Shown piece after piece: positions 1 to 64,000 of a stretch of 64,000 nucleotides of DNA. Location: positions 62,001 to 126,000 of the forward strand of contig DVLT01000046.1 of the NCBI GenBank assembly GCA_018715345.1, read 5' to 3'. Position 1 is the first letter of the stretch. Each line of letters starts with the position of its first letter. The notes under the pieces were generated by a model. That model was given only the letters and a program-made list of their open reading frames with translations. It made no database searches and was not told the origin of the DNA. The position numbers and the translations under genes are program-made. Source of the stretch: Candidatus Onthocola gallistercoris (GTDB lineage: Bacteria; Bacillota; Clostridia; Lachnospirales; Lachnospiraceae).

Positions 1-879
1 CATAATACAGCCAATGATGCTTCAGCAGCGAATGAAGTGGCCTATATGATCAGCAATAATAATGAGGTATCCTTCCATTATGCTGTGGATGATAAGGAGA
101 TTGTGCAGGGCGTTCCGGAAAATCGGAATACGTGGAACGCCGGAGATGGTAACGGCCCTGGAAACAGGAAGTCCATATCGGTGGAAATCTGTTACAGTAA
201 GTCGGGCGGCGACCGGTTCATTCAGGCTGAGAAGAACGCTGCCGAGTTTGTGGCGAGGATCCTGAAACAGCACGGATGGGGCATAGACCGCGTGAAGAAG
301 CACCAGGACTGGAATGGAAAATATTGTCCACACAGGACTCTGGATATGGGATGGGATCGCTTCTTAAATATGGTTAAGAGCCACATGGATGGAAATACTC
401 AGCCGTCCGTTCCTCAGACACCGTCGAAACCCTCCGGATCCACGCCGACCAACCAGACCGTACATGCTTATTACCGCGTTCGAACCCAGAAGCACGGCTG
501 GCTTCCGGAAGTCACAGATCTGTCCGATTATGCCGGCTGGGAGGATTCCTCAATCACTGATGTGGCCATCCGGGTATCTGATGGCTCTGTCAAGTACAGG
601 GTACATACCGGAGGCCGCTGGCTGCCTTATGTGACCGGCTGTAATATCAATGATGATCAGAACGGCTATGCCGGCATTCATACGCCTATTGATGCTATCG
701 AAGTGTATTATTATACTCCGGATAGCATCCGGCCGTATAAGCGGGCTAAGTACCGTGTGGCGCCGGTCGGCGCCAGCTATTATCCGTATCAATATGACAA
801 TGAGATAGGAAACGGACAGGATGGTTATGCAGGAGATCTGAAGAACAAGATCGGAAAATTCCAGCTGTGCATTGAGTAA
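1..879 (+). CDS. N-acetylmuramoyl-L-alanine amidase (phage-type endolysin), 5' truncated by window edge
   Basis: Frame open from base 1 (HNTANDASAANEVAYMISNNNEVSFHYAVDD...NAGDGNGPGNRKSISVEICYS), amidase_2-like motifs, C-terminal wall-binding-like repeats; terminator-like hairpin at 905-935. Confidence 0.85.
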   Translation, partial: HNTANDASAANEVAYMISNNNEVSFHYAVDDKEIVQGVPENRNTWNAGDGNGPGNRKSISVEICYSKSGGDRFIQAEKNAAEFVARILKQHGWGIDRVKKHQDWNGKYCPHRTLDMGWDRFLNMVKSHMDGNTQPSVPQTPSKPSGSTPTNQTVHAYYRVRTQKHGWLPEVTDLSDYAGWEDSSITDVAIRVSDGSVKYRVHTGGRWLPYVTGCNINDDQNGYAGIHTPIDAIEVYYYTPDSIRPYKRAKYRVAPVGASYYPYQYDNEIGNGQDGYAGDLKNKIGKFQLCIE

Positions 880-904
880 TGATGGCACAATAAAATTACA
901 TATG

Positions 905-937
905 GACTCGCCGGGAAACCGGCGGGTCCTTTTTTTA
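905..937 (+). terminator. Rho-independent terminator after amidase
   Basis: ggactcgccgggaaaccggcgggtcc followed by a T-run. Confidence 0.7.
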
Positions 938-1044
938 ATGCCCAAAATGTAAGAAGATTAGATGATGCTGGAAACAAACAGACGTGTGTGGTATAATGCT
1001 TCTGTTGCCGCCTCCTATACTGGCACGGAAGGGAGGTGTCTTGC

Positions 1045-1131
1045 GTGGATATTATTATTTCTCTTACTGTTGCCGTTACGGCAGGTGTGATTTGCCATCT
1101 CATCTGCAAATGGTTGGACGGTGACAAGTAA
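1045..1131 (+). CDS. 28-aa hydrophobic peptide (VDIIISLTVAVTAGVICHLICKWLDGDK), candidate type I toxin
   Basis: GTG start 6-8 nt after ggaagggaggtg SD; TATAAT at 992-997; single TM segment with charged C-terminus; not in the supplied ORF track because of size. Confidence 0.6.
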   Translation: MDIIISLTVAVTAGVICHLICKWLDGDK

Positions 1132-1183
1132 CCGGCAACCAGCCTATGGGTTTAAGCCTTCCCATTGCCAAAAGTAGGAATAG

Positions 1184-1214
1184 AAAACCCCGGAGGTTGC
1201 AGCTCCGGGGTTTT
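1184..1214. terminator. Bidirectional terminator shared by peptide mRNA and a candidate antisense RNA
   Basis: AAAACCCCGGAG-GTTGCAG-CTCCGGGGTTTT, perfect 12-bp stem with A/T tracts on both sides. Confidence 0.8.
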
Positions 1215-1254
1215 CGTTTGCCATCTTGCATGGACTTATTACTTCTCTTTGCCT
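1185..1254 (-). ncRNA. Candidate antisense antitoxin RNA (about 70 nt)
   Basis: Minus-strand TTGCAT-N17-TGCTATAAT promoter-like sequence (TATAAT at 1266-1261), followed by the shared terminator; transcript ends inferred. Confidence 0.45.
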
Positions 1255-1460
1255 ACTGGCATTATAGCATATGCGATTCTAAAATGCAATATTCGCAGGG
1301 ATGTGAATTATCTACAGAAATTCGTGTGATATTTCGTGTTGCATCATCTGGAAAAATACCGTTAAATATGGAAGAAACACGATTATTTCGGCAAAGTAAA
1401 AACGCCGACAAACCTTGAATTTATCGGCGTTCCCCGTGTTTCGTGTATCCTTGAAAGAAA

Positions 1461-1530
1461 GCAGATAGCGGGAATCGAACCCGTCTCTCCAGCTTGGGAA
1501 GCTGGCGTTCTACCGATGAACTATATCTGC
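1461..1530 (-). tRNA. tRNA-Gly(CCC)
   Basis: Reverse complement GCAGATATAGTTCATCGGTAGAACGCCAGCTTCCCAAGCTGGAGAGACGGGTTCGATTCCCGCTATCTGC; cloverleaf-compatible, anticodon loop TTCCCAA, no encoded CCA. Confidence 0.9.
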
Positions 1531-1693
1531 ATTTAAGCTATCTCTTATTTTAACATGGTTTTAAAATTAGTCAATAGTTATGTTTTTATCTTTACATTAC
1601 AAATAGAAATTTAACATCAGTATAGTTTTCTGGAAAAGGTTATGATATACTGTTCTGGATAAAAACAGGTTTTTGACTGCGAGGAGGGACGGC

Positions 1694-2569
1694 ATGAAAA
1701 AGAGTGTTAAGATGTTTTCATCTGTAAAAGAGTGGGGGATGATCCTGGTCGGTGCAGCCATCTTTTCGGCTTCCATCAATACTTTCATTACACCCTTGGG
1801 GCTGTTTAACGGGGGGTTCCTGGGGATTTCCCAGCTGCTTCGGGAACTGATGCTTTTTCTGTTCCCATCTATCCAGGGCAATGTGGATCTTTCCGGGATC
1901 ATCTATTTTGTTTTGAATATACCCGTGCTCATATTGGCACGAAAACGTCTGGGCGGCCTTTTCTTTGCGAAAACGGTGTTTTGTGTTTGCTGCTACAGCG
2001 TATTGCTGGCGGTCATCCCGGTACCGACAGAGGCAGTGCTAGATGACAAGATCGTCTCCTGTTTGATCGGCGGCCTGATCTGCGGGATCGGCATCGGCAT
2101 CACCTTGATCGCCGGCGCTTCCGGCGGCGGAGAAGAAGTGCTGGGCGTTATTTTGTCCCAGCGGCGAAACCTGACAGTGGGGAATGTGGCCATGATCATC
2201 AACGTCCTGGTCTTTGGGACGTGCCTGATCGTCTATGATATGACAACTGTGGTTTATTCGGCGCTATTTGCAGCATTTACATATCTGGCTATGGATAAAG
2301 TACATCTTCAGAATATCACGACCAGTATGGTCATCATCACGAAAAAAGATGGAATGGAGCAGGAGATATTCCGGCATGTCCAGCGGGGTGTGACGGAATG
2401 GACAGGACGCGGCGGTTACAGTAAAGAAGATGCCCGCATCCTGCTGACGGTCCTTTCTAAAAAAGAGGCGCTCTATCTTCGGTCTTTTCTGCAGGAATAT
2501 GATCCGGATTGCTTTATCATCACCAGCGAGAATGTGGAAGTACATGGGAATTTTGTTAAGAGGGTTTGA
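1694..2569 (+). CDS. YitT family membrane protein (DUF2179 C-terminal domain)
   Basis: Multi-TM protein with GxFNGGFLGISQLL, ITLIAGASGGGEEVLG and C-terminal DUF2179-like region; SD gaggaggga before ATG 1694. Confidence 0.85.
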   Translation: MKKSVKMFSSVKEWGMILVGAAIFSASINTFITPLGLFNGGFLGISQLLRELMLFLFPSIQGNVDLSGIIYFVLNIPVLILARKRLGGLFFAKTVFCVCCYSVLLAVIPVPTEAVLDDKIVSCLIGGLICGIGIGITLIAGASGGGEEVLGVILSQRRNLTVGNVAMIINVLVFGTCLIVYDMTTVVYSALFAAFTYLAMDKVHLQNITTSMVIITKKDGMEQEIFRHVQRGVTEWTGRGGYSKEDARILLTVLSKKEALYLRSFLQEYDPDCFIITSENVEVHGNFVKRV

Positions 2570-2631
2570 GTGCCGCAAAAGAGAAAGAACTGCGTTTGCG
2601 CGGATCATTTCTGGATAATTGAGGTGTGACC

Positions 2632-5274
2632 ATGAAATTGAAAAGAATACTGGCTTTGTGCGGAGTGACTTTCGGGTGCCTTTGCGCAGGAGCTTCTGGT
2701 TTTGGGCTCCATGTTCCCGCAAGGGAAGCATGGGCTCTCGGGTCGGTTGATAATATATCAGAGATCAAAAGTATGCGCCAGACCATAGCACTGGTGGACT
2801 GGGAGAAACGTATCTACCGGCTTCAATATGAGATTGAAAGTGAAAGCAGGCAGGCGGAGCAGATCCGCATTTATGCGGGTGAAGATTTCTGCTTTACGGA
2901 CGTTGACGGCAATGGGTTGGAAAAAGGCGTATGGGTGGATATGGACGGCAATCCGGTTGAAGCGGACGGTACAGGACAAAATGGTCAGGTTTGCCAGTCC
3001 GAAGAAGGATGGTATATCCTGTGGGACGGTCCGGAATTGGGGAATTGGGAGTCCCATACGCTTTATATCCGTGCCAGTGACGATTTTGCCGGCGGTAATA
3101 ATGTGACCGTGGGTATCCTTGGAAAATCCGGCGTCTATCTGGATCAAGAGGGAGAAAAAGCAGATATCCCATTTGATACAACGACGGTCAATGTCCATAT
3201 AGGTCTGACTTGTGAAGATAAACAGCTTAATGTGATGAAAGGGTTGGAGGTATCCGATGAGGCTTTGGAGGACTATGCGGTCCTTTATCCATCCAGCCTA
3301 TGGGGGGATGTGTCGGATATACCGCTGGCGGGCCAGTGGTATGAAGTAAAAGATGGCCAGGAAACGGCTGTGGGTCAGGAGATAAGAGGATCGAGTTATG
3401 TGCTTCCGGCCGGATATCTTGAGTCGTTGACGCCAGCCTCATCCTACCGTTTGAAACTGTACAGCGTGGGAGCGGTCTCCACCAGTCAGTCCAGGGATAA
3501 CAGCGGTGGATATGAGAATGTCTGTTCCATAAAACAGCCGCTTGCGTCGGCTGAATTTGCCATGAAAGAGATTTATGGTCAGATCGACCTGACAGTATGG
3601 CTAAAGCAATTTCCCTATAAAGATGAAATTTCAACATTTGCCTTTGAACTGTATCAGGCGGATGGAGATAACCAGGCAGTGACGAGTGAAAACAGCGTGG
3701 GAGTATATGAAGTGGTCTTTGACAGCAAGGAGGAAAAACGCTCTGAAAGCGCCCGGATCACTGGGCTGGAAGCCGGATGGTATACATTGGTCCCGCTGAC
3801 GCCGGAAGGGGATTATGTGGAGCTTTTAGAACAGCGCCGGGATAATCAATATCCGGTGGCAAAGACAGGAAATGGAGCGGGCATCAACTTCCATATCGGG
3901 GAGGTACTTCCTGCCGAGTCAGGATATCAGATGGTAAATTATCTGGGTCAGGAGACAGGAGATACCACATCGGATATCCCTGTGACGGTGGACTATTACT
4001 ATAAAGAAACGTATTATCCGGTCCGATATACGGCGAATAATCCGGAAGGGACGATCCTCAATGGAGAAGCGCCGGAAGACGCGACCCGGTATAAAGCCGG
4101 CGATACGGTGAAGGTCCAGGGCAGCGGCAATATGGAAGTGGAAGGATATGTGTTTGCCGGTTGGGCGTTGACTCCGGGGGACGGCATATATAAAGAAGGC
4201 GAGGAACTGTATTCGGATACAGACATAAAAGGTACGCAGGTGTCCGATGAGACGGTCATGCCAGAGGATGGCCTGGAACTGTACGGACGCTGGATCAGGG
4301 TTTATAAGGTGGCCTATGACGGCAATACAGCCACAGACGGCGAAGCGCCTGTGGACGATCAGGGCAGCGCCGGCGGCAATACCTATTACAGTGATGATAC
4401 GGTCACAGTAAAGGATGCGGGCAGTCTGGTCAAGACCGATGCGGACGGTACTCTTTATGAATTTGCCGGCTGGAATGACAGACAGGACGGCAATGGGAAT
4501 GCCTATGAACCCGGCGATACTTTTAAGATAGACAAGTCAGACGTGACCCTGTATGCCCAGTGGATACCAGTGGACACCCAGTCCTATGCCGTCAGCTACT
4601 TACTCAATCTTCCAGAGGATCTGGCTATCGAAGGCGAGATACCAGCGGATTCCCGGAAATATAAAACCGGAGAGATGGTATCTGTCTTGGATAAAGGTAC
4701 GCTGGATCTGAGGCATTATATATTTGCAGGGTGGGCCCTTACATCCAGTGAGGATGGCCTGTACGTACCAGGCGAGACGCTTTATCGGGCCTCTCAGGAC
4801 GAGGAGACCGGAATAAAGACAGAAAGTGCGGTGGCCATGCCGGAAAATGGTCTGAGACTTTACAGTCGGTGGATACCGCTTTACAGTGTTTCTTACTTGG
4901 CCAATGCAGATGGTGTGGAAGGTGTGCCGGCGCAGGAAGAATACATGGAAAAAGAGATGGTGGAAGTGGACGATGGTTCCGGGCTTTACAGGGAAGGCTA
5001 TGTGTTCATGGGCTGGAATACCCGTCCGGACGGCAGTGGTCAGTCTTATGACAGCGGCCTGACATTTAATATGCCAGCGGAGGATATGGTTCTATATGCC
5101 CAGTGGGACCGGGTGCCGGAACCGGAAACGCAAGAGGGCACGGATCAGATAAAACGGCCGGAAAATGACAGAGGCTTTATCGTCACTGCCGTCTGCCTGG
5201 CGGGAGTGGCCATCGTGGCGTTGTATATCCTATGGAAATGGCTGAGACAGAAACTGGACAATAGAAGTAAATAA
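2632..5274 (+). CDS. Surface protein with Listeria-Bacteroides (InlB B / Flg_new) repeats and C-terminal TM
   Basis: Signal-like N-terminus; repeated YxVxYxxN...GYxFAGWxxxxDGxxYxxGxxxxxxxxxxxLYAxW units; C-terminal FIVTAVCLAGVAIVALYILWKWLRQK. Confidence 0.85.
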   Translation: MKLKRILALCGVTFGCLCAGASGFGLHVPAREAWALGSVDNISEIKSMRQTIALVDWEKRIYRLQYEIESESRQAEQIRIYAGEDFCFTDVDGNGLEKGVWVDMDGNPVEADGTGQNGQVCQSEEGWYILWDGPELGNWESHTLYIRASDDFAGGNNVTVGILGKSGVYLDQEGEKADIPFDTTTVNVHIGLTCEDKQLNVMKGLEVSDEALEDYAVLYPSSLWGDVSDIPLAGQWYEVKDGQETAVGQEIRGSSYVLPAGYLESLTPASSYRLKLYSVGAVSTSQSRDNSGGYENVCSIKQPLASAEFAMKEIYGQIDLTVWLKQFPYKDEISTFAFELYQADGDNQAVTSENSVGVYEVVFDSKEEKRSESARITGLEAGWYTLVPLTPEGDYVELLEQRRDNQYPVAKTGNGAGINFHIGEVLPAESGYQMVNYLGQETGDTTSDIPVTVDYYYKETYYPVRYTANNPEGTILNGEAPEDATRYKAGDTVKVQGSGNMEVEGYVFAGWALTPGDGIYKEGEELYSDTDIKGTQVSDETVMPEDGLELYGRWIRVYKVAYDGNTATDGEAPVDDQGSAGGNTYYSDDTVTVKDAGSLVKTDADGTLYEFAGWNDRQDGNGNAYEPGDTFKIDKSDVTLYAQWIPVDTQSYAVSYLLNLPEDLAIEGEIPADSRKYKTGEMVSVLDKGTLDLRHYIFAGWALTSSEDGLYVPGETLYRASQDEETGIKTESAVAMPENGLRLYSRWIPLYSVSYLANADGVEGVPAQEEYMEKEMVEVDDGSGLYREGYVFMGWNTRPDGSGQSYDSGLTFNMPAEDMVLYAQWDRVPEPETQEGTDQIKRPENDRGFIVTAVCLAGVAIVALYILWKWLRQKLDNRSK

Positions 5275-5288
5275 AAGGGGGATAATAT

Positions 5289-5723
5289 ATGACAGCAGAT
5301 AAAGATATGATCCAGGAGATCGTGGAAAAGGTCCTGAAGGAACTGGCTAAAAAAGATGAAGGGTTTGAAAAGGATAAGGATCCCAGCGGCATTTTAAGAG
5401 TACGGACGGAAACGGTCAAATGTGAACCTTTTGCAGGCGCTCCGGGTGTGGGCCTGAAAGATGTGGTTTCTCTGGAAGAGTCGCCCCATATGGGAGCAGG
5501 TGTCATGGAATTGGATCATACCAGTTTTGAGTGGACGTTAAATTACGATGAGTTTGATATGGTGATCGATGGTGTGTTGGAGATTGAGATCGATGGACGG
5601 GTTGTAACTGGCTATGCCGGCGATATCATCTATATTCCGGCGGGAAGCCACATCCATTTCCAGACACCGTCTAAAACCCGTTATGCCTACTTTACCTACC
5701 CTGCTGACTGGCAGCAGCAGTAA
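5289..5723 (+). CDS. EutQ-like cupin
   Basis: Cupin core (FEWTLNYDEFDMVIDGVLEIEIDGRVVTGYAGDIIYIPAGSHIHFQTPSKTRYAYFTYPADW) typical of the EutQ family. Confidence 0.8.
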   Translation: MTADKDMIQEIVEKVLKELAKKDEGFEKDKDPSGILRVRTETVKCEPFAGAPGVGLKDVVSLEESPHMGAGVMELDHTSFEWTLNYDEFDMVIDGVLEIEIDGRVVTGYAGDIIYIPAGSHIHFQTPSKTRYAYFTYPADWQQQ

Positions 5724-5730
5724 AATATGA

Positions 5731-7093
<1,363 letters not shown>

Positions 7094-7120
7094 TTTCGCG
7101 ATTTAATTGGCTAAAGTTTA

Positions 7121-7183
7121 TTGACAAATCCTTTACAGATAACTATAATGAGGACATCGGGCACTTCGGACTCGAAGTGCCCT
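7121..7183 (+). promoter_or_regulatory. Consensus sigma-A promoter and 5'-end hairpin upstream of ilvN
   Basis: TTGACA (7121-7126) N17 TATAAT (7144-7149), then GGGCACTTCG-GACT-CGAAGTGCCC. Confidence 0.8.
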
Positions 7184-7209
7184 GATTTTATTGAGAGGAA
7201 GGTGCATTG

Positions 7210-7713
7210 ATGGAACAGAAACGAGTATTTTCATTGCTGGTAGACAATACTTCCGGTGTTTTAAGCCGTGCAGCCGGGCTTTTTTCCCGCCGCGGTTATA
7301 ATATAGACAGCCTCACAGTGGGCACGACTTATGACCCGAGATACTCCCGGATGACCGTTGTGGTCCATGGAGATGATCTGATCTTGGAGCAGATCGAAAA
7401 ACAGCTCCGAAAGATGGAAGATGTGATCGATGTCAAGATGCTGGCAGATGGCGGAGCTGTTTGCCGTGAACTTGTCCTCATCAAAGTCCGGGCTAAAGAG
7501 GGGCAGCGTCAGGATATCATCGCCGTGGCCAACGTATTCCGGGCCAATGTGGTAGATGTGGGAAGTGATTCCATGATCATCGAGCTGACAGGCAACGAAT
7601 CTAAACTGAATGCGTTTATTGAATTGATACATAATTATGAGATCCTCGAACTGGCCCGGACTGGTCTTACCGGACTGACCCGGGGCTCGGAAAGTGTCCT
7701 TTATCTGGACTGA
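7210..7713 (+). CDS. ilvN: Acetolactate synthase small subunit
   Basis: FSLLVDNTSGVLSRAAGLFSRRGYNIDSLTVG ACT domain. Confidence 0.95.
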   Translation: MEQKRVFSLLVDNTSGVLSRAAGLFSRRGYNIDSLTVGTTYDPRYSRMTVVVHGDDLILEQIEKQLRKMEDVIDVKMLADGGAVCRELVLIKVRAKEGQRQDIIAVANVFRANVVDVGSDSMIIELTGNESKLNAFIELIHNYEILELARTGLTGLTRGSESVLYLD

Positions 7714-7752
7714 TCGTGTTTCTAATAATATACACTCGTTGCGTATTATTAA

Positions 7753-8799
<1,047 letters not shown>

Positions 8800-8828
8800 A
8801 ATTTGCGGATGATTGTACAAAAACAGCT

Positions 8829-8859
8829 CCGGCATATATGTGGCCGGAGCTGCTTTTTA
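8829..8859 (+). terminator. Terminator after ilvC
   Basis: gctccggcatatatgtggccggagc + ttttt. Confidence 0.75.
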
Positions 8860-9013
8860 TTTCCCGCGAGACGGCAGAAACAGCGGTTTTCATCAAAAAT
8901 GATAATTTATGCACGTTTGCATTATTGAGTATAATATCTAAGTAAATATGTTAATTTTGTGTCCGCATTACCAAATACTTACAAAAACTTCACACGGAAG
9001 TGCAAATGTTTTG

Positions 9014-9042
9014 TTGACAATAGACAGCATTTATGGCATAAT
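9014..9042 (+). promoter_or_regulatory. Promoter of peptide ABC transporter operon
   Basis: TTGACA-N17-CATAAT, about 150-nt leader. Confidence 0.65.
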
Positions 9043-9194
9043 AAAACACGTGTTAAGTACTGATTATAACAAAAAGTATTAACGAGAACATTGATCAGTG
9101 CATTTTAAAAGGAGTGATGCAAAAACATTCATTTATCTCTTGAGATTTTTAAGTGCAAACTTAAAATAAATTTTATAAAGAAGGAGAGAAAACA

Positions 9195-10802
9195 ATGAAG
9201 AAAAAACTCGCTTTACTCATGTGTCTTGCGTTGTTGGCAACATCTGTGATCGGATGTAGCAGCGGCAGTGGCGAGACAACATCCGGCAGCGACACAACAG
9301 CAGCCGGAGAGACGACAGCAGCAGCCGATGATGGCAGCATACCTGCACATAAGGACACGTTGATCATCGGTACAGACGTTGATATCAACAACCTTGATCT
9401 GCAGGCTCAGCAGGACCAGATCAATAATATCGTCCTGAAGAACACCCATCAGGCTCTGGTATGGTTCACCAACGAAGGTGAGTTTGAACCGGGCTTGGCT
9501 ACAAGCTGGGAATTCGTAGATGATACACATATCAAGTTCACGCTTCGTGACGATGTGTACTTCAACGATGGAAACAAGACTCCGATGACAGCGGAAGACG
9601 TTAAGTTCACGCTCGACATGGCTATGGAAAGCGTATCCGCTCCGAACCTGACAGGTTATGTTTCCTGTACAGTTGACAGCGACTATGAGTTCACCATCGA
9701 GATCGAATCCTACAACAACGAGTTCGTTCAGTCTCTGGCTTCCCAGAACCTGGCTATCCAGTCCAAGAAAGCTTATGAGGATGGCGTAGAAGATCCGTAC
9801 TACATTGGTACTGGTCCTTACAAATTCGACTCCTGGGTACAGGGCGAATATTGCCGTCTGACTAAGGTTGACGATTACTGGGGCGCTACCACAGAAGAAG
9901 AAGTTCCCGATTGGGCTGCTCCTGGTGTGGCTGAGACCATCGACTTCAAACCTTATGTTGAGGCTTCCTCCCGTGTAATCGCATTACAGGCTGGCGAGAT
10001 CGACGTTTGTGTAAACCCGCCGATCAACGAACTGTCCTTCCTGGAAGGCGATGACAACATCACTGTTTACGAACAGGCTGGTTCCAGATTGTTCTACTTC
10101 GCATTCAACGTAACAAAGGAACCGTGGGACAATCAGACACTTCGTCAGGCTGTTGCCTGCGCGATCGACAGAGACGCCGTTCTTCAGGCAGCTGTTGAAG
10201 GCAAAGGTACTTTACAGACAACGATCCTTAACCGTGGTCTGTGGGGATTCTATGATGACATGGAAGGCTTTGACTATGATGTAGAAAGAGCAAAAGAACT
10301 TATGGCTGAAGCAGGTTATCCGGATGGCGGCATCACCACCACTCTGACCTATGCAAACAGTTCACCGTACGAATCCATCGCAACTGTTATCCAGGCCAAC
10401 CTGGCAGAGATCGGTATCACTGTAACATTGTCACCCTGTGAAGATGCTACTCTGAAATCCACTTGTGTAAACGGCGATCAGGAACTGTTCCTGTGGAGAT
10501 GGAATGAGGATTCCAAGGTTGACTTTGTATATCGTGACCTGTTCTACACAGGTTCCGGTTCCAACTACCACCACTACAGCGATCCGCATGCTGATGAGCT
10601 GACAGATTTGGTTGCTACAGAAAAAGATCCTGACAAACGTCTTGAGTACGCTCAGGAACTTCAGACATACTTGGTAGATGCTTGTCCGCAGGTTCCGCTG
10701 TACATAGCTAACCTGGTTATTGCTTACAACAGCAACTTACAGGGTCAGTACTTCTACGGCGGCGGCAACCACTACTGGGCACACGCTTACATTGCTGAAT
10801 AA
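9195..10802 (+). CDS. Peptide ABC transporter substrate-binding lipoprotein (SBP family 5)
   Basis: Lipobox LATSVIGCSSG; ATSWEFVDDTHIKFTLRDDVYFNDG typical SBP_bac_5. Confidence 0.95.
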   Translation: MKKKLALLMCLALLATSVIGCSSGSGETTSGSDTTAAGETTAAADDGSIPAHKDTLIIGTDVDINNLDLQAQQDQINNIVLKNTHQALVWFTNEGEFEPGLATSWEFVDDTHIKFTLRDDVYFNDGNKTPMTAEDVKFTLDMAMESVSAPNLTGYVSCTVDSDYEFTIEIESYNNEFVQSLASQNLAIQSKKAYEDGVEDPYYIGTGPYKFDSWVQGEYCRLTKVDDYWGATTEEEVPDWAAPGVAETIDFKPYVEASSRVIALQAGEIDVCVNPPINELSFLEGDDNITVYEQAGSRLFYFAFNVTKEPWDNQTLRQAVACAIDRDAVLQAAVEGKGTLQTTILNRGLWGFYDDMEGFDYDVERAKELMAEAGYPDGGITTTLTYANSSPYESIATVIQANLAEIGITVTLSPCEDATLKSTCVNGDQELFLWRWNEDSKVDFVYRDLFYTGSGSNYHHYSDPHADELTDLVATEKDPDKRLEYAQELQTYLVDACPQVPLYIANLVIAYNSNLQGQYFYGGGNHYWAHAYIAE

Positions 10803-10872
10803 GACGACAATACACTGACAGAGTTGTTTGTGATGCTTGAATAGTAAATCAAAAGTTATTCTGTCTGGAACA

Positions 10873-10903
10873 GGTTTGCGGGCGGTAACAAGCCCGCAAA
10901 TTT
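10873..10903 (+). terminator. Intraoperon stem-loop after the SBP gene
   Basis: TTTGCGGGC-ggtaacaa-GCCCGCAAA then TTTGTTT. Confidence 0.6.
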
Positions 10904-10973
10904 GTTTCTAGGACATTATTCCAGTTATTGGCAGACGGCAACTGTTCATAAAAGAATAGGAGTGTATAACAAT

Positions 10974-11909
10974 ATGATCAAATACATAGTAAAACGTTTG
11001 CTCCAGCTGATTCCGGTTATTTTAGTCACATCATTCCTTATTTACTGGGCGATGAACCTGACCAGCGGCGACCCCGCGCTTCTGATCGCTGGTGACAAGG
11101 CGACTCCGGAAATGTTAGAGCAGATCCGTGAAGAAAAGGGACTGAACGATCCGTTCCTTGTTCGTTATGGCAGATATATGCTCGGTATGATCCAGGGCGA
11201 TATGGGTGAATCCTATATCACAGGCAAAGACGTATTCCAGACATTCATGGAAACGCTTCCGAACACGCTGATGTTAGGCGGCGCGGCCGTACTTATCGCG
11301 GTCATCATCGCTTTGCCTCTGGGTATCTATACAGCGATCCATCAAAGTACCTGGAAAGATAACGTGGGCATGGTCTTCGCCCTTTTCGGAACAGCGATGC
11401 CCAACTTCTGGCTCGGCCTTATGCTCATCCTGCTTTTCTCCCTGAAACTGGGCTGGTTCCCGTCCGGCGGTAAAGCAGGCTTTTCAAGCGTTGTCCTTCC
11501 GGCTGTCACAGTAGGTTATGGACTCGCCGCGCTGATCATGCGTACGACCCGTTCCTCCATGCTTGACGTTATCCGTCAGGACTATATGACGACTGCCCGG
11601 GCCAAAGGATGTTCCGAACGTCAGGTCATCTTCAGACATGGCCTGAAGAACGCGCTTATCCCGATCATCACCGCGATCGGTATGCAGATCAGTATGATCA
11701 TGACCGGTTCCGTTCTGGCCGAGACCGTATTCTCCTGGCCAGGTATCGGTCGTCTCGTAAACGATTCTATCGCGCGGCGCGATAATGAAATGGTTACCGG
11801 CGCGATCATCATGTGCAGTATCTGTATGTGTCTGATCAACCTGGTCGTTGACCTTGTTTACGCATTCTTTGATCCGCGTATCAAAGCACAGTACGCTAAG
11901 AAGGGGTGA
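10974..11909 (+). CDS. Dipeptide/oligopeptide ABC transporter permease (DppB/OppB type)
   Basis: YIVKRLLQLIPVILVTSFLIYW; EAA-like loop TTRSSMLDVIRQDYMTTARAKGCSERQVIFRHGLKNALIP. Confidence 0.95.
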   Translation: MIKYIVKRLLQLIPVILVTSFLIYWAMNLTSGDPALLIAGDKATPEMLEQIREEKGLNDPFLVRYGRYMLGMIQGDMGESYITGKDVFQTFMETLPNTLMLGGAAVLIAVIIALPLGIYTAIHQSTWKDNVGMVFALFGTAMPNFWLGLMLILLFSLKLGWFPSGGKAGFSSVVLPAVTVGYGLAALIMRTTRSSMLDVIRQDYMTTARAKGCSERQVIFRHGLKNALIPIITAIGMQISMIMTGSVLAETVFSWPGIGRLVNDSIARRDNEMVTGAIIMCSICMCLINLVVDLVYAFFDPRIKAQYAKKG

Positions 11910-11916
11910 TTGAGAG

Positions 11917-12813
11917 ATGGCAAAAAATACAAAAGCAGTTGCAGCAGGTAATGATGTTATTAAGAGCCGTTCTCAATTCGGAGAAGTATTCCATCGGCTT
12001 CTGAAGAATAAAGGCGCGGTCATTGGTATGATCTTCCTTCTCGTTTTGGTGATCATAGCGCTCATCAGCCCGCTTGCCTTTGATTATGAGACACAGGTTA
12101 TCGGCCAGAATATGGCAGATCGTCTGCAGGGACCGAGCGCAGCCCATTGGTTTGGTACAGATGAATTTGGCCGTGACTTGTTTGCCCGTATCATGTGGGG
12201 CAGCAGATACTCCCTGATCATCGGTTTCGGCGCCGTTACCATCGGCCTCGTAGTCGGTACGATTCTTGGCGCCATCGCCGGGTTCAAAGGCGGTATCTGG
12301 GACCAGCTGATCATGCGTTTCATCGATATTTTCTATTCTATCCCGAACATCATGATCGCGGTTGTTATCGTATCTGTTCTCGGAACAAGTACAGTGAACC
12401 TTGTTATCGCGCTTTCCTTCTCGGCGGCGACCGGCTTCTGCCGGGTTGTGCGGGCGGCCGTTATGACTGTCCGTGACCAGGAATATGTTGAGTCTTCTTA
12501 TGCCATGGGCCTTCCCACATGGAAGATCATCGCGAAGCATATCCTTCCCAACTGTCTGTCTCCGATCATCGTTCAGTATACGCTGCAGGTAGGTACAACG
12601 ATCATTTCCGCATCTTCACTGAGTTTCCTTGGTATCGGTGTTCCCGCGCCGGCTCCGGAGTGGGGCGCCCTGCTGTCCGGCGGACGGAGCCGTATGCGTG
12701 ACGCAAGTTATCTCTGCGTCCTTCCCGGTCTCGCGATCCTCTTTACAGTACTTGCGCTGAACTTACTTGGCGATGGTTTACGTGACGCCCTTGATCCAAA
12801 GCTTAAGAAATAG
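11917..12813 (+). CDS. Peptide ABC transporter permease (DppC/OppC type)
   Basis: HWFGTDEFGRDLFARIMWGSRYSL; YAMGLPTWKIIAKHILPNCLSPIIVQ. Confidence 0.95.
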   Translation: MAKNTKAVAAGNDVIKSRSQFGEVFHRLLKNKGAVIGMIFLLVLVIIALISPLAFDYETQVIGQNMADRLQGPSAAHWFGTDEFGRDLFARIMWGSRYSLIIGFGAVTIGLVVGTILGAIAGFKGGIWDQLIMRFIDIFYSIPNIMIAVVIVSVLGTSTVNLVIALSFSAATGFCRVVRAAVMTVRDQEYVESSYAMGLPTWKIIAKHILPNCLSPIIVQYTLQVGTTIISASSLSFLGIGVPAPAPEWGALLSGGRSRMRDASYLCVLPGLAILFTVLALNLLGDGLRDALDPKLKK

Positions 12814-12825
12814 GTGGTAGAAAAT

Positions 12826-13839
12826 ATGGCAGATTTAGTTCTTGATATAAAGGATTTAGTTGTTCATTACGAGACAGAAGATGCCGATGTCCATGCGGTC
12901 AACGGTATCAGCTTCCAGCTGGGTAAACAGACGACGCTTGGTCTGGTTGGCGAGACAGGCGCGGGCAAGACAACGACCGCCCTTTCCATCCTGAACCTGG
13001 TGCCCAATCCTCCGGGAAAGATCAAAAGCGGAAGCATCGTACTGGACGGAGTAGATGTATTGAAGTTATCACAGGAAGAACTGGAAAAAGTCCGTGGTAA
13101 TGATGTGGCAATGATCTTCCAGGATCCCATGACCGCTTTGAACCCGGTTATGACGGTTGGAGAACAGATTGCTGAAAGTGTTGAGCTCCATGAGAAGCTG
13201 TCCAAACAGGAAGCTATGGAGCGTGCAAAAGAAATGCTTGAACTGGTTGGTATCGCCGAGAACCGGGCTTACGATTATCCCCATCAGTTCTCCGGCGGTA
13301 TGAAACAGCGTGTGGTTATCGCCATCGCGCTGGCATGTAATCCGAAGCTGCTCATCGCCGACGAACCGACAACGGCTCTGGACGTTACGATCCAGGCTCA
13401 GGTTCTTGAGCTTATGAAAAATCTTATCCGTGAATACGATATGTCCATGATCCTCATCACCCATGACCTGGGCGTTGTTGCCGAGATCTGTGATGACGTG
13501 GCCGTTGTTTACGCCGGACGTATCGTTGAGATCGGTACGGCAGATGATATATTCAATCATACCCATCATCCGTACACGGAAGGTCTGTTCGATTCTCTCC
13601 CCAACCTGAAGGAAAGAGGAGAGGAACTTCAGCCCATCAAAGGTTTGATGCCCGACCCGTCCAACCTGCCGCCGGGATGTTCTTTCGCTCCCCGGTGTCC
13701 GTACGCGACAGATGCCTGCTCAAAGAAAGTTCCTCAACTTCGTCCGGTCGGCGGAACGAGCAGCTCGAAACATATGGTTGCCTGCGACGCGTACGATGAT
13801 CCGAAATTCTGCTTAAGGAGGAACAAAGATGGCAAATAA
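12826..13839 (+). CDS. Peptide ABC transporter ATP-binding protein (DppD type)
   Basis: Walker [43 protein letters not shown]. Confidence 0.95.
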
Positions 13840-14800
13840 GATAATTCTTGAAGTAGATAATCTGACAAAGTACTTTAATACTCCTGGCGGACTTCTTCAC
13901 GCGGTCGATGGTATCAGCTTTAAGCTTGAAGAAGGAAAGACTCTGGGCGTTGTAGGTGAGTCCGGCTGCGGTAAATCCACCACGGGCCGTACCATCCTGA
14001 AACTGCTCCAGCCCACATCCGGAAAGATCATCTTTGACGGCGAGGATATCACAAGCTACGGTATGAAGAAGATGAGACGTCTGCGTCAGGAAATGCAGAT
14101 GATCTTCCAGGACCCGTTCTCCTCTCTGGACCCGAGACAGAACGTTATGCAGCTGATCAGTGAGCCGATCATCGAGCACAAGCTTCTGAAAGGCCGCGCG
14201 GCGATCGAAAAACGTACAAGAGAACTGATGGACATCGTAGGTCTGGCTCAGAGATATGTTAATGTATATCCCCATGAGTTGGACGGCGGACGCCGTCAGA
14301 GGATCGGTATCGCCAGAGCCCTGGCGGTAGACCCGAAACTGATCGTCTGCGACGAGCCGGTATCCGCTCTGGATGTATCCATTCAGGCGCAGGTACTGAA
14401 CCTTCTGAAAGAACTGCAGCGTGAATACGGTCTGACCTATATCTTCATCACCCATGACCTTTCCGTTGTTAAATACTTCTCAGATGATATCGCGGTTATG
14501 TATCTTGGACAGATGGTTGAGAAGGCGCCTTCCGACCTGCTGTTCCAGAAACCGACCCATCCCTATACCAAAGCGCTGCTTTCCGCTATTCCGATCCCGA
14601 CAGTCGGAAAAGAAAGACCGCAGCGGCAGCTGATCAAAGGTGAGATCACGTCTCCGGTCAACCTTCCGGACGAATGCCGTTTCAACAAACGTTGTGATTT
14701 CGCCCATGATATCTGCAAGAAGGGCAATCCGTCCCTGAAAGAGATCGCTCCGGGCCATTTCGTCGCATGTTCACGAGTAGACGAGCTCATGGACAAATAA
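13829..14800 (+). CDS. Peptide ABC transporter ATP-binding protein (DppF/OppF type)
   Basis: [54 protein letters not shown]. Confidence 0.95.
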
Positions 14801-14891
14801 TAGGCTGAGACTGGAAATGTGTGAATGACTCCGGTTTTGGAGCATTCCGGCGACAGTCTTGTAATCACTTTATCAAGGAGGTTTTTATAAG

Positions 14892-15716
14892 ATGTTCAAC
14901 TCAATTTCCATGACCCAAATGGCGGCATCCATCGCGAAAGCTCTGGGTGTGGAGGCTCCAAAACTGGCCAGAGAGCCAATCCCGCAGGTAGAAAAGCTGA
15001 TCGAGAACACCTGCGGTAAACCGGTGGTGGACCGGATTATGATCTACAATCCGGATGCTATAGGTATGTGGTTATACCAGAAGTACACCAAAGAGTTTGC
15101 ACCTGTTATGGAACGTACTCAGTTAGCAGTACCTGTAGCAACGGTCATGCCGTCAGTCACGCCGGTGTGTTTCGGTTCGATGTATACAGGGGCATTTCCT
15201 GAAGAGCACGGTATCATGAAATATGAAAAACCGGTCATCAAGATCGATACATTGTTTGACGCCATGGTAAGAGCCGGCAAGAAGGTGGCGCTCGTGGCTG
15301 ACGATGATTCCAGTATGTCCATGATCTTCAAAGAACGTGATATTGACTATTATATTATGCCGTATGATGGTGAATGTGTTGAAAAGGGACTTGAACTGAT
15401 CAAAGAAGATAAATATGATATGGTCATTGTCTACAATATGGAATATGATGACTGTATGCATGATACAGTTCCGGAATCCGATGTATCTCTTGCGGCAATG
15501 AAACATCATATTGATGCGTTCGCAAAACTGGTTGATGCCGTGAAAGAAAACTGGGCTTCTCATGATACATTGGTATGCTGGGCAACAGACCATGGCATCC
15601 ATGTGGAAGGGAATCCCCAGAGCGAATATTATACCCATGGCAATCATGGCGATTATATTCCAGAAGATATTAATATCATGCACTTTTATGGTACTTGTCC
15701 GAAGAAGGATAGATGA
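14892..15716 (+). CDS. Alkaline-phosphatase-superfamily / type I phosphodiesterase-like protein
   Basis: PSVTPVCFGSMYTGAFPEEHGI, LVADDDSSMSMIF, WATDHGIHVEGNPQSEYYTHGNHGD metal-site motifs. Confidence 0.75.
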   Translation: MFNSISMTQMAASIAKALGVEAPKLAREPIPQVEKLIENTCGKPVVDRIMIYNPDAIGMWLYQKYTKEFAPVMERTQLAVPVATVMPSVTPVCFGSMYTGAFPEEHGIMKYEKPVIKIDTLFDAMVRAGKKVALVADDDSSMSMIFKERDIDYYIMPYDGECVEKGLELIKEDKYDMVIVYNMEYDDCMHDTVPESDVSLAAMKHHIDAFAKLVDAVKENWASHDTLVCWATDHGIHVEGNPQSEYYTHGNHGDYIPEDINIMHFYGTCPKKDR

Positions 15717-15741
15717 TAAAAGTCAGATAGTTTAGAACAAA

Positions 15742-15780
15742 AACCGCCGTTCTCAGGGAGAGCTGAGAGCGGCGGTTTTG
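15742..15780 (+). terminator. Terminator between convergent operons
   Basis: aaaaccgccgttctcagggagagctgagagcggcggttttg. Confidence 0.75.
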
Positions 15781-15830
15781 ATTTCATGGAAAAATATGCG
15801 GATCGTATCCCCCGATTTTTATTAAAGATC

Positions 15831-16595
15831 TTAGACGATGATCAGACGGGGAATCTGTTCTTCGATCAGCTGTTTAGCCTCTGGAGCGATCCCTCTATCT
15901 GTGATCAAAGTATGGACAAGGGAAAAGGGGGCTGCGAGCATAAAAGCTTTATTGGACAATTTGCTGCTGTCACAGACAATGACTGTTTCATGGGAGGACT
16001 CGATAACCCGCTCAATGAGAGGGACTTCATCATCATTATCCATATAACAGCCCACCGTTGGATCCACCGCATCCATGCCGATAAAAGCACGATCGATCTT
16101 GATCTTCCGCACATAGTCCTCGGCGGCATAACCACGGAGTGTATAATAGTTTTTACGGAGTTTTCCGCCGGTGACAGTGACGTCTATATTTTTGATAAAA
16201 GTGGAATCAGCGGCCACCAGCAGATCATTTGTGATCAGATTCAGTGAAGATAAACCGTCCAAATAGGGAAGCATGGCCCGAGTGGTTGTACCGGCAGAAA
16301 TGAATACCGTTTCGCCGGCAGTGATCAGAGAAGCAGCAGCTTGGGCAATGTCATTTTTTTCAGTCGTATGGCTGTTTTTTTTGCCTTTATAGGATGGAAC
16401 AGCAGTCGTATCATCCATGATCAGAGATACGCCGCCCCGTGCCGCAGCGATCCGGCCCTGCTGTTGCAATTCGATAAAATCTCTGCGGACAGTGGCTTTG
16501 GATACGCCTAGGTAATCCATGATCTCACGATTGCTGGCAAAATGGCGGTGTTTCAAGTATTCCATGATTTTAGCGAAACGTTCTTCTTTGATCAA
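15831..16595 (-). CDS. DeoR-family transcriptional regulator of the frl-type operon
   Basis: MIKEERFAKIMEYLKHRHFASNREIMDYLGVSKATVRRDFIELQQQGRIAAARGGVSL; SIS-like sugar-P domain. Confidence 0.9.
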   Translation of the reverse strand: MIKEERFAKIMEYLKHRHFASNREIMDYLGVSKATVRRDFIELQQQGRIAAARGGVSLIMDDTTAVPSYKGKKNSHTTEKNDIAQAAASLITAGETVFISAGTTTRAMLPYLDGLSSLNLITNDLLVAADSTFIKNIDVTVTGGKLRKNYYTLRGYAAEDYVRKIKIDRAFIGMDAVDPTVGCYMDNDDEVPLIERVIESSHETVIVCDSSKLSNKAFMLAAPFSLVHTLITDRGIAPEAKQLIEEQIPRLIIV

Positions 16596-16657
16596 AATTT
16601 ATCTTCCTTTCTGAAAAAGCTTTGGATCGCGCTTAAACTTGGTCCACAGCGCAAATT

Positions 16658-16681
16658 AAGCTGATGCGTCAGCATCAGCTT
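16658..16681. promoter_or_regulatory. Perfect 10-bp inverted repeat between frlD-like gene and deoR
   Basis: AAGCTGATGC-gtca-GCATCAGCTT; no U-tract. Confidence 0.6.
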
Positions 16682-16700
16682 AGTATGCAGCCATTAATGT

Positions 16701-17609
16701 TCAGTCAAGGATGGCTGCCTCATGTCCAAAAGCTCCAGGAAGCATGCAGGTTTTTCTGGCCAGCAGATTGCCGACACACATGCTTTGGAGAATAAGAGAA
16801 GAGAAGTAGTCCTCTTCATCGTCCGATGCTGTCAGTTGTACAGGCGTCTGTGCGGACAATTCCCGGTATATTTTCCGCCCTTGCATATAAGATGTGATGA
16901 AACCGGTGATAAAAGAATCTCCGGCGCCCAGAGTATCTGCGATCAGTCCGTCCGGGTTGTAAGGCGGCTTAGTATAAAAATGTCTGCCGTCATAGACGAT
17001 GGCGCCCCGTTCGCCGATGGTGGAAATAGCCATAAAGCATCCCAAGGATACGGCAAGTTTCAGGTACGCTTTAAGATCATCTTCCGACAGGTCTTTGCCG
17101 GACAAGAAAGCAATCTGGACAAACGGACATATACGTCGAAGGACAGCTTCATCCCATTCGTCGGAGAAGTCATAAAGGACAGGAACTCCAGTGGACTGGA
17201 TCAGGGGAAGCTGGTCATCTATAAAGCTGTAGCAGCTTGTATGTACCAGATCAAAAGTACGTATGTGATCCAGCCGCTCAGGCGTCAGCTGCAAAGGCGT
17301 TGCCTTAACACTTCCGCAGTCGTTGTCATCGGTGATGATCCGATCGCCATTTACGATGCGGGTGGTGGAACGGCCGGTTTCACCGCCAGGAATGACTGGA
17401 GACATGGATACATCCACCCCTTCTGCCATCAGACTTTGACGGACCAAAATGCCTTCCGCATCATTGGCCAAAACCCCCATATAGGCGCTCTCATAACCCA
17501 ACTGTCGGGCATAGACAGCGAAATTCACACAGTTGCCGCCTGGATACATGACCTTTTTATGAAGATAACGGTCGACGACATTGTCGCCGACCCCTATAAC
17601 ACGCAGCAT
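16701..17609 (-). CDS. frlD: PfkB-family sugar kinase, fructoselysine 6-kinase-like
   Basis: VIGVGDNVVDRYLHKKVMYPGGNCVNFAVYARQLG; GAGDSFITGFI; adjacent to frlB-like gene. Confidence 0.75.
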   Translation of the reverse strand: MLRVIGVGDNVVDRYLHKKVMYPGGNCVNFAVYARQLGYESAYMGVLANDAEGILVRQSLMAEGVDVSMSPVIPGGETGRSTTRIVNGDRIITDDNDCGSVKATPLQLTPERLDHIRTFDLVHTSCYSFIDDQLPLIQSTGVPVLYDFSDEWDEAVLRRICPFVQIAFLSGKDLSEDDLKAYLKLAVSLGCFMAISTIGERGAIVYDGRHFYTKPPYNPDGLIADTLGAGDSFITGFITSYMQGRKIYRELSAQTPVQLTASDDEEDYFSSLILQSMCVGNLLARKTCMLPGAFGHEAAILD

Positions 17610-17629
17610 ATATTTGCCTCCTTGACGGA

Positions 17630-18658
17630 TCAATAATCCATCTGACGATAGTAACGACGGGCTGTAAGCGGATGATTCCGTTCTTTTTCAAGATGGCAGC
17701 TCAACCGTTCTGTGATGGCATAAGTAACCAGCGGAGAAACGATGGCGCGGAACTGTTTTTCTGAGAAGGGCAGTTCCACCTCAGCTGTATCAAATACGCT
17801 GATATGAGGTGTGATATTTTTGACAAATTTCATGACCCGATCCATAAGCGGCCGTGTTTCATCGTCGCCGTAGAAGAGGATCATACTTGTATCTTTCTCA
17901 CAGATCTCAAGAAGTCCGTGGAAAAATTCGGCAGCATGGATGGATTGGGCTTTAACCCACTGCATTTCTTCCAGAACACACATGGCATAATCATAAGCTT
18001 CGCCCCACAGCATACCGGAACCTACCACCATGTGATAATCCAGATCTTTGATGTCTGCCGCCATGGCAGCGCATTTATCATCATAAAGCTCTTTTGCTTT
18101 GACAAGATAGCCTGTCAGTGACTGGTATTCGGAAGCAAACTGATCGTATTCCGGAAAATCTCCGGCATTTTTAAGGAAACGTCCCACGACAAAGTTCAGA
18201 TATGTATAGATGGCTTCGCACAGACAATCATCCTCAGCAAAGCTGTAAAATTTGTAGTCGGCATATTCACATACCGGTGTATTGTCGTTGGAAACATAGA
18301 CAAAGGTACGGGCGCCGGCTTCTTTACAGTATTTCGCAGCAGCAACGATTTCTTTAGTATTTCCGCTACGGGTGGCAAAGATGCAAATGGAATCCTTTGA
18401 AAATCTTTTATGCCCTGCGGCCAGAAATTCGGCAGCGATCATGCTGTATGCTTCAACCTTGGATGTGGTCGTATCCAGCCAGTATTTCATGGGAAGTGTA
18501 TGGGCATAGGTTCCGCCGCAGCCGATAAAGAAAAGGTTGGAGTAGCCCTCCTCACATACTTTATCCACTGCGTTTTCGATCTCCGGTCTTAACGCGATCG
18601 CATCATTGACAACTTTTTCGTAGCGAGGAATGTCGAAATTGTAGATCATTGTTTTCAT
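17630..18658 (-). CDS. frlB: SIS-domain deglycase, fructoselysine-6-phosphate deglycase-like
   Basis: FIGCGGTYAHTLPMKYWLDTT, FATRSGNTKEIVAAAKY, AAEFFHGLLE, C-terminal NHPLTARRYYRQMDY. Confidence 0.8.
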   Translation of the reverse strand: MKTMIYNFDIPRYEKVVNDAIALRPEIENAVDKVCEEGYSNLFFIGCGGTYAHTLPMKYWLDTTTSKVEAYSMIAAEFLAAGHKRFSKDSICIFATRSGNTKEIVAAAKYCKEAGARTFVYVSNDNTPVCEYADYKFYSFAEDDCLCEAIYTYLNFVVGRFLKNAGDFPEYDQFASEYQSLTGYLVKAKELYDDKCAAMAADIKDLDYHMVVGSGMLWGEAYDYAMCVLEEMQWVKAQSIHAAEFFHGLLEICEKDTSMILFYGDDETRPLMDRVMKFVKNITPHISVFDTAEVELPFSEKQFRAIVSPLVTYAITERLSCHLEKERNHPLTARRYYRQMDY

Positions 18659-18698
18659 CCTTTCTTAGTGGTCCGTTTGATATTCATATTAAAAGGCA

Positions 18699-18827
18699 CT
18701 TAGGCCGACATAACGGTTGTTGGGGGGAGTATGCCGGCCTAAGGAGATTAGGTCCATAGAGAACCGATATGAAACATATTGATTCTCTATGCACCTCTAT
18801 CCTATGATATTTTGAAAGAATTGTCAA
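18699..18827 (-). promoter_or_regulatory. frlB promoter, 37-bp palindrome at the predicted +1 region, and leader hairpin
   Basis: Minus strand TTGACA (18827-18822) N17 TAGGAT; CATAGAGAA-ccg-ATATG-aaa-CATAT-tga-TTCTCTATG (18755-18791); CTTAGGCCG.../...CGGCCTAAG hairpin (18699-18743). Confidence 0.65.
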
Positions 18828-18875
18828 TAGATTATTCAAAAAAATTTAAAAAGATTCAAAAGGGTTCAGCGAGGT

Positions 18876-21137
18876 TCAAAGGTTGGAACGCAATTTTGTC
18901 CCCTTTGTATCCCGGTGGCTGAGCTTTAATTTGTTCAATACAATGTCCCTGTCTTTATAAAGAATACGGGTTTCGGAACCTCTGCTCAGCAAAAAGACAG
19001 AATCCAGCGCATCCTTATCGGCCAGTTTGATCCCACGGACGCCGATGGCTGCTTTTTTCTTTTCCGGCACTTCCCGGATATCAAAGCGGAGAAAAATGCC
19101 GTCACGGGTCTGGAGAACAACATGACCGATATCATCAGATAAAGGGATAACAGCGGCAAGCCGGTCGTTTTCCGCCAATTTGGTAGCCTGACTGGTCCGT
19201 TTGGCCACATCGAACTGACCACCGTCCACTTGTTTTAACATGCCTTGCTGGGAGGCAAAGAGAAGACGGCAAGATTTCACGTGTTCCAGGGAATCCACAA
19301 ACAGGATATTTTCCTCGGAGCTGTCATAATTGCCAAAATTGTCAATGGGGATGGCTTTATCACGGAATTTGCCAAAGGGCAGATCAGCTGCCTTGATCAG
19401 ATGGAGTTTGCCGGTATCGGTGAACAGACAGATCTTGTCCGTGTTCATACACCGGAACACATAACGATTTTCTGCCAGAGCAGCCTCCTGATTGCGTTCA
19501 AAAGTGGGCATATCGATGGTCTTACAGTATCCGAAACGGTCCATCAGGAAAGTGACTTCCATGGCTTCCATTTTCTTTTCTTCAAAAATGACGGCCTCGG
19601 CATTCTCGATGGCTGTACGGCGGGGACGGGCAAAGGATTTTTTAAAAGCCTTCAGTTCCGAGGCAATGACCCGGGTCATGCTGGCATGATTTTCCAAGAT
19701 ATCTTTGTACGTGGCAATCCGTTTTAACGTTTCCTCATGTTCCTTCATCAACGCCTGGATCTCCAGGCCGATCAGTTTATACAGCCGCATCTCCAGGATG
19801 GCAGATGCCTGCTTTTCCGTGAAATGGAGTTTTTTTGCATCCCTTTCAGACTTTTTTGTCTTGAAACGGATTCCTTCCGTTTCGCCAGAGATCAGACAGG
19901 TCTTCGCCTGAGCCATATTTTTACTTCCACGGAGGATTTCGATGATCAGGTCGATGACATCGCAAGCTTTGATCAGACCTTCCTGGACCTCGCTTTTTTC
20001 TTCTTCTTTGATGAGAAGATGACTGTATTTACGGGTGGCGATATCATACTGAAAATCCAGGAAGTAGTCCAAAATGGTCTTTAGCCCCATGGTTTCCGGA
20101 CGGCCATCCGCCACTGCCAGCATATTGACGCTGAAAGTGTCCTCCAGTCGAGTCTTTTTATATAAAAGATTTTTCAGATATTCCACATCTGCGTTTTTCC
20201 TGAGTTCCAGAACGATGCGGATGCCCTCCTTGGAAGACTGGTTGGATATATCTACGATATCCGGCGCCTTTTTCGATTCTGCCAGCTGGTATATATCATT
20301 GAGAAATTTGCCGATGCCGGCGCCGATCATGGTGTAGGGGATTTCGGTGATGACGAGCCGATCCCGGCCGCCTTTTATCTTTTCTGTTTCAACTTTACCC
20401 CGGATGTGGAGCCTCCCTTGGCCAGTTTCATATATGCTTAATAGTTCGTCTTTGTTGGTGATGATGCCGCCGGTGGGAAAATCCGGACCGGGCATGTACG
20501 CCATCAATTCTTCTGTGGTCATGGTGCCTTTTTTCATATAGGCTAGGGCCGCATCGATCACTTCCCCCAGATTATGGGGCGGGATACTGGTGGCCATGCC
20601 AACGGCGATGCCTTCTGCTCCGTTGATGAGCAGATTGGGGATTTTTACCGGAAGGACTTCCGGCTCTTTTTCTGTCTCATCAAAGTTGGGGACAAAGCCC
20701 ACCACGTTTTTATCCAAGTCGGTCAGAAAGGCATCCTGGGTGGCTTTCTGGAGGCGGGCTTCCGTATAACGCATGGCAGCCGCCCCATCTCCTTCAATGG
20801 AACCAAAATTGCCGTGACCGTCCACCAGAGGCAGCCCTTTTTTAAAGTCCTGACTCATGACGACCAGAGCTTCATAGATGGAGCTGTCCCCATGGGGATG
20901 GTACTTACCCATCGTATCACCGACGATACGGGCACATTTCCTGTAAGGTTTATCATAGCGGATCCCCAGTTCATACATATCATATAAAGTTCTTCGTTGC
21001 ACCGGTTTTAATCCGTCACGCACATCCGGCAGGGCACGGGCGATGATGACGCTCATGGCATAATCAATATAGGATTTCTGCATGACATCGGAATATTCGG
21101 TCCGCAGTATATGTTCGCTGTTATTATTGGATTTCAT
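18876..21137 (-). CDS. parC: DNA topoisomerase (ATP-hydrolysing) subunit A, GyrA/ParC type
   Basis: [47 protein letters not shown]; partnered with parE; topo IV rather than gyrase assignment is inferred. Confidence 0.85.
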
Positions 21138-21149
21138 CGTTCCTTCCTC

Positions 21150-23072
21150 CTAAACATCCAGCTGGGCGTCCTGGGCGTGTCTGTATATAAATGTTTTTCG
21201 GGGCTGGACATCATTGCCCATCAACAGGCTGGTCACATCGGAAGCCATACGGGCGTCTTCGATCTCCACCAGTTTGAGTACGCGGGTTTCCGGATTCAGC
21301 GTAGTCTCCCAAAGCTGGTCCGCGTCCATCTCTCCCAGACCTTTATAACGCTGGAGCGTAAAAGGCGCCTTATGGGCTTTGCGATAGCGTTCCAACGCCT
21401 TATCATCATACAGATATTCTTCTTTCCCACGGGAAGGCATGGCCTTATACAAGGGGGGCATGGCGATATAAACATGGCCCTCAAAGATCAGCTCCGGCAT
21501 GAAACGGTAAAACAGGGTAAGGAGCAAGGTGGAAATGTGGGCGCCGTCCACGTCCGCATCTGCCATGATGATGATCTTATCATAACGGAGTTTGGATATA
21601 TCAAAATCGTTCCCGTAACCTTCTGAAAAGCCACAGCCGAAGGCATTGATCATGGATTTGATCTCCGCGTTGGCCAGGATCTTGTCAATACTCGCCTTTT
21701 CCACATTGAGGATCTTGCCCCGGATGGGCAGTATGGCTTGAAATTCCCGGTTCCTGGCCGTTTTTGCGGAACCGCCGGCGGAATCCCCTTCCACGATAAA
21801 GATCTCGCAGCGGGAAGGATCCCGGCTTTCGCAGTTGGCCAGTTTACCGTTGGAATCAAAGGAATATTTTGGGCGGGAGAGCATGTTTGTCTTGGCCTTT
21901 TCCTCTGTTTTTCGTATTTTTGCGGCTTTTTCCGCACAGGAAAGCACATTTTTCAGTGTGTCCAGATTTTTATCAAAATACCGGGGCAGTTCTTCGCCGG
22001 TGATCTTTGATGCGGCTTTAGAAGCATCCTGGTTGTCCAGTTTTGTCTTTGTCTGCCCTTCAAACCGGGGGGCGGGATGCTTGATGGAGACAACGGCGGT
22101 CATGCCGTTGCGTATATCGGCGCCGGTGAAATTACTGTCCTTTTCTTTTAATATACCCAGCTCCCGGGCATAACTGTTCATGACCGTGGTAAAAGCAGTT
22201 TTAAAACCCGTGATATGGGTACCGCCCTCCGCATTATAAATGTTATTGCAAAAGCCAAGGACATTCTCGTGAAATTCATTCACATATTGAAAAGCAGCCT
22301 CCAGAGTGATCCCCTCATTTTCACCTTTAAAGTAGATCACATCGCAGATCTGTTCCTTATTTTTATTCATATCTTTTATAAAGCCGACGATGCCGTCCGG
22401 CTCATGAAACTCCAAATGTTCGGCTGTCGCCGGACGCAGATCATCGTAGATGATGGTCAGATCCGGATTCAGGTAAGCGGTTTCATGGAGCCGGCTTTTT
22501 ACCTCGTCCTCCTTAAAATCCGTCCGATCAAAGATGGAATCATCCGGGAGAAAAGAAATCTTTGTTCCGGTTTTTCGGGTCTTTCCCAAGGTGGGAAGCA
22601 ACCCCTTTTCCAGCGCCATTGTGGGGATACCCCTTTCAAAATGATCGTGGTGGATATAGCCGTCCCGACTGATCTGCACGTCCATCCAGGAAGAGAGGGC
22701 GTTGACCACCGAAGAGCCTACGCCGTGAAGGCCGCCGCTGGTTTTGTAAACCGAATCGTCAAATTTTCCGCCGGCATGGAGGGTGGTAAAGACAAGCCGC
22801 TCCGCCGGCATACCCTTTTCGTGCATATCCACCGGGACCCCGCGGCCATTATCTTCAATGGTGGCGGAGCCGTCCTTATTTAAGGTGACGTGGATCTGGC
22901 TGCAGAAGCCGGCCAGATGTTCGTCCACCGAATTATCAACGATCTCGTAGATCAGATGGTTCAGTCCCTTGCGGGAAGTACTGCCGATGTACATACCCGG
23001 TCTTTTGCGGACCGCTTCCAGCCCTTCAAGAACGGATATGCTCTCAGCACCGTAGGAATTATTTTGAGCCAT
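21150..23072 (-). CDS. parE: DNA topoisomerase subunit B, GyrB/ParE type
   Basis: SISVLEGLEAVRKRPGMYIGST, TSGGLHGVGSSVVNALS, IVEGDSAGGSAKTARNREFQAILPIRGKILNVEKA. Confidence 0.88.
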   Translation of the reverse strand: MAQNNSYGAESISVLEGLEAVRKRPGMYIGSTSRKGLNHLIYEIVDNSVDEHLAGFCSQIHVTLNKDGSATIEDNGRGVPVDMHEKGMPAERLVFTTLHAGGKFDDSVYKTSGGLHGVGSSVVNALSSWMDVQISRDGYIHHDHFERGIPTMALEKGLLPTLGKTRKTGTKISFLPDDSIFDRTDFKEDEVKSRLHETAYLNPDLTIIYDDLRPATAEHLEFHEPDGIVGFIKDMNKNKEQICDVIYFKGENEGITLEAAFQYVNEFHENVLGFCNNIYNAEGGTHITGFKTAFTTVMNSYARELGILKEKDSNFTGADIRNGMTAVVSIKHPAPRFEGQTKTKLDNQDASKAASKITGEELPRYFDKNLDTLKNVLSCAEKAAKIRKTEEKAKTNMLSRPKYSFDSNGKLANCESRDPSRCEIFIVEGDSAGGSAKTARNREFQAILPIRGKILNVEKASIDKILANAEIKSMINAFGCGFSEGYGNDFDISKLRYDKIIIMADADVDGAHISTLLLTLFYRFMPELIFEGHVYIAMPPLYKAMPSRGKEEYLYDDKALERYRKAHKAPFTLQRYKGLGEMDADQLWETTLNPETRVLKLVEIEDARMASDVTSLLMGNDVQPRKTFIYRHAQDAQLDV

Positions 23073-23172
23073 ATATTTTAACATCCTTTCGATTATCCTG
23101 ATCCGGCTTGTATGGCCGGACTTTAGGTTGTTGTGTTCGTCAGCCCGTAAAAGGATAGAAGGCTGTGCTTTT

Positions 23173-24159
23173 CTAGATCAAGGCCAGTGAACGGAGTAAA
23201 AATATCCAGAAAGTCAGTGTCACAGAGGACAGCAGTGTGGCCAGGACGATGATCCCGGAAGTCAGCACCGCGTCATTGTGCATATTTTTGGCCATGATAT
23301 AGCAGCTGACTGTGGTGGGAGATCCAAGCATGATCAGTATGGCCACCAGCTCGCTTTCCCGAAATCCGAATGCGATGGCAAAGGGGAAAAAGATGGCGGG
23401 AAGGACGAGCAGTTTGATGAAGGAAGCCACAAGAGCCGGGCGAAATTTCTCCAAAGCATGTCCCATATCAAAACTGGCGCCGACCACAAGGAGAGCCAGC
23501 GGCGTTGCCAAGGAGGACACGCTGTCCACGGTTTTTAAAAGCATCTGGGGTATGGGGAGACCGGACAGATTGTACAGGCAGCCTGCCAATATCCCCAGTA
23601 TGATCGGGTTTTTTGCAATATTGATACAAGCCTTTTTAAGGGTTGCTTTCATAGAAGAAGCACCTTTGGAAGGCAATGTATTTTCAGAAGAGATTTTACC
23701 CATATCTTCCCCGATGGTCAATATGACAACGGAAAAAATATTATATAAGGGAACGGCGGAAATGATCATCAAAGGCGCCATGCCCGAATTGCCGTAGATA
23801 TTTTCGATGAAGGCAATGCCTAGGACAGCGGCGCTGCCCCTGGCCGCTCCCTGGGCAAAAGCGCCGATCATTTCCGGCTGTTTCCTGAGATACCATCGGG
23901 CAAAGAGCCAGACGCCCACGAACATGAGGGTGGTGGAGATCATGCAGAAGGCGATGAAAGCCGGATCAAATACCTGTCGGATATCTGCGGTGGCGATATC
24001 TTGGAACAGAAGGACCGGTAAAGCTGCTTTAAAGACAAAACGGTCTGCAACGGTCGTAAAAGACCTGGTGAGCATCCCTGTTTTCATCAATACCCACCCG
24101 AGGACCATGACCAGAAAAACGGGAACCGTGGCATTTAAACTAAAAATAAAATTATCCAT
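23173..24159 (-). CDS. AEC family (auxin efflux carrier-like) transporter
   Basis: About 10 TM helices; FAQGAARGSAAVLGIAFIENIYGNSGMAP; LGSPTTVSCYIMAKNM. Confidence 0.85.
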   Translation of the reverse strand: MDNFIFSLNATVPVFLVMVLGWVLMKTGMLTRSFTTVADRFVFKAALPVLLFQDIATADIRQVFDPAFIAFCMISTTLMFVGVWLFARWYLRKQPEMIGAFAQGAARGSAAVLGIAFIENIYGNSGMAPLMIISAVPLYNIFSVVILTIGEDMGKISSENTLPSKGASSMKATLKKACINIAKNPIILGILAGCLYNLSGLPIPQMLLKTVDSVSSLATPLALLVVGASFDMGHALEKFRPALVASFIKLLVLPAIFFPFAIAFGFRESELVAILIMLGSPTTVSCYIMAKNMHNDAVLTSGIIVLATLLSSVTLTFWIFLLRSLALI

Positions 24160-25060
24160 GATTTTGCTGACACTCCTTATAAAAATGTATGAACTGTTCC
24201 ACCGCTTTTTCCCGGCGGCTCTTTTTCAGGTAGGCGAACCCGACTTCCCGCTGATGGATGGGAATATCCAAGGGTATTTCGATCAAAGTGCCGTTTTCCA
24301 ATTCTTCCTGGACAAATTCTTTGATGACGCAAGCCACTCCCAGACCGATCTTGGCAAATTCGATCAACAGATCCATACTGGTCACCTCGATCAGGTTATC
24401 TGTGATCTCAATGCGGTTGGCGGTCAGATAATCATCGATATATTGTCGGGTCATATTGTGCTTGTCCAACAGCATGAGAGTGGCCTCCTGGAACAGGCGG
24501 ACGTCATCTGTGTGGACTGCGTTCAGATGCTTCATATAATCCGGGGACGCCACGAAAATATCGGATATATTGCCCAGGGAGAAGAAGTCCAGCGATTTGA
24601 TGGACGCCGGGCGGGCGACCAATCCCACATCTATGTTGCCCTGATCCAATGCCGCCAATGTCTGATTGGAACTTTGGGATGAGATCAGTATTTTTATATG
24701 GGGATATTGCCGGATGAAAGGTTTAAGATAGGGAAGCAGTAAAAAACGGCACAGCGTGTTGCTGGTACCGATCTGTATACGCCCCACGCCCAGATGGGTC
24801 ATCCGCTTGATCTTGTTTTCACCGGTATCGATGGCCTCAAAGGCTTTTTGGATATGCTGAAAGAGGATCTTTCCCTCCGCTGTGAGAAAAACACCCCGGG
24901 AGCTTCTCGTAAATAGTTTCACATCCAGACTTTCCTCCAGGCGGCTGATGGATTTGCTGATGGCCGGCTGGCTGATATAGAGCTGCTTGGCCGCCTGGGA
25001 TATGTTGCCCGTATTGGCAACCACATAAAATATTCGGTATAAACTCAGATGCTGATCCAT
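24152..25060 (-). CDS. LysR-family transcriptional regulator
   Basis: LYRIFYVVANTGNISQAAKQLYISQPAISKSISRLEESLDVKLFTRSSRGVFLTAEG. Confidence 0.93.
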   Translation of the reverse strand: MDQHLSLYRIFYVVANTGNISQAAKQLYISQPAISKSISRLEESLDVKLFTRSSRGVFLTAEGKILFQHIQKAFEAIDTGENKIKRMTHLGVGRIQIGTSNTLCRFLLLPYLKPFIRQYPHIKILISSQSSNQTLAALDQGNIDVGLVARPASIKSLDFFSLGNISDIFVASPDYMKHLNAVHTDDVRLFQEATLMLLDKHNMTRQYIDDYLTANRIEITDNLIEVTSMDLLIEFAKIGLGVACVIKEFVQEELENGTLIEIPLDIPIHQREVGFAYLKKSRREKAVEQFIHFYKECQQNHG

Positions 25061-25085
25061 GATCGTCCTTTCCATAACTAATGAT

Positions 25086-25120
25086 TATAATAGATATTCA
25101 TAATATGTATTACTATTATA
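25086..25120. promoter_or_regulatory. Inverted repeat in lysR/leuC divergent intergenic region
   Basis: TATAATAG-(19 nt)-CTATTATA; AT-rich, candidate LTTR operator. Confidence 0.5.
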
Positions 25121-25182
25121 TCTCCAAATGTGTTATTCTATCAAGTAAGAAATATAAAAACAACGGGTGAGGAGGAATTGCA

Positions 25183-26448
25183 ATGGGAATGACCATGACA
25201 CAAAAGATTTTGGCAGCGGCGGCAGGACTTCCGGAGGTCCATGCGGGGGATCTGATCATGGCAGATCTGGATATGGTCCTGGCCAACGATATCACTGGAC
25301 CGGTGGCCATCCATGAGATGGATAAGTTTGCTGCAAAAGGAGTTTTTGATAAGAATAAGATTGCTCTTGTACCAGATCATTTTTCCCCGAACAAAGATAT
25401 CAAATCGGCACAGAATTGTAAATGCATGCGGGAATTTGCCCATGCAAATGATGTGACCCATTTTTACGAAGTGGGAGAGATGGGTATTGAACATGCGCTG
25501 CTTCCGGAAAAAGGTATCGTCACCGCTGGAGACACGGTGATCGGCGCTGATTCACATACATGTACTTACGGCGCCCTGGGCGCGTTTTCCACAGGGGTGG
25601 GAAGTACAGACGCGGCCTGTGGTATGGCTACTGGAAAAGCCTGGTTTAAGGTGCCGTCAGCCATTCAATTTATCCTGACAGGGAAACCCTCAAAATGGGT
25701 CAGCGGCAAAGATATCATCCTGCATATCATCGGCATGATCGGTGTGGACGGGGCTTTGTACAGATCCATGGAGTTTGTGGGTGACGGTATTGCCCATCTG
25801 TCCATGGACGACCGGTTTACCATTGCCAACATGGCCATTGAGGCCGGCGGAAAGAATGGTATCTTCCCGGTGGATGAAAAGACGGAGGCTTATCTTAAGG
25901 AACACGGCAGCAAGCCTTATAAGATCTATGAAGCGGATGAGGATGCGGAATATGACGAGGTGTATACCATCGATCTGAGTACGTTAAAGCCAACGGTGGC
26001 CTTCCCCCATTTGCCGGAAAATACCCATACCATTGATGAAGTGGGCGATATCGATATCGATCAGGTGGTCATCGGTTCCTGTACCAACGGACGACTGGAG
26101 GACCTTCAGACGGCGGCGGAGATATTAAAAGGCCGGAAGGTGAAAAAAGGACTTCGGGTCATCGTCATACCGGCTACCCAGCAGATCTACATGGATGCCA
26201 TGAAAGCCGGCTATATCCAGACTTTTATCGAGGCGGGAGCCATCGTAAGCACCCCCACCTGCGGACCGTGTCTGGGCGGCTATATGGGTATATTGGCGGA
26301 CCATGAACGGTGCGTATCCACGACAAATCGGAATTTTGTCGGCAGGATGGGTCATGTGACATCTGAGATTTATCTGGCAAGCCCGGCGGTGGCGGCGGCC
26401 AGCGCTGTGACCGGGAAAATATCCGGACCGGCCAGCCTGGGATTATAA
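25183..26448 (+). CDS. leuC: 3-isopropylmalate dehydratase large subunit
   Basis: [62 protein letters not shown]. Confidence 0.95.
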
Positions 26449-26465
26449 ATAAGGAGGTAGGACAG

Positions 26466-26963
26466 ATGAAAGCGTGCGGCACAGTTTTTAAATATGGAGA
26501 TAACGTGGATACGGATGTGATCATTCCGGCCAGACATCTGGCGATCACCGATCCAAAAGGGCTGGCGGAACACTGCATGGAAGATATTGATGCGGATTTT
26601 GTAAAAAAGGTCAAGGAAGGCGACATCATCGTGGCACAGAAAAATTTCGGCTGCGGTTCTTCAAGGGAACATGCGCCTATGGCCATCAAAGCTTCTGGGA
26701 TCAGCTGTGTGATCGCCGAAACATTCGCCCGGATCTTCTATCGTAATGCCATCAACATCGGCCTCCCCATCATTGAATGCAAGGAAGCTTCCGAAAAGAT
26801 CGAAGCCGGTGATGTGGTGGAGATCGATTTTGACGAAGGTATCATTTATAACAGGACGAAAGATGAGTCTTATAAAGGCCAAGCCTTCCCACCGTTTATG
26901 CAGGATCTGATCGCTGCCGGTGGTTTGATCAACTATATGAACCAGAATGCAAAAACGCATTGA
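26466..26963 (+). CDS. leuD: 3-isopropylmalate dehydratase small subunit
   Basis: [50 protein letters not shown]. Confidence 0.95.
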
Positions 26964-27045
26964 AAAAAAATTGAAATTAAGTTATGATATTATTAGTCAT
27001 TGGAAGAAATAATCTGAAAATGACGTATCAGGAAAGGAATCGACT

Positions 27046-28128
27046 ATGAATGCACAGATTGCAGTCATTAAGGGTGACGGCATTGGACCCGAGATCGTGA
27101 CAGAAGCATTGAAGATTTTGGATAAGGTCAGTGAGAAGTTCGGACATCATTTTGAATATGTACCGGTACTTATGGGCGGTTGTTCTATTGACGCAACCGG
27201 CGTTCCGCTGACAGATGAAGCGATCGAGACGTGCAAAAAAAGCGATGCTGTCCTTTTAGGGGCCATCGGCGGCGATACGACCACTTCCCCATGGTATAAG
27301 CTGGATCCTTCCCTCCGGCCGGAGGCGGGTCTTTTGAAACTTCGTAAAGCGTTGGGATTATTCGCCAATATCCGACCGGCTTACCTGTATAAAGAGTTGA
27401 AAGCGGCATGTCCGCTCAAGGATGAGATCATTGGTGACGGCTTCGATATGGTGATCATGCGGGAGCTGACGGGAGGGCTGTACTTTGGTGACCGAAAGAC
27501 GGTTCAGGAAAACGGCGTCTTGAAAGCCTATGACTCTTTAACTTATGATGAGAATGAAATAAGACGTATTGCCGTCAAGGGTTTTGAAACGGCTATGAAA
27601 CGTAAAAAACATGTGACCAGTGTGGATAAGGCGAATGTCCTGGATTCTTCCAGGCTGTGGCGCAAGGTTGTGGATGAGGTCGCCAAAGATTATCCGGAAG
27701 TGACCTATGAGCATATGCTCGTGGACAACTGTGCCATGCAGCTGGTAAAGGATCCCCGGCAGTTTGATGTGATCCTGACGGAGAACATGTTCGGGGACAT
27801 CCTTTCCGACGAAGCCAGTGAGGTGACCGGCTCCATCGGGATGCTTTCTTCGGCAAGTCTTTGTGAGACATCCCTTGGACTGTATGAACCAAGTCACGGT
27901 TCCGCTCCGGATATTGCCGGGACAGACCAGGCCAATCCATTGGCGACCATTCTTTCGGCAGCCATGCTGCTGCGTTATTCTCTGAACCTGGATGCGGAAG
28001 CAGACGCGGTGGAGGCAGCAGTACAAAAGACATTGGAGGATGGATACCGTACTGTAGATATACAGGATGGTAAGGGCAAGCTGGTCGGCTGCAAAGCCAT
28101 GGGAGACGCTGTGGCAGAGCGGATCTGA
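27046..28128 (+). CDS. leuB: 3-isopropylmalate dehydrogenase
   Basis: [62 protein letters not shown]. Confidence 0.97.
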
Positions 28129-28146
28129 AGATGTTTCATCATATGA

Positions 28147-28180
28147 CGGCAGACGTGGGATGCGTCTGCCGTTTTTATAT
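28147..28180 (+). terminator. Terminator after leuB
   Basis: acggcagacgtgggatgcgtctgccgtttttat. Confidence 0.75.
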
Positions 28181-28278
28181 CCTTACGGGTATGATCCAGA
28201 GGGAAACAGGACGGATGGCCTTCGTGTATCCCCTCAGGGGAAACATCCGTTGAAAGATGTGAAAAGCACAACAGAAAA

Positions 28279-28329
28279 AGTACAATATAGTACAAAAAGT
28301 ATTGCAAAGTACATGAAGTATGTTATAAT
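28279..28329 (+). promoter_or_regulatory. ilvD promoter overlapped by phased AGTA repeats
   Basis: AGTA at 28279, 28289, 28298, 28308, 28317; TTGCAA (28302) N16 TATAAT (28324-28329). Confidence 0.65.
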
Positions 28330-28349
28330 ACAAAAAGGAGATGAGTCCA

Positions 28350-30023
28350 TTGAGAAGTGATACTGTAAAAACCGGGATGCAGCAGGCACCCCACCGCTCA
28401 CTTTTTAACGCTCTTGGTATGACAAAAGAAGAGATGAAAAAACCGCTTGTGGGTATTGTCAGCTCTTATAATGAGATCGTTCCCGGGCATATGAACCTGG
28501 ATAAAATCGTGGAAGCCGTTAAATTAGGTGTGGCCATGGCCGGCGGTACGCCGGTGGTATTCCCTGCGATCGCTGTCTGCGATGGCATTGCCATGGGACA
28601 TATCGGCATGAAGTATTCTCTGGTCACAAGGGATCTGATCGCGGATTCCACAGAATGTATGGCAATGGCCCATCAGTTTGATGCTCTTGTCATGGTACCC
28701 AACTGTGATAAGAATGTGCCGGGACTTCTCATGGCTGCGGCACGGATCAATGTGCCCACCGTTTTCGTATCCGGAGGCCCCATGCTTGCCGGACATGTGA
28801 AAGGACAGAAACGGAGCCTTTCCAGCATGTTTGAAGCAGTAGGCGCTTATTCAGCGGGTACGATGAGCGCTGAGGATGTGGAAGAGTTTGAGAATAAAGT
28901 ATGTCCCACCTGTGGATCCTGTTCCGGAATGTATACGGCCAATTCCATGAACTGTCTGACGGAAGTTTTGGGTATGGGCCTTAAGGGTAACGGTACGATC
29001 CCGGCGGTCTATTCGGATCGGATCCGGCTGGCCAAACATGCGGGTATGCAGGTCATGGAAGTACTCCGTCGGAATATACGGCCAAGGGACATCCTGACAG
29101 AGAAGGCATTTTACAATGCTCTAACGGTGGATATGGCGCTGGGCTGTTCCACAAACAGTATGCTCCATCTCCCGGCGATCGCCCATGAGGCCGGCATTGA
29201 GCTGGATCTGGACGTTGCCAATGCGATCAGCGCTAAGACTCCGAACCTGTGTCATCTGGCACCGGCGGGGTATACTTATATTGAAGAATTAAATGAAGCC
29301 GGCGGTGTTTATGCTGTGATGAATGAACTGAACAAAAAAGGACTGCTTTATACAGACCTGATCACTGTCACAGGCAAGACCGTGGGCGAGAATATCGAAG
29401 GCTGTGTTAACAAGAATCCGGAAGTTATCCGCCCCATCGATAATCCTTACAGCGAGACAGGCGGCATTGCTGTCCTTAAAGGCAACATTGCGCCGGATTC
29501 CTGTGTGGTAAAACGTTCAGCGGTCGTACCGGAGATGATGGTGCACGAAGGACCGGCCAGAGTGTTTGACTGTGAGGAGGACGCTATTGCGGCCATCAAA
29601 GGCGGCAAGATCGTGGAAGGTGATGTGGTGGTCATCCGCTATGAAGGACCGAAAGGTGGTCCGGGTATGCGTGAGATGCTCAATCCCACGTCAGCCATTG
29701 CAGGCATGGGGCTGGGTTCTTCTGTAGCTCTGATTACAGACGGACGGTTTTCCGGCGCTTCCAGGGGCGCGTCCATCGGACATGTGTCACCGGAGGCGGC
29801 AGTGGGAGGTCCGATCGCTTTGATCGAGGAAGGCGATATCATCGCCATCAATATCCCGGAGAATACGATCAATGTCAAGGTTTCCGATGAAGAGCTGGAA
29901 AGACGCCGGAAGAACTGGCAGCCAAGACCGGCAAAAGTGACGACGGGTTATCTGTCCAGATACGCTTCTTTAGTCACATCGGCGAATCGGGGAGCCATCC
30001 TCGAGATCCCAAAAGTACAGTAG
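28350..30023 (+). CDS. ilvD: Dihydroxy-acid dehydratase
   Basis: [24 protein letters not shown] start context (TTG codon 9 nt after AAGGAG), [24 protein letters not shown]. Confidence 0.96.
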
Positions 30024-30037
30024 AGGAGGCGTGGAAG

Positions 30038-31720
30038 ATGGAATTGACAGGTGCGCAGATCGTCATTGAATGTCTGAAAGAACAAGGTGTGGATACGGTC
30101 TTTGGATATCCGGGCGGTACCATACTGAATGTATACGATGAATTGTATAAACACAGTGATGAGATCCATCACTACCTTACCTCCCACGAGCAAGGCGCGA
30201 CCCATGCGGCCGATGGCTATGCTCGGGCTACGGGAAAAACGGGCGTTGTCTTTGTTACGTCCGGTCCGGGCGCGACCAATACGGTCACTGGCATCGCCAC
30301 AGCTTATATGGATTCCATCCCCATTGTGGTCATTACCTGCAATGTGGGCAAGAGCCTTCTTGGAAAAGACAGCTTCCAGGAAGTGGATGTACAGGGTATC
30401 ACGATGCCTGTCACAAAATACAATTTTATCGTTAAAGATGTGGATCGGCTGGCAGATGTGATCCGGCGGGCATTTACCATTGCCCAGACTGGACGGCCTG
30501 GACCGGTACTCATCGATATCACAAAAGATGTTACCAGCGCAACCGCTGAGTATACATATAAAAAACCTTTGCCTATTGAGCCGGTGACCGATACCTTTAC
30601 CGAAGAGGATCTGGAGAAGGCAGAAACCATGATCGCCCATGCGAAGAGACCTTTTATCTTTGTGGGAGGCGGTGCAGTCATCTCGGGAGCCACGGAGGAA
30701 GTACGCAAGTTCGCACACAAGATCGATGCCCCGGTGGCGGATTCCCTGATGGGAAAAGGCGTTTTTGACGGCAATGATCCGGCTTATACAGGCATGATAG
30801 GCATGCATGGGACAAAGGTTTCAAATTTTGGTATCAACCAGAGTGATCTGGTGATCACCATTGGTTCTCGTTTTTCCGACCGTGTGGTTGGAAATGCGTC
30901 CACCTTTGCCAGTAAGGCAAAGATCATCCAGATCGATGTGGATGCGGCGGAGATCAATAAGAACGTCGTTGTGGATCATTCGATCGTGGGTGACGCAAAA
31001 GTCATTCTGCGTAAGCTGAATGCCCGGCTGAATCAGATGGAACATCCGGAATGGATGGACTATATTACCGGACTCAAGTGGAAATATCCGCAGATCTGTG
31101 ATAAAACCCGTCTGACTGGCCCCGCTGTTGTGGATGCGATCTATGAGCTGACAGATGGCAACGCTGTCATCTGCACGGAAGTTGGACAGAACCAGATGTG
31201 GGCCGCCCAGTATTACAAATACGACGACCCGCGGAAACTGATCACATCCGGTGGGTTGGGGACCATGGGCTATGGCCTGGGGGCTTCCATAGGGGCCAAA
31301 CTTGGCCGGCCGGATACGCTTGTTGTAAACATAGCCGGAGACGGATGTTTCCGTATGAATTTCAACGAGTTGATCACAGCTTCTAAATATCATATTCCTA
31401 TTATAGAAGTTATTGTGAATAACAGTGTACTGGGAATGGTACGCCAGTGGCAGACTTTGTTCTATGGACGCCGTTATTCCAATACAATGCTTGGAGATGG
31501 TATTGACTATGCAAAGGTTGCAGAAGCCTGCGGCTGTAAGGGGGTAACCATCACAAGTCTGGATGATTTCAAGGAAGCTTTCAAAGAGGCCATGAAATCC
31601 ACAGATCAGCCGGTCGTACTCAACTGTCTCATCGATGAGGACGAAAAAGTATGGCCTATGGTGGCACCGGGGGCATCAATCTCAGAAGCATTTTCTGAAG
31701 AGGATATGATTAGAAAATAA
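30038..31720 (+). CDS. ilvB: Acetolactate synthase large subunit
   Basis: FGYPGGTILNVYDELY, SHEQGATHAADGYARATGKTGVVFVTSGPGATN, GDGCFRMNFNELITA. Confidence 0.97.
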   Translation: MELTGAQIVIECLKEQGVDTVFGYPGGTILNVYDELYKHSDEIHHYLTSHEQGATHAADGYARATGKTGVVFVTSGPGATNTVTGIATAYMDSIPIVVITCNVGKSLLGKDSFQEVDVQGITMPVTKYNFIVKDVDRLADVIRRAFTIAQTGRPGPVLIDITKDVTSATAEYTYKKPLPIEPVTDTFTEEDLEKAETMIAHAKRPFIFVGGGAVISGATEEVRKFAHKIDAPVADSLMGKGVFDGNDPAYTGMIGMHGTKVSNFGINQSDLVITIGSRFSDRVVGNASTFASKAKIIQIDVDAAEINKNVVVDHSIVGDAKVILRKLNARLNQMEHPEWMDYITGLKWKYPQICDKTRLTGPAVVDAIYELTDGNAVICTEVGQNQMWAAQYYKYDDPRKLITSGGLGTMGYGLGASIGAKLGRPDTLVVNIAGDGCFRMNFNELITASKYHIPIIEVIVNNSVLGMVRQWQTLFYGRRYSNTMLGDGIDYAKVAEACGCKGVTITSLDDFKEAFKEAMKSTDQPVVLNCLIDEDEKVWPMVAPGASISEAFSEEDMIRK

Positions 31721-31742
31721 AAAACAAAAGGAGATTAAGAAA

Positions 31743-32834
31743 ATGAGCAGAGTATGGAATTTCTCAGCAGGACCTGCCGTATTACCGGTTGAAGTTCTGC
31801 AGGAAGCAGCAGATGAAATGTTGGATTACAAAGGATCCGGTATGGGCGTTATGGAGATGAGCCATCGGTCCAAAGTTTACGACAACATCATCAAAGAAGC
31901 TGAGGCTGATTTAAGAACCCTTTTAAACATTCCGGACAACTACAAGGTATTATTCCTTCAGGGCGGCGCGCATACCCAGTTCGCCATGATCCCGATGAAC
32001 TTCCTTCATAAGGGCAAAGCCGGCTACATCGTAACCGGAAACTGGGCTAAGAAAGCGTTCAACGAAGCAAAGAAATACGGCGATATCGTTAAACTGGCTT
32101 CCTCTGAAGACAAGACATTCAGCTATATTCCGGACTGCTCCGATCTTCCGATCACAGACGATATGGACTATGTATACATCTGTGAGAACAACACGATCTT
32201 CGGAACGAAATTCTGGGAGCTGCCGAACACGAAGGGTATCGATCTGATCTCCGATATGTCTTCCTGCTTCCTTTCCGAACCGGTGGACGTATCCAAATAC
32301 GCGATGATCTACGCGGGCGCTCAGAAGAACGTTGGTCCGGCCGGCGTTGTTATCTGCATCATCCGTGAAGACCTGATCCCGGAAGAAAAAGACTGCTTCC
32401 CGGGCACACCGACCATGCTCCAGTACAAAGTCCATGCGGACGCAGGCTCCCTGTACAACACACCGCCCGCATACGGCATCTATTTCTGCGGCCTTGTATT
32501 CAAATGGCTCCTCAGAAACGGCGGACTGGAAGCAATGAAAGAAAAGAACATCGCGAAAGCGAAAGTTCTTTACGATTATCTGGATTCCCAGGATTTCTAT
32601 CATGGAACCGTTGTTCCGAAAGATCGTTCTCTGATGAACGCTCCGTTTGTCATCGGTGACAAAGATCTGGAAGCCAAATTCATCAAAGAAGCTGCAGATG
32701 CCGGCTTTGTAAACCTGAAAGGCCATAAGATCACCGGAGGTATGAGAGCAAGTATGTATAATGCTATGCCGATCGAAGGCGTTGAAGCTCTGGTTGAATT
32801 TATGAAGAAATTTGCTGCTGAAAATCAGAAATAA
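31743..32834 (+). CDS. serC: Phosphoserine aminotransferase
   Basis: MSRVWNFSAGPAVLPVEVLQEAADEMLDYKGSGMGVMEMSHRSKVY. Confidence 0.97.
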   Translation: MSRVWNFSAGPAVLPVEVLQEAADEMLDYKGSGMGVMEMSHRSKVYDNIIKEAEADLRTLLNIPDNYKVLFLQGGAHTQFAMIPMNFLHKGKAGYIVTGNWAKKAFNEAKKYGDIVKLASSEDKTFSYIPDCSDLPITDDMDYVYICENNTIFGTKFWELPNTKGIDLISDMSSCFLSEPVDVSKYAMIYAGAQKNVGPAGVVICIIREDLIPEEKDCFPGTPTMLQYKVHADAGSLYNTPPAYGIYFCGLVFKWLLRNGGLEAMKEKNIAKAKVLYDYLDSQDFYHGTVVPKDRSLMNAPFVIGDKDLEAKFIKEAADAGFVNLKGHKITGGMRASMYNAMPIEGVEALVEFMKKFAAENQK

Positions 32835-32866
32835 TCGAAACGAAGCATTATAAGGAGAATGAGATC

Positions 32867-34018
32867 ATGTATAAAGTAAATTGTTTGAATCCCATCGCTG
32901 CTGTTGGTCTGAATAACTTAACCAGCGATTACGTAAAAACAGATGATTTTTCCGAAGCAAATGTGGCGCTGGTCCGCAGTGCGGCTATGCACGACCTGGA
33001 TCTGCCGGACAGCCTTTTGGCTGTTGCCAGAGCAGGCGCAGGCGTAAACAATATCCCGCTGGATAAATGTGCGGAAAAAGGCATCGTTGTATTCAATACA
33101 CCGGGCGCAAACGCCAACGGCGTTAAAGAGCTTGTTCTTGCAGGCGCGCTCCTTGCTTGCCGTGATATCGTCGGCGGTATTGAATGGGTTAAAGCAAACA
33201 AAGATGACGAGAATATTTCCAAATCTGTGGAGAAGGCTAAAAAAGCTTTCGCCGGTTCCGAGATCCTTGGAAAGACCATGGGCGTTATCGGCCTGGGAGC
33301 CATCGGTATCCTTGTTGCAAATGCCTGTGACGCTTTAGGAATGAACGTTATCGGTTATGATCCGTTTTTGAGCGATGCTCAGAAATCCAAATTGAACAGC
33401 GGCATCAAAACAGTAACAGATCTGGCAGATATGTACAAAGACGTAAACTTTGTGACCATCCATGTGCCGGCTCTTCCATCCACCATCGGCATGCTGAACA
33501 AAGACGCTTTTGATCAGATGCCAGACGGCACAGTCATCCTCAACTTCTCCAGAGATACTCTGGTGAATGAAGATGATATAGAAGCTGCCTTAAAATCTGG
33601 TAAGGTCCGCAAATATGTTACAGATTTTGCAAACCCGAGAGTGACTCATATGGACGGTGTGATCGTAACACCTCACCTTGGAGCCTCCACAGCAGAATCT
33701 GAGGATAACTGCGCGATCATGGCAGTTAAAGAGATCCGTGATTTCATTGAGAATGGTAATATCAAAAACTCTGTAAACTATCCGAACACAGACCTGGGAA
33801 CACCTGCTGGGGCAGGCCGTGTTGCCATCTGCGCTAAAGCTGGAAGCAGTGTTGCAGAAAAACTGTCCGCCATCGTTGGTGATGTTGCGGGCATGACCAG
33901 CAATACAAGAGGCGACTGGATGTATGTTCTGGCAGATACCACTGCTGCTGTATCTGAAGATGCAGTTAAAGCGATCGAAGCTGTTGACGGTGTCGTAAGA
34001 GTGCGTGTAGTGAAATAA
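32867..34018 (+). CDS. serA: D-3-phosphoglycerate dehydrogenase
   Basis: Short-form 2-hydroxyacid dehydrogenase: GVNNIPLDKCAEKGIVVFNTPGANANGVKELV, GVIGLGAIGILVAN, ACT-like C-terminus. Confidence 0.92.
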   Translation: MYKVNCLNPIAAVGLNNLTSDYVKTDDFSEANVALVRSAAMHDLDLPDSLLAVARAGAGVNNIPLDKCAEKGIVVFNTPGANANGVKELVLAGALLACRDIVGGIEWVKANKDDENISKSVEKAKKAFAGSEILGKTMGVIGLGAIGILVANACDALGMNVIGYDPFLSDAQKSKLNSGIKTVTDLADMYKDVNFVTIHVPALPSTIGMLNKDAFDQMPDGTVILNFSRDTLVNEDDIEAALKSGKVRKYVTDFANPRVTHMDGVIVTPHLGASTAESEDNCAIMAVKEIRDFIENGNIKNSVNYPNTDLGTPAGAGRVAICAKAGSSVAEKLSAIVGDVAGMTSNTRGDWMYVLADTTAAVSEDAVKAIEAVDGVVRVRVVK

Positions 34019-34107
34019 TTTGCTGTCGAAAGCGGGATTGGCCTTGTCCAGTCCCGCTTTTTGTGGTAATATCACAAATAGTGATAAAGAATCCAGGAGG
34101 GAATGTT

Positions 34108-35352
34108 ATGGCAATAGTTCGACCGTTTAAAGGTATCCGACCAAATGAAGAAGCTGCATCACAAGTGGCTGCTTTGCCTTATGATGTATACAACAGCCGT
34201 GAAGAGGCGCTTGAAGTTGTGAAGAAATGTCCACTGTCCTTTTTAAGGATCGACAGAGCAGAGACGAATTTTGACGCGTCTGTGGATATGTATTCTCTGC
34301 AGGTTTATGAAAAAGCGAGAGATATCTTATGGGGAATGCTGGATGATGGGACGTTTATCCAGGATGGTACTCCCTGCTATTATATTTATGAACTGACAAT
34401 GAATGGAAAGGCTCAGACAGGTCTGGTTGCCTGTGCTTCCATTGATGATTATAAGAACAATGTGATCAAAAAACATGAGAATACCCGGGCCAGCAAAGAA
34501 GTTGACCGGATCAATCATGTGGATATATGCAATGCCCAGACAGGCCCGATTTTTCTGGCATACCGGAAGGATCCCACAGTGGATATGATCGTCAATAAGG
34601 TGAAGAACGAAAAAGCGCCGGTTTACAATTTTGTCAGCGAAGACGATGTCCGTCATACGGCATGGGTCATCGATGACATGGATGACATCGAACAGATCCG
34701 GGAGTCCTTTGAAGGGATCGACAAGATCTATATAGCAGATGGCCATCATCGGGCTGCATCTGCAGTAAAGGTGGGACTGAAGCGGCGCCGGGCGAACCCG
34801 GGCTATACCGGAGGAGAGGAATTTAACTATTTCCTTTCTGTATTCTTCCCGGGGGATCATCTGACCATTCTTCCCTATAATCGTCTGGTAAAGGATCTGA
34901 ACGGCCTGACCGACGAGATGTTCATGACCCAGCTGGAAGAGAAGTTTGAAGTCCGCAAAGTGGGCAAGAAGGCGTACCAGCCGGAGAAGAAGGGCACCTT
35001 TGGCATGTATTTCAGAGAAGAGTGGTATGAACTGACTGCGCGCCCGGAGATCCTTTCGGATGATGTGGTGGACGGCCTGGATGTTTCCATCCTCCAGAAT
35101 AATGTGATGGCTTCAATCTTCGGGATTTATAATCCCAAGACTGACCGGAGGATCGACTATGTTGGCGGTATCCGCGGATTGGAAGAACTGGAACGCCGCT
35201 GCCATGAAGATATGATGCTGGCATTTTCCATGTATCCCACATCCATTGAAGAACTGTTTGCTGTAGCTGACGCCAACCGGCTGATGCCGCCGAAATCCAC
35301 CTGGTTTGAGCCGAAACTCCGTTCAGGGTTATTTATCCATTCTTTGAAATAA
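34108..35352 (+). CDS. DUF1015 family protein
   Basis: MAIVRPFKGIRPNEEAASQVAALPYDVYNSREEA...YIADGHHRAASA. Confidence 0.9.
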   Translation: MAIVRPFKGIRPNEEAASQVAALPYDVYNSREEALEVVKKCPLSFLRIDRAETNFDASVDMYSLQVYEKARDILWGMLDDGTFIQDGTPCYYIYELTMNGKAQTGLVACASIDDYKNNVIKKHENTRASKEVDRINHVDICNAQTGPIFLAYRKDPTVDMIVNKVKNEKAPVYNFVSEDDVRHTAWVIDDMDDIEQIRESFEGIDKIYIADGHHRAASAVKVGLKRRRANPGYTGGEEFNYFLSVFFPGDHLTILPYNRLVKDLNGLTDEMFMTQLEEKFEVRKVGKKAYQPEKKGTFGMYFREEWYELTARPEILSDDVVDGLDVSILQNNVMASIFGIYNPKTDRRIDYVGGIRGLEELERRCHEDMMLAFSMYPTSIEELFAVADANRLMPPKSTWFEPKLRSGLFIHSLK

Positions 35353-35399
35353 TACGGATATTTCAGGGGAAAAGCCGGGAAGTTGTTTGATAATTGAAA

Positions 35400-35517
35400 A
35401 AAATATGGTATAACGGCTGAAAATATGGTATTCTATACAATAAGACAGGCCGGTGCCGTAAGATATCAGGAGAAGCGCCTGTTTCGCTGGAAGTTCAGTG
35501 ATCAGGCGTTTTATTTT
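35400..35517 (+). promoter_or_regulatory. glgB upstream region: 20-bp-spaced direct repeats and leader terminator-like hairpin
   Basis: AAAATATGGTA at 35400 and 35420; hairpin cgcctg-ttt-cgctg...cagtg-at-caggcg then ttttattttt. Confidence 0.55.
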
Positions 35518-35595
35518 TGCATGAAATTTGAGACTGGGCAGTACCTGAGATTTTGACAGGGCGACACGGCAATAAGATATACAGGAGGTATCACC

Positions 35596-38022
35596 ATGGG
35601 GGACAAGTTATTTCAGTATATGCAATGGCCGGAGATCGAGGCGATCGTCTACTCTGAGCATGACAGACCGAAGCAGATCCTGGGGACCCATGAGACGGAA
35701 GATGGCGTGGTAGTACAGGCTTTTTTTCCGGAGGCATATGCGGTTTATGTGGAGAGTGACAGCCTGGATGAACCGGTTTTGATGGAAAAAGTGGATGAGA
35801 ACGGATATTTTGCAACGATCATCCAGGATCTGGATGCCTATGATTACCGGTATCATGTTTTTGAGGACGAAGATTCATCCTTCTATTGTCGTGATGCTTA
35901 TGCTTTTGAGACAACGATCCAGGAAGAAGACATCCGCAAATTTCAAGCAGGTATCCATTATGAAATATATAAAGTTTTGGGGGCGCATCCCATGACCCTT
36001 CATGGTGTGGATGGAGTCCGGTTTGCCGTATGGGCGCCGGGAGCCATGCGGGTCAGCGTTGTGGGCGATTTTAACCAGTGGGACGGGAGACGTCACCCCA
36101 TGCAGCGGATCGACGGCGGCATCCATGAACTGTTCATACCGGATCTGAAAGAGGGAGATATTTACAAATATGAAGTGAAGGTCAAAGGCGGCGACGTGAT
36201 ATTAAAGACCGATCCTTACGGCACACAGGCTCAACTGCGTCCGGATAACGCATCGGTGATCTGCAATGTGGACGGTACCCATGACTGGCAGGATAAGGAA
36301 TGGATGAAAAAGCGCCGAAGGAAAAATCTCCAGAAGGAGCCGGTATTTATCTATGAACTCCATTTAGGAGGCTTTGAACGTCCGGATGAGGATGATGGAA
36401 GGCCGTTTTATAATTACAGGGAACTGGCAGAAAAGGTGGCGGACTATGTACTCCGGATGGGATATACCCATATTGAACTGATGCCGGTGATGGAACATCC
36501 TTTAGACGAATCCTGGGGCTATCAGGTGACGGGGTATTATGCACCCACATCGCGGTATGGCACCCCAGAAGATCTGATGTATTTTATTGATTACATGCAT
36601 CAAAAGGATATCGGCGTTATCCTGGACTGGGTTCCGGCCCATTTTCCAAGGGATCTGAACGGACTGGCCAGGTTTGACGGTACGGCGCTTTATGAGTATC
36701 CGGACCCTAGACGAGGTGAACATCCCCATTGGGGTACCTTGATCTTTAACTATGGCCGGCATGAAGTGAGCAATTTCCTCATTGCCAATGCCATGTACTG
36801 GGTGGAGAATTACCATGCGGATGGTCTGCGTTTTGACGCGGTGGCCTCCATGCTCTATCTGGATTATGGCCGGAATGACGGAGAATGGGTGCCCAACATG
36901 TACGGTGGCAAAGAGCATTTGGAAGCCATTGAATTTCTAAAGCATCTCAATTCCATGATGAAAAAGCGCAATCCGGATGTGACCATGATCGCGGAAGAGT
37001 CCACCGCCTGGCCAAAGGTGACGGAAAGCCCGGAGGATGAAGGATTAGGCTTTGACTATAAGTGGAACATGGGTTGGATGAATGATTTCCTCGGCTTTAT
37101 GCAGCTGGATCCTCTTTTCAGGAAAGGGGCCTACGGACAGCTTTTGTTCAGCATGATCTATGCTTACAGCGAGAAGTTCATCCTTGTCCTTTCCCATGAT
37201 GAAGTGGTGCATGGTAAAGGTTCCATGATCGGCAAGATGCCGGGTACCTATGAAGAAAAGTTTGCCAATCTCCGGCTGGCCTATGGCTTTATGATGGCCC
37301 ATCCCGGAAAAAAATTGCTTTTCATGGGACAGGATTTCGCCCAGTTTACCGAGTTTGATGAAGCCAAGTCTTTGGAATGGTTCATGCTGGAATATGAACC
37401 CCATCGGCAGATGCAGAACTATGTGAAGGATCTGTTGAAGCTTTATAAAGAGTATCCTGCGTTGTATCGTCTGGATCACGATCCCGATGGTTTTGAATGG
37501 ATCAATAATATTTCAGCAGATGAAACAATCGTGGTGTTCTTAAGAAAGAACCGAAAACGGGATGAGACGCTTCTTATTGTCTGCAACTTTACACCGGTTG
37601 TCCGCAAAAATTATAAGATCGGCGTACCCTTTGAAGGCAAATATAAAGAGATCTTCAACAGCGACGCGAAGATCTATGGCGGTGAAGGCAATGTGAATGT
37701 CCGGGTAAAACCGTCCAAGGAGGATGAGTGCGATGAAAGGGAAAATTCCATCCGCATCACAGTTCCGCCGTTGGGCATCAGCATATTCAGGTGTACACCG
37801 GAAAAACTGAAAAAGAAAAAACAGGCGAAAAAAACGGCTGCCGGAAAGAAAGCTGTTCCCGAAAACACTAAAAAAGCAGAGACAAAAGAGGCGGGACAGG
37901 ACAAAAAGGGAGCGGTAAAAATATCTGTCATGAAGAAGGAGAAAACGCCGACAAAGGTGATCCGTAAGCAGGTGGAGAAATTCGCTTCCAAACGTAATGA
38001 CAAGCCTGAGGAAAACAATTAA
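35596..38022 (+). CDS. glgB: 1,4-alpha-glucan branching enzyme with Lys-rich C-terminal tail
   Basis: VWAPGAMRVSVVGDFNQWDGRRHPM, DGLRFDAVASMLYLDYGR, EESTAWPKVT, LSHDEVVHGKGSM. Confidence 0.95.
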   Translation: MGDKLFQYMQWPEIEAIVYSEHDRPKQILGTHETEDGVVVQAFFPEAYAVYVESDSLDEPVLMEKVDENGYFATIIQDLDAYDYRYHVFEDEDSSFYCRDAYAFETTIQEEDIRKFQAGIHYEIYKVLGAHPMTLHGVDGVRFAVWAPGAMRVSVVGDFNQWDGRRHPMQRIDGGIHELFIPDLKEGDIYKYEVKVKGGDVILKTDPYGTQAQLRPDNASVICNVDGTHDWQDKEWMKKRRRKNLQKEPVFIYELHLGGFERPDEDDGRPFYNYRELAEKVADYVLRMGYTHIELMPVMEHPLDESWGYQVTGYYAPTSRYGTPEDLMYFIDYMHQKDIGVILDWVPAHFPRDLNGLARFDGTALYEYPDPRRGEHPHWGTLIFNYGRHEVSNFLIANAMYWVENYHADGLRFDAVASMLYLDYGRNDGEWVPNMYGGKEHLEAIEFLKHLNSMMKKRNPDVTMIAEESTAWPKVTESPEDEGLGFDYKWNMGWMNDFLGFMQLDPLFRKGAYGQLLFSMIYAYSEKFILVLSHDEVVHGKGSMIGKMPGTYEEKFANLRLAYGFMMAHPGKKLLFMGQDFAQFTEFDEAKSLEWFMLEYEPHRQMQNYVKDLLKLYKEYPALYRLDHDPDGFEWINNISADETIVVFLRKNRKRDETLLIVCNFTPVVRKNYKIGVPFEGKYKEIFNSDAKIYGGEGNVNVRVKPSKEDECDERENSIRITVPPLGISIFRCTPEKLKKKKQAKKTAAGKKAVPENTKKAETKEAGQDKKGAVKISVMKKEKTPTKVIRKQVEKFASKRNDKPEENN

Positions 38023-38098
38023 TACACCCATAAAGAAACACTCTTTTGATCGGAGAAAGAGTGTTTCTTTTCATACAAGAAGAAAGGAGAAAAGGATC

Positions 38099-38887
38099 AT
38101 GATACGTCTGATCGTTTCGGATCTGGATGGCACTTTACTGAAAAATGGCGCTCAGGTATTGCCGGAAGGGTTTATAGAACTGGTAAAAAAAGTGCGGGAA
38201 ATGGGCATTGGGTTTGCCGTGGCCAGCGGGCGCCAGTACCAGAATATAAGACGGCTGTTTGCCGGGGTGGAAGATGACATTTATTATATCGCGGAAAACG
38301 GCGCATACTGCCGCATGGGCGATCAAGTTATCTTCAGAGGCAATATTGAGGAAAAATTAGTACGAGAGATCATCGAGGAACTGAAAAAATATCCGGATCT
38401 GCTTTGTCTTATATCGAAAGAAGAATGTGCTTACATAGAAGGAAAGCGGGAAGATTTTATCGTATTGATCAAAGATGTGATCAAAAACGATATCAAAGTG
38501 GTGGAAGATCTGGAACAGGTGGAAGGTCCCTGCCTGAAGATCGCCGCATGTGATTTCAGCGGAAAGGATAAATATTTTCCCATGTTCCGGGACAAGTATA
38601 AAGACCGTATTCATGTGGTCACATCCGGCAATATGTGGTTCGACTTTGTTCCTTCGGGAGTAAATAAAGGGATCGGTCTGGAAAAAATGTTGGAAGTGTT
38701 GGGTATGACTGCGGATGAGTGCATGGCTTTTGGAGATGAACGCAATGACTTGGAGCTGCTTGTGACAGCGGGTCGGAGTTATGCCATGGATACGGCCTCA
38801 GATGAGGTGAAAGCGGCTGCGGATCATGTGACAGGATCGGTCCAGGCGGTCATTGAACATGGTCTGGAAAATGATTTTTTATTCTGA
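38099..38887 (+). CDS. HAD superfamily hydrolase (Cof-like)
   Basis: IRLIVSDLDGTLLKNGAQVLPEG, SGVNKGIGLEKMLEVLGMTADECMAFGDERNDLELL. Confidence 0.92.
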   Translation: MIRLIVSDLDGTLLKNGAQVLPEGFIELVKKVREMGIGFAVASGRQYQNIRRLFAGVEDDIYYIAENGAYCRMGDQVIFRGNIEEKLVREIIEELKKYPDLLCLISKEECAYIEGKREDFIVLIKDVIKNDIKVVEDLEQVEGPCLKIAACDFSGKDKYFPMFRDKYKDRIHVVTSGNMWFDFVPSGVNKGIGLEKMLEVLGMTADECMAFGDERNDLELLVTAGRSYAMDTASDEVKAAADHVTGSVQAVIEHGLENDFLF

Positions 38888-38930
38888 AAATTTCACAAAA
38901 AGCAAAATATAATGGGATGAGATGATATAT

Positions 38931-39585
38931 ATGCTGAACGAACGGCAAAAAGAGATAGTTAAATATTTGTCGGAGGAAAAACGGGATAAAGTGGAAAATC
39001 TTGCGGAACGATTTAAAGTATCCATAGAGACGATCCGGCGAGACCTGATCATATTGGAGAAGGAGTCTTATATACGTCGGATCCACGGCGGAGCTGTTTA
39101 TGGTAATCTGAGGGGACAGGAGCTGGTCTATGAGGAGCGTTCAGAAAGAAATTTCAGTGAGAAGCGGGGCATTGCCCGGCTGGCGGCAGATTATACCAGT
39201 GATGGCGGAAAATGATACCTGTCAGGTCTATCTGACCGGAGGGCTTCTGAGAAAGAACGGCCATTCTTTATCCGGGACAAATGCAGGCAGCTTTGCTTCC
39301 GGTTTTCGAGTGGATAAAACGGTTTTGAGCATCGGAGGTATTTCGGTGGATCAGGGAGTGACGGAATATCATGTGGAGGAATCTGCACTGCTCCGAAAGT
39401 TTATCGACATATCCAGCAAAAAGATCGTTCTGTGCGACTACAGTAAATTCGGCGAAGTGGCGTTGAACCATATCTGTCCAGTCAATGTGCCGGATGCGGT
39501 GTTTACCGATTGGAGGGCGCCGATGAAGGAGGTTTTGGGCCTTCGGGCAAAAGGTGTGAAAGTCTATATGGCTGAGCAACGATGA
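38931..39585 (+). pseudogene. DeoR-family regulator with internal deletion and frameshift
   Basis: HTH half MLNERQKEIVKYLSEEKRDKVENLAERFKVSIETIRRDL...IARLAADYTSDGG* and C-terminal half NDTCQVYLTGGLLRKNGHSLSG...VDKTVLSIGGIS in another frame; the middle region of the sugar-P domain is absent. Confidence 0.8.
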
Positions 39586-39838
39586 CAAGAAATTAACGAA
39601 AAAATGTAGCCGATGGAGAGGATCAACGGTAAACGGATGCCTGTTAAAAGATTAACTTGTGGATTTTTTGTGGAATAGAGTTAAAAATTCCAACGATAAT
39701 AAATAAAACATATAAATTTTCTAAAAATAGACTGCAATTTTGAATGATTGACAGTCTATTTTTTCTGTGCTATTTTATGGATGTGCACAATGTAAACGAC
39801 AAATGATCCGGATACAATAAAGGGAAGGAGACCATATT

Positions 39839-41278
39839 ATGCAGACCTATCAAACGGATGTGGTTGTCATTGGCGCCGGGGCGATCGGCAGTGCCATTGC
39901 CCGGGAGTTATCCAAATATGATGTGGATGTGATGTTGATAGAGAAAAACGAGGACGTGGGCGGCGATGCATCAAAAAGCAACAGCGCAACGATCGTTTCC
40001 GGATACGATGCACCCAATGGGTCATTGGAAGCAAAACTTTCGGTAGCCTCCAATGCCATGTTCGATCAGGTGACAAAGGAGCTGGATGTTCATTTCAGAC
40101 GGATCGGAGCCATTCAGGTGGCATTTACAGATGAAGATGTGAAGGTACTGGAAGCCAACAAGAAAAAGGCGATCGCCAATGGCGTATTTGATGTGGAGAT
40201 CCTCTCCGGAGAAAAAGTCCGGGAGATGGAACCCATGCTGTCAAAGGATATCAAAGCCGGACTTTTGATCCCTAAAGAAAGCCTGGTGGATGTATTTGAA
40301 TATATGACAGCCTTAGTGGAGAACGCAGTGGACAATGGTGTTCGGCTGATGACCTCCACAAAAGCTTTGGAGATCCGAAAGGATGGCGGAAAAGTCCGCT
40401 CTGTCCTGACAGATAAAGGAGAAATATTTGCCGAGTATGTCATCAATGCGGCGGCGCTTTACTGTGACGAACTGGCGGAAACAGTGGGAAAATGCTATTT
40501 TCGGAATTATCCGCGGAAAGGGGAGTTCTTCGTTTTAGACAAACAGCTGCCCTACGCACCGGATCATATCATCGTTCCCATACCAACGCCCCTCACCCGT
40601 GGCAAGCTGGTCACACCCAGCATTGAAGGGAACCTTTTGATCGGCCCTACAGCGGTCAATCAGGAGGATAAAGAGGATAAATCCACGACCAAAGAAGGGT
40701 TGGACAGTATTCTCCATGACATACGTAAGATGCTTCCACAGGTGGATCCGAGAGATTCGGTTACCCAGTTTGCCGGACTGAGACCGGCCAGGGATCCGGC
40801 GGAATGGTCCATAAAAGCCTTTGATGACTTGAAAGGTTATATTGAAGTCAACGGTATCACTCAAGGTGTCAGCGTTTCTTTGGCCACCGGCGTATATGTG
40901 CGGGAACTTTTGGAAGAACAAGGACTTAAGCTGAAACGAAAAGATGATTATAACCCATACAGAAAATCCATTAAAAAGTTCAGGGAATGTTCTGAAGAAG
41001 AGCAGGAAGCGCTGGTAAAACAGGACAGACGCTATGGAAACATCATCTGTCGGTGCGAGACAGTGACCGAAGCGGAAATCGTGGAGGCTATCCGAAGAGG
41101 CGCCCATTCGGTGGATGCCATCAAACGGCGGTTGAGAGCCGGGATGGGAAGATGCCAAGGCGGATTCTGCGGCCCGAGAGTGGTGGAAATACTGTCCAGA
41201 GAACTGGGCATACAGCCTGAGCAAGTGTGCAAAAATGAAAAAGGATCTGAGATGTTGACAGGTAAAAACAAACCCTGA
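39839..41278 (+). CDS. FAD-dependent oxidoreductase, GlpA/glycerol-3-phosphate dehydrogenase-like with BFD [2Fe-2S] domain
   Basis: DVVVIGAGAIGSAIARELSKYDVDVMLIEKNEDVG; C-terminal NIICRCETVTEAEIVEAIRRGAHSVDAIKRRLRAGMGRCQGGFCGPRV. Confidence 0.88.
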   Translation: MQTYQTDVVVIGAGAIGSAIARELSKYDVDVMLIEKNEDVGGDASKSNSATIVSGYDAPNGSLEAKLSVASNAMFDQVTKELDVHFRRIGAIQVAFTDEDVKVLEANKKKAIANGVFDVEILSGEKVREMEPMLSKDIKAGLLIPKESLVDVFEYMTALVENAVDNGVRLMTSTKALEIRKDGGKVRSVLTDKGEIFAEYVINAAALYCDELAETVGKCYFRNYPRKGEFFVLDKQLPYAPDHIIVPIPTPLTRGKLVTPSIEGNLLIGPTAVNQEDKEDKSTTKEGLDSILHDIRKMLPQVDPRDSVTQFAGLRPARDPAEWSIKAFDDLKGYIEVNGITQGVSVSLATGVYVRELLEEQGLKLKRKDDYNPYRKSIKKFRECSEEEQEALVKQDRRYGNIICRCETVTEAEIVEAIRRGAHSVDAIKRRLRAGMGRCQGGFCGPRVVEILSRELGIQPEQVCKNEKGSEMLTGKNKP

Positions 41279-41294
41279 GGAAGTGAGGAAAACA

Positions 41295-42878
41295 ATGAAC
41301 GAATATACATACGACATAGTTGTCATCGGCGGCGGCCCGGCAGGCCTGGCAGCTGCACTTTCCGCAAAGCGTACCGGACAGGGGAAAGTAGCCATCATCG
41401 AAAGGGATTTTCGCCTGGGTGGCATCCTGGAACAGTGTATCCATACCGGTTTCGGCCTGAAATATTTCGGTGAAGAATTGGCAGGCCCCCAATATGCTTA
41501 TAAATTTATCGAACAAGTGGAAAAAGAAAACATTGATGTTTATCTGAATACGATGGTGCTCCGGATCGACAAGGATCCGCTGGAAGTATATGCGGTCAGT
41601 TCCGAGCGGGGAACATGCTATTTTAAGGCAGGCGCAGTGATACTGGCCATGGGATGCCGGGAAAAGACCCGGGCGGCCATATCCCTTCCAGGATCCCGGC
41701 CGGCAGGCGTCTATACGGCAGGGACGGCCCAGAGGTTTGCCAACATCCAGAACTATCTGGTGGGTAAGGAAATCGTCATCCTTGGTTCCGGCGATATTGG
41801 AATGATCATGGCCAGACGGATGACACTGGAAGGCTGTCACGTCAAAGCAGTCGTGGAGATCATGCCTTATCTGGCAGGACTGACTCGAAACCGGGTACAA
41901 TGTCTGGACGATTTTGGCATACCCCTTTATCTGAGCCATACGATCACAGAGATCAAAGGAAAACGCCGGGTGGAGAGTGTGATGGTAGCCCAGGTGGATG
42001 AAAAGCGTCAGCCAAAACCGGAAACGGCTTTTGAGATCCCCTGTGATACGCTTCTTTTATCCGTGGGTCTCATACCGGAAAATGAAGTTTCAAAAAGCTG
42101 CGGCGTGGTCCTTGACAAAGTGACCGGAGGCCCCATTGTCAACCATATGATGGAGACAAGCGTGCCAGGTATCTTTGCATGCGGCAATGTGGTACATGTC
42201 AATGACTTGGTGGACAATGTGTCCCGTGAAAGTGAACTGGCCGGTGAATACGCAGCGAAAAAGGCCATGTCTCAGACGCTCTTCCAGGGGTTTGACGCCC
42301 TGTTCCATGCATCGGAGTGTTATATCAACAATGCCCATGAAAACAGGCTGGTGGATGTATATGCAGAGGAAGCCATCACCACCGTGGCAAAATGGCTCCC
42401 AAAGGTATTTGAGGATGGAAAAAACCTGGAAGCCCGGGTACATATGGCTTACGCCGCCGACATATTATGCGGTTATACCCAGTCTTTGATCGGCACCACT
42501 TCCCATCATATCACCGGGCAGACCATTGGCGGCTTCTTCCCCAGCTTCCCCCATGGGGCCACCCTGATCGTTATGGCCCTGGCATATTATAAAAAGGTAT
42601 ATACCCATGTGCCGGAAGTGTTTGAATGCATGGGACGCTTTATGGGAGAAGAACCGGTGGAAGGGGATCCGGGACGTTCTTTTATCAATGGCTTGGAAAA
42701 ATTGCTGAAGATCACAGGAATGGATCAGCTTAAAATGTCCGACTACGGTGTGGAAGAAGAAGATCTTAAAAAAATCGCCAATATGACAGTTTACAATACG
42801 GGCATCGAGGATATCGATCTCCAATATCAGCTGACAGCAGAAGACATTTATGACATATTGAAAGACTCCTATAAATAA
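41295..42878 (+). CDS. Chimeric ORF: NAD(P)/FAD-dependent oxidoreductase N-part fused to iron-containing alcohol dehydrogenase C-part
   Basis: Residues 1 to about 325 FAD/NAD oxidoreductase (DIVVIGGGPAGLAAAL...GIFACGNVVHVNDLVDNVSRESELAGEYAA); then Fe-ADH C-terminal domain (QGFDALFHASECYINN...SHHITGQTIGGFFPSFPHGATLIVMALAYYKKV...). Junction about 42258-42285. Confidence 0.8.
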   Translation: MNEYTYDIVVIGGGPAGLAAALSAKRTGQGKVAIIERDFRLGGILEQCIHTGFGLKYFGEELAGPQYAYKFIEQVEKENIDVYLNTMVLRIDKDPLEVYAVSSERGTCYFKAGAVILAMGCREKTRAAISLPGSRPAGVYTAGTAQRFANIQNYLVGKEIVILGSGDIGMIMARRMTLEGCHVKAVVEIMPYLAGLTRNRVQCLDDFGIPLYLSHTITEIKGKRRVESVMVAQVDEKRQPKPETAFEIPCDTLLLSVGLIPENEVSKSCGVVLDKVTGGPIVNHMMETSVPGIFACGNVVHVNDLVDNVSRESELAGEYAAKKAMSQTLFQGFDALFHASECYINNAHENRLVDVYAEEAITTVAKWLPKVFEDGKNLEARVHMAYAADILCGYTQSLIGTTSHHITGQTIGGFFPSFPHGATLIVMALAYYKKVYTHVPEVFECMGRFMGEEPVEGDPGRSFINGLEKLLKITGMDQLKMSDYGVEEEDLKKIANMTVYNTGIEDIDLQYQLTAEDIYDILKDSYK

Positions 42879-42891
42879 ATATGATCAAACG

Positions 42892-42938
42892 AAAGAAGCG
42901 CTGCCTCCTTTATAGGGAAGCAACGCTTCTTTCGTTAT
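42892..42938 (+). terminator. Terminator
   Basis: gaaagaagcgctgcctcc...gggaagcaacgcttctttc. Confidence 0.6.
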
Positions 42939-43002
42939 GAGGATGGAAATATGAGTCTCGACCATTAATAGGGCCGACGATACATCCTTTCCATATATAC
43001 GG

Positions 43003-44388
43003 TCAGAGAGCCCCGGCATTTTTCAGATAGTCCTGATGGTTTTCCAGGACTTTTTCCATGGCTTCGCGTCCGGGCGCACCGATGGTATTGCGGGTGTTGA
43101 CACAGGTTTCCATGGAGATGGCGTCATAAATGTCCGCCTTAAACACCGGGCTGACTGCCTGGAACTCTTCCAGAGTCAGATCATCCAGCGCCTTATGATG
43201 TTCGATGCCGTAAAGGACCAACTGGCCGATGATACCGTGGGCGTCCCGGAAGGGCACCCCGTTCTTTACAAGATAGTCGGCAGCGTCTGTGGCATTGGTG
43301 AAACCGTGTTTGGCGCTGTTTTTCATGGCTTCTTTATTCACCTTCATCGTCTCCACCATACCGGTGAACAGGCGGATACAGCCTTTCGTCGTGTCGATGG
43401 CGTCAAAGGTCAGTTCCTTATCCTCCTGCATATCTTTGTTGTAGGCCAGAGGAAGAGCCTTCATGGTGGTCAGGATGGACATGAGCGCGCCGTAGACCCG
43501 GCCGGTCTTTCCTCGGATCAGTTCGGCGATATCCGGATTCTTTTTCTGGGGCATGATGCTGCTGCCGGTGGAATAGGCGTCGTCCAGTTCGATGAACTGA
43601 TATTCGTTGGTGTTCCAGATGATGATCTCCTCGGAGAAACGGCTCAGATGCATCATGATCGTGGACAGGGCGCTTAAAAGTTCGATGATGTAATCCCTGT
43701 CAGAAACAGAGTCCATACTGTTTAAAGTGGGGCCGTCAAATCCCAGCAGGCGGGCGGTCATCTCCCGGTCCAGAGGATAGGTGGTGCCTGCCAGTGCGCC
43801 GGCGCCCAGAGGACAGGTGTTCATACGTTTATAAATATCTGCCAGACGGGACCGGTCCCGTTTGAACATTTCAAAATAAGCGCCCACATGGTGGGCCAGT
43901 GTCAATGGCTGGGCCTTCTGCAGATGGGTAAAACCGGGCATATAGGTATCCAGATGCTTTTCCATGATCTTATACAGCACACGGAGAAGATCCAGAAGCA
44001 GCCCATCGCATTCGGTGATCTCATCCCGGATATAAAGTTTCATGTCCAGGGCCACCTGGTCATTGCGGCTCCGGCCGGTGTGGAGTTTTTTGCCGGTTTC
44101 GCCGGTGCGCTCGATCAGTATGGATTCCACAAAACTGTGGATATCTTCGTATTCCGGTGTGATCTCAAGGGTTCCGTCCTCGATCTCAGAGCGGATATGT
44201 TTCAGTTCAGTGATGATCACATCCCGCTCATCATCTGTTAAAATGCCCTGTGCAGCCAACATGGTCACATGTGCGATGCTTCCTTCGATATCCTGACGGA
44301 AAAATTTTTGGTCAAATCCAATGGATGCGTTAAAGTTATGTACAAGCTGATTCGTTTCCTTGGTAAAACGTCCGCCCCATAATTTCAT
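43003..44388 (-). CDS. argH: Argininosuccinate lyase
   Basis: MKLWGGRFTKETNQLVHNFNASIGFDQ, GSSIMPQKKNPDIAELIRGKTGRVYG. Confidence 0.97.
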   Translation of the reverse strand: MKLWGGRFTKETNQLVHNFNASIGFDQKFFRQDIEGSIAHVTMLAAQGILTDDERDVIITELKHIRSEIEDGTLEITPEYEDIHSFVESILIERTGETGKKLHTGRSRNDQVALDMKLYIRDEITECDGLLLDLLRVLYKIMEKHLDTYMPGFTHLQKAQPLTLAHHVGAYFEMFKRDRSRLADIYKRMNTCPLGAGALAGTTYPLDREMTARLLGFDGPTLNSMDSVSDRDYIIELLSALSTIMMHLSRFSEEIIIWNTNEYQFIELDDAYSTGSSIMPQKKNPDIAELIRGKTGRVYGALMSILTTMKALPLAYNKDMQEDKELTFDAIDTTKGCIRLFTGMVETMKVNKEAMKNSAKHGFTNATDAADYLVKNGVPFRDAHGIIGQLVLYGIEHHKALDDLTLEEFQAVSPVFKADIYDAISMETCVNTRNTIGAPGREAMEKVLENHQDYLKNAGAL

Positions 44389-44629
44389 ATCAGACAGCCT
44401 TCTTTCTATTAAAATAGGATTCACATGATAAAAGGGATACATATCCCGCAAGTGTGTATTAATGATACCGTTTTTTTGTACAGTTTGCAATAATAAATTC
44501 ATTTTTACCGTTTACAACGGAAATTGGCTATGCTATAATGTGACGGTATGAGTCAACCTGTGTTCAGATAACGGACACTCCAACCTTATCTTAGCACAAG
44601 GCATTTTAAATTACAGGAGGAATTATATC

Positions 44630-44896
44630 ATGATCACAACAGAGATGAAAAAAGAGATCATCGCAAAGTATGGCAAAACACCGGAAGATACCGGTTCACC
44701 GGAAGTGCAGATCGCCCTTCTTACAGCCCGTATTTCCGATCTGACAGAGCATCTGAAAGTACACAAGAAAGACCATCATTCCAGAAGAGGTCTTCTGAAG
44801 ATGGTTGGTCAGAGAAGAGGATTACTGGACTATCTTAAAAGAAAAGATATCGAAAGATACAGAGCTGTAATCGAAAAATTAGGTTTAAGAAAATAA
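44630..44896 (+). CDS. rpsO: 30S ribosomal protein S15
   Basis: [55 protein letters not shown]. Confidence 0.98.
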
Positions 44897-44948
44897 TTTG
44901 AGATGTGGGATGGCACTGTCATCCCACTCTTCATATCATTGTTTATTA

Positions 44949-45030
44949 TTTCACAGGATTTTATTCGAGACCACTGAAAAGCCGGCAGGCACTGCTGTTT
45001 TTTCAGTAGTTTCGGAAAATCCCTGTGAAA
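44949..45030 (+). promoter_or_regulatory. Long hairpin in rpsO-pnp intergenic/pnp leader
   Basis: TTTCACAGG-ATTTT-ATTCGAGACC-ACTGAAAA paired with TTTTCAGT-AGTTTCGG-AAAAT-CCCTGTGAAA. Confidence 0.75.
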
Positions 45031-45063
45031 ATAAATAGATTTATTTTTATAAGGAGAGTATTT

Positions 45064-47154
45064 ATGGCTAAAGAATTTAAAAGTTATTCTATGGATCTGG
45101 CTGGGCGTCTGCTGAGAGTGGATATCGGCAGAGTGGCTGCCCAGGCCAATGGCGCCGCATTTATGCACTATGGCGATACAGTTGTTCTTTCCACAGCGAC
45201 AGCTTCTGAAAAACCCCGGGAAGGCATCGACTTTTTCCCGCTGAGTGTGGAATATGAAGAGAAAATGTATGCTGTCGGTAAGATCCCGGGCGGCTTTAAC
45301 AAACGTGAAGGCAAGGCCAGCGAACATGCTGTGCTCACATCCCGTGTCATTGACCGTCCCATGCGGCCTCTGTTCCCGAAGGATTACAGAAATGACGTCA
45401 CATTGAACAACCTGGTCATGAGCGTGGATCCGGACTGCAGCCCGGAAGTGACAGCCATGCTTGGCTCCGCCATTGCCACATCCATTTCCGACATTCCTTT
45501 TGACGGCCCCATCGCCGCAACCCAGGTGGGCCTGATCGATGGCGAGTTTGTTTTCAATCCGACAACGGATCAGAAGAATGTGTCCGATCTGTCTTTGACA
45601 GTAGCGTCCACGAGAGACAAAGTGATCATGATCGAGGCAGGCGCCAATGAAGTGCCGGAAGATAAGATGATCGAAGCCATCTTTGCCGCCCATGAACTGA
45701 ACCAGAAGATCATCAAGTTCATTGATGTGATCGTGGCAGAGTGCGGCAAGGAAAAACACAGCTATGAAAGCTGCAGCGTTCCGGAAGAAGTGATGGAAGC
45801 CATCAAAGCGATCATAACACCGGAGCAGATGGAAGAAGCCGTATTCACAGATGAAAAACAGGTAAGAGAAGAAAATATCCGTCAGATCAAGGAAAAACTG
45901 GCAGAAGCTTTTGCGGATAATGAAGAATGGCTGGGCTATATCGACGATGCGGTATACCAGTATCAGAAAAAGACTGTCCGCAAGATGATCCTGAAAGATC
46001 ATAAACGTCCGGATGGCCGTGCCATCAATGAGATCCGTCCGCTGGCCGCGGAAGTAGATCTGATCCCGAGGGTTCACGGATCCGCCATGTTCACAAGAGG
46101 ACAGACCCAGATCTGTACAGTGACCACATTGGCGCCTTTGTCAGACGCCCAGCGGATCGACGGCCTGGATCTGACTGAGACATCCAAGAGATATATGCAT
46201 CATTACAATTTCCCGTCCTACTCTGTCGGTGAGACAAAACCGTCCAGAGGACCGGGACGCCGGGAAATCGGTCACGGCGCTCTGGCAGAAAGAGCCCTGG
46301 TGCCGGTACTGCCTTCCGAGGAAGAATTCCCCTATGCCATCCGTACCGTGTCCGAGACATTCGAGTCCAACGGATCCACGTCTCAGGCAAGTATCTGTGC
46401 GTCCACCATGTCCTTGATGGCAGCGGGCGTACCGATCAAAAAGCAGGTGGCCGGCATTTCCGCAGGATTGGTGACCGGAGAAACCGATGACGACTACATC
46501 GTACTGACAGATATCCAGGGGCTGGAGGACTTCTTTGGCGATATGGACTTTAAAGTTGCCGGAACCCATGACGGTATCACAGCGATCCAGATGGATATCA
46601 AGATCCATGGTCTGACCCGGCCGATCATCGAGGAAGCGATCCGCCGGACAAAAGAGGCCAGAGAATATATCATCAATGAGATCATGACTCCGGCCATCGC
46701 AGAGCCGAGAAAAGAAGTGGGCGAATATGCTCCCAAGATCACTCAGATCATGATCGATCCCCAGAAGATCGGTGATGTGGTCGGTCCGAAGGGCAAGATC
46801 ATCAACCAGATCATCGAGGAAACAGATGTGAAGATCGATATCAATGACGACGGCGCGGTATCCGTATGCGGACTGGATCAGAAGAACATCGACAAAGCGA
46901 TCGATATGATCCAGATGATCGTTTCTGAGTTTGAGGCCGGAAAGATCTATACCGGTAAAGTTGTCAGCATCAAAGAATTTGGCGCTTTCCTGGAGTTTGC
47001 GCCGGGTAAAGAAGGTATGGTCCATATATCCAAACTGGACAAACACAGAGTCAACCGGGTGGAAGATGTACTTACCCTTGGTGATGTGATCAAGGTGAAA
47101 TGTCTTGGTAAGGATAAGATGGGACGGATCAGTTTCAGCAAAAAAGACGCATGA
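45064..47154 (+). CDS. pnp: Polyribonucleotide nucleotidyltransferase
   Basis: RPSRGPGRREIGHGALAERALVPVLP, KH and S1 domains (VGPKGKIINQIIEETDVKIDINDDG; GKVVSIKEFGAFLEFAPGKEGMVHISKL). Confidence 0.98.
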   Translation: MAKEFKSYSMDLAGRLLRVDIGRVAAQANGAAFMHYGDTVVLSTATASEKPREGIDFFPLSVEYEEKMYAVGKIPGGFNKREGKASEHAVLTSRVIDRPMRPLFPKDYRNDVTLNNLVMSVDPDCSPEVTAMLGSAIATSISDIPFDGPIAATQVGLIDGEFVFNPTTDQKNVSDLSLTVASTRDKVIMIEAGANEVPEDKMIEAIFAAHELNQKIIKFIDVIVAECGKEKHSYESCSVPEEVMEAIKAIITPEQMEEAVFTDEKQVREENIRQIKEKLAEAFADNEEWLGYIDDAVYQYQKKTVRKMILKDHKRPDGRAINEIRPLAAEVDLIPRVHGSAMFTRGQTQICTVTTLAPLSDAQRIDGLDLTETSKRYMHHYNFPSYSVGETKPSRGPGRREIGHGALAERALVPVLPSEEEFPYAIRTVSETFESNGSTSQASICASTMSLMAAGVPIKKQVAGISAGLVTGETDDDYIVLTDIQGLEDFFGDMDFKVAGTHDGITAIQMDIKIHGLTRPIIEEAIRRTKEAREYIINEIMTPAIAEPRKEVGEYAPKITQIMIDPQKIGDVVGPKGKIINQIIEETDVKIDINDDGAVSVCGLDQKNIDKAIDMIQMIVSEFEAGKIYTGKVVSIKEFGAFLEFAPGKEGMVHISKLDKHRVNRVEDVLTLGDVIKVKCLGKDKMGRISFSKKDA

Positions 47155-47218
47155 TGATCCGACAGAATTGATGGATATATAAACGTCAAGGGCTTGTGAA
47201 AAACGTGAACGCGTTATT

Positions 47219-47380
47219 TCACAAGCCCTTTTCTTTCAGACGATCTTTCCCAAATCCCTTGTTTTCGTTCCCGGATTCCCTGCGGATCTGATCGGCCGTT
47301 CCGCTGCGTTCCATCTCCTCGGCAAATTTGCGGGCATTGCCGTCTTTTCCGGTATAGTAGAGATTCATTGTAATGCGCAT
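47219..47380 (-). pseudogene. Truncated ABM-type (putative quinol) monooxygenase fragment
   Basis: MRITMNLYYTGKDGNARKFAEEMERSGTADQIRRESGN then an unrelated tail ENKGFGKDRLKEKGL*; not in supplied ORF list. Confidence 0.55.
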
Positions 47381-47446
47381 CTTATTTTCCTCTTTTCCTA
47401 TACAATATATTTATGGTTAATAGCCCTTTACCCATCTTGTTGCTGC

Positions 47447-48451
47447 TTATTTCTTCACATCCAACAGCTTGACGCCTTCTTCCGGATTGCGGTCGATCGC
47501 GCCTACGATCCTGTGGGGCACATACGGCTCTTCCAGGTAGGCAATGTCATCTTCTGTAAGTTTGACGGCAAATGCCCCTGCCGCATCGTCAAAGTGGGAA
47601 GATTTGGTGGCGCCGATGATCGGTGAAGTTACGCCCTTTGCCCACTCCCAGGCCAGAGCGATCTGCTGCATTTTGACACCGTACTTTTCCGCAAGCGCAT
47701 GGACTCTGCGGACAATCTCCATATCCTGTTCCCGGGTGCTGTCATATTTTCCCATGGCTGCCCGGTCGGTTTTGCTGCGGATGGAGTCAGAGTTCCATTC
47801 CGGACGGGTCAGATGCCCTGCTGCCAGAGGACTGTAAGGCATGAGGGAAACATTCATCTGACGGCAGATGGGGATCAGTTCCCGCTCATCCTCCCGGTAA
47901 AGAAGGTTGTAATGGTTTTCCATGGCCACAAACCGGGCCCAGCCGTTTTCTTTGGCGGCAAGCTGCATATTATAGAACTGATAGCCATACATGGCGGAAG
48001 CGCCGATGGCGCGAACCTTGCCGGCCATCACCAGATCGTTCAGCGCCTCCATCGTTTCCTCGATGGGGGTATCGTAGTCAAACCGGTGGATGATGTACAG
48101 ATCAAGATAATCCGTTCCGAGCCGCTTCAGGCTTCCGTCAATTTCCCTGTGGATGGCCTCAGAAGAAAGCCGCCCAGGATTAAAGTAGACCTTTGAGGCG
48201 ATGACTACTTTATCCCTTGAAATGTTCTTTCGGATTGCCCGGCCCAAATATTCCTCGCTGGTCCCTTCCGAATAGCCGTTGGCGGTATCGAAGAAGTTGA
48301 TGCCCAGATCCAGGGCGTGTTTGACGATCTTTTCCGTCCCGGCCTCGTCCACCGTCCAGTCGTGGAGTGTCCCGGCCTTTCCAAAGCTCATGCAGCCTAC
48401 GCAGAGCTTTGATACTTTAATATCAGTGTTTCCCAATTTTGCATATTCCAT
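47447..48451 (-). CDS. Aldo/keto reductase
   Basis: MEYAKLGNTDIKVSKLCVGCMSFGKAGTLHDWTVDE, NFFDTANGYSEGTSEEYLGRAI, IIGATKSSH. Confidence 0.95.
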   Translation of the reverse strand: MEYAKLGNTDIKVSKLCVGCMSFGKAGTLHDWTVDEAGTEKIVKHALDLGINFFDTANGYSEGTSEEYLGRAIRKNISRDKVVIASKVYFNPGRLSSEAIHREIDGSLKRLGTDYLDLYIIHRFDYDTPIEETMEALNDLVMAGKVRAIGASAMYGYQFYNMQLAAKENGWARFVAMENHYNLLYREDERELIPICRQMNVSLMPYSPLAAGHLTRPEWNSDSIRSKTDRAAMGKYDSTREQDMEIVRRVHALAEKYGVKMQQIALAWEWAKGVTSPIIGATKSSHFDDAAGAFAVKLTEDDIAYLEEPYVPHRIVGAIDRNPEEGVKLLDVKK

Positions 48452-48467
48452 ATTCACGGATACCTCC

Positions 48468-49097
48468 TTAGCTTTCCGGCAGCAATTGCCGGATACAGTG
48501 ATATGCCAATTCATAAACCGTCATCTGCGCAGAGGGGATACCTACCTGTTCCATGACGGAAAGCTGCTTTTGTGTGGGATGGGCATAGGCATAGATGCCA
48601 TAGAGGAATGGGAAAAAGGCATAGCGGAAATCCAACTTTGACCTTTCTCCCATGTCAGGTCGATAAGCCGTCAGACAGTTATCAATGGCGGTCATGGCGC
48701 GGTAGAAGGCACACTTGTATTCCATGAGCCGCTCTTCCCGGCTGTTTTCCTCAATCTCATACAGGTTCATAGTCTGGATTTTTAACATAGTTTCCTGATC
48801 ATCCAGAGTGTGGGCCAGCGCCTGGGCAAATGTATCCCGGTTCCATAGACTGTCAAAGTGGCTCAGCTTTATCAGTTTGTCTGTCCATCGGTCATATTCT
48901 CTGGTCAGAAGCGCCAAGAATATCTCTTCCTTTGTTTCAAAATAGTTGTAAATAGACGGACGGGAAAAGCTGGTTTCCGTACTGATCTCCTTGATGGTCA
49001 CTTCCCGGAATCCCTTCGTGCGATAAAGAAATTCACAGGCATCGATGATTTCCTTTTTTCTCTGAGCGATCAGCTCCAATGATTCCTTTGCCATAGT
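48468..49097 (-). CDS. TetR-family transcriptional regulator
   Basis: IIDACEFLYRTKGFREVTIKEISTETSFSRPSIYNYFETKEEIFLALLTREYDRW. Confidence 0.93.
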   Translation of the reverse strand, partial: TMAKESLELIAQRKKEIIDACEFLYRTKGFREVTIKEISTETSFSRPSIYNYFETKEEIFLALLTREYDRWTDKLIKLSHFDSLWNRDTFAQALAHTLDDQETMLKIQTMNLYEIEENSREERLMEYKCAFYRAMTAIDNCLTAYRPDMGERSKLDFRYAFFPFLYGIYAYAHPTQKQLSVMEQVGIPSAQMTVYELAYHCIRQLLPES

Positions 49098-49123
49098 GTT
49101 CTCCCTTCTGATCGGCGCAGCAG

Positions 49124-49391
49124 TTATCTGCTTTCTTTGAAAGAAAGACATTTTCCAAGGACATCGCCGGTTTCCAGATATTCATAGGTGGGGAATTCAA
49201 ACAGGACGGGTTTCAGTTTGATGTAGTCGATCTTTCCATCTTCATTCAGACAGGCTTCTTCCACCAGGGTGCTGTTGATGGAGCAGATGAAACTTTCAAA
49301 TCCTTTTGTGATGTAAACATCCACGAAGGGCTCCCACAACGATCAAAGGAGTAGGATACAGGGCTAATACAGAACCTATGTTTTTCTTCAT
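49124..49391 (-). pseudogene. Flavin reductase family (flavoredoxin-like) remnant, internal deletion with frameshift
   Basis: Start MKKNIGSVLALYPTPLIVVGA... then, in another frame, FVDVYITKGFESFICSINSTLVEEACLNEDGKIDYIKLKPVLFEFPTYEYLETGDVLGKCLSFKE. Confidence 0.7.
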
Positions 49392-49610
49392 AAATGATCA
49401 CCTCGTTTTTTTGTTCTGACATTGTGTCAACGATACTATTATACAACTGCTCTGACACAGTGTCAACTATTGGCTTTCGGATTTGAAACGGGAGATGATG
49501 ATAAATTTATCTGTCCGAGCGGAGTGTATTGAAATCAGAACGGTGCTTGCAGTATGAAGGGGTTTAGAATACAATAGAAACATAAGGATATATTGAGGGA
49601 GGAAATGGGA

Positions 49611-50624
49611 ATGAAAGAATATATGTGCCCCTACTGTGACCAGCGGATGAAGAAAAAGCATCGATGCAGCAACTGCCATTCTTTTGTCTGGAAGCCGGTG
49701 GTGATCGACAGTCATCCGGAAGTCTTTGTGGATACGGAGCCGGATTATATATCACAGGCTATTTCAGATGAAAAGTATCGTTATGGAAACAGCGACCGGT
49801 ATGTGAGTATGGATGCGCATCCTTATGATAATGCGCATGGAGGCGGACAGCAGGATGCCTATGCCTATGAGGATAAGTCCAAGCCGTCCACTTATAAGGT
49901 GGATATCCCTTCGGGGAATAAGCAGAAAAAGGAGAAACGTAAAAAGAGAAAAAAGGAAGGCCGTAAAGGGAATATCCTTGGACGTATCTTTGTGATCTTT
50001 ATCATCATCTTGGCCATATTTTATGTCATCGGACAGGCTGACGAGGAAGGCTGGTTTGAAGATGGGGAGGATTACAGTTATGAGGAAAATGAGACCGAAC
50101 TCACAGACGATCAGGTGATCGCGGCCGGTGAGGAATGCACGGGCGATTATCATATGGACGTGGATAAAGATGATTATATCGCATGGATAGAGGGGACTTT
50201 GGTGGGAACCTATTTTGGAGCGGATGATTATTCACAGGATTCCCGCAATCTGCTTTATGATTATGGAGACGGGGATACGACTTCCTACTATGAAGTGACC
50301 AGAATGTATACGTTTTCAGACGATGTGGGCGGTTATTATCTGGTGGATTGGGACACGGCTTCAGAACGGCTGCACCGTATTTCTTTCAGCGCCAATGATC
50401 TGACAATGATCGATGAGCTGATCCGAAATGTTTGGACATTCCTGGATCCGGAGGCGGATACAGGAAGCGCTGCCTATTCACGTATGCTGGAGGACATATT
50501 TGCTGAGGCGAAAGCAGAGGGATATTATTCCGACTATGAGGGAGAATACAGCTTTTATATCAGTTATTCCGAGTATACCGGCGGTGAGGAATATTGGTAT
50601 GTTTCCTTTGGCGGAAATGATTGA
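49611..50624 (+). CDS. Zinc-ribbon, single-TM protein of unknown function
   Basis: MKEYMCPYCDQRMKKKHRCSNCHSFVWKP; basic linker KQKKEKRKKRKKEGRKG; TM ILGRIFVIFIIILAIFYVIG; acidic extracellular part. Confidence 0.7.
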   Translation: MKEYMCPYCDQRMKKKHRCSNCHSFVWKPVVIDSHPEVFVDTEPDYISQAISDEKYRYGNSDRYVSMDAHPYDNAHGGGQQDAYAYEDKSKPSTYKVDIPSGNKQKKEKRKKRKKEGRKGNILGRIFVIFIIILAIFYVIGQADEEGWFEDGEDYSYEENETELTDDQVIAAGEECTGDYHMDVDKDDYIAWIEGTLVGTYFGADDYSQDSRNLLYDYGDGDTTSYYEVTRMYTFSDDVGGYYLVDWDTASERLHRISFSANDLTMIDELIRNVWTFLDPEADTGSAAYSRMLEDIFAEAKAEGYYSDYEGEYSFYISYSEYTGGEEYWYVSFGGND

Positions 50625-50768
50625 AAAGCGTTGGCGAATTGTGCCTGATTATAAACAATTTTCCATTGTTTCTTTCTTGACGAAGTAGAATGAAATGGAT
50701 AGAATATATAGTAGTGAGTAATATAAGAAGATATATTTACTGCACAAATGAAAGGAGATTTTTTCAAA

Positions 50769-53700
50769 ATGGCAAAAGTTATGAAAACGATGGATGGTAA
50801 TACCGCTGCCGCTTGGACTTCCTATGCGTTCACAGAAGTTGCCGGTATTTTCCCGATCACACCATCATCCCCAATGGCTGAAGTAACAGACGAGTGGGCT
50901 GCCAACGGAAGAAAGAATATCTTTGGACAGCCGGTTAAAGTTGTTGAGATGCAGTCAGAAGGTGGAGCTGCCGGTACTGTTCACGGCTCTCTTTCCACAG
51001 GCGCTTTGACAACAACATATACCGCATCCCAGGGATTACTTCTTATGATCCCGAACATGTACAAGATTGCCGGTGAAATGCTTCCGACAGTTTTCCATGT
51101 GAGCGCCAGAGCTTTGGCTACCCATGCGCTGAACATTTTTGGTGACCACACAGACGTTATGGCATGTCGTCAGACTGGTTTTGCTATGCTCTGTTCCGGT
51201 TCTGTTCAGGAAGTTATGGATCTTGCTGCGGTTGCCCATCTTTCCGCGATCAAAGGACGTATCCCGTTCCTGCATTTCTTTGATGGTTTCCGTACATCCC
51301 ACGAGATCCAGAAAGTTGAATGTACAGATTATGATGAACTGGCTAAACTGGTTGACTATGACGCTCTTGCTGAATTCCGTAAGAATGCTCTGAATCCGGA
51401 ACATCCGGTCATCCGCGGTACAGCTCAGAACCCGGATATCTTCTTCCAGGGAACAGAGTCCAGAAACCGTTTCTACGATGCACTTCCGGATGTGGTTGAA
51501 GAGTACTGTGAGAAGATCAGCCAGATGACAGGCCGTGATTACAAACTGTTCAACTACTATGGAGATCCGCAGGCAGACCGCGTTATCGTTGCTATGGGTT
51601 CTGTATGCGATGCCATTAAAGAAACGATCGATTACATGATGGCTAAAGGCGAAAAAGTTGGTCTTGTTCAGATCCATCTGTATCGTCCTTTCAAAGTGGA
51701 AGCTTTCCTGGATGCCATCCCGGAAACCGCTACCAAGATCGCTGTATTAGACAGAGACAAAGAAAACGGCGCCATCGGCGAACCGGTTTACATGGATACA
51801 TGTACTGCTTTCTTCAAAGCAGGACGTAAAGCTACGATCGTTGGCGGACGTTACGGACTTGGTTCCAAAGACGTTACACCGGGTCAGATCATGGCTGTTT
51901 ATGAAAATCTTAAAGCAGACGCTCCGAAGAACAACTTCACGATCGGTATCAACGACGATGTGACTCATCTGTCCCTTGAGACCATGCCGGAAGTTGACGT
52001 TGCCGGAGAAGGCACAACAAGCTGTAAGTTCTGGGGCCTTGGCGCAGATGGTACAGTTGGAGCCAATAAGAACTCCATCAAGATCATCGGTGACCATACA
52101 GACCTTTATGCACAGGCATATTTCCACTATGACTCCAAGAAGTCCGGTGGTGTTACCCAGTCCCACTTACGTTTCGGTAAGAACCCGATCCGTTCCACAT
52201 ATCTGGTTAAGACAGCTGACTTTGTTGCCTGCCATAACGAAGCATACATCAAGCTGTATGATATGCTGGGCGACATCAAGGAAAATGGTATCTTCCTCCT
52301 GAACTGTGGCTGGACGGCAGAGGAACTGGAGAAAGAGCTGCCTGCAAATGTTAAGAGAGCTCTGGCTCAGAAACATGTGAAGTTCTACACCATCGACGCC
52401 ACAAAGATCGCTGGTGAGATCGGTCTGGGCAATCGTACCAATACCGTACTTCAGGCTGCATTCTTCAAACTGGCCAATATCATCCCGATCGAGGATGCTG
52501 TTAAATACATGAAAGAAGCCATTTTGAAATCCTACGGCAAGAAGGGCGAGAATATCGTCAACATGAACTATGCCGCTGTAGATGCCGGCGTTGACGGCGC
52601 AGTGGAAGTGAAAGTTCCTGCTGAATGGGCCAATGCGGTTGATGAAGAAGTTAAAGAAACAAAAGAGATTCCGGAATTCGTTAAGAATGTTGTTATGCCG
52701 ATGAACGCATGCAAGGGTGACGACCTTCCGGTTAGTATGTATCTTGGAAGAGAAGACGGACATTTTGAATCCGGTACATCCGCTTACGAAAAACGTGGTG
52801 TAGCTGCAAAAGTTCCGGTTTGGGATTCTGCAAAATGTATCCAGTGTAACCAGTGTTCTTATGTATGTCCCCATGCAACGATCCGTCCGGTTCTTCTGAC
52901 AGAAGAAGAAGTGAACAATGCACCTGAAGGATTCGGCGCTGTAGCTGGAAAAGCTCAGGCTAAGGATTACTTCTTCAAGATGCAGGTTTCCCCGCTCGAC
53001 TGTCTGGGATGCGGAAGCTGTGCAAATGTCTGCCCGGCACCTGGCAAAGCTCTGACCATGGTTCCGCTCCATACTCAGATGGACGAAGCAAAGAACTGGG
53101 ATTATGCTATGGCTCTTCCGAAGAAGGCCAACCCGATGGACAAGTTCTCTGTAAAGGGAAGCCAGTTCGAGCAGCCGCTGCTTGAGTTCTCCGGAGCTTG
53201 TGCAGGCTGTGGCGAGACACCTTATACAAAACTGATCACTCAGTTGTTTGGTGACAGAATGTACGTTGCAAATGCTACCGGATGTACATCCATCTGGGGT
53301 GCAAGTACACCGTCCATGCCTTATACAAAGAATGAAAAAGGACAGGGCCCTGCATGGTGTAACTCCCTGTTCGAAGATAACGCAGAGTTTGGTTTAGGTA
53401 TGTACTTAGGCCAGAAACAGCGCCGTGAAGCTGTTCGCGACATCGTTTCCGCAGCTGCTGAAAAAGCTCCGGCTGACCTGAAAGCTGCTATGGAAAACTG
53501 GATCGCTACCATGAATCTTGGCGAGGAATCCAAGGCGTCTGCAGCAGCACTTCTGGATGCTGCCAAAGCTTATGATGGCGACGGCGAAGTGAAGGCTGCC
53601 TGTGAGACCATCATTGCCAATGCCGATCTGCTTGTGAAGAAATCCCAGTGGATCTTCGGCGGTGACGGAGGGGCATATGATATCGGATACGGCGGATTGG

Positions 53701-54293
53701 ATCATGTTCTGGCATCCGGTGAAGATGTGAACGTATTCGTTTACGATACAGAGGTTTATTCCAATACAGGTGGACAGGCATCCAAGTCTACTCCGGTGGG
53801 TGCTGTAGCTAAATTTGCCGCTTCCGGTAAAAAACAGAAGAAGAAAGACCTTGGTATGATGGCTGTTTCTTACGGTTATGTATATGTGGCACAGGTTGCC
53901 ATGGGCGCTAACCAGGCACAGCTTGTCAAAGCCCTGAAAGAAGCTGAAAGCTATCCGGGTCCGTCTTTGATCATCGGTTATGCTCCGTGTATCAACCATG
54001 GTATCAAAGGTGGTATGGCAGGTGCTCAGACACGTATCAAAGAAGCTGTTAACTGCGGCTACTGGCATATGTGGAGATACAATCCGTTGCTGAAAGCTGA
54101 AGGAAAGAATCCGTTCATCCTTGACTCCACAAGAGAGCCGAAGGGAAGCTTCAGAGAGTTCATCCTCAACGAAGTACGTTATTCATCCTTACAGCGGACG
54201 TTCCCCGAAATCGCAGAGAGCATGTTCGAGAAGAACGAGCGGGATGCTAAGGAAAGACTTGCCGGTTATATCAAACTCGCTGACGAGAAATGA
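50769..54293 (+). CDS. nifJ: Pyruvate:ferredoxin (flavodoxin) oxidoreductase
   Basis: [104 protein letters not shown]. Confidence 0.98.
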   Translation: [1174 protein letters not shown]

Positions 54294-54320
54294 TCGGCCT
54301 GTCATAAAAGACGATAAAGG

Positions 54321-54352
54321 AGGAGCTGGCGTATATACGCCGGCTCCTTTTC
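54321..54352 (+). terminator. Terminator after nifJ
   Basis: ggagctggcgtatatacgccggctccttttc. Confidence 0.75.
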
Positions 54353-54370
54353 GTGTTGTGTTGCCCGGAT

Positions 54371-54814
54371 CTATTCTGTGGATTCATCTTTCATCGTTTC
54401 ACCGGTGATATGCTCGGCTGTCTCCTTTGACTGGGATTCTGTTTCGGATGGATTGTTTGTGGTATTTTGATCATTAGTCTGGTCATTACCGGTCATCATG
54501 TCGAAAAGACTGGTTTCGACCGTATCTGTACCACGGATGTAAGCGCCCACCAGTTTATCATCCCAGTATCTCAAAATAGCCGTTGTCCCATCGGCCAGAC
54601 CGTAGGTCTGAAGGCTCTCATGCTTTCCAAGGCTTTCATCTCCAGCTCCCACCAGATCTTCCACATCCTTTCTGGCCATACCGGATGTGAGCCCTTTAAA
54701 ATGTTCAGCTGTCAGGTCGTTGCGGGTCTGTGAACTGGAAGTATCCCCGGAACTACATGCGGTGAGAGCCAGGGCAAGAAGGATGGCTCCGCAGGCTGTA
54801 AAAAATTTTTTCAT
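54371..54814 (-). CDS. Lipoprotein with SmpA/BLIP-like fold (putative)
   Basis: Lipobox LALTACSSG; FKGLTSGMARKDVEDLVGAGDESLGKHESLQTYGLADGTTAILRYWDDKLVGA. Confidence 0.6.
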   Translation of the reverse strand: MKKFFTACGAILLALALTACSSGDTSSSQTRNDLTAEHFKGLTSGMARKDVEDLVGAGDESLGKHESLQTYGLADGTTAILRYWDDKLVGAYIRGTDTVETSLFDMMTGNDQTNDQNTTNNPSETESQSKETAEHITGETMKDESTE

Positions 54815-54980
54815 AATGAAACCTCCTGTCATTGATCTTTGTCTTATTTTTTCCAGGAGCCTTTCAAAATATGTGTGAATTTTAACTGGGGAAAATGTAA
54901 AATAATGAAAGATGAGAAAAAGAACAACCGGTTTCGTTTTTTTTGAAACCGGCTGTTTTTTATTGACATGGTGGGGGATA

Positions 54981-56486
54981 TTAATTATAGGAAAGACTGT
55001 CCGATGGATAAACCGGATCGCATGTCACATTCAGTCCCAGTTTACGAAGTGTCTGATCTTCGCTTCTGGTCAGCATGATGGTGGAGTGAGCCTGAAGACC
55101 ATTCAGATCTTTCAGGGCTTCCATGGCCATCTGAGCGGTGGGATTGGTGACCGCGCTGATGCTCAGAGCCATGATCACTTCCTCGATATTCAGCGCACTG
55201 TATTTATTGTGCAGCGTATTTTTTTTCATGGAAATGATCGGTTCCAGTATATTCGGTGAGATCAGAAGGATCTCATCGGCAATTCCGGACATGACCTTGA
55301 CAGTGTTCAGTATCGCCGCACTGCAGGAACTCATCAGTTCTGATTTTTTACCTGTGACGATCTGTCCATTTTCCAGTTCAATGGCCATGACTGAACAAAT
55401 ATCATTATTGATCAGACGGCCTTTATATTTTTCGGCCAGTTCTCTAGCTGGAAGGACAACGGAACGGTCTGTCTGCTTTAAACCTACCTCTTCCATGATC
55501 AACTGCATCCGCTGCATCACATCTTCATTGATCAGTCCTTTTTTGTAATCGCAAGCTGTTTTGAAATATCTGCGGATGATCTCCTGCTTGGATGCTTCTT
55601 TGACCACATCATCGTCAGTGATGCCGAATCCAACCCGGTTTACGCCCATATCTGTGGGGGATTTATATACGGATTCTTTGCCGGTGATCCGTTCGATGAT
55701 CCGACGGATCACTGGGAACATTTCCAGATCCCGGTTGTAGTTGACGGCAACTTCCCCATATGCATCAAAATGGAAAGAATCCAACATGTTGACGTCTTTC
55801 AGGTCAACGGTGGCGGCCTCATAGGCAATATTCAATGGGTGCTTTAAAGGGACATTCCATACAGGGAAAGTTTCAAACTTGGAATAGCCGGCGGTTTTTC
55901 CGAGACGGTTTTCGTGGTAAAGCTGGTTCAGACAGGTGGCCAGTTTACCGCTTCCCGGACCAGGGGCCGTAACAACGACGATGGGTTTGGTCGTTGTGAT
56001 ATAAGGATTGCTGCCATAGCCCTCTGCACTGACGATACTGTCCACATCCGTGGGATATCCCTTGATGGCGGAATGGGTATATACTTTGATATTGCGGCGT
56101 TCCAGCTTGTTGATGAAAACGGTTGTCGCCGGCTGGCCGCTGTAACGGGTGATGACAACACTATTTACTTCCAGACCGTAATCCCTCAGATCATCGATCA
56201 GATGCAACACTTCCATGTCATAAGTGATGCCAAAGTCGCCTCGCATTTTGTTCCGTTCGATGTCGCCTGCGTACACACAGATAAGGATTTCCGACTGGTC
56301 TTTTAGTTCCTGAAGCAGTTTGATTTTTGCATTCTCGTCGTATCCGGGAAGGACCCTTTTGGCGTGAAGGTCGGAGATAAGCTTGCCGCCAAATTCCAGG
56401 TAAAGCTTATCATAGTTATGGACGCGCTCGAGAATATACTTGGACTGTTCTTTGATGTATTTATCTGCATCAAATCCTAGTTTCAT
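54981..56486 (-). CDS. DUF1846 domain-containing protein
   Basis: [64 protein letters not shown]. Confidence 0.93.
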
Positions 56487-56643
56487 ATGATCTGCACCCC
56501 TTATATGATGATAAAAATGATTTCACAATTCATTAATTATACACGATTCCCTATGAAATGACAATTCCTTTTTCAAAACAGGTCTATGCCTTATGGGGAA
56601 TATAGTGTATAATTTGGATAAGTTTTGGAAATGGAGAATCGGC

Positions 56644-57912
56644 ATGATCTATAAAAAAGTACTTAGAAATCATATAACACTGGTGATGGAAGAGTTGCCC
56701 TATTACCGTTCCGTGTCCGTGGGCGTTTGGGTACGTGCAGGGTCCATGTATGAAACAGAAGCGAATAATGGTATGGCCCATGTCATTGAGCACATGCTGT
56801 TTAAAGGGACCAAAAGACGCAGCGCTGAAATGCTGGCGGATGAGATGACTGCATTGGGCGGCAATATGGACGCGTTCACATGTAAGGACTGTACCTGTTA
56901 TTATGCGAAAACGTTGGATATCCATCTGGAAAAGGTGATGGATCTGTTGAGCGATATGCTTCTCCATTCCAGGTTTGATGGGGAGGAGCTGAAGAAAGAA
57001 TTGGGGGTGATCCTGGATGAGATCGATCTTTACGAGGACTCACCGGAGGATCTGGTCCACGAACATCTCCAGATGGAAGTGTGGAAGGACCATCCCCTCG
57101 GATATCTTATTTCCGGAGATAAAGCGGTCGTGGGACATTTTACAAGGGAGGATGTGCTGACATTTTTCAGGAAATTTTACGTGGGTTCCAACATGGTCAT
57201 CTCCATTGCCGGCCATTTTGACCGGGATCAGGCGGAAGAACTGGCAGAAAAATATTTCGGAGAGCTTCAAAGCGGTGAGAGGGCCCAGATTCCTGAACCA
57301 CCTATTTTTACCCCGTGTCTTTGGCTAAAAGAAAAGGACATGGAGCAGAACCATATGACACTGGCATTTGACTGCTGTACCAATATCAGTGAAGAAAGGT
57401 ATGTCCTGACTGTGGTCAACAGTCTGCTGGGCGGCAATATGAATTCCAGACTGTTTATGAAAATACGGGATCTGATGGGACTGACCTATTCCATTTATTC
57501 CTATGGCAGTTCTTACGAGACGGCGGGGCTGTTTCAGATTTATGCGGCCATGAGCCCGGAAGCGGCCGGGAAGGTGGTGGAAGAGATTTTCAGAGAAGTG
57601 GATCGTCTGAAAACGGAAGGCTTTACATCACGGGAGTTGACAGTGGCTAAGGCGCAGATCCAAACAGAGTTGATCATTGACAGTGAGAGTACATACAGCA
57701 GGATGAGTGCAAATGGAAAAAACAGCCTCATCTTCGGGCATGTGATCCCTTTGGAAGAAGAACTGAAGCGTATCGGATCTGTCAGCCTGGAAGATACCCA
57801 GTCATTCGTTTGTAAATATTTGGATAAGCGTCACTGCGCCATGTCCATGGTCGGTCAGACCAGGATCGTGGATGGGACGTTCAGAAGGAAAATATGGGGA
57901 GGAGAAGTATGA
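56644..57912 (+). CDS. M16 family zinc metallopeptidase
   Basis: GVWVRAGSMYETEANNGMAHVIEHMLFKGT (HxxEH inverted zinc motif). Confidence 0.95.
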   Translation: MIYKKVLRNHITLVMEELPYYRSVSVGVWVRAGSMYETEANNGMAHVIEHMLFKGTKRRSAEMLADEMTALGGNMDAFTCKDCTCYYAKTLDIHLEKVMDLLSDMLLHSRFDGEELKKELGVILDEIDLYEDSPEDLVHEHLQMEVWKDHPLGYLISGDKAVVGHFTREDVLTFFRKFYVGSNMVISIAGHFDRDQAEELAEKYFGELQSGERAQIPEPPIFTPCLWLKEKDMEQNHMTLAFDCCTNISEERYVLTVVNSLLGGNMNSRLFMKIRDLMGLTYSIYSYGSSYETAGLFQIYAAMSPEAAGKVVEEIFREVDRLKTEGFTSRELTVAKAQIQTELIIDSESTYSRMSANGKNSLIFGHVIPLEEELKRIGSVSLEDTQSFVCKYLDKRHCAMSMVGQTRIVDGTFRRKIWGGEV

Positions 57913-58400
57913 ACAAACAGGAATTTATAGATATACTCAGAGAAAGCTTGCAAGGCCAGATGTCCGATGCGCGGATATATGATCAGATACGATACTATGA
58001 TCAATATATTCGTGAACAGACGGCAAATGGTCGGCTGGAAAGGGATGTGTTGGAGGAGTTGGGAGATCCCAGACTTTTGGCAAAAACGATCATGACAGGA
58101 GACACTGGATCCCCGGACCCGGATTATGGAAATGCCACCTATACATACAGTGATGGCGGTGTGACACCGGAAGCGGAACGGCCCCATCGGCATGGCCGGC
58201 GTAGTTATACATTCCATTATTCTTCAGGGGAAAAACTGGATTGGAAAACCAAGCTGAAAATATTTGGAGGCGCTGCCTGCATTCTTTTGATCGTTATTCT
58301 GATCGTGGCTGCCATTGTCCGTTTTGTCATCTGGCTTTTGCCGGTGGTGTTGGTCATTGCGGCGATCAGTTGGATCCTTCGCCGGATGAATGGCAGATAG
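57909..58400 (+). CDS. DUF1700/HAAS-like membrane protein
   Basis: MNKQEFIDILRESLQGQMSDARIYDQIRYYDQYIREQTANGRLERDVLEELGDPRLLAKTI; C-terminal TMs. Confidence 0.75.
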   Translation: MNKQEFIDILRESLQGQMSDARIYDQIRYYDQYIREQTANGRLERDVLEELGDPRLLAKTIMTGDTGSPDPDYGNATYTYSDGGVTPEAERPHRHGRRSYTFHYSSGEKLDWKTKLKIFGGAACILLIVILIVAAIVRFVIWLLPVVLVIAAISWILRRMNGR

Positions 58401-58409
58401 GCGGGGGGT

Positions 58410-58889
58410 ATGAAGATCACAGTTTTGTGTGTTGGAAAGATAAAGGAAAAGTTTTTCCGGATGGCGGTGGATGAGTATGTCAAACGACTGGGTCGCTATT
58501 GTCAGCTGGAGATCGTGGAAGTGGCGGATGAAAAGACGCCGGACGGGGCCAGTTTGAAAGAAGAAGAGCAGATCAAAGAAAAGGAAGGGGAACGGATCTT
58601 AAAGCATCTGAAGCCTTCAGCCCATGTGATCGCCCTTGCCATAGAAGGCAAAGGTCTGTCATCGGAAGAATTGGCAGATAAGATGGAAAGGCTGGGTGTT
58701 GCGGGTACCAGCCATATTACTTTTGTCATCGGCGGTTCTTTAGGGTTGTCGGACAAAGTCCTGAAACGGTCCGATATGCTTTTGAGCTTTTCAAAAATGA
58801 CCTTTCCTCATCAGCTGATGCGGGTCATCCTGCTGGAGCAGATCTACCGCAGTTACCGGATCATCCAAGGAGAACCATATCACAAATGA
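58410..58889 (+). CDS. rlmH: 23S rRNA (pseudouridine1915-N3)-methyltransferase
   Basis: MKITVLCVGKIKEKFFRMAVDEYVKRLGRYCQLEIVEV...FVIGGSLGLSDKVLKRSDMLLSFSKMTFPHQLMRVILLEQIYRSYRIIQGEPYHK. Confidence 0.97.
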   Translation: MKITVLCVGKIKEKFFRMAVDEYVKRLGRYCQLEIVEVADEKTPDGASLKEEEQIKEKEGERILKHLKPSAHVIALAIEGKGLSSEELADKMERLGVAGTSHITFVIGGSLGLSDKVLKRSDMLLSFSKMTFPHQLMRVILLEQIYRSYRIIQGEPYHK

Positions 58890-58919
58890 GCGCGGTTTTT
58901 CGTATTTGGGTGTGACAGG

Positions 58920-59105
58920 GTGTGGAGTAATAAAGTAAGGCCTGTAGAACGTTTATATTTGAGAGGAATGAACCAAAATGATTTTGGAGATTTAGCTGAA
59001 ATTTTGCAAAATCCCAAAGTTATGTATGCTTACGAACATGATTTTTCAAACAATGATGTGCAAGAGTGGCTTGACCGACAAATAGAAAGATATAAAACAT
59101 TCTGA
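58920..59105 (+). pseudogene. N-terminal fragment of RimJ/RimL-type GNAT acetyltransferase
   Basis: VRPVERLYLRGMNQNDFGDLAEILQNPKVMYAYEHDFSNNDVQEWLDRQIERYKTF* ends before the acetyl-CoA binding core. Confidence 0.7.
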
Positions 59106-59114
59106 AGGGGGATT

Positions 59115-59873
59115 TTGAGATTGCAGGTTACAGGCACGAAAAGCTACATACAGATCGAGGATGATAACGGAAATATCGCCAGGTTCGATGGAGAGGCCTG
59201 CCTTGGAAGTTTTGATGCGGATGTTGACTCCGGTTACTGGATCCGGCATCAAGGCGCCGTGTCGGAAGGGGAGATGACGGATCTGATCTATCGGGCAACC
59301 CGATATGGCAAGGAACGGGATATCAAAATACACTTTTTTGGTGGCAATGGCCAGGTGATGTTTGAAAGGGAACTTGGGCTGAAGACAGAAGTTTACTGGT
59401 CAAAAATATATTTGATCTTTATGGCTGCGTTTGTTGTTCCTCTGGCTTTTTCAGCGCTTTTAGTAGCAGCGCTGGATATTGCAAGCCTCACATTTAATAT
59501 CGTGTTCAGCACGGCATGCGCCGCATTTGCCATGCCCTTCCTTGCTTGGGGATTCCGGATATGGCGGTTCCGTCTGATTGCCGAAGGCGATGTCATAACT
59601 GTCAGGCCTGCAGCAGGAAGACCATATCGTTTTTCCGTGGACGAGATCACCGGAATTGTCCGGAAAGTCAGAATGGATTCCGGCTGGGAAGTGATACTTA
59701 AGATCAAAATACGTACAAAAGAAAAGCGCATGTCATTGAATGAGAATATGACAGGTGTTGAGGACATGGATGCCTATCTGATCCGGCATATTGACGCGGA
59801 AAAAATAACGGTTAAAAGAAAACCGAAAAGCCAGAAATGCAGGCCAGCGGCAGCAGGAGAAGAAAGTAAATAG
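59115..59873 (+). CDS. Membrane protein of unknown function
   Basis: TTG start with aaggggga SD; two TM segments; no family recognised. Confidence 0.5.
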   Translation: MRLQVTGTKSYIQIEDDNGNIARFDGEACLGSFDADVDSGYWIRHQGAVSEGEMTDLIYRATRYGKERDIKIHFFGGNGQVMFERELGLKTEVYWSKIYLIFMAAFVVPLAFSALLVAALDIASLTFNIVFSTACAAFAMPFLAWGFRIWRFRLIAEGDVITVRPAAGRPYRFSVDEITGIVRKVRMDSGWEVILKIKIRTKEKRMSLNENMTGVEDMDAYLIRHIDAEKITVKRKPKSQKCRPAAAGEESK

Positions 59874-59899
59874 CGGCTTGATTTATAGGACTCCATTTA

Positions 59900-60751
59900 A
59901 TGTATCAGCTGATCGTCCAAACTGCCCGATCCGATAACCGGGTATTGGCCGCATATTTGAAAGGCTCAAGGGCGAATCCCAATGTACCACCGGATATGTA
60001 TCAGGATTTTGATATTATGTATGTCGTGCAGGAAACAGAAAGCTTTCGCAAAGATCTGAAGTGGATGGATGGTTTCGGAAAAGTTATGTTAAAACAGGAG
60101 CAGAATGATGACTTTGGTTACGGCGAACGTTTCGGCCGGAGGGATCATTATGACGAAACCTATTCATGGTTATTGCTCTTTGAAGATGGGCAGCGTATTG
60201 ACATCGGCGTGGAAACTGTGGAAGTCATGAAGAGGGGAGATAACCGGAATGGGCTGTTTGTCCCTCTTTTGGATAAAATAGGCTGTCTGCCCAAATTACC
60301 TGCGCCGACAGACAAAGAATTCTATGTCCAAAGGCCCGGGGAGAAACGGTATTTAGGCTGCTGCAACGAGTTTTTCTGGTCATTGTGTGACGTTGTCAAG
60401 GGGATCCTCAGAGATGAATTACCTTTTGCCATGTCCACTTATTATACTCAGTCGCATAGTATGCTGGAAACGATGCTTGGCTGGTATATAGGGAGCAGAG
60501 TCGATTATTGCGTATCCTGTGGAAAATTGAACAAGTATTTGAAAAAATATCTTCCGGAAGAGATGTATCGTTTATATTTGCATACTTTTCCCGATGGCGA
60601 TTATGAACATTTCTGGAATGCCATAAAAAGTGCCTGCCAACTGTTTCATGATTCGGCAATACTGACAGCAAAGGAACTTGGCGTGACTTATCCGGCTGAT
60701 TATGAAGCTGGATTTAAGCGGTATCGGGATATGATGAAAGGTCTGGGATAA
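59900..60751 (+). CDS. ANT(6)-like aminoglycoside 6-adenylyltransferase family protein
   Basis: VLAAYLKGSRANPNVPPDMYQDFDIMYVVQET; LKWMDGFGKVMLKQEQND; WLLLFEDGQRIDIGVETVEVM; CCNEFFWSLCDVVKGILRDELPFA. Confidence 0.85.
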   Translation: MYQLIVQTARSDNRVLAAYLKGSRANPNVPPDMYQDFDIMYVVQETESFRKDLKWMDGFGKVMLKQEQNDDFGYGERFGRRDHYDETYSWLLLFEDGQRIDIGVETVEVMKRGDNRNGLFVPLLDKIGCLPKLPAPTDKEFYVQRPGEKRYLGCCNEFFWSLCDVVKGILRDELPFAMSTYYTQSHSMLETMLGWYIGSRVDYCVSCGKLNKYLKKYLPEEMYRLYLHTFPDGDYEHFWNAIKSACQLFHDSAILTAKELGVTYPADYEAGFKRYRDMMKGLG

Positions 60752-61240
60752 ATGAACATAAAGGAAGTGACAGATAAAAAGAAACAGTATCTCCCTTTGC
60801 TGCTTCTGGCAGATGAGCAGGAAGATATGATCGATCGTTATATTGACCGGGGAACCATGTTCGTACTGGATGACCATGGCGTAAAATGCGAATGTGTGGT
60901 GACGGAGGAAGGACAGGGTATTCTGGAGATCAAGAACCTGGCCACTGTACCGGAACATCAAGGAAGAGGTTACGCAAGGACCATGATCGAGTTTATTGCG
61001 TTCAGATATCGGGATTGTTATGACATTTTGCAGGTGGGAACCGGGGATAGCCCGCTGACCCTTCCTTTCTATGAAAAATGCGGCTTTGTATATTCCCACA
61101 GGATCAGGAATTTTTTTACGGATCATTATGACCATCCCATATATGAATCCGGCGTTTTGCTGAAAGATATGGTTTATCTCAGAAAAAAGCTAAAGGGGAA
61201 TTGGGAGGCCGGCTGCAAAAACCCGGCCAAAGTGTTATAA
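60752..61240 (+). CDS. GNAT family N-acetyltransferase
   Basis: LEIKNLATVPEHQGRGYARTMIEFIA; LPFYEKCGFVYSHRIRNFF; starts immediately after the ANT(6)-like stop codon. Confidence 0.88.
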   Translation: MNIKEVTDKKKQYLPLLLLADEQEDMIDRYIDRGTMFVLDDHGVKCECVVTEEGQGILEIKNLATVPEHQGRGYARTMIEFIAFRYRDCYDILQVGTGDSPLTLPFYEKCGFVYSHRIRNFFTDHYDHPIYESGVLLKDMVYLRKKLKGNWEAGCKNPAKVL

Positions 61241-61500
61241 TAAGTTTGGCCAAATGCTTTTTCAGAATGTAGGCAAGGCGGCAGAGGGAGCCCTTAAAAT
61301 GTATGTGTCCCGTCTGGATATGAGAGTCCTAACCGATGGTCAGCTTCTTCAGAGTAAAGGCGATTTTGTCAAACTGCCGGATGGGTCAGAAACTGCAGTT
61401 GAAAAATGAACCGGATGACTGTTATCCTGTCAGTATATCCGGAAGATGGGATGAATAGAGAATGACTTTTGGTCAATAAAAACTTTTGGAGGATAAATAG

Positions 61501-62151
61501 ATGGACAAACGATCATTGACACAGGAATACTATATGGCGGCGGTGGATACGAAGGGAAACATGCCGGCGATGCACAGAGATGCTTCTTATGCCGGGCTGG
61601 TGGTGGCCGGCTTGATGGAAATGGTGGCAGAAGGCGTGATCACCATTGAGAAGAAAAAGATCACGGTCAACAAAGAACTTCCGGAGAAGATGGGATATCT
61701 GACATCCCTCTATCAATATATGGGAGAAAAGGCGCGCACTACAGACCAGCTGATCAATGCCTATATGGCATATGGAACCCGTATGAAGCAGCTGACCGCC
61801 GATGTGGGAGAGTCCCTGGCAGCTGACGGATCGGCCCAAAAAGCCGAAGGGGGTCTGATCGGCCAAAAAACCGTTTATATTCCCTCAAAAGAGGCGAAGG
61901 ATGAGCTGATCGGAAGATTTAAGGAAGCCTTCCTTGGCGGCACGATGGATGCTCAGGATATATCTCTGGCCATGATCTTAAAAGAGACGAAAAACCTGTA
62001 TGCCAATTTCACAAAAGAAGAAACAAAGGCGGTCAAAGAACGGCTTAAAGATATGAAGTCCGGTCCGGCCGATAAGCCGTGGGCGGATATGATCAATTAT
62101 GTGGATGACATGAGCGCGATCATGGCAAGTATTACCACGATCAGTATGTAA
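61501..62151 (+). CDS. Unknown protein, possible GPP34-like fold
   Basis: LTQEYYMAAVDTKG...AGLVVAGLMEMVAEGVITIEKKKITVNKELPEKMGYLTSLYQYM; weak visual resemblance only. Confidence 0.4.
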   Translation: MDKRSLTQEYYMAAVDTKGNMPAMHRDASYAGLVVAGLMEMVAEGVITIEKKKITVNKELPEKMGYLTSLYQYMGEKARTTDQLINAYMAYGTRMKQLTADVGESLAADGSAQKAEGGLIGQKTVYIPSKEAKDELIGRFKEAFLGGTMDAQDISLAMILKETKNLYANFTKEETKAVKERLKDMKSGPADKPWADMINYVDDMSAIMASITTISM

Positions 62152-62331
62152 CTGGCGCATGCAGCCAAAAGATGGAAGATTGGATGTTGATGCAGACCCG
62201 AAGGTTTATGGACAAGTTTATTATGATAAGATACAGAGAGTCATATGTAAAACCTTCTCTGGCGTCCGGCATTTTAAAGGTTTTGCCGGCCGAAGGATTT
62301 ATTTGTATGTAAAATAACAGGATAATAATAT

Positions 62332-62357
62332 GGACAGCCCAAGGCTGTCCTTTTTTG
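62332..62357 (+). terminator. Terminator
   Basis: gacagcccaaggctgtccttttttg. Confidence 0.7.
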
Positions 62358-62437
62358 CTGCCCCAAAAGCCTAGGATATATTGGATATTGTCCGGGAAAC
62401 AGGATCAGAGTACATGAGGATATAAGGAGGGTGTTTT

Positions 62438-62785
62438 ATGAAAGATCAAAATAACAGTTGCGTCTGTCCTGAATGCGGATGGATTCTGCCGGAGGGCAGA
62501 AGGCATCGAAATCACTGTCCAAACTGTCTTGCCGGTGTTCATATGGAAGATTCGGAGGGCTATGATCGCGGCGGCATACTGGAGCCCATCGGTGTCTGGG
62601 TCCGGAAAAACGGAGAGTGGGCGGTCATCCACAGATGTATGCGCTGCGGTGTGATCCATTCCAACCGAACGGCAGCGGATGACAATCCGATGAAACTTAT
62701 GGCACTGGCCATGCGGCCCTTTGGAAGTCCGGCCGTTCCTTACGAAGCGATCAAAGAGATGGTTGCTTCCATGGAGATATACTAA
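62438..62785 (+). CDS. RNHCP-domain zinc-finger protein
   Basis: CPECGWILPEGRRHRNHCPNCLAGVHMED...HRCMRCGVIHSNRTAADDNP. Confidence 0.85.
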   Translation: MKDQNNSCVCPECGWILPEGRRHRNHCPNCLAGVHMEDSEGYDRGGILEPIGVWVRKNGEWAVIHRCMRCGVIHSNRTAADDNPMKLMALAMRPFGSPAVPYEAIKEMVASMEIY

Positions 62786-62836
62786 AAAGAAGAAAATCAT
62801 TGCCATCGGGTTTTCCGGAGATTATAATCATATAAA

Positions 62837-63463
62837 ATGCTTTGGGAGGAGGGGGGATCTGTGACGTCGGATTGGAAGAAAAAATTTGTGGTTATTTATG
62901 CCGGTCAGGCCTTTTCACTTTTAGGATCGGCAGCCGTCCAGTTCGCTGTTATCTGGTGGCTCACTGTTCAGACAGGGTCGGCGATAACTTTGGCTTTGGC
63001 CACCATCGTTTCCTGCCTGCCGAATATGATCATCGGTTCCTTTGCCGGCGTTTGGGTGGATAAGTATAACCGGCGTACTGTGATGATCGGAGCTGACGGA
63101 TTGGTGGCCCTATCCAGCCTGATTTTGGGAGCGGCCTTTATGATCAGCCGGACGCCGCTGGTCGGTCTAGTCTACATCATACTTTTTTTGCGGGGGCTGG
63201 GCAATACTTTTCATGCTCCGGCTATGCAGGCAGCCATTCCATTGTTTGTCCCGACGGATAAACTTTCCAAAGCCGGCGGCTGGGGGAATCTGATCACTTC
63301 GATATCTGCCATGGCCGGACCGGTAAGCGAGACGGTCGGCGTGGCCGGGTGGTTTTGGGTATCCGGAATTTTAATGGCTGCTTCCGGTCTGGTGTGCTTT
63401 CTGGCCACCCGTAGATATGACGGATCCTCTGGCTGTGGATCTGATGGAAGAAAAAAGGATTAG
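62837..63463 (+). pseudogene. MFS (macrolide-efflux-like) transporter with large internal deletion
   Basis: N-terminal half FVVIYAGQAFSLLGSAAVQFAVIWWLTVQTGSAITLALATI...ISAMAGP joined in frame to a C-terminus-like VSETVGVAGWFWVSGILMAASGLVCFLATRRYD; 208 aa where about 400 is expected. Confidence 0.65.
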
Positions 63464-63545
63464 GACAGAGTTTGGCTGTACTTCCATGAGAATATAAAGT
63501 ATAATAAAAAAGCAGAAGATATATAGAATGGGGAAAAAAGACATC

Positions 63546-64000
63546 ATGAAAAAAATAGCAGGAATATTATGTGCGGCATGTCTGCTTTTGGCCGTGGGAT
63601 GTGGCAGAACGGATCCGCAGGATACGGTGGAAAGTGTGACAGCCAGCAAGGATACGGCGCCGATCGAGACGGAGACAGAAACTGAAACGGAGACGGAGAC
63701 CGAACGCCAAACGGAAGCGGCAGTACTGCCGGAAGTGATCGGGAGCTGGATGCAAAGTGGTATTTCCGATCCCATGATGCTCATTTTAAGGGAGGACGGT
63801 TCCGCCCTTTATTATGCGTCTGAGACACGGGAAAGTGAATATACCAGTACTTACACATGGGAGGACGGCGTTCTCGCATTGAATATGGTCAATCTGGATA
63901 ACAGCGGCGTGACAGAAATGGTGTTCCAGGCGGATTTTTCGGATGAACAGGGTAGTTCCATGACTTTGACCCAAATGGATACAGGGACGGATCTGAGTCT
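63546..64000 (+). CDS. Lipoprotein of unknown function, 3' truncated by window edge
   Basis: MKKIAGILCAACLLLAVGCGRTD lipobox; ETETETETETETER linker; open to the window end. Confidence 0.75.
   Translation, partial: MKKIAGILCAACLLLAVGCGRTDPQDTVESVTASKDTAPIETETETETETETERQTEAAVLPEVIGSWMQSGISDPMMLILREDGSALYYASETRESEYTSTYTWEDGVLALNMVNLDNSGVTEMVFQADFSDEQGSSMTLTQMDTGTDLS

Follow-up and report, generated by a model that had tools for sequence, protein, structure and literature searches.

A module at positions 985–1290 of the window, by which we mean the whole 64,000-nucleotide stretch of Candidatus Onthocola gallistercoris DNA that was analysed, is very probably a type I toxin-antitoxin locus of the par/Fst type. 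This reading, including the extent of the module, comes from the DNA sequence: the anatomy of the region, an antisense copy of the toxin start that is matched locus by locus, and the same matching within single genomes all point to it, and from these we infer transcription, repression and toxicity. The first-pass annotation had proposed a par/Fst-like system at this place, and the proposal is supported by a conserved promoter and by the locus-matched start-region copy. The features of the module are as follows.

969–997, plus strand: toxin promoter, TGGAAA, 17 nt, TATAAT, with an extended -10 TG (10 of 12 matches)
1004–1214, plus strand: predicted toxin mRNA of about 211 nt (from where the -10 box lies and from the Rfam RF02442 alignment)
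1004–1010, plus strand: 5' arm of the closure, GTTGCCG (own-locus complementarity above that of swapped pairs)
1011–1015, plus strand: anti-Shine-Dalgarno arm pairing with 1032–1036 (pair probability 0.79–0.84; own versus swapped z 2.8)
1031–1038, plus strand: Shine-Dalgarno GGGAGGTG, predicted to be paired (sequence reading, folding)
1039–1065, plus strand: start-region repeat, toxin copy, from behind the Shine-Dalgarno to codon 7 (repeat score, co-variation)
1045–1131, plus strand: toxin open reading frame, GTG start, TAA at 1131, 28 codons, MDIIISLTVAVTAGVICHLICKWLDGDK (peptide family alignments A1 and A2)
1133–1139, plus strand: 3' arm of the closure, CGGCAAC, immediately after the stop codon (folding, co-variation)
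1184–1214, both strands: bidirectional terminator, 12-bp stem with A/T tracts (sequence reading; present in homologues)
1184–1254, minus strand: predicted antisense antitoxin RNA of about 71 nt (promoter position and terminator)
1224–1249, minus strand: start-region repeat, antitoxin copy, giving RNA complementary to 1039–1065 (repeat score, co-variation, duplex energy)
1261–1289, minus strand: antitoxin promoter, TTGCAT, 17 nt, TATAAT, with an extended -10 TGC

The TATAAT reported earlier at 992–997 is indeed preceded at 17 nt by TGGAAA and carries an extended -10 TG. As this promoter follows the terminator (904–929) in which the upstream amidase gene ends, the toxin constitutes a separate transcription unit. 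The 28-codon frame running from GTG at 1045 to TAA at 1131 was likewise verified; its product is a predicted single-pass membrane peptide of 28 residues and presumably toxic. Alignment of 51 family members yielded the consensus M-E-x3-SFL-x2-V-x-AGV-x-CHYI-C-KWLDGD, in which K-W-L-D is nearly invariant. Searches of the peptide against Pfam, NCBIfam, PHROG and PDB gave weak matches at most, and none in Pfam. Downstream, the perfect 12-bp stem with its A and T tracts is present as described, and homologues possess a terminator too. The minus-strand promoter was also recovered, with TTGCAT at 1289–1284 and TATAAT at 1266–1261 separated by 17 nt; its conservation in homologues had been suggested as a check, and a clear minus-strand promoter was found in 83 of 90 loci. 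The antitoxin promoter pattern TATGCTATAATGCCNNTAGGCAAA occurs a single time in the genome, and, allowing up to two mismatches, a similar pattern was detected in 29 of 250 related genomes and its reversed control in none.

The earlier reading had furthermore noted that the antisense DNA repeats patches of the toxin gene. A conserved repeat does exist, but it is neither of the two that had been named, TACTGGCA and TTTGCCATCT. The former (1254–1261) barely co-varies with the leader (z 2.3), and nearly all of it falls in the gap separating the -10 box from the predicted antisense start; the latter shows no co-variation (z 1.2). Both were rejected as antisense targets, as neither tracks its own locus convincingly in homologues. 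The repeat that had been overlooked is TCTTGCGTGGATATTATTATTTCTCTT (1039–1065) against TCTTGCATGGA-CTTATTACTTCTCTT (1224–1249), with 23 of 26 aligned bases identical and one gap. For each locus the toxin start region (-30 to +48) was searched against the DNA downstream of the stop codon; the window repeat obtains a score of 32, whereas the 99th percentile is 21 with shuffled sequences and 27 with swapped ones. The predicted duplex energy of the window RNAs is -45.2 kcal/mol (duplexfold). A degenerate start-region copy sits between terminator and convergent promoter in about 83 of the 90 loci, and a convincing copy is missing at six (about 7%). Most repeat pairs share a gap or mismatch just past the start codon, so that the repeat falls into two halves, reminiscent of DRa and DRb in par.

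Evidently, the copy follows its own toxin. Over the 90 loci, whose start codons were assigned by rule and may be wrong in a few cases, the mean score was 32.2 for own and 15.5 for swapped pairs, and the summed own score of 2898 compares with 1410 ± 33 after permutation (maximum of 1561 in 20,000 permutations). Relatedness among the loci does not account for the result: against the copy of the closest relative by peptide, the own copy wins 79 times and loses 6 times, with 4 ties, and the mean swapped score exceeds 18 only where peptides are more than 90% identical. New loci gave z values of 41 (71 loci, named genomes), 26 (39 loci, viral contigs) and 11.7 (16 loci, order- and phylum-level searches), exact duplicates of the first set being excluded while the lineages overlap with it. 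Mean duplex energies were -38.6 kcal/mol for own and -22.5 kcal/mol for swapped pairs. The locus-matched signal is confined to -10 to +4 (z 24) and +8 to +30 (z 36); Shine-Dalgarno, leader loop and mid-ORF reach z 1.2–2.3, and +30 to +55 reaches z 3.7. The check on repeat conservation proposed in the first-pass annotation thereby finds its answer in the homologues, where the predicted opposing RNA reproduces the start of its own toxin in locus-matched form.

Such matching could in principle also arise if the copy were a neutral local duplication kept alike by gene conversion and not a functional antisense target. Conversion would be easy between copies less than 200 bp apart, but it would erase the small gap or mismatch that is retained after the start codon in most pairs; moreover, the copy is flanked by a conserved promoter and by the shared terminator and stops sharply after about codon 9, excluding the Shine-Dalgarno and the remaining reading frame. 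We therefore give this explanation hardly any credence and retain that of an antisense target.

The matching is also observed within single genomes. Of the genomes in the set, 15 contribute two to four modules; there the own antisense copy was the best one in 35 of 35 cases, and foreign copies of the same genome scored 16.4, close to what unrelated loci give. Among all the loci compared, the window's start region scores 35 against one foreign antisense RNA (L095) and 32 against its own. For pAD1 it was reported that RNA II gives no protection against the chromosomal paralogue, which was ascribed to divergent direct repeats (PMC7472228); judged from the sequences compared here, specificity by divergent repeats appears to be a family-wide pattern.

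With respect to the structure of the toxin mRNA, the complementarity of GTTGCCG (1004–1010) and CGGCAAC (1133–1139) that had been pointed out is real, and the arms pair with a probability of 0.71–1.0 in a fold of 1004–1140. This closure co-varies by locus (summed own complementarity 623 versus 505 ± 10 for swapped pairs), with GTTACC/GGTAAC, GTTGTC/GACAAC, GCTACC/GGTAGC and GTTGCC/GGCAAC among the homologous pairs. As seen in window positions 1112–1139 and in the homologues, the 3' arm lies behind the stop codon in short toxins and within Asp-Asn codons in long ones: for peptides of up to 29 aa the closure partner begins after the stop in 65 of 74 cases, and for those of 30–36 aa it begins within the reading frame in 74 of 75, encoding a common C-terminal Asp-Asn. 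This dipeptide of the long-tailed toxins is suggested to reflect an RNA pairing element. The second proposed element, CGCCTCC opposite GGAGGTG, was confirmed, the Shine-Dalgarno core being paired with a predicted probability of 0.7–0.97 in the same fold; compared with shuffled leaders there was no clear difference (0.83 versus 0.79). Since the Shine-Dalgarno hairpin is nearly invariant and thus offers little co-variation, it constitutes weak evidence. When the full-length mRNA is folded, the Shine-Dalgarno is still paired, but with different partners, which leaves the exact mRNA fold uncertain.

The architectural marks of par are convergent promoters, a shared terminator, direct repeats and a hidden Shine-Dalgarno and 5' end, the U-turn not being universal (PMC7472228). 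The module displays convergent promoters, a shared bidirectional terminator, repeats covering the toxin start and predicted structures hiding the Shine-Dalgarno and 5' end. In pAD1 par/Fst of Enterococcus faecalis (RNA I/RNA II) the same convergent promoters and shared bidirectional terminator are found, together with direct repeats over the translation start, a 5' hairpin hiding the Shine-Dalgarno and a sequestered 5' end, and Fst likewise has a GUG start, a transmembrane peptide and a charged tail (PMC7472228). Unlike in par, the YUNR U-turn is absent from the terminator loop GUUGCAG and from its complement, as it is from some par homologues (PMC7472228). The predicted RNAs of 211 and 71 nt resemble in size those of Fst-Sm/srSm from Streptococcus mutans, whose transcripts are about 200 and 70 nt long with repeats over the start codon (PMC3543317). 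Type I modules of Clostridioides difficile (CD2517.1-RCd8 and others) also comprise convergent toxin and antitoxin RNAs, membrane peptides and a prophage location, with characterised toxins of 50–53 aa and long continuous complementarity (PMC6563280); the corresponding model NF047374 gave a best match of E 0.00027 and 21 bits against a cut-off of 60.

At the level of the peptide, the resemblance to Fst holds in part. A conserved tryptophan between transmembrane helix and charged C-terminus, a feature of the Fst/Ldr superfamily, is present, and a profile-profile comparison of the family with FstpAD1 and FstEF0409 (sequences taken from PMC8147318) gave a probability of 86.5 and, as a single comparison, E 4.6e-6 over 30 columns. 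On the other hand, the family lacks the essential proline of the PxxxG motif, showing A/S-V-x-A-G/S instead, and has a very short tail with a W-L-D-G-D end. Of the helix motif P/D/S/TxxxG, which most of the Fst/Ldr superfamily show, SxxxG occurs in some members of the present family, and the window peptide has AVTAG. The best full-length member match to NCBIfam NF033608 (Fst) reached 21 bits against a cut-off of 26, and none of 61 genomes exceeded this cut-off. A bridge is formed by streptococcal peptides from a pneumococcal plasmid and a satellite phage, which end in HYICKWLD or HYLCKWLD and share the layout (BLASTP of the window peptide against that of pSpnP1: 46% over 26 aa). Peptides of the streptococcal Fst-like loci differ in having an acidic helix residue and a charged tail of greater length. 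Overall, the sequences suggest that the peptide is a remote Fst relative and likely belongs to the Fst peptide family in the strict sense.

The predicted toxin mRNA of the window also aligns over the full length of Rfam RF02442 (SpF66 sRNA) at 1004–1225 with 29.9 bits and E 1.4e-5; Streptococcus relatives score 103–115 bits, and the window and Lachnospiraceae copies score 28–39, below the gathering score of 42. RF02442 covers Fst-like toxin mRNAs on the pneumococcal plasmid (L130:2957-3179) and in the streptococcal satellite phage (L134:1352-1592), and the SpF66 'sRNA' family therefore appears to be a toxin mRNA. Rfam matches to FsrA, ohsC and His_leader, located on or across the terminator hairpin, were far below their gathering scores and were discarded.

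Because its anatomy matches that published for par and Fst-Sm, the module is taken to work like par. The toxin mRNA would be kept silent by the 5'-3' closure and by the hairpin over the Shine-Dalgarno, and the predicted 71-nt RNA from the convergent promoter would end at the same terminator. Carrying the copy of the toxin start region, it could pair with the mRNA at two places: at the shared terminator, and along about 26 nt that begin just past the Shine-Dalgarno, span the start codon and reach codon 7, where pairing would block ribosome binding. The toxin mRNA would presumably be stabler than the antitoxin, giving the module a role in keeping prophages or plasmids. The same RNA control might instead govern a membrane peptide that does not kill and modulates stress or membrane potential, which we consider unlikely, albeit deserving some weight. 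Deletion of Fst/Ldr loci gives no phenotype except loss of plasmid stability (PMC7472228), and the window peptide is missing the proline essential in Fst; yet a toxin is favoured by the several layers of silencing, by the occurrence on mobile DNA and by the likeness to Fst-Sm, whose induction is toxic (PMC3543317).

Phage genes lie upstream of the module. Host genes, e.g. for carbamoyl-phosphate synthase, precede genes for a VanY-type peptidase, minor capsid protein 2, a tape-measure piece, distal tail, tail and baseplate proteins, followed by a holin (PF04531, E 1.9e-28), a HicAB pair and the amidase upstream of the module. Among the proteins scanned, integrase, terminase and portal were not found, and the region consequently resembles what is left of a prophage, over a length of about 10 kb (L137 about 10600–20000, with holin, amidase and HicAB, and window 1–879). 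The module is best read as lying at the end of this remnant. Its position behind holin, HicAB and amidase might suggest an accessory holin-like or lysis protein beside the endolysin, with convergent promoter and repeat being incidental, and a holin family in PHROG is weakly matched by one of the peptides, at E 0.31 the best of any member. However, a genuine separate holin is encoded upstream, members of the family are found on small plasmids that carry few further genes, and a locus-matched antisense copy would have no role in lysis; we thus judge a lysis function highly improbable and keep to the toxin-antitoxin reading. The module occurs once in this genome. A tRNA-Gly lies downstream at 1460–1530; an attachment site at this tRNA was considered and dropped, no repeat of at least 14 nt being found between 1100–1800 and the 60 kb upstream. 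Nearness to a tRNA does not characterise the family, as one was present in the flanks read at only 10 of 110 homologous loci.

When 61 related genomes were searched at the DNA level, several complete modules were recovered, sharing 68–78% identity over up to 287 bases. The peptide profile (A1) matched 127 of 397 sampled genomes of the host family, with a maximum of eight matches per genome, 17 of 146 in an order-level sample (9 of them outside the host family) and 10 of 300 in a phylum-level sample (8 outside it), all genomes searched being drafts; these samples suggest that the family is sparser beyond the host family. Named carriers include Blautia, Mediterraneibacter, Roseburia, Lachnoclostridium, Lacrimispora, Pseudobutyrivibrio and Anaerococcus. 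On viral contigs 51 loci encode the peptide, and the module is carried by cryptic plasmids of 2.4–7.3 kb (Mogibacterium, Waltera, pTRACA41, pRGI00989). Each plasmid or inovirus module read has the same layout and a start-region copy. In the filamentous bajarodino virus 68 (Inoviridae; L127:2040-2132) the module is unannotated and overlaps an opposite-strand CDS annotated as a DNA-binding protein. Elsewhere, four tandem peptide matches spaced by about 400 bp (G727:C23:95580-96846) look as if repeatedly duplicated. Our literature searches, which covered the lists of Weaver 2009 and Fozo 2010 as given in reviews, returned no Fst-type modules in Lachnospiraceae; an Fst-like case in C. asparagiforme and a case in bolteae are reviewed in PMC6563280.

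Some antitoxin genes stand alone. At 7 of 30 antitoxin loci examined no recognisable toxin was present within 400 bp; lone genes are L009, L010, L011, L021, L299, L301, L309, L310, L315, L318 and L322, L315 being the same locus as L009. They have a promoter and, mostly, a terminator and a start-region copy, and the RNA of L021 fits the toxin starts of other species at cognate level (score 34). One may speculate, as a possibility of rather low likelihood, that Lachnospiraceae harbour a large mobile set of par-like modules in which the start repeat serves as an address, allowing several of them to share a cell free of cross-talk, and in which toxin-less antitoxins are kept as protection from newly arriving elements; remnants of defunct modules would have the same appearance.

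About a third of the sampled genomes of this gut family carry a par-like module; together with those of plasmids and phages, such modules make up a large and little-charted family. With more than 200 loci, the co-variation of toxin start and antisense copy provides a natural data set for the evolution of RNA antitoxin specificity and, furthermore, a simple sequence test for genuine candidates of type I modules.
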